Assembly (NCBI GenBank): GCA_031276105.1
Contig: JAISNS010000329.1
Location: 1-11,239, forward strand
From: Dysgonamonadaceae bacterium
GTDB taxonomy: Bacteria; Bacteroidota; Bacteroidia; Bacteroidales; Azobacteroidaceae
Length of the DNA stretch: 11,239 nucleotides
Direction of reading: 5' to 3'
Both the position numbers and the translations under genes were made by a program. Each line of letters opens with the position of its first letter. Position 1 is the stretch's first letter. This document shows, in pieces, positions 1 to 11,239 of the stretch. The notes beneath the pieces were generated by a model. It did not search any database. It was given only the letters and a program-made list of their open reading frames with translations, and was not told the origin of the DNA.

Positions 1-1416
1 GATTTAACTGTAAAAGAAAACTTTACCGGCGCAATGGTTTACCACACCGGCGAGCACAATATTGCTGCCGGTATCTATGTTTGGAACGGAACGAACTGGG
101 CGCCGGTCGAAGAAAACTGTACACCGTTGACTCCGGCTCATTTGTTGCTGACAGGGCCTCCGTTTGCCAAGCAGGACGATGACCTTACTTTTTCGGTTTC
201 GACCAACACGAGCGCCATTTGTTCCGGCGACGAAACGTACAAGTGGTACACGAGTGGCCTCAATAATGACGTCTATGCGGTTGTTGCAGGAGAGACTGCT
301 TCGTCTTTCACAACTTCTTTCGGTTCTGTCGGTACTTACAAGGTAATGGTTGAGGTAACCAACCGTTATTCCGGTCTTCCTGCTACGAAAGTAAAGGCGG
401 TTGAAATAACCGCCGACGGCAGTTTTCCTGCTGCCAGACTCAACAGCAACTACGGGATTGTCGGCGAAACCTGTTTAGATGTAAAGAAAGACAAACCTGC
501 AGATCAAGACCAGAATGTTTACGATGACCGTAAAGACGGTTTTCCGGGTGGCAATTATGAAAAGACTTATAAATTTGTTCATGGCGACGCTTACTCTGAT
601 TTGAATTTGTTTTGTGACGATCCGGCAAAAATAGTAGAAGCGATAACTGTTTATCCTCCTGCGACCGCTCCGACCGGCGGACCCGCTGTTGACGGTTATT
701 ATGAAAAAGAATTTAAGATTAAATTCAAGTCGAACATAAAAGAGTTGGTTCCTCCTGACGGCGATTCTTTGACGGTTAAGCTGGTTGCGAGTTATACCGA
801 CTCAGGAAATAATCCCAAACTGGCTTACTTAGAAATCCGTGTGGAGGACGGGACTTGCGTATGTCCTGCGAAAAAAAGCGCTACGGAATGGTTGAATTTT
901 ATGTGTCATAATTTGGGCGGTTTGGATATTCTTTCTTCTTCTCAACTGGTTACTCGCGCTCATCACGGCGACTGGTATCGCTGGGGAGCAACGAATGTTT
1001 CCATGGAAAATACGCCGGCTAATGATGGTAGAAATGATGGTACTTGGGATGATTCCGATTATCAGACTGCCAACGGCGATTGGGCTAATGACGGTACACC
1101 TCCCTGTCCTGCCGGCTGGCGATTGCCGAGGCTGGACGAGTGGAATGATCTTATGAATTCTGAAGGCAGAACGTTTTTCTCGCCGGGCGGTGTATTTGCC
1201 AGCTTCACACGAATAGGCGCTTCCCTTTATTTCCCTGCCGCCGGTTGGCGGTACTACGACACTGGTGCGTTGGACAGCCGTGGCGGTATCGGCTACTATT
1301 GGGGTAGTACTACTTCTTTTCCTACCAACGGTTATAATATACTGCTCGGCTCTCAAGCTTATAAAATAACTTCTTACACTCGGCAGTTGGGGCTATCGGT
1401 GCGTTGCGTGCAGTAG
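1..1416 (+). CDS. FISUMP-domain surface protein, 5' end outside window
   Basis: The frame is open from the first base, so this is the C-terminal part of a longer, probably secreted protein. An ATG at 34 is internal: the residues before it run smoothly into GIYVWNGTNW, a segment typical of these surface proteins. Numbering from that ATG, residues about 45-125 look like an Ig/PKD-type beta domain (KWYTSG, GTYKVMVEV), and about 130-275 are unassigned beta-rich sequence. Residues about 285-460 form the FISUMP domain (family known as Fib_succ_major), with WLNFMCHNLGG, the YRWG segment, CPAGWRLPRLDEW, GYYWGSTT and the end LSVRCVQ. The function is unknown; the family is extracellular or surface-exposed and has a C-type-lectin-like appearance. 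The last ~56 codons (1246-1413) resemble a DGR variable region. A hairpin terminator follows. The family call is secure; the role is inferred. Confidence 0.85.
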   Translation, partial: DLTVKENFTGAMVYHTGEHNIAAGIYVWNGTNWAPVEENCTPLTPAHLLLTGPPFAKQDDDLTFSVSTNTSAICSGDETYKWYTSGLNNDVYAVVAGETASSFTTSFGSVGTYKVMVEVTNRYSGLPATKVKAVEITADGSFPAARLNSNYGIVGETCLDVKKDKPADQDQNVYDDRKDGFPGGNYEKTYKFVHGDAYSDLNLFCDDPAKIVEAITVYPPATAPTGGPAVDGYYEKEFKIKFKSNIKELVPPDGDSLTVKLVASYTDSGNNPKLAYLEIRVEDGTCVCPAKKSATEWLNFMCHNLGGLDILSSSQLVTRAHHGDWYRWGATNVSMENTPANDGRNDGTWDDSDYQTANGDWANDGTPPCPAGWRLPRLDEWNDLMNSEGRTFFSPGGVFASFTRIGASLYFPAAGWRYYDTGALDSRGGIGYYWGSTTSFPTNGYNILLGSQAYKITSYTRQLGLSVRCVQ

Positions 1417-1451
1417 AGTAAAACTAAAAGATAAAAACTAAAAGAAGCGCG

Positions 1452-1498
1452 AAGCGGCTGCCTCGGAAGGAATTTTGAGGCAGTCGCTTTCCTTTATT
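1452..1498 (+). terminator. Hairpin terminator after first FISUMP gene
   Basis: AAGCGGCTGCCTC (1452-1464) pairs with GAGGCAGTCGCTT (1477-1489) over 13 bp with one G-U pair and a 12-nt loop. The T-rich stretch TTTCCTTTATT follows. The stem core (GCGGCTGCCTC) recurs after the second FISUMP gene at 11000-11033. It may also act as a recombination hairpin behind a variable region; that is inference. Confidence 0.75.
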
Positions 1499-1543
1499 CT
1501 TTACATCGAACTCAGCTTATAAATACCTAAAAGCTACCCGGTC

Positions 1544-1576
1544 TTTACGCTATAATCAAAAAAATGATTACTTTTG
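1544..1576 (+). promoter_or_regulatory. Bacteroidetes-type promoter for the Rpn-like gene
   Basis: TACTTTTG (1569-1576) fits the Bacteroidetes -7 consensus TAnnTTTG. TTTA at 1544-1547, 21 nt upstream, is a 3-of-4 match to the -33 TTTG. Transcription would start near 1583. The leader is AT-rich (ATTAATTAATTAAT just after 1584), as expected for translation starts that lack a Shine-Dalgarno site. Confidence 0.45.
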
Positions 1577-1612
1577 TATCATACATTAATTAATTAATAA
1601 AAGTGGACAATT

Positions 1613-2533
1613 ATGGCACGCTACCTTGATCCCAAAAACGATTTGCCTTTCAAGCGGATATTCGGTGAACATCCCGATTTGCTGAAGAGTTTTCTCAATG
1701 CGCTGATGCCGCTGGAAGAAAATCAACAGATTGAAAGTCTGGAATATCTCCCGACGGAGCAAGTTCCGGAAAATCCCGCAAAGAAAAACTCCATCGTTGA
1801 CGTCCGGTGCAAAGACAATTTCGGACGTCACTTTATTGTGGAGATGCAAATGCTATGGAACAATTCCTTTTCCAAACGGATGGTGTTTAATGCTTCGAAA
1901 GCATACGTGCGGCAGTTGGATAAAAACGAACATTACTACCTGTTGCAGCCGGTGTACGGTCTGGCCATTCTCAACGACACTTTTGATGCAAGGACGCCGG
2001 AATTTTATCACCATTACCGTATCGTGAACTACCGGAATACGGAGGAGGTAATCGAAGGATTGGAATTTGTATTGGTAGAATTACCCAAGTTCAGGCCGGA
2101 CAAATGGGCAGACCGCCGGATGGCTGTCTTGTGGCTTCGCTTTCTGAAGGAAGTGGAAGAGCGGCGAAATGATGTATCCGAAGATTTGAAGGCCAATGCC
2201 GATATTAGCAGAGCGCTGGAGATGTGCGAAGTAGGCGCTTTTACGGAAGCAGAGTTGGCTGCCTACGACAAATACTGGGACATCATACGCACTGAAAACG
2301 CTCTTCTCGCCGAAAGCAAAGCAGCGGTTATAGCAGAAGGCAAAGCAGGGGGTAAAGCAGAAGCCGAATCAAAATGCCGGGCAGAAGGCCGGGCAGAAGG
2401 CGAAGCAAAAAGCTTAATTACCGTTGTCCGTAACTGTAAGAGCAAAGGCTTACCTTTAGAACAAATACGGGCGATTACCTGCCTCAGTGAGGAAAAAATC
2501 ATGGAAATCCTTCATTCAAACGGTGAAGGATAA
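1613..2533 (+). CDS. Rpn family recombination-promoting nuclease / PDDEXK transposase-like protein
   Basis: A 306-aa protein of the Rpn/PDDEXK_2 family, whose members are DNA endonucleases linked to RecA-independent recombination and often annotated as putative transposases. The N-terminus MARYLDPKNDLPFKRIFGE is typical of the family. The nuclease core is visible as D63 (SIVDVRC) followed by E77 and Q79 (IVEMQM), the D...ExQ arrangement. Residues about 83-180 complete the conserved domain (SKRMVFNASKAYVRQL, GLAILN). Residues 241-264 are Ala/Gly/Glu-rich and encoded by 12-bp tandem units, and a C-terminal helical segment (LPLEQIRAITCLSEEKI) follows. It is a single gene with its own promoter, lying between the FISUMP terminator and kdsA. 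No inverted repeats of an IS were seen around it. It appears intact; activity is inferred from the motif only. Confidence 0.88.
   Translation: MARYLDPKNDLPFKRIFGEHPDLLKSFLNALMPLEENQQIESLEYLPTEQVPENPAKKNSIVDVRCKDNFGRHFIVEMQMLWNNSFSKRMVFNASKAYVRQLDKNEHYYLLQPVYGLAILNDTFDARTPEFYHHYRIVNYRNTEEVIEGLEFVLVELPKFRPDKWADRRMAVLWLRFLKEVEERRNDVSEDLKANADISRALEMCEVGAFTEAELAAYDKYWDIIRTENALLAESKAAVIAEGKAGGKAEAESKCRAEGRAEGEAKSLITVVRNCKSKGLPLEQIRAITCLSEEKIMEILHSNGEG
2333..2404 (+). repeat. 12-bp tandem repeat inside the Rpn-like gene
   Basis: Six degenerate 12-bp units starting at 2333, 2345, 2357, 2369, 2381 and 2393. The best units read GCAGAAGGCAAA, GCAGAAGGCCGG and GCAGAAGGCGAA, and each encodes a four-residue A-E-G-K/R/E-type motif. 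Unit length is a multiple of three, so gain or loss of units changes protein length without breaking the frame. Confidence 0.8.
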
Positions 2534-2564
2534 ATCGGACGTTGCCGATTGCACGCATATACGC

Positions 2565-2595
2565 TTGGAAATCGAAAACTTTTCACGTACATTTG
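2565..2595 (+). promoter_or_regulatory. Promoter of kdsA
   Basis: TACATTTG (2588-2595) matches TAnnTTTG exactly, with TTG (2565-2567) 20 nt upstream as the -33 element. The predicted start of transcription near 2602 lies downstream of an in-frame ATG at 2542. This rules out 2542 as the kdsA start and supports 2626. Confidence 0.6.
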
Positions 2596-2625
2596 TGCGC
2601 AAATATCAATATAAATTTATTAAAA

Positions 2626-3426
2626 ATGTTGACTGTTGATGCTTTAACAAAAAAAGGGACTTTTTTCTTATTAGCCGGTCCCTGCGCAATCGAAAATGAA
2701 ACAATGGCTTTGCAAATAGCCGAAAAGATAGCGTTAATCACAGAAAAGTCAGGGATCCCCTATGTGTTCAAAGGTTCCTATAAAAAGGCGAACCGTTCCA
2801 GGGTTGATTCTTTTACCGGAATCGGGGATGAAAAAGCTTTGAAAATTCTCCGAAAAGTAAATGAAACTTTGGGAATACCTACCGTTACGGATATTCATGA
2901 AACGCACGATGCCGCACTTGCAGCCGAATATGTGGATATATTGCAGATTCCGGCGTTTCTTAGCCGGCAAACCGATTTATTGGTCGCTGCCGCTCGAACA
3001 GGAAAGATTGTCAATGTGAAAAAAGGGCAATTTCTTTCGCCTGCGGCAATGCAATTTGTTGCGCAAAAGATTGTAGATAGTGGAAATAATCAAGTATTGC
3101 TGACCGAACGGGGAACTACTTTCGGATATACCGATTTAGTGGTTGATTACAGGGGAATTCCCCAAATGCAACGTTTCGGCTTTCCGGTAGTAATGGATGT
3201 TACACATTCCTTGCAACAACCCAACCAAACAACCGGCGTTACCGGCGGTTTACCCGGTTTGATAGAAACAATCGCTAAAGCGGCGATTGCCGTTGGCGTG
3301 GACGGCCTGTTTATCGAAACCCATCCGGAACCTTCCAAAGCTTTGTCGGATGGGGCTAACATGTTGCCGTTGCATTTATTAGAACCTTTATTGGAAAAGT
3401 TGCTGAGAATCAAAAGAGCATTGTAA
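2626..3426 (+). CDS. kdsA: 3-deoxy-8-phosphooctulonate synthase (Kdo-8-phosphate synthase), metal-dependent type
   Basis: A cytoplasmic enzyme that condenses phosphoenolpyruvate with arabinose 5-phosphate to give Kdo-8-phosphate, the first committed step of Kdo synthesis for the LPS inner core. The 266-aa product has the family's usual length. Visible motifs are LLAGPCAIE (15-23), FKGSYKKANRS (48-58), LQIPAFLSRQTDLL (106-119), VNVKKGQFLSP (129-139), LLTERGTTFGY (158-168) and ETHPEPSKALSDG (231-243). C20, H194, E231 and D242 have exactly the spacing of the metal ligands of the Aquifex aeolicus enzyme (Cys11, His185, Glu222, Asp233), so this is the metal-dependent class rather than the E. coli metal-free class. 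The start at 2626 is chosen over 2542 because the promoter lies between them and homology begins at MLTVDAL. It is convergent with dnaA. Confidence 0.95.
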   Translation: MLTVDALTKKGTFFLLAGPCAIENETMALQIAEKIALITEKSGIPYVFKGSYKKANRSRVDSFTGIGDEKALKILRKVNETLGIPTVTDIHETHDAALAAEYVDILQIPAFLSRQTDLLVAAARTGKIVNVKKGQFLSPAAMQFVAQKIVDSGNNQVLLTERGTTFGYTDLVVDYRGIPQMQRFGFPVVMDVTHSLQQPNQTTGVTGGLPGLIETIAKAAIAVGVDGLFIETHPEPSKALSDGANMLPLHLLEPLLEKLLRIKRAL

Positions 3427-3453
3427 CATTTGATTCAACGCGAGAACAAAAGA

Positions 3454-4857
3454 CTATTCTTTTAATGTATCTTCGATTTTTTCCAGTGTGGAGCGAAATT
3501 TTTTATCTACTTGCCGGAGATTTTTAACATTTCTTTCGGAATGAATGACGGTGGCGTGATCGCGTTTACCAACTACACACCCAATGTGCGCATACGAATA
3601 GTTGGTGTATTTTTTTAATAAATACATAATAATTTGGCGAGCCTGAACGATTTCCCTTTTGCGCGACTTGGAGTGAATATCTTTCAGTTCGATATTGAAA
3701 TAACCACTCACCACGTCTTCTATTTTTTCCATGGTAATGACGCTTTTCTCCGTATCAATCGCCTTACTAACCACTCTTTTTGCTAATTCCAGATCTACGT
3801 CTTTATTGAAAACCAGAGAATAAGCGATTAACGATGTAATGATTCCTTCCAAATCTCTGACGTGATCGGTAACATTGCCGGCAATGTAATCCACAATTTC
3901 GTTCGAAATAGTCAACCCGTCTTGCTTGATTTTATGATTCAGAATTTTTTTTCTTAATTCGATATCCGGCTTATGAAGTTCGGCTGTCATTCCCCGTTTG
4001 AAACGGGTGAGCAGGCGGTCTTCCATATTTTGTAGTTCTGTGGGCGATTTATCTGCCGTCAGGACGATTTGTTTTCCCAATAAAAGAAGATGGCTTAAGA
4101 TATGAAAAAAAGCATTTAATGTCGCTGTTTTTCCGGCCATATCTTGTATATCGTCGATGATAAGGACGTCTATTTCCTGATAAAAAGTGATGAAATCATT
4201 GGAAATATTTTTTCTGGAAGCATCCGTAAATTGCACTTGGAATAAATGAGATGAAATATAGATAACTTTCTTTTGGGGAAAATTTTCTACAATTTTATTT
4301 CCGATAGCGTGGCACAAATGCGTTTTTCCAACTCCCGAACGGCCATATATGAATAGCGGATTGAAATTTTTACTCGGATTTTGAGCAACCGTTTCTCCGA
4401 TTGTTCGGGGCAATTTATTGCTTTGACCTTCAAAGTAATTGTTGAAAGTCATCCGGTTATTTAAATTGGAAACCCAATCATGGATTGATTTTTTGATTGT
4501 ATTGTCCGGCGCCTTGTTCAAAGAAGATGCTTGGGGATAATCGTTGCGAATATGATCGCTTATCAGGTTTATCTGTCCGTCTTCTTTGCTGTTATTATCA
4601 ATAATTGCACGATAATTCAGAATAACCGGTTTGCCGATTATTCGCGATAAAGTTGCATGGATCAAATCGGCATATTTTTCGTCCAAATATTCGTAAAAAA
4701 ATTGGCTGGGTACTTGAATCGTAAAATTTTCTTCATCGTATTTAAGTGGTTTTATCGGACTAAACCATGTGTTGTAAACACTTTCATTGTTGATATTATC
4801 TTTGATAATAATCAAACATTGATTCCAAATCTCCAGATGCATTTCTTTTTTGTTCAT
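3454..4857 (-). CDS. dnaA: Chromosomal replication initiator protein DnaA
   Basis: The initiator ATPase that binds DnaA boxes, melts the origin and loads the helicase. At 467 residues it has the standard length. Domain I (about 1-85) begins with EIWNQCLIII and contains YNTWFSPIKPL. Domain II (about 86-130) is a poorly conserved linker. Domain III is AAA+, with Walker A GRSGVGKTH (172-180), Walker B VLIIDDIQ (231-238), the arginine finger R285 in RLLTRFKRG and sensor II R334 in VRDLEG. Domain IV binds DNA through GKRDHATVIHS (430-440). Its stop lies 27 nt from the kdsA stop on the opposite strand; no strong terminator separates them, only a weak AT hairpin at 3448-3463. The upstream 378-bp spacer is very AT-rich, but I found no good cluster of DnaA boxes there. 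Confidence 0.97.
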   Translation of the reverse strand: MNKKEMHLEIWNQCLIIIKDNINNESVYNTWFSPIKPLKYDEENFTIQVPSQFFYEYLDEKYADLIHATLSRIIGKPVILNYRAIIDNNSKEDGQINLISDHIRNDYPQASSLNKAPDNTIKKSIHDWVSNLNNRMTFNNYFEGQSNKLPRTIGETVAQNPSKNFNPLFIYGRSGVGKTHLCHAIGNKIVENFPQKKVIYISSHLFQVQFTDASRKNISNDFITFYQEIDVLIIDDIQDMAGKTATLNAFFHILSHLLLLGKQIVLTADKSPTELQNMEDRLLTRFKRGMTAELHKPDIELRKKILNHKIKQDGLTISNEIVDYIAGNVTDHVRDLEGIITSLIAYSLVFNKDVDLELAKRVVSKAIDTEKSVITMEKIEDVVSGYFNIELKDIHSKSRKREIVQARQIIMYLLKKYTNYSYAHIGCVVGKRDHATVIHSERNVKNLRQVDKKFRSTLEKIEDTLKE

Positions 4858-5235
4858 TTATGTTGTTCTTAAAAAATATTAAAATAAATATGTGTTCCTG
4901 ATTAAGTTACAATCCTGTTTCCGGATAAATAATTAATGGGAAGTATGTCTATTCCGAATGCAAAATTTGGAAAAAAAATTAGAAAAAAAAAACGGTAAAA
5001 TTCTTGTTTTTCTAATTATTTTATTAACATCTGTTTTTCAAATACTTATAAATATTTTCCTTTATATATTTGTATATTTGTGATTTATAGTTATTTACCG
5101 GTTATTTTCAAATTTATTTTTTTTGTTAGAAATAAATTTTTCTTCTTTGATTAGCTGTTTTTCATAAGCACTTATGGCTATTTCGTAATTTTTTTCATTC
5201 GGGTTTATTATTTAGATAGAATTTAAATAATCCTT
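4858..5235. other. AT-rich intergenic spacer, no gene
   Basis: There is no convincing reading frame. The stretch from about 4975 to 5220 is strongly AT-rich with A and T runs. It holds two overlapping perfect -7-like motifs on the plus strand (TATATTTG at 5065-5072 and 5073-5080) that lack good -33 partners and point away from any plus-strand gene. A minus-strand TAAATTTG (5116-5109) could serve dnaA, but it would leave a leader of about 250 nt and has no clear -33. A small palindrome CATAAG-CA-CTTATG lies at 5163-5176. The dnaA promoter is presumably here. Confidence 0.5.
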
Positions 5236-6123
5236 TTAGAAAAGAGAAAAACGCACATAATTTTTCGGACGTTCTTTAATGTCTTTTAACAAATCGGCGG
5301 CATTCTTGGCCGTAGCGTCTAAATGGTCGTACAAAGAACGATCGTTCAATAAAAGACCCAAACTGTTGTTTTTGTTATTCAATTGCAGCGACATCCGGTC
5401 GATATTTTCGATTGCCTGTTCCACCTTGATCAGCGTAGCATTCAGGTCTAATTTCTTCAAATCGGAACTGACTTCGACAAAATTGGAAGATACTTCTTTT
5501 AAGTTGCCTGTAATAATCGGAATGTCTTTCGACAGCAAACTGTTTAATTGCATGGACGACTTTTGAAGATTGGCCGTAGTAGCTTCGATATGGTCGAAAG
5601 AACGGCTTAGCGCCGGATGATTGACCACCGTTTGCAGGCCGGCCAATATAGAATCGAGGCGGGGCAAGATGGTTTCAATCTGCGGAAGCAGTTGCGTGGA
5701 AACTTTATCCATTAAGCCGGCTTTCGCAGTTCCTTCTATGGTATCTCCTATTTGGTAGCAGGCGTCGACATATTTGTTCAATATCAAATCGAGGTAAGCG
5801 CCGGAAGTTAATCCCGATTTTAACTCGAAATAGCTGCCCACAGGTACTTTCATTTTTTCATCCAGGCTGATTAAGACAAGGATAGGGGAAGAGGAATTGT
5901 CGAATCCAAACTCAATTTTGTTGACGATTCCCACTTTAAAACCATCTACATAGACCGGACTCGAAGTTTGTAATTCGGATACATTAGGCATCAAAACATA
6001 ATAATGATTGGCCGGCTTGAATAAATTAATCCCTTTCAGGTAGTTGATTCCGAAATACAATATAAATAGACTGATTAAAGTTACTAATCCAACAATTGCT
6101 TCTTTAGAAAATATTTTTTTCAT
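5236..6123 (-). CDS. MCE / MlaD family lipid-transport protein
   Basis: A 295-aa inner-membrane-anchored periplasmic protein. An N-terminal membrane segment lies at about residues 9-28 (AIVGLVTLISLFILYFGINYL). The MCE domain (about 38-118) follows, with VYVDGFKVGIVNKIEF and LKSGLTSGAYLDLIL. A long helical region of about 135-265 is rich in polar heptads (repeated LKEVSS, LDSILAGL). It ends with ERPKNYVRFSLF, a tail typical of the Bacteroidetes members. MCE proteins form hexameric rings or tubes that carry phospholipids between membranes with an ABC transporter (MlaEF type). No MlaE or MlaF gene is present here. The start lies 10 nt after the amidase stop, so the two are very likely co-transcribed. 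The family is clear; substrate and partners are inferred. Confidence 0.9.
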   Translation of the reverse strand: MKKIFSKEAIVGLVTLISLFILYFGINYLKGINLFKPANHYYVLMPNVSELQTSSPVYVDGFKVGIVNKIEFGFDNSSSPILVLISLDEKMKVPVGSYFELKSGLTSGAYLDLILNKYVDACYQIGDTIEGTAKAGLMDKVSTQLLPQIETILPRLDSILAGLQTVVNHPALSRSFDHIEATTANLQKSSMQLNSLLSKDIPIITGNLKEVSSNFVEVSSDLKKLDLNATLIKVEQAIENIDRMSLQLNNKNNSLGLLLNDRSLYDHLDATAKNAADLLKDIKERPKNYVRFSLF

Positions 6124-6133
6124 TTGATTTTTG

Positions 6134-7231
6134 TCATTTTACAGGTTGTTTTACTCCATTTTCAAATTTGATGATAAAAGCATCTTGGAAATCTTTTAAT
6201 AGCGATTTTCTAATGCGGGTAATTTCATTCCAATCGGACGATTCCCCATAAGTATATTTGTATAAATTGTTTTCGATATAAAAATCGGCTTTATAGCCTT
6301 TGAGTTGACGGGAATTTTTCGACAGTTTTTTATTTGTCGCCAAAATTTGCACTTTATAGACAATTCCTTCACCGGTTTTCGGAGGATTATTATTTTCTTT
6401 TTCTTTAGCGTCTTTTTCCTTTATTGCGTTGGGCGTTGTATTCCGGTTTTTTTTTGCGTCCCATTCTTTTTTGTATTCGCCGAAAGCGTTTGCAATAGCT
6501 TTGGCCATCTTTTCCTGACCGGTTTTGCTCGCTAAAAATTTTTCACTGTCGCTATTGGAAATATAATCCAATTCGACTAAGATGGCCGGCATACCGGCGC
6601 CGACCAATACCCAAAACCCGGCCTGTTTCACTCCATTATTTTTTCGTTTAGCCGTTTGTACCAATTCTTTTTGAACCATTGTCGCAAAATGGAGGCTTTG
6701 CTGCATGTATTTTTCTTGCATTAATTCGTAGATAATACGAAATTCCGGCAATTCAGGGTCATATCCCCGGTATTTTTCGTGGTAATCGTCTTCCAGTAAA
6801 ATAACGCTGTTTTCCCGTTGGGCGACAGCCAGATTTTCTTTGCTCCTGTGCAAACCTAAGATATATACTTCCGCCCCCGAAAACGAACGATTGCCGGAAG
6901 CATTGGAATGAATGGAAATAAACAAGTTTGCATTAGCTTTATTGGCAATATCGGTACGTGCTTTCAGTTCGATTTTAGTATCTTTATTGCGTGTATGAAC
7001 GATTTTCACATCCGGGTGTTTTTTCGAAATATAACTGCTGACAAGCTTTGAAACAGCAAAATTAATATCCTTTTCTTTCGATTTTTTTCCCAAAGCGCCG
7101 GGGTCTTTTCCTCCGTGACCTGCATCAATAACAAGAACAAAACTCGGAACGGAATTATCCGCAAAAGCAGGTAATACAAGCGGGAGAAGTGACAAAAGGA
7201 GTAATATAAATATGTTTCGTTTTTTATTCAA
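6134..7231 (-). CDS. N-acetylmuramoyl-L-alanine amidase (Amidase_3) with SPOR-like C-terminus
   Basis: A periplasmic zinc amidase that cuts the bond between N-acetylmuramic acid and L-alanine in peptidoglycan, normally during cell separation and wall turnover. At 365 aa it carries a signal peptide at about 1-24 (hydrophobic core ILLLLSLLPLVLP, cleavage near AFA). The catalytic domain spans about 30-255, with zinc ligands H39 (DAGHGG), E53 (SKEKD) and H108 (SIHSN) and the catalytic glutamate E220 (VELDYISN). An acidic insert around 148-180 is common in Bacteroidetes homologues. A Lys/Asn-rich linker at about 256-287 leads to a SPOR-like domain at about 288-357 (VYKVQILAT, DAFIIKFENG), which would bind denuded glycan strands. 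It forms an operon with the MCE gene. Confidence 0.93.
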   Translation of the reverse strand: MNKKRNIFILLLLSLLPLVLPAFADNSVPSFVLVIDAGHGGKDPGALGKKSKEKDINFAVSKLVSSYISKKHPDVKIVHTRNKDTKIELKARTDIANKANANLFISIHSNASGNRSFSGAEVYILGLHRSKENLAVAQRENSVILLEDDYHEKYRGYDPELPEFRIIYELMQEKYMQQSLHFATMVQKELVQTAKRKNNGVKQAGFWVLVGAGMPAILVELDYISNSDSEKFLASKTGQEKMAKAIANAFGEYKKEWDAKKNRNTTPNAIKEKDAKEKENNNPPKTGEGIVYKVQILATNKKLSKNSRQLKGYKADFYIENNLYKYTYGESSDWNEITRIRKSLLKDFQDAFIIKFENGVKQPVK

Positions 7232-7255
7232 TCAGGTATTTTTTTATTGTGGGAG

Positions 7256-7263
7256 CAAATTTA
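7256..7263 (-). promoter_or_regulatory. Likely -7 element of the amidase-MCE operon
   Basis: On the minus strand TAAATTTG fits TAnnTTTG and ends 25 nt before the amidase ATG. This places a transcription start about 18 nt upstream of the gene. No clear -33 TTTG is present at 19-21 nt, so the call rests on the -7 motif and its position. Confidence 0.4.
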
Positions 7264-7382
7264 CATGATTATTTTGAATATTTGTTCATCATTGGGTTAA
7301 TTTATGCAATATTGGTGAAAAGTAAGGCGTAAAAAGTTATGAATTATGAGTGGCGCGAAGCGATATACCGGTGGAAGTTTAC

Positions 7383-7595
7383 CTATTCTTCCGGTTTCAG
7401 GCAATATTTCTTGAGCGGCTGATCGACTACGCTTTTACTTATCAGAAAAAAGTGATATTTTTTATCTAAGGCGGCTTGATTGTTTTCTATCACCCATTTT
7501 TTAAAAGTGAAAAGCAAAGAATTTCGTGCGGGAACAGACGTATCTTCCTCTTTTTTATTACTTGAATTTTTTTTTGAAAAAGAAAGCAAATACAT
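7383..7595 (-). CDS. Hypothetical 70-aa protein
   Basis: A small basic ORF starting at an ATG directly preceded by an in-frame TAG two codons upstream, so it cannot extend further. The product has no membrane segment or signal peptide. Its N-terminal third is Ser/Lys/Glu-rich (FSKKNSSNKKEED) and the rest contains FTFKKWVIENNQAALDKKY. I do not recognise it. A minus-strand TAAATTTG (7648-7641) lies 45 nt upstream of the start and could be a promoter. It sits upstream of the amidase on the same strand but 151 nt away. It may be a real small gene, a gene remnant or chance. Confidence 0.3.
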   Translation of the reverse strand: MYLLSFSKKNSSNKKEEDTSVPARNSLLFTFKKWVIENNQAALDKKYHFFLISKSVVDQPLKKYCLKPEE

Positions 7596-7846
7596 ATACT
7601 AAAAAATAAAAGAATCCATACCTTAATTTTTCTCCTGTGACAAATTTAAAGGCTTATTTCGGTTAAAAAATGAAACTATCGTTAAAAAATAGATTTTAAA
7701 TAAAACTTAATTGACACGTAATGAATGATATGGTTTTGTAACAATATTATCATGTCTACAACACAAAAAACCGTCAATTTTGTAATTTGTAAATGGCAAT
7801 CTCGAATTTTATATCTATATTTGCCGCCGATAAATGCAGATAGTGT
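7596..7846. other. Intergenic spacer between divergent genes
   Basis: AT-rich and without a coding signal. It separates minus-strand material from the plus-strand NfeD gene and contains the candidate minus-strand -7 element (7641-7648) and the NfeD -7 element (7816-7823). No hairpin terminator or repeat was found. Confidence 0.5.
7816..7823 (+). promoter_or_regulatory. -7 element of the NfeD-family gene
   Basis: TATATTTG is an exact TAnnTTTG match ending 23 nt before the ATG at 7847, so transcription would start near 7830 with a leader of about 17 nt. The -33 region is weak: the nearest TTTG (7786-7789) is 26 nt upstream, longer than usual. Confidence 0.5.
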
Positions 7847-9250
7847 ATGAAAAATCTTTTTTTTATTCTCCTGTTTCTTTCTTTTGCCTTATTTAGTCTT
7901 AAAGCAGGGAAAGAAAACGATACATCGACACAGGGAAAACGTCCCCTGATTTATGAGATAAATATCAATTCCGAAATCAATACAACCAGCCGTATCTACC
8001 TGAATAAAGGCTTGCAAGAAGCGGATATGCTGGAGGCCGACGCCGTTTTGCTCCATTTGAATACGTATGGCGGAACGCTTGTCGACGCCGATTCGATGCG
8101 GACGGCTATCATTTATAATCGTATTCCGGTTTATGTTTTTATTGACAATAATGCCGCTTCGGCCGGCGCGTTAATTTCCATTGCATGTAAAAAAATTTTT
8201 ATGCGTCCGGGCGCCAATATCGGGGCCGCAACTGTAGTGGAAGGAACTACCGGCGAACAGGCGCCGGATAAATACCAGTCGTATATGCGATCCCTGATTA
8301 AATCTACGGCCGAAATTCATGGCCGGGATACCCTTGTTTCGGGTCGGGATACGACTTTCCGCTGGGTGCGCGATCCGCTTATCGCCGAGGCTATGGTAGA
8401 CGACCGGGTATATATCCCGAATGTGATTGATTCGGGTAAAGTGTTGACTCTAACCACCAACGAAGCAGTAAAGGTCGGCTATTGCGACGGAATTGCCGAT
8501 AATACGGATGAAGTTATTACCGGTTGCTTAGGTTATTCCGATTATCGGCTGGTTACTTTCCGGCCTTCTTTCTACGATAATCTGATGGGTTTTTTAACCA
8601 ATCCGGCCTTGCAAACCATTTTAATTATGATCATTATTGCCGGAATTTATTTCGAACTGCAATCGCCGGGCATCGGATTTCCAAGTATTGCCGCGCTGAC
8701 TGCCGCCATCCTGTACTTTACCCCTTTATATCTGGACGGTTTAGCACAGCATTGGGAACTGATTCTTTTCATTACCGGAATTATCCTGACGCTGTTGGAA
8801 ATATTTGTTATTCCGGGATTCGGCATTGCGGGTATTTCCGGAATTATCCTGATAGGCATGGGACTGATTTTTGCTTCGCTGGATAATGATTGGTTTTCGT
8901 TTCGGAATGTCGAAACGACGGACATTACCCGATCGATATTGACGGTACTCTCGGGAACATCGTTGAGTTTTATTGCTATCCTTTACCTTTCGTCGCGGAT
9001 AGGGAAGAAAGGGATGTTCCGTAAAATTGCGCTGATTGCCGATTTGGAAAGTTCGGGAAGCGTCGATTTAAATGATAATCAATTGCTTGGCCAAACAGGT
9101 AAAGCAATGACAGACCTTCGTCCTTCCGGGAAAATAATAATCGAAGGCGAAATATACGACGCCGTTTCCAATCATGGATTTATTGATAACGGTACGGACG
9201 TGATCGTAGTAAAGTTTGAACACATGCAACTCTATGTTGAAACGCTGTAA
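7847..9250 (+). CDS. NfeD-family membrane-bound serine protease (ClpP class)
   Basis: A 467-aa protein with the full-length NfeD architecture. A signal peptide covers about 1-20. A ClpP/SppA-type protease domain covers about 33-235, with oxyanion-type YGG (74-76), the nucleophile S105 in NNAASAGALIS and a likely general base K142 in APDKYQSYMRS. The Ser-Lys spacing resembles the Pyrococcus PH1510 protease (Ser97, Lys138). Hydrophobic membrane segments lie at about 252-270, 278-297, 303-345 and 365-383. A C-terminal NfeD OB-fold domain (about 413-467: LLGQTGKAMTDLRPSGKI, GTDVIVVKF) completes it. The family is thought to work with SPFH (flotillin/stomatin-like) proteins in membrane microdomains. 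No SPFH gene follows here, which is unusual because the two are often adjacent. The family assignment is firm and the substrate unknown. Confidence 0.92.
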   Translation: MKNLFFILLFLSFALFSLKAGKENDTSTQGKRPLIYEININSEINTTSRIYLNKGLQEADMLEADAVLLHLNTYGGTLVDADSMRTAIIYNRIPVYVFIDNNAASAGALISIACKKIFMRPGANIGAATVVEGTTGEQAPDKYQSYMRSLIKSTAEIHGRDTLVSGRDTTFRWVRDPLIAEAMVDDRVYIPNVIDSGKVLTLTTNEAVKVGYCDGIADNTDEVITGCLGYSDYRLVTFRPSFYDNLMGFLTNPALQTILIMIIIAGIYFELQSPGIGFPSIAALTAAILYFTPLYLDGLAQHWELILFITGIILTLLEIFVIPGFGIAGISGIILIGMGLIFASLDNDWFSFRNVETTDITRSILTVLSGTSLSFIAILYLSSRIGKKGMFRKIALIADLESSGSVDLNDNQLLGQTGKAMTDLRPSGKIIIEGEIYDAVSNHGFIDNGTDVIVVKFEHMQLYVETL

Positions 9251-9328
9251 TTATAAAGAGGATAACAAAAAAATAACTTGGGAAAATAAAGAAAACGCAT
9301 AATTTATAATTTATAATTCCGCCGAATA

Positions 9329-9360
9329 TTTGCATAATTTGATTTATTGAATTACATTTG
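9329..9360 (+). promoter_or_regulatory. Candidate promoter in the spacer after the NfeD gene
   Basis: TTTG (9329-9332), then 20 nt, then TACATTTG (9353-9360): a full match to the Bacteroidetes -33/-7 consensus with ideal spacing. It is the best-formed promoter in the window, yet no conventional gene follows. Transcription would begin near 9367 and reach the terminator at 9523-9560. Confidence 0.5.
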
Positions 9361-9391
9361 AAGCGGTTTTTGTAAAACAACAACAAAGAAT

Positions 9392-9499
9392 ATGTCAACT
9401 TCCGTAAATGACAATTTATTATGTATTATTAGCTTCCAACGCTTGGAAGTTGATGGAATTATGCGTACACACACACACAACTGCGTGCGAGCGAAATAA
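9392..9499 (+). CDS. Possible 35-aa leader or small peptide
   Basis: An ATG about 25 nt after the predicted transcription start opens a 35-codon frame ending at TAA 9497-9499. The peptide includes MRTHTHNC, encoded by an AC dinucleotide run (about 9467-9479). It has no signal peptide and no recognised family. Its only support is its placement between a good promoter and a terminator; it may be chance inside a non-coding RNA. Confidence 0.2.
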   Translation: MSTSVNDNLLCIISFQRLEVDGIMRTHTHNCVRAK

Positions 9500-9522
9500 A
9501 CTATATTTCAGAAAAAAACAAT

Positions 9523-9560
9523 ACTTGTCGGTCTCCCAAAGAGATTCGGCAGGTTTTTTT
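9523..9560 (+). terminator. Intrinsic terminator
   Basis: ACTTGTCGGTCTC (9523-9535) pairs, with G-U pairs and a bulge, with GAGATTCGGCAGGT (9541-9554) across the loop CCAAA. Seven T follow (9554-9560), and a run of A precedes the stem (9512-9518), so it could act in both directions. It ends the candidate small transcript and would also stop read-through from the NfeD gene. Confidence 0.65.
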
Positions 9561-9646
9561 GTGTCTGTTGCGCAATGGAATGCGGATGACACGGATGAAG
9601 CTGATAATCATGGATTTTACCTCTTTCCTCCGTAAGCTAAAGCATA

Positions 9647-9801
9647 CGGTTAATAGAGTGTCATCCCTGCGGGGCTTCACGGGCAATAGGCGGCTACGAC
9701 ACTCAGAGTCGCGAAGCGGCGCTCAAGAGACAGTTCACAGCCGGCGGGAAAGCTGGTCGTTTGTATCAGCAAGCCCCACAGGGGCGACACTTTATTAACC
9801 G
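9647..9801. mobile_element. 155-bp element with 31-bp imperfect inverted ends (MITE- or REP-like)
   Basis: The left arm 9647-9677 (starts CGGTTAATAGAGTGTC, ends GCGGGGCTT) is the reverse complement of the right arm 9771-9801 (starts AAGCCCC, ends TTTATTAACCG) at 27 of 31 positions. The three or four differences fall in the middle of the arms. The 93-bp interior has no credible gene and contains small hairpins, such as around CGACACTCAGAGTCG. A further hairpin, CCGCGCGTT-TT-AACGTGCGG (9799-9818), abuts the right end. There is no clear target-site duplication. It is either a non-autonomous transposable element or a paired REP/BIME-like palindromic repeat. Confidence 0.6.
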
Positions 9802-9818
9802 CGCGTTTTAACGTGCGG
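9799..9818. repeat. GC-rich hairpin abutting the inverted-repeat element
   Basis: CCGCGCGTT (9799-9807) pairs with AACGTGCGG (9810-9818), nine bp with one G-U pair and a TT loop. It overlaps the right tip of the 155-bp element by three bases and includes the in-frame stop (9809-9811) that closes the frame of the following FISUMP gene on its 5' side. Confidence 0.55.
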
Positions 9819-9862
9819 AAATTTCGTGCGGCGGCGGTACTCGGCGCGAGAGTGCACAACCT

Positions 9863-10978
9863 GTGACGCTTCTTGGCGCACTTGCTGCTCCCGGCGCGAT
9901 AACTTTTTCAAACACTAAGATATGCGGCGTCGGTACTACATTTACCGCAGGTATAACTCCTGTTGCGGGCGCTACGAGTTATGTTTGGACGTTGCCTAAC
10001 GGACTGACAGGTTCTTCTACCGTCACTTCGATTACGATTGGTTGGACAACCGAAGGGGTTTATTCTGACGGTTCGATATCCGTACAGGCGGTGAACTCGT
10101 GCGGCGATGTCGGCGCTTCGAGCAGTAGTGGGCAAACTGTGAAGGTTGGCGCCATTCCTGATGTTCCTGTCGGCGGTACCGTTTCAAATAGCGGCGCCAC
10201 GTTTACGTTTAGCGCTACTCCTGCGCCTGGTTGTACGATTGACTGGTACGATTCGGCTACCGGTGGTGCAAAAGTAGCTACCGGCGAGTTGTCCTATTCT
10301 ACAACTTTAAGCGCTAGAACGACTTATTATGCCGAGTCTCGTAATACTACTACCGATTGCGTATCTTCTTCTCGTTTGGCTGTTGAATCGGTTGGTATTT
10401 ATTCTGTTTCCAATTGTGATTTAACTCATTCTTATGGTGGTAATATTATTACTAATTCGAAGAATGTTCGTTTCACTAACGGAGATACATATACACGTAA
10501 TGGCATAACCCTTTCTGCATCTGTGAAGATAGTTGAGCGGAACCCCAAGTCAAGTCTTGCTTCCTCCGCTAATACTACTGTTGATTATCGCGATCATTCT
10601 ACCGCTAATTATGGTTCCTTCTTTACGTGGTGTATGGTTGCCACCCATGCTGATATTTTGTGTCCTTCTCCGTGGCGGGTTCCGACACTGACAGACTTTC
10701 AGAACTATTCCGGTATTAGCAGTGGTTCTACCACCTCAATATACGGCAGACCTGTCGCTACTGCTTCCGAGGCTATAGACGGTTGGCTGCTTGGTGGCCG
10801 CGCCTACAGTGGTAACGACCTGAGCTCTGTTGGTTCGAGCGGCTACTATTGGTCGTCCACTGAGAGTAGCTCAAGTAGCGGCTACGACGCGGCCGTTACC
10901 AGCAGCAACTTCAACCCGTCGAACAGCACCACTCGCTACGTCGGGTTCTTGCTGCGGTGCGTCAAGACTGCTCCGTAA
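9863..10978 (+). CDS. FISUMP-type surface protein, 5' truncated or fragment
   Basis: The frame is open from 9812; the nominal start is GTG at 9863. Residues about 12-97 form a PKD-like domain (GITPVAGATSYVWTLPNG, SVQAVNSCG). Residues 103-175 form an Ig-like domain (TFTFSATPAPGCTIDWYDSATGG, TTYYAESRNTTTDCVSS). Residues about 180-367 form a FISUMP-type domain with CPSPWRVPTLTDF, GYYWSSTES and FLLRCV. Homologous proteins of this kind carry a signal peptide. None is found here, and the coding similarity seems to begin mid-protein (AQPVTLLGALAAPGAITF), right after repeat DNA, so the 5' part is probably lost. The last ~58 codons (10790-10963) use NNC codons heavily, unlike the T-ending codons upstream, and look like a DGR variable region. 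Expression of this copy is doubtful; the domain identity is good. Confidence 0.72.
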   Translation: MTLLGALAAPGAITFSNTKICGVGTTFTAGITPVAGATSYVWTLPNGLTGSSTVTSITIGWTTEGVYSDGSISVQAVNSCGDVGASSSSGQTVKVGAIPDVPVGGTVSNSGATFTFSATPAPGCTIDWYDSATGGAKVATGELSYSTTLSARTTYYAESRNTTTDCVSSSRLAVESVGIYSVSNCDLTHSYGGNIITNSKNVRFTNGDTYTRNGITLSASVKIVERNPKSSLASSANTTVDYRDHSTANYGSFFTWCMVATHADILCPSPWRVPTLTDFQNYSGISSGSTTSIYGRPVATASEAIDGWLLGGRAYSGNDLSSVGSSGYYWSSTESSSSSGYDAAVTSSNFNPSNSTTRYVGFLLRCVKTAP

Positions 10979-10999
10979 CTTTACTTTCTTAAAAGCAAC

Positions 11000-11040
11000 G
11001 CGGCTGTCTCCAAATTTATTTGGAGGCAGCCGCTTTCTAT
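11000..11040 (+). terminator. Hairpin terminator after second FISUMP gene
   Basis: A 16-bp stem (11000-11015 with 11018-11033, one G-U pair, TT loop) begins GCGGCTGTCTCC and ends GGAGGCAGCCGC, followed by TTTCTATTTTAT. It starts 22 nt after the stop codon. The GC core matches the terminator after the first FISUMP gene. Confidence 0.8.
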
Positions 11041-11054
11041 TTTATAGTAACAAG

Positions 11055-11234
11055 GGGTTGCAACCCATTCGTGTTCGGAAGATTGGCGCATTGCGATACG
11101 CCGATAGGCGTACCCCGTGAATAACCCCCAGATTTATCTGGGGGTAAAACGGCACTCTTCTCTCCCACGAACGCCGGATGGCGTTGCCCTTTTTGCGTTT
11201 TGCACATACATAAAAGGGTCACGCCTCCGGCGTT
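11055..11234. repeat. Array of short palindromes (REP-like composite repeat)
   Basis: Five hairpin-forming units lie in succession: GGGTTGCAACCC (11055-11066, perfect 12-bp palindrome); TACGCC-GATA-GGCGTA (11097-11112); ACCCCCAGAT-TT-ATCTGGGGGT (11124-11145, perfect 10-bp arms); AACGCC-GGAT-GGCGTT (11170-11185); and ACGCC-TCC-GGCGT (11221-11233). No coding signal is present. The last two share the ACGCC...GGCGT arm, and the second is a variant of it (TACGCC...GGCGTA). This resembles modular dispersed palindromic repeats of Bacteroidales genomes, and it may continue past the window. Confidence 0.6.
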
Positions 11235-11239
11235 CATAG

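Follow-up and report, generated by a model that had tools for sequence, protein, structure and literature searches.

A probable orphan variable region of the diversity-generating retroelement type, one of many FISUMP gene tails of its kind in a draft Dysgonamonadaceae genome

The 3' end of a FISUMP gene in a draft genome of a Dysgonamonadaceae bacterium is very probably (about 90% by our estimate) a variable region that owes its sequence to a diversity-generating retroelement (DGR). Judged from its sequence, this tail, at positions 10781-10963 of the window (the whole 11,239-nucleotide stretch of DNA that was analysed), appears to be an orphan DGR-type variable region, one of many targets, whose writer is missing from the assembly or has been lost. 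A preliminary description of the window had proposed a DGR origin from codon endings, and two lines of evidence now uphold that proposal: paralogous tails are hypervariable at the first two codon bases while the third is largely fixed, in the tail only, and DGRs of the same genus have homologous FISUMP tails as variable regions, in which template and variable copies differ only at adenines.

The window is contig C244 of a 2.58-Mb draft genome in 370 contigs, with a completeness of 86.25% and a contamination of 1.07%. Among relatives of its DnaA with an organism name attached, the nearest belong to Dysgonamonadaceae or Bacteroidales MAGs and reach 70% at most. Two FISUMP open reading frames (ORFs) lie in the window (Table 1). 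The second, which carries the tail under study, also matches NCBIfam TIGR02145 under that model's cut-off; the nearest other database protein is 62% identical, and searches of PDB sequences returned nothing that covers the FISUMP domain. Comparison of N-termini indicates that this ORF is 5'-truncated, without the signal peptide and N-terminal part present in homologues, and the DNA at 9480-9880 has 63 matches in the genome (self-match counted). The first FISUMP gene seems to be truncated by the contig start, and a gene for a PD-(D/E)XK nuclease family transposase (PF12784; 1613-2533) sits between it and kdsA.

Table 1. Positions of the features discussed, in the window unless a cassette region is named.
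Feature	Position	Strand	Remarks
First FISUMP ORF	34..1416	+	PF09603 24.3 bits, under cut-off
Dispersed repeat DNA	9480..9823		abuts truncated 5' end of second FISUMP ORF
Second FISUMP ORF	9863..10978	+	371 aa, GTG start; PKD_6, Ig_7 and Fib_succ_major (Pfam)
Fib_succ_major domain including tail	10463..10966	+	PF09603, residues 201-368, 43.6 bits, cut-off 33.9
Probable DGR-type variable region, tail of second FISUMP protein	10781..10963	+	codon-position signature; extent is that of the inferred-template match
Small cassette ORF	L094 4527-4985; L220 1638-2078; L205 2180-2677; L213 2237-2749		

The tail reads GGRAYSGND...FLLRCV over the last 57 codons preceding KTAP (10793-10963), and 32 of these end in C, compared with 66 of the ORF's 310 upstream codons (Fisher p = 3.3e-7). 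The preliminary description had the 32 right and the total one too low, at 56. Its account of the stretch covering the Ig-like domain end and linker, with about five C-ending codons and T dominant, was accurate (codons 161-212, 10343-10498: 5/52 end in C and 37/52 in T). The abruptness it described needs a nuance, as about 100 codons of the FISUMP domain between linker and tail are intermediate (C 23/100, T 48/100; C in 12 of the last 50), so that the switch falls within the FISUMP domain, near 10781. From there the signature runs to 10963 at the 3' end of the gene, 12 bases short of the stop codon; the extent first proposed, 10790-10963, coincides almost exactly with the match to a template inferred from the genome's own tails.

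The genome contains 34 Fib_succ_major matches, and its FISUMP tails form two families: family A, with 18 tails like the window's ('GWLLGG..YWSST..SLRCVK'), and family B, with 14 tails of the type 'YLPAAG..YWSS..SVRCVAAE', which includes the tail of the first FISUMP gene in the window (L046, about 1228-1413). We aligned 16 of the 18 family A tails by codon, omitting L015, a near-duplicate at a contig end, and L017, whose middle could not be aligned. The 28 hypervariable columns average 1.59, 1.50 and 0.72 bits of entropy at the first, second and third codon base. Base 3 varies least in 27 of these 28 columns and in 0 of 19 conserved ones. Ordinary coding drift leaves the opposite pattern. A fixed third base beside hypervariable first and second bases is what copying from an adenine-mutated template predicts.

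A local preference for C-ending codons, for reasons of translation or composition, would produce the sharp rise of such codons in the tail. We kept the amino acids of the 16 aligned tails and redrew synonymous codons 500 times. Codon usage from the upstream regions predicted a third-base entropy of 1.55 +/- 0.04 bits (lowest draw 1.42), and even the pooled usage of the tail columns themselves predicted 1.35 +/- 0.05 bits (lowest 1.20); the observed 0.725 bits over the 28 hypervariable columns lies under both. Moreover, while the preferred third base is mostly C, some hypervariable columns hold a constant T or G there, a pattern that calls for a common template and that a C preference would not give. 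The pooled-usage null rejects codon bias as a full account, and we give this explanation next to no credence.

The inverted pattern is confined to the tail. Pairing 14 genes in all 91 ways gives a tail identity at base 3 of 0.758, compared with 0.541 for bases 1+2, while upstream the corresponding values are 0.608 and 0.653; base 3 is the more conserved in 91/91 pairs in the tail and in 12/91 upstream, the pairs being non-independent. The 14 genes are those of an earlier 12-gene comparison with L010 and L014 added; that comparison, which had omitted L014 by choice and L009, L010 and L013 as too short, put base 3 ahead in 66/66 tail pairs and 10/66 upstream. Over all 16 aligned family A tails, base 3 is ahead in 120 of 120 pairs. 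Diversifying selection combined with gene conversion among paralogous tails would need no retroelement, and with many paralogous copies on shared scaffolds in one genome, conversion is possible and may add to the pattern. Selection on amino acids, however, leaves third bases free, conversion transfers whole blocks, and neither yields a base 3 that is least variable in nearly every hypervariable codon. As related genomes also possess a retroelement that makes just such a pattern, we regard selection with conversion as a very unlikely explanation.

Third-base identity between family A tails ranges from 0.54 to 0.93. These differences exclude a single fresh copying from one template and call for related template versions, or for writing at different times. 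In several gene pairs third-base identity reaches 0.88-0.93 in the tail against 0.54-0.73 upstream, and third bases that are more alike in the tail than upstream point to writing well after the genes diverged. The signature of family B is weak, with entropies of 1.67, 1.54 and 1.32 bits at the three bases and base 3 least variable in 17 of 32 columns.

To find retroelements in related genomes, we searched 58 genomes with the RVT_1 profile and obtained 38 matches, in 17 of 33 genomes of the same genus. Regions were fetched around 21 of the 38, from 12 of the 17 genomes with a match. The motif I-G-x-x-x-S-Q...DD, typical of DGR reverse transcriptases, is present in 17 of the 21 regions. Nine regions, from seven genomes, hold repeat pairs of 97-195 bases with 10-24 mismatches, every one at an A of one copy and on the strand of the reverse transcriptase, and seven of these nine pairs encode the W-S-S..R-C tail motif. 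A control scan that tolerated G or C in place of A found no pair in any of the 21 regions, and one on the opposite base gave a run in L213 alone (118 bases, 8 mismatches), within its own pair. The other 12 regions have no long A-only pair; L212 has two short ones, of 58 and 56 bases.

The cassette in L220 looks intact; its FISUMP target is accompanied by a small ORF, an Avd gene (PHROG 'Avd protein of DGR'), a template and a 393-aa reverse transcriptase. Together with L205, L213, L221 and L094, from the same genus, it shares with the window's genome the same kind of FISUMP tail, and these cassettes add an Asn-rich template and a reverse transcriptase; an Avd gene is seen in L220, L205, L213 and L094. 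The Avd of L094 matches Pfam bAvd above and NCBIfam DivGenRetAVD below the cut-off, and the reverse transcriptase there looks broken by frameshifts. A small ORF of 146-170 aa lies between the target and the Avd or reverse transcriptase gene in four cassettes (Table 1); the L094 version matches Pfam MutS domain I, and those of L220 and L205 have no Pfam match.

We then aligned five templates found by their proximity to a reverse transcriptase (L205, L213, L220, L221 and L204) to the tails of the window's own genome. At the positions where these templates encode Asn, family A columns average 2.47-2.78 bits of entropy, compared with 1.14-1.22 at all other positions (p 4.7e-8 to 6.1e-6), and family B columns 2.68-2.86 bits, compared with 1.30-1.39 (p 2.0e-5 to 1.5e-4). 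Template Asn codons thus coincide with hypervariable columns in both families. The best templates from the same genus or from rumen genomes nonetheless mismatch family A tails at 15-39% of non-A bases, and none of these templates can therefore be the writer.

The template inferred from the genome's own tails gave further candidates. Among 57 relatives it matches G023 and G026, and among 392 members of the order, with two candidates scored per genome, it matches G385, G395 and G408. All five matched stretches look template-like, with 14-22 Asn (translated, flanks included), and three of the five carry a DGR-type reverse transcriptase on the fetched stretch. The inferred peptide matches four short database ORFs, the best of which, P0080, is an N-rich form of the family A tail behind an unrelated leader, and all 19 of its Asn positions fall in family A columns of at least 2.35 bits. 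This evidence is partly circular, since the inferred query had Asn at those positions and A-rich queries favour A-rich matches; the Asn-position test with templates found by reverse transcriptase proximity is free of that circularity. Candidatus Saccharibacteria records contain two further annotated short ORFs, P0081 and P0082, that are N-rich, resemble templates and bear the same tail motif.

In the window's own, 86%-complete assembly we found targets only. An RVT_1 profile search that did match in control genomes returned nothing there, nor did a protein search with an intact reverse transcriptase from the genus (run with no positive control). Avd was found neither with an Avd from the genus (again with no positive control) nor with Pfam bAvd. 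An N-rich template was likewise absent, and all 16 matches to the inferred template are tails of genes already listed. The best of them, the C182 tail at 79%, was considered as a template and rejected, having 3 Asn in 61 residues; it lies within what looks like a frameshifted gene remnant. Own-genome tails hold 1-8 Asn each. Among viral contigs there was one unrelated pattern match, and relatives of P0080 were absent. With the searches for reverse transcriptase, template and Avd all negative, we do not file the locus as a DGR cassette. The template and reverse transcriptase had been expected elsewhere; they do lie outside the window, and the rest of the available assembly did not yield them either.

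These negative results bear on whether the tails are still being written. They might be relics, once written by a DGR whose template and reverse transcriptase have since been lost, in genes now drifting as ordinary paralogues. This account shares its origin with our preferred reading and differs from it solely on present activity. The missing template, reverse transcriptase and Avd fit it, as do the spread of third-base identities among the tails, the truncated and frameshifted copies present among the FISUMP genes of this genome, and the comparable orphan targets described for isolates of Treponema denticola (PMC4891356, in the portion available). Against it, absence from an assembly that is 86% complete and in 370 contigs is weak evidence, and the gene pairs whose tails agree far better at third bases than their upstream parts speak for later writing. 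We consider such a relic state a serious possibility, at slightly less than even odds.

Under our preferred reading, that the tails were written by a DGR, a reverse transcriptase would misincorporate opposite adenines while copying a template RNA, and the resulting cDNA would replace the 3' end of a FISUMP gene. AAC and AAT codons would become NNC and NNT, with the remaining template bases retained. The family A tails, on at least 16 dispersed gene copies, would descend from a single lineage of related templates, and the 14 family B tails look like older or differently templated targets. We infer that the same kind of reverse transcriptase as in the related genomes wrote these tails, acting in trans on many genes. 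Its cassette with the template is probably encoded in sequence that the draft assembly lacks, or on an element that was not binned with it, unless it has since disappeared. By analogy with the family, such writing may serve to diversify the binding face of adhesin-like proteins on the cell surface. A more specific scheme is speculative and, we think, rather unlikely: a single DGR, acting in trans from a mobile or unbinned element, would diversify FISUMP proteins across the genome, 16 or more of them and perhaps over 30, while truncated copies such as the window's would form an archive of variants that recombination could return to full-length genes.

FISUMP targets, multi-target DGRs and orphan targets are each already known. 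Fib_succ_major proteins are described as DGR targets in two reports (PMC4159848, PMC8934634, in the portions available), and Table 2 of the former, on human-microbiome DGRs, includes nine proteins with a C-terminal Fib_succ_major domain. The variable region of the window likewise ends a protein with such a domain; unlike those systems, for which target, template and reverse transcriptase are reported (PMC4159848), this genome shows targets only. In T. denticola, the available text describes orphan targets with A-patterned variable regions in isolates without an identified reverse transcriptase or template, and up to seven variable regions per genome at about 77% identity (PMC4891356). Our genome resembles those isolates in having target genes with neither component found. 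It differs in where templates are known, which is in further isolates of T. denticola itself but only in other species for our tails, and in holding 16-18 tails of one type against up to seven variable regions (PMC4891356). Use of one template for several genes is also documented (PMC6642488, PMC10907252): the passages available report multiple variable regions in 271 of 948 DGRs, and Thiohalocapsa PB-PSB1 has 15 target genes, of which some seem to be written in trans (PMC10907252). Such genomes hold reverse transcriptase loci (PMC6642488, PMC10907252), whereas in our assembly we found none. More broadly, the part of PMC8144416 available connects annotated variable regions with C-type lectin folds and finds an enrichment of DGRs in the FCB group, and an excerpt of a review has DGRs diversifying Bacteroides tip pilins (PMC12632263). 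Our literature search found no paper pairing a DGR with Dysgonomonas.

What stands out is the number of similar DGR-type targets in one draft genome, an unusually large repertoire in what is a gut bacterium. The inverted codon-position pattern makes orphan DGR targets recognisable from paralogues alone, free of any template, and the cassettes point to a Bacteroidales genus with FISUMP-directed DGRs in at least seven genomes. If the writer is found, this genome would be a good case for how one template reaches many genes.

The surroundings of dnaA were also compared. In one congener (G008) a complete DGR cassette with a thioredoxin-like gene (L205 86-5803) adjoins dnaA, placed much as the first FISUMP gene is in the window. 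An ancestral DGR beside dnaA was considered and rejected; around dnaA, a DGR reverse transcriptase or Avd occurs in none of 20 other congeners, seven of which have kdsA near dnaA, as in the window.

A pattern scan of public genomes returned at least 106 stretches, a few of them chance matches, and those listed are mostly from rumen or gut Bacteroidales. Three of these stretches (L129, L168 and L170) carry two tails and a DGR-type reverse transcriptase, with strict A-only pairs in L129 and L168 and none in L170. The pattern GG-NNN-CTATTGGTCGTCCAC (L097-L202) recurs in many MAGs of Bacteroidales from the rumen and hindgut, where it falls mostly at FISUMP-like tails that are hypervariable.
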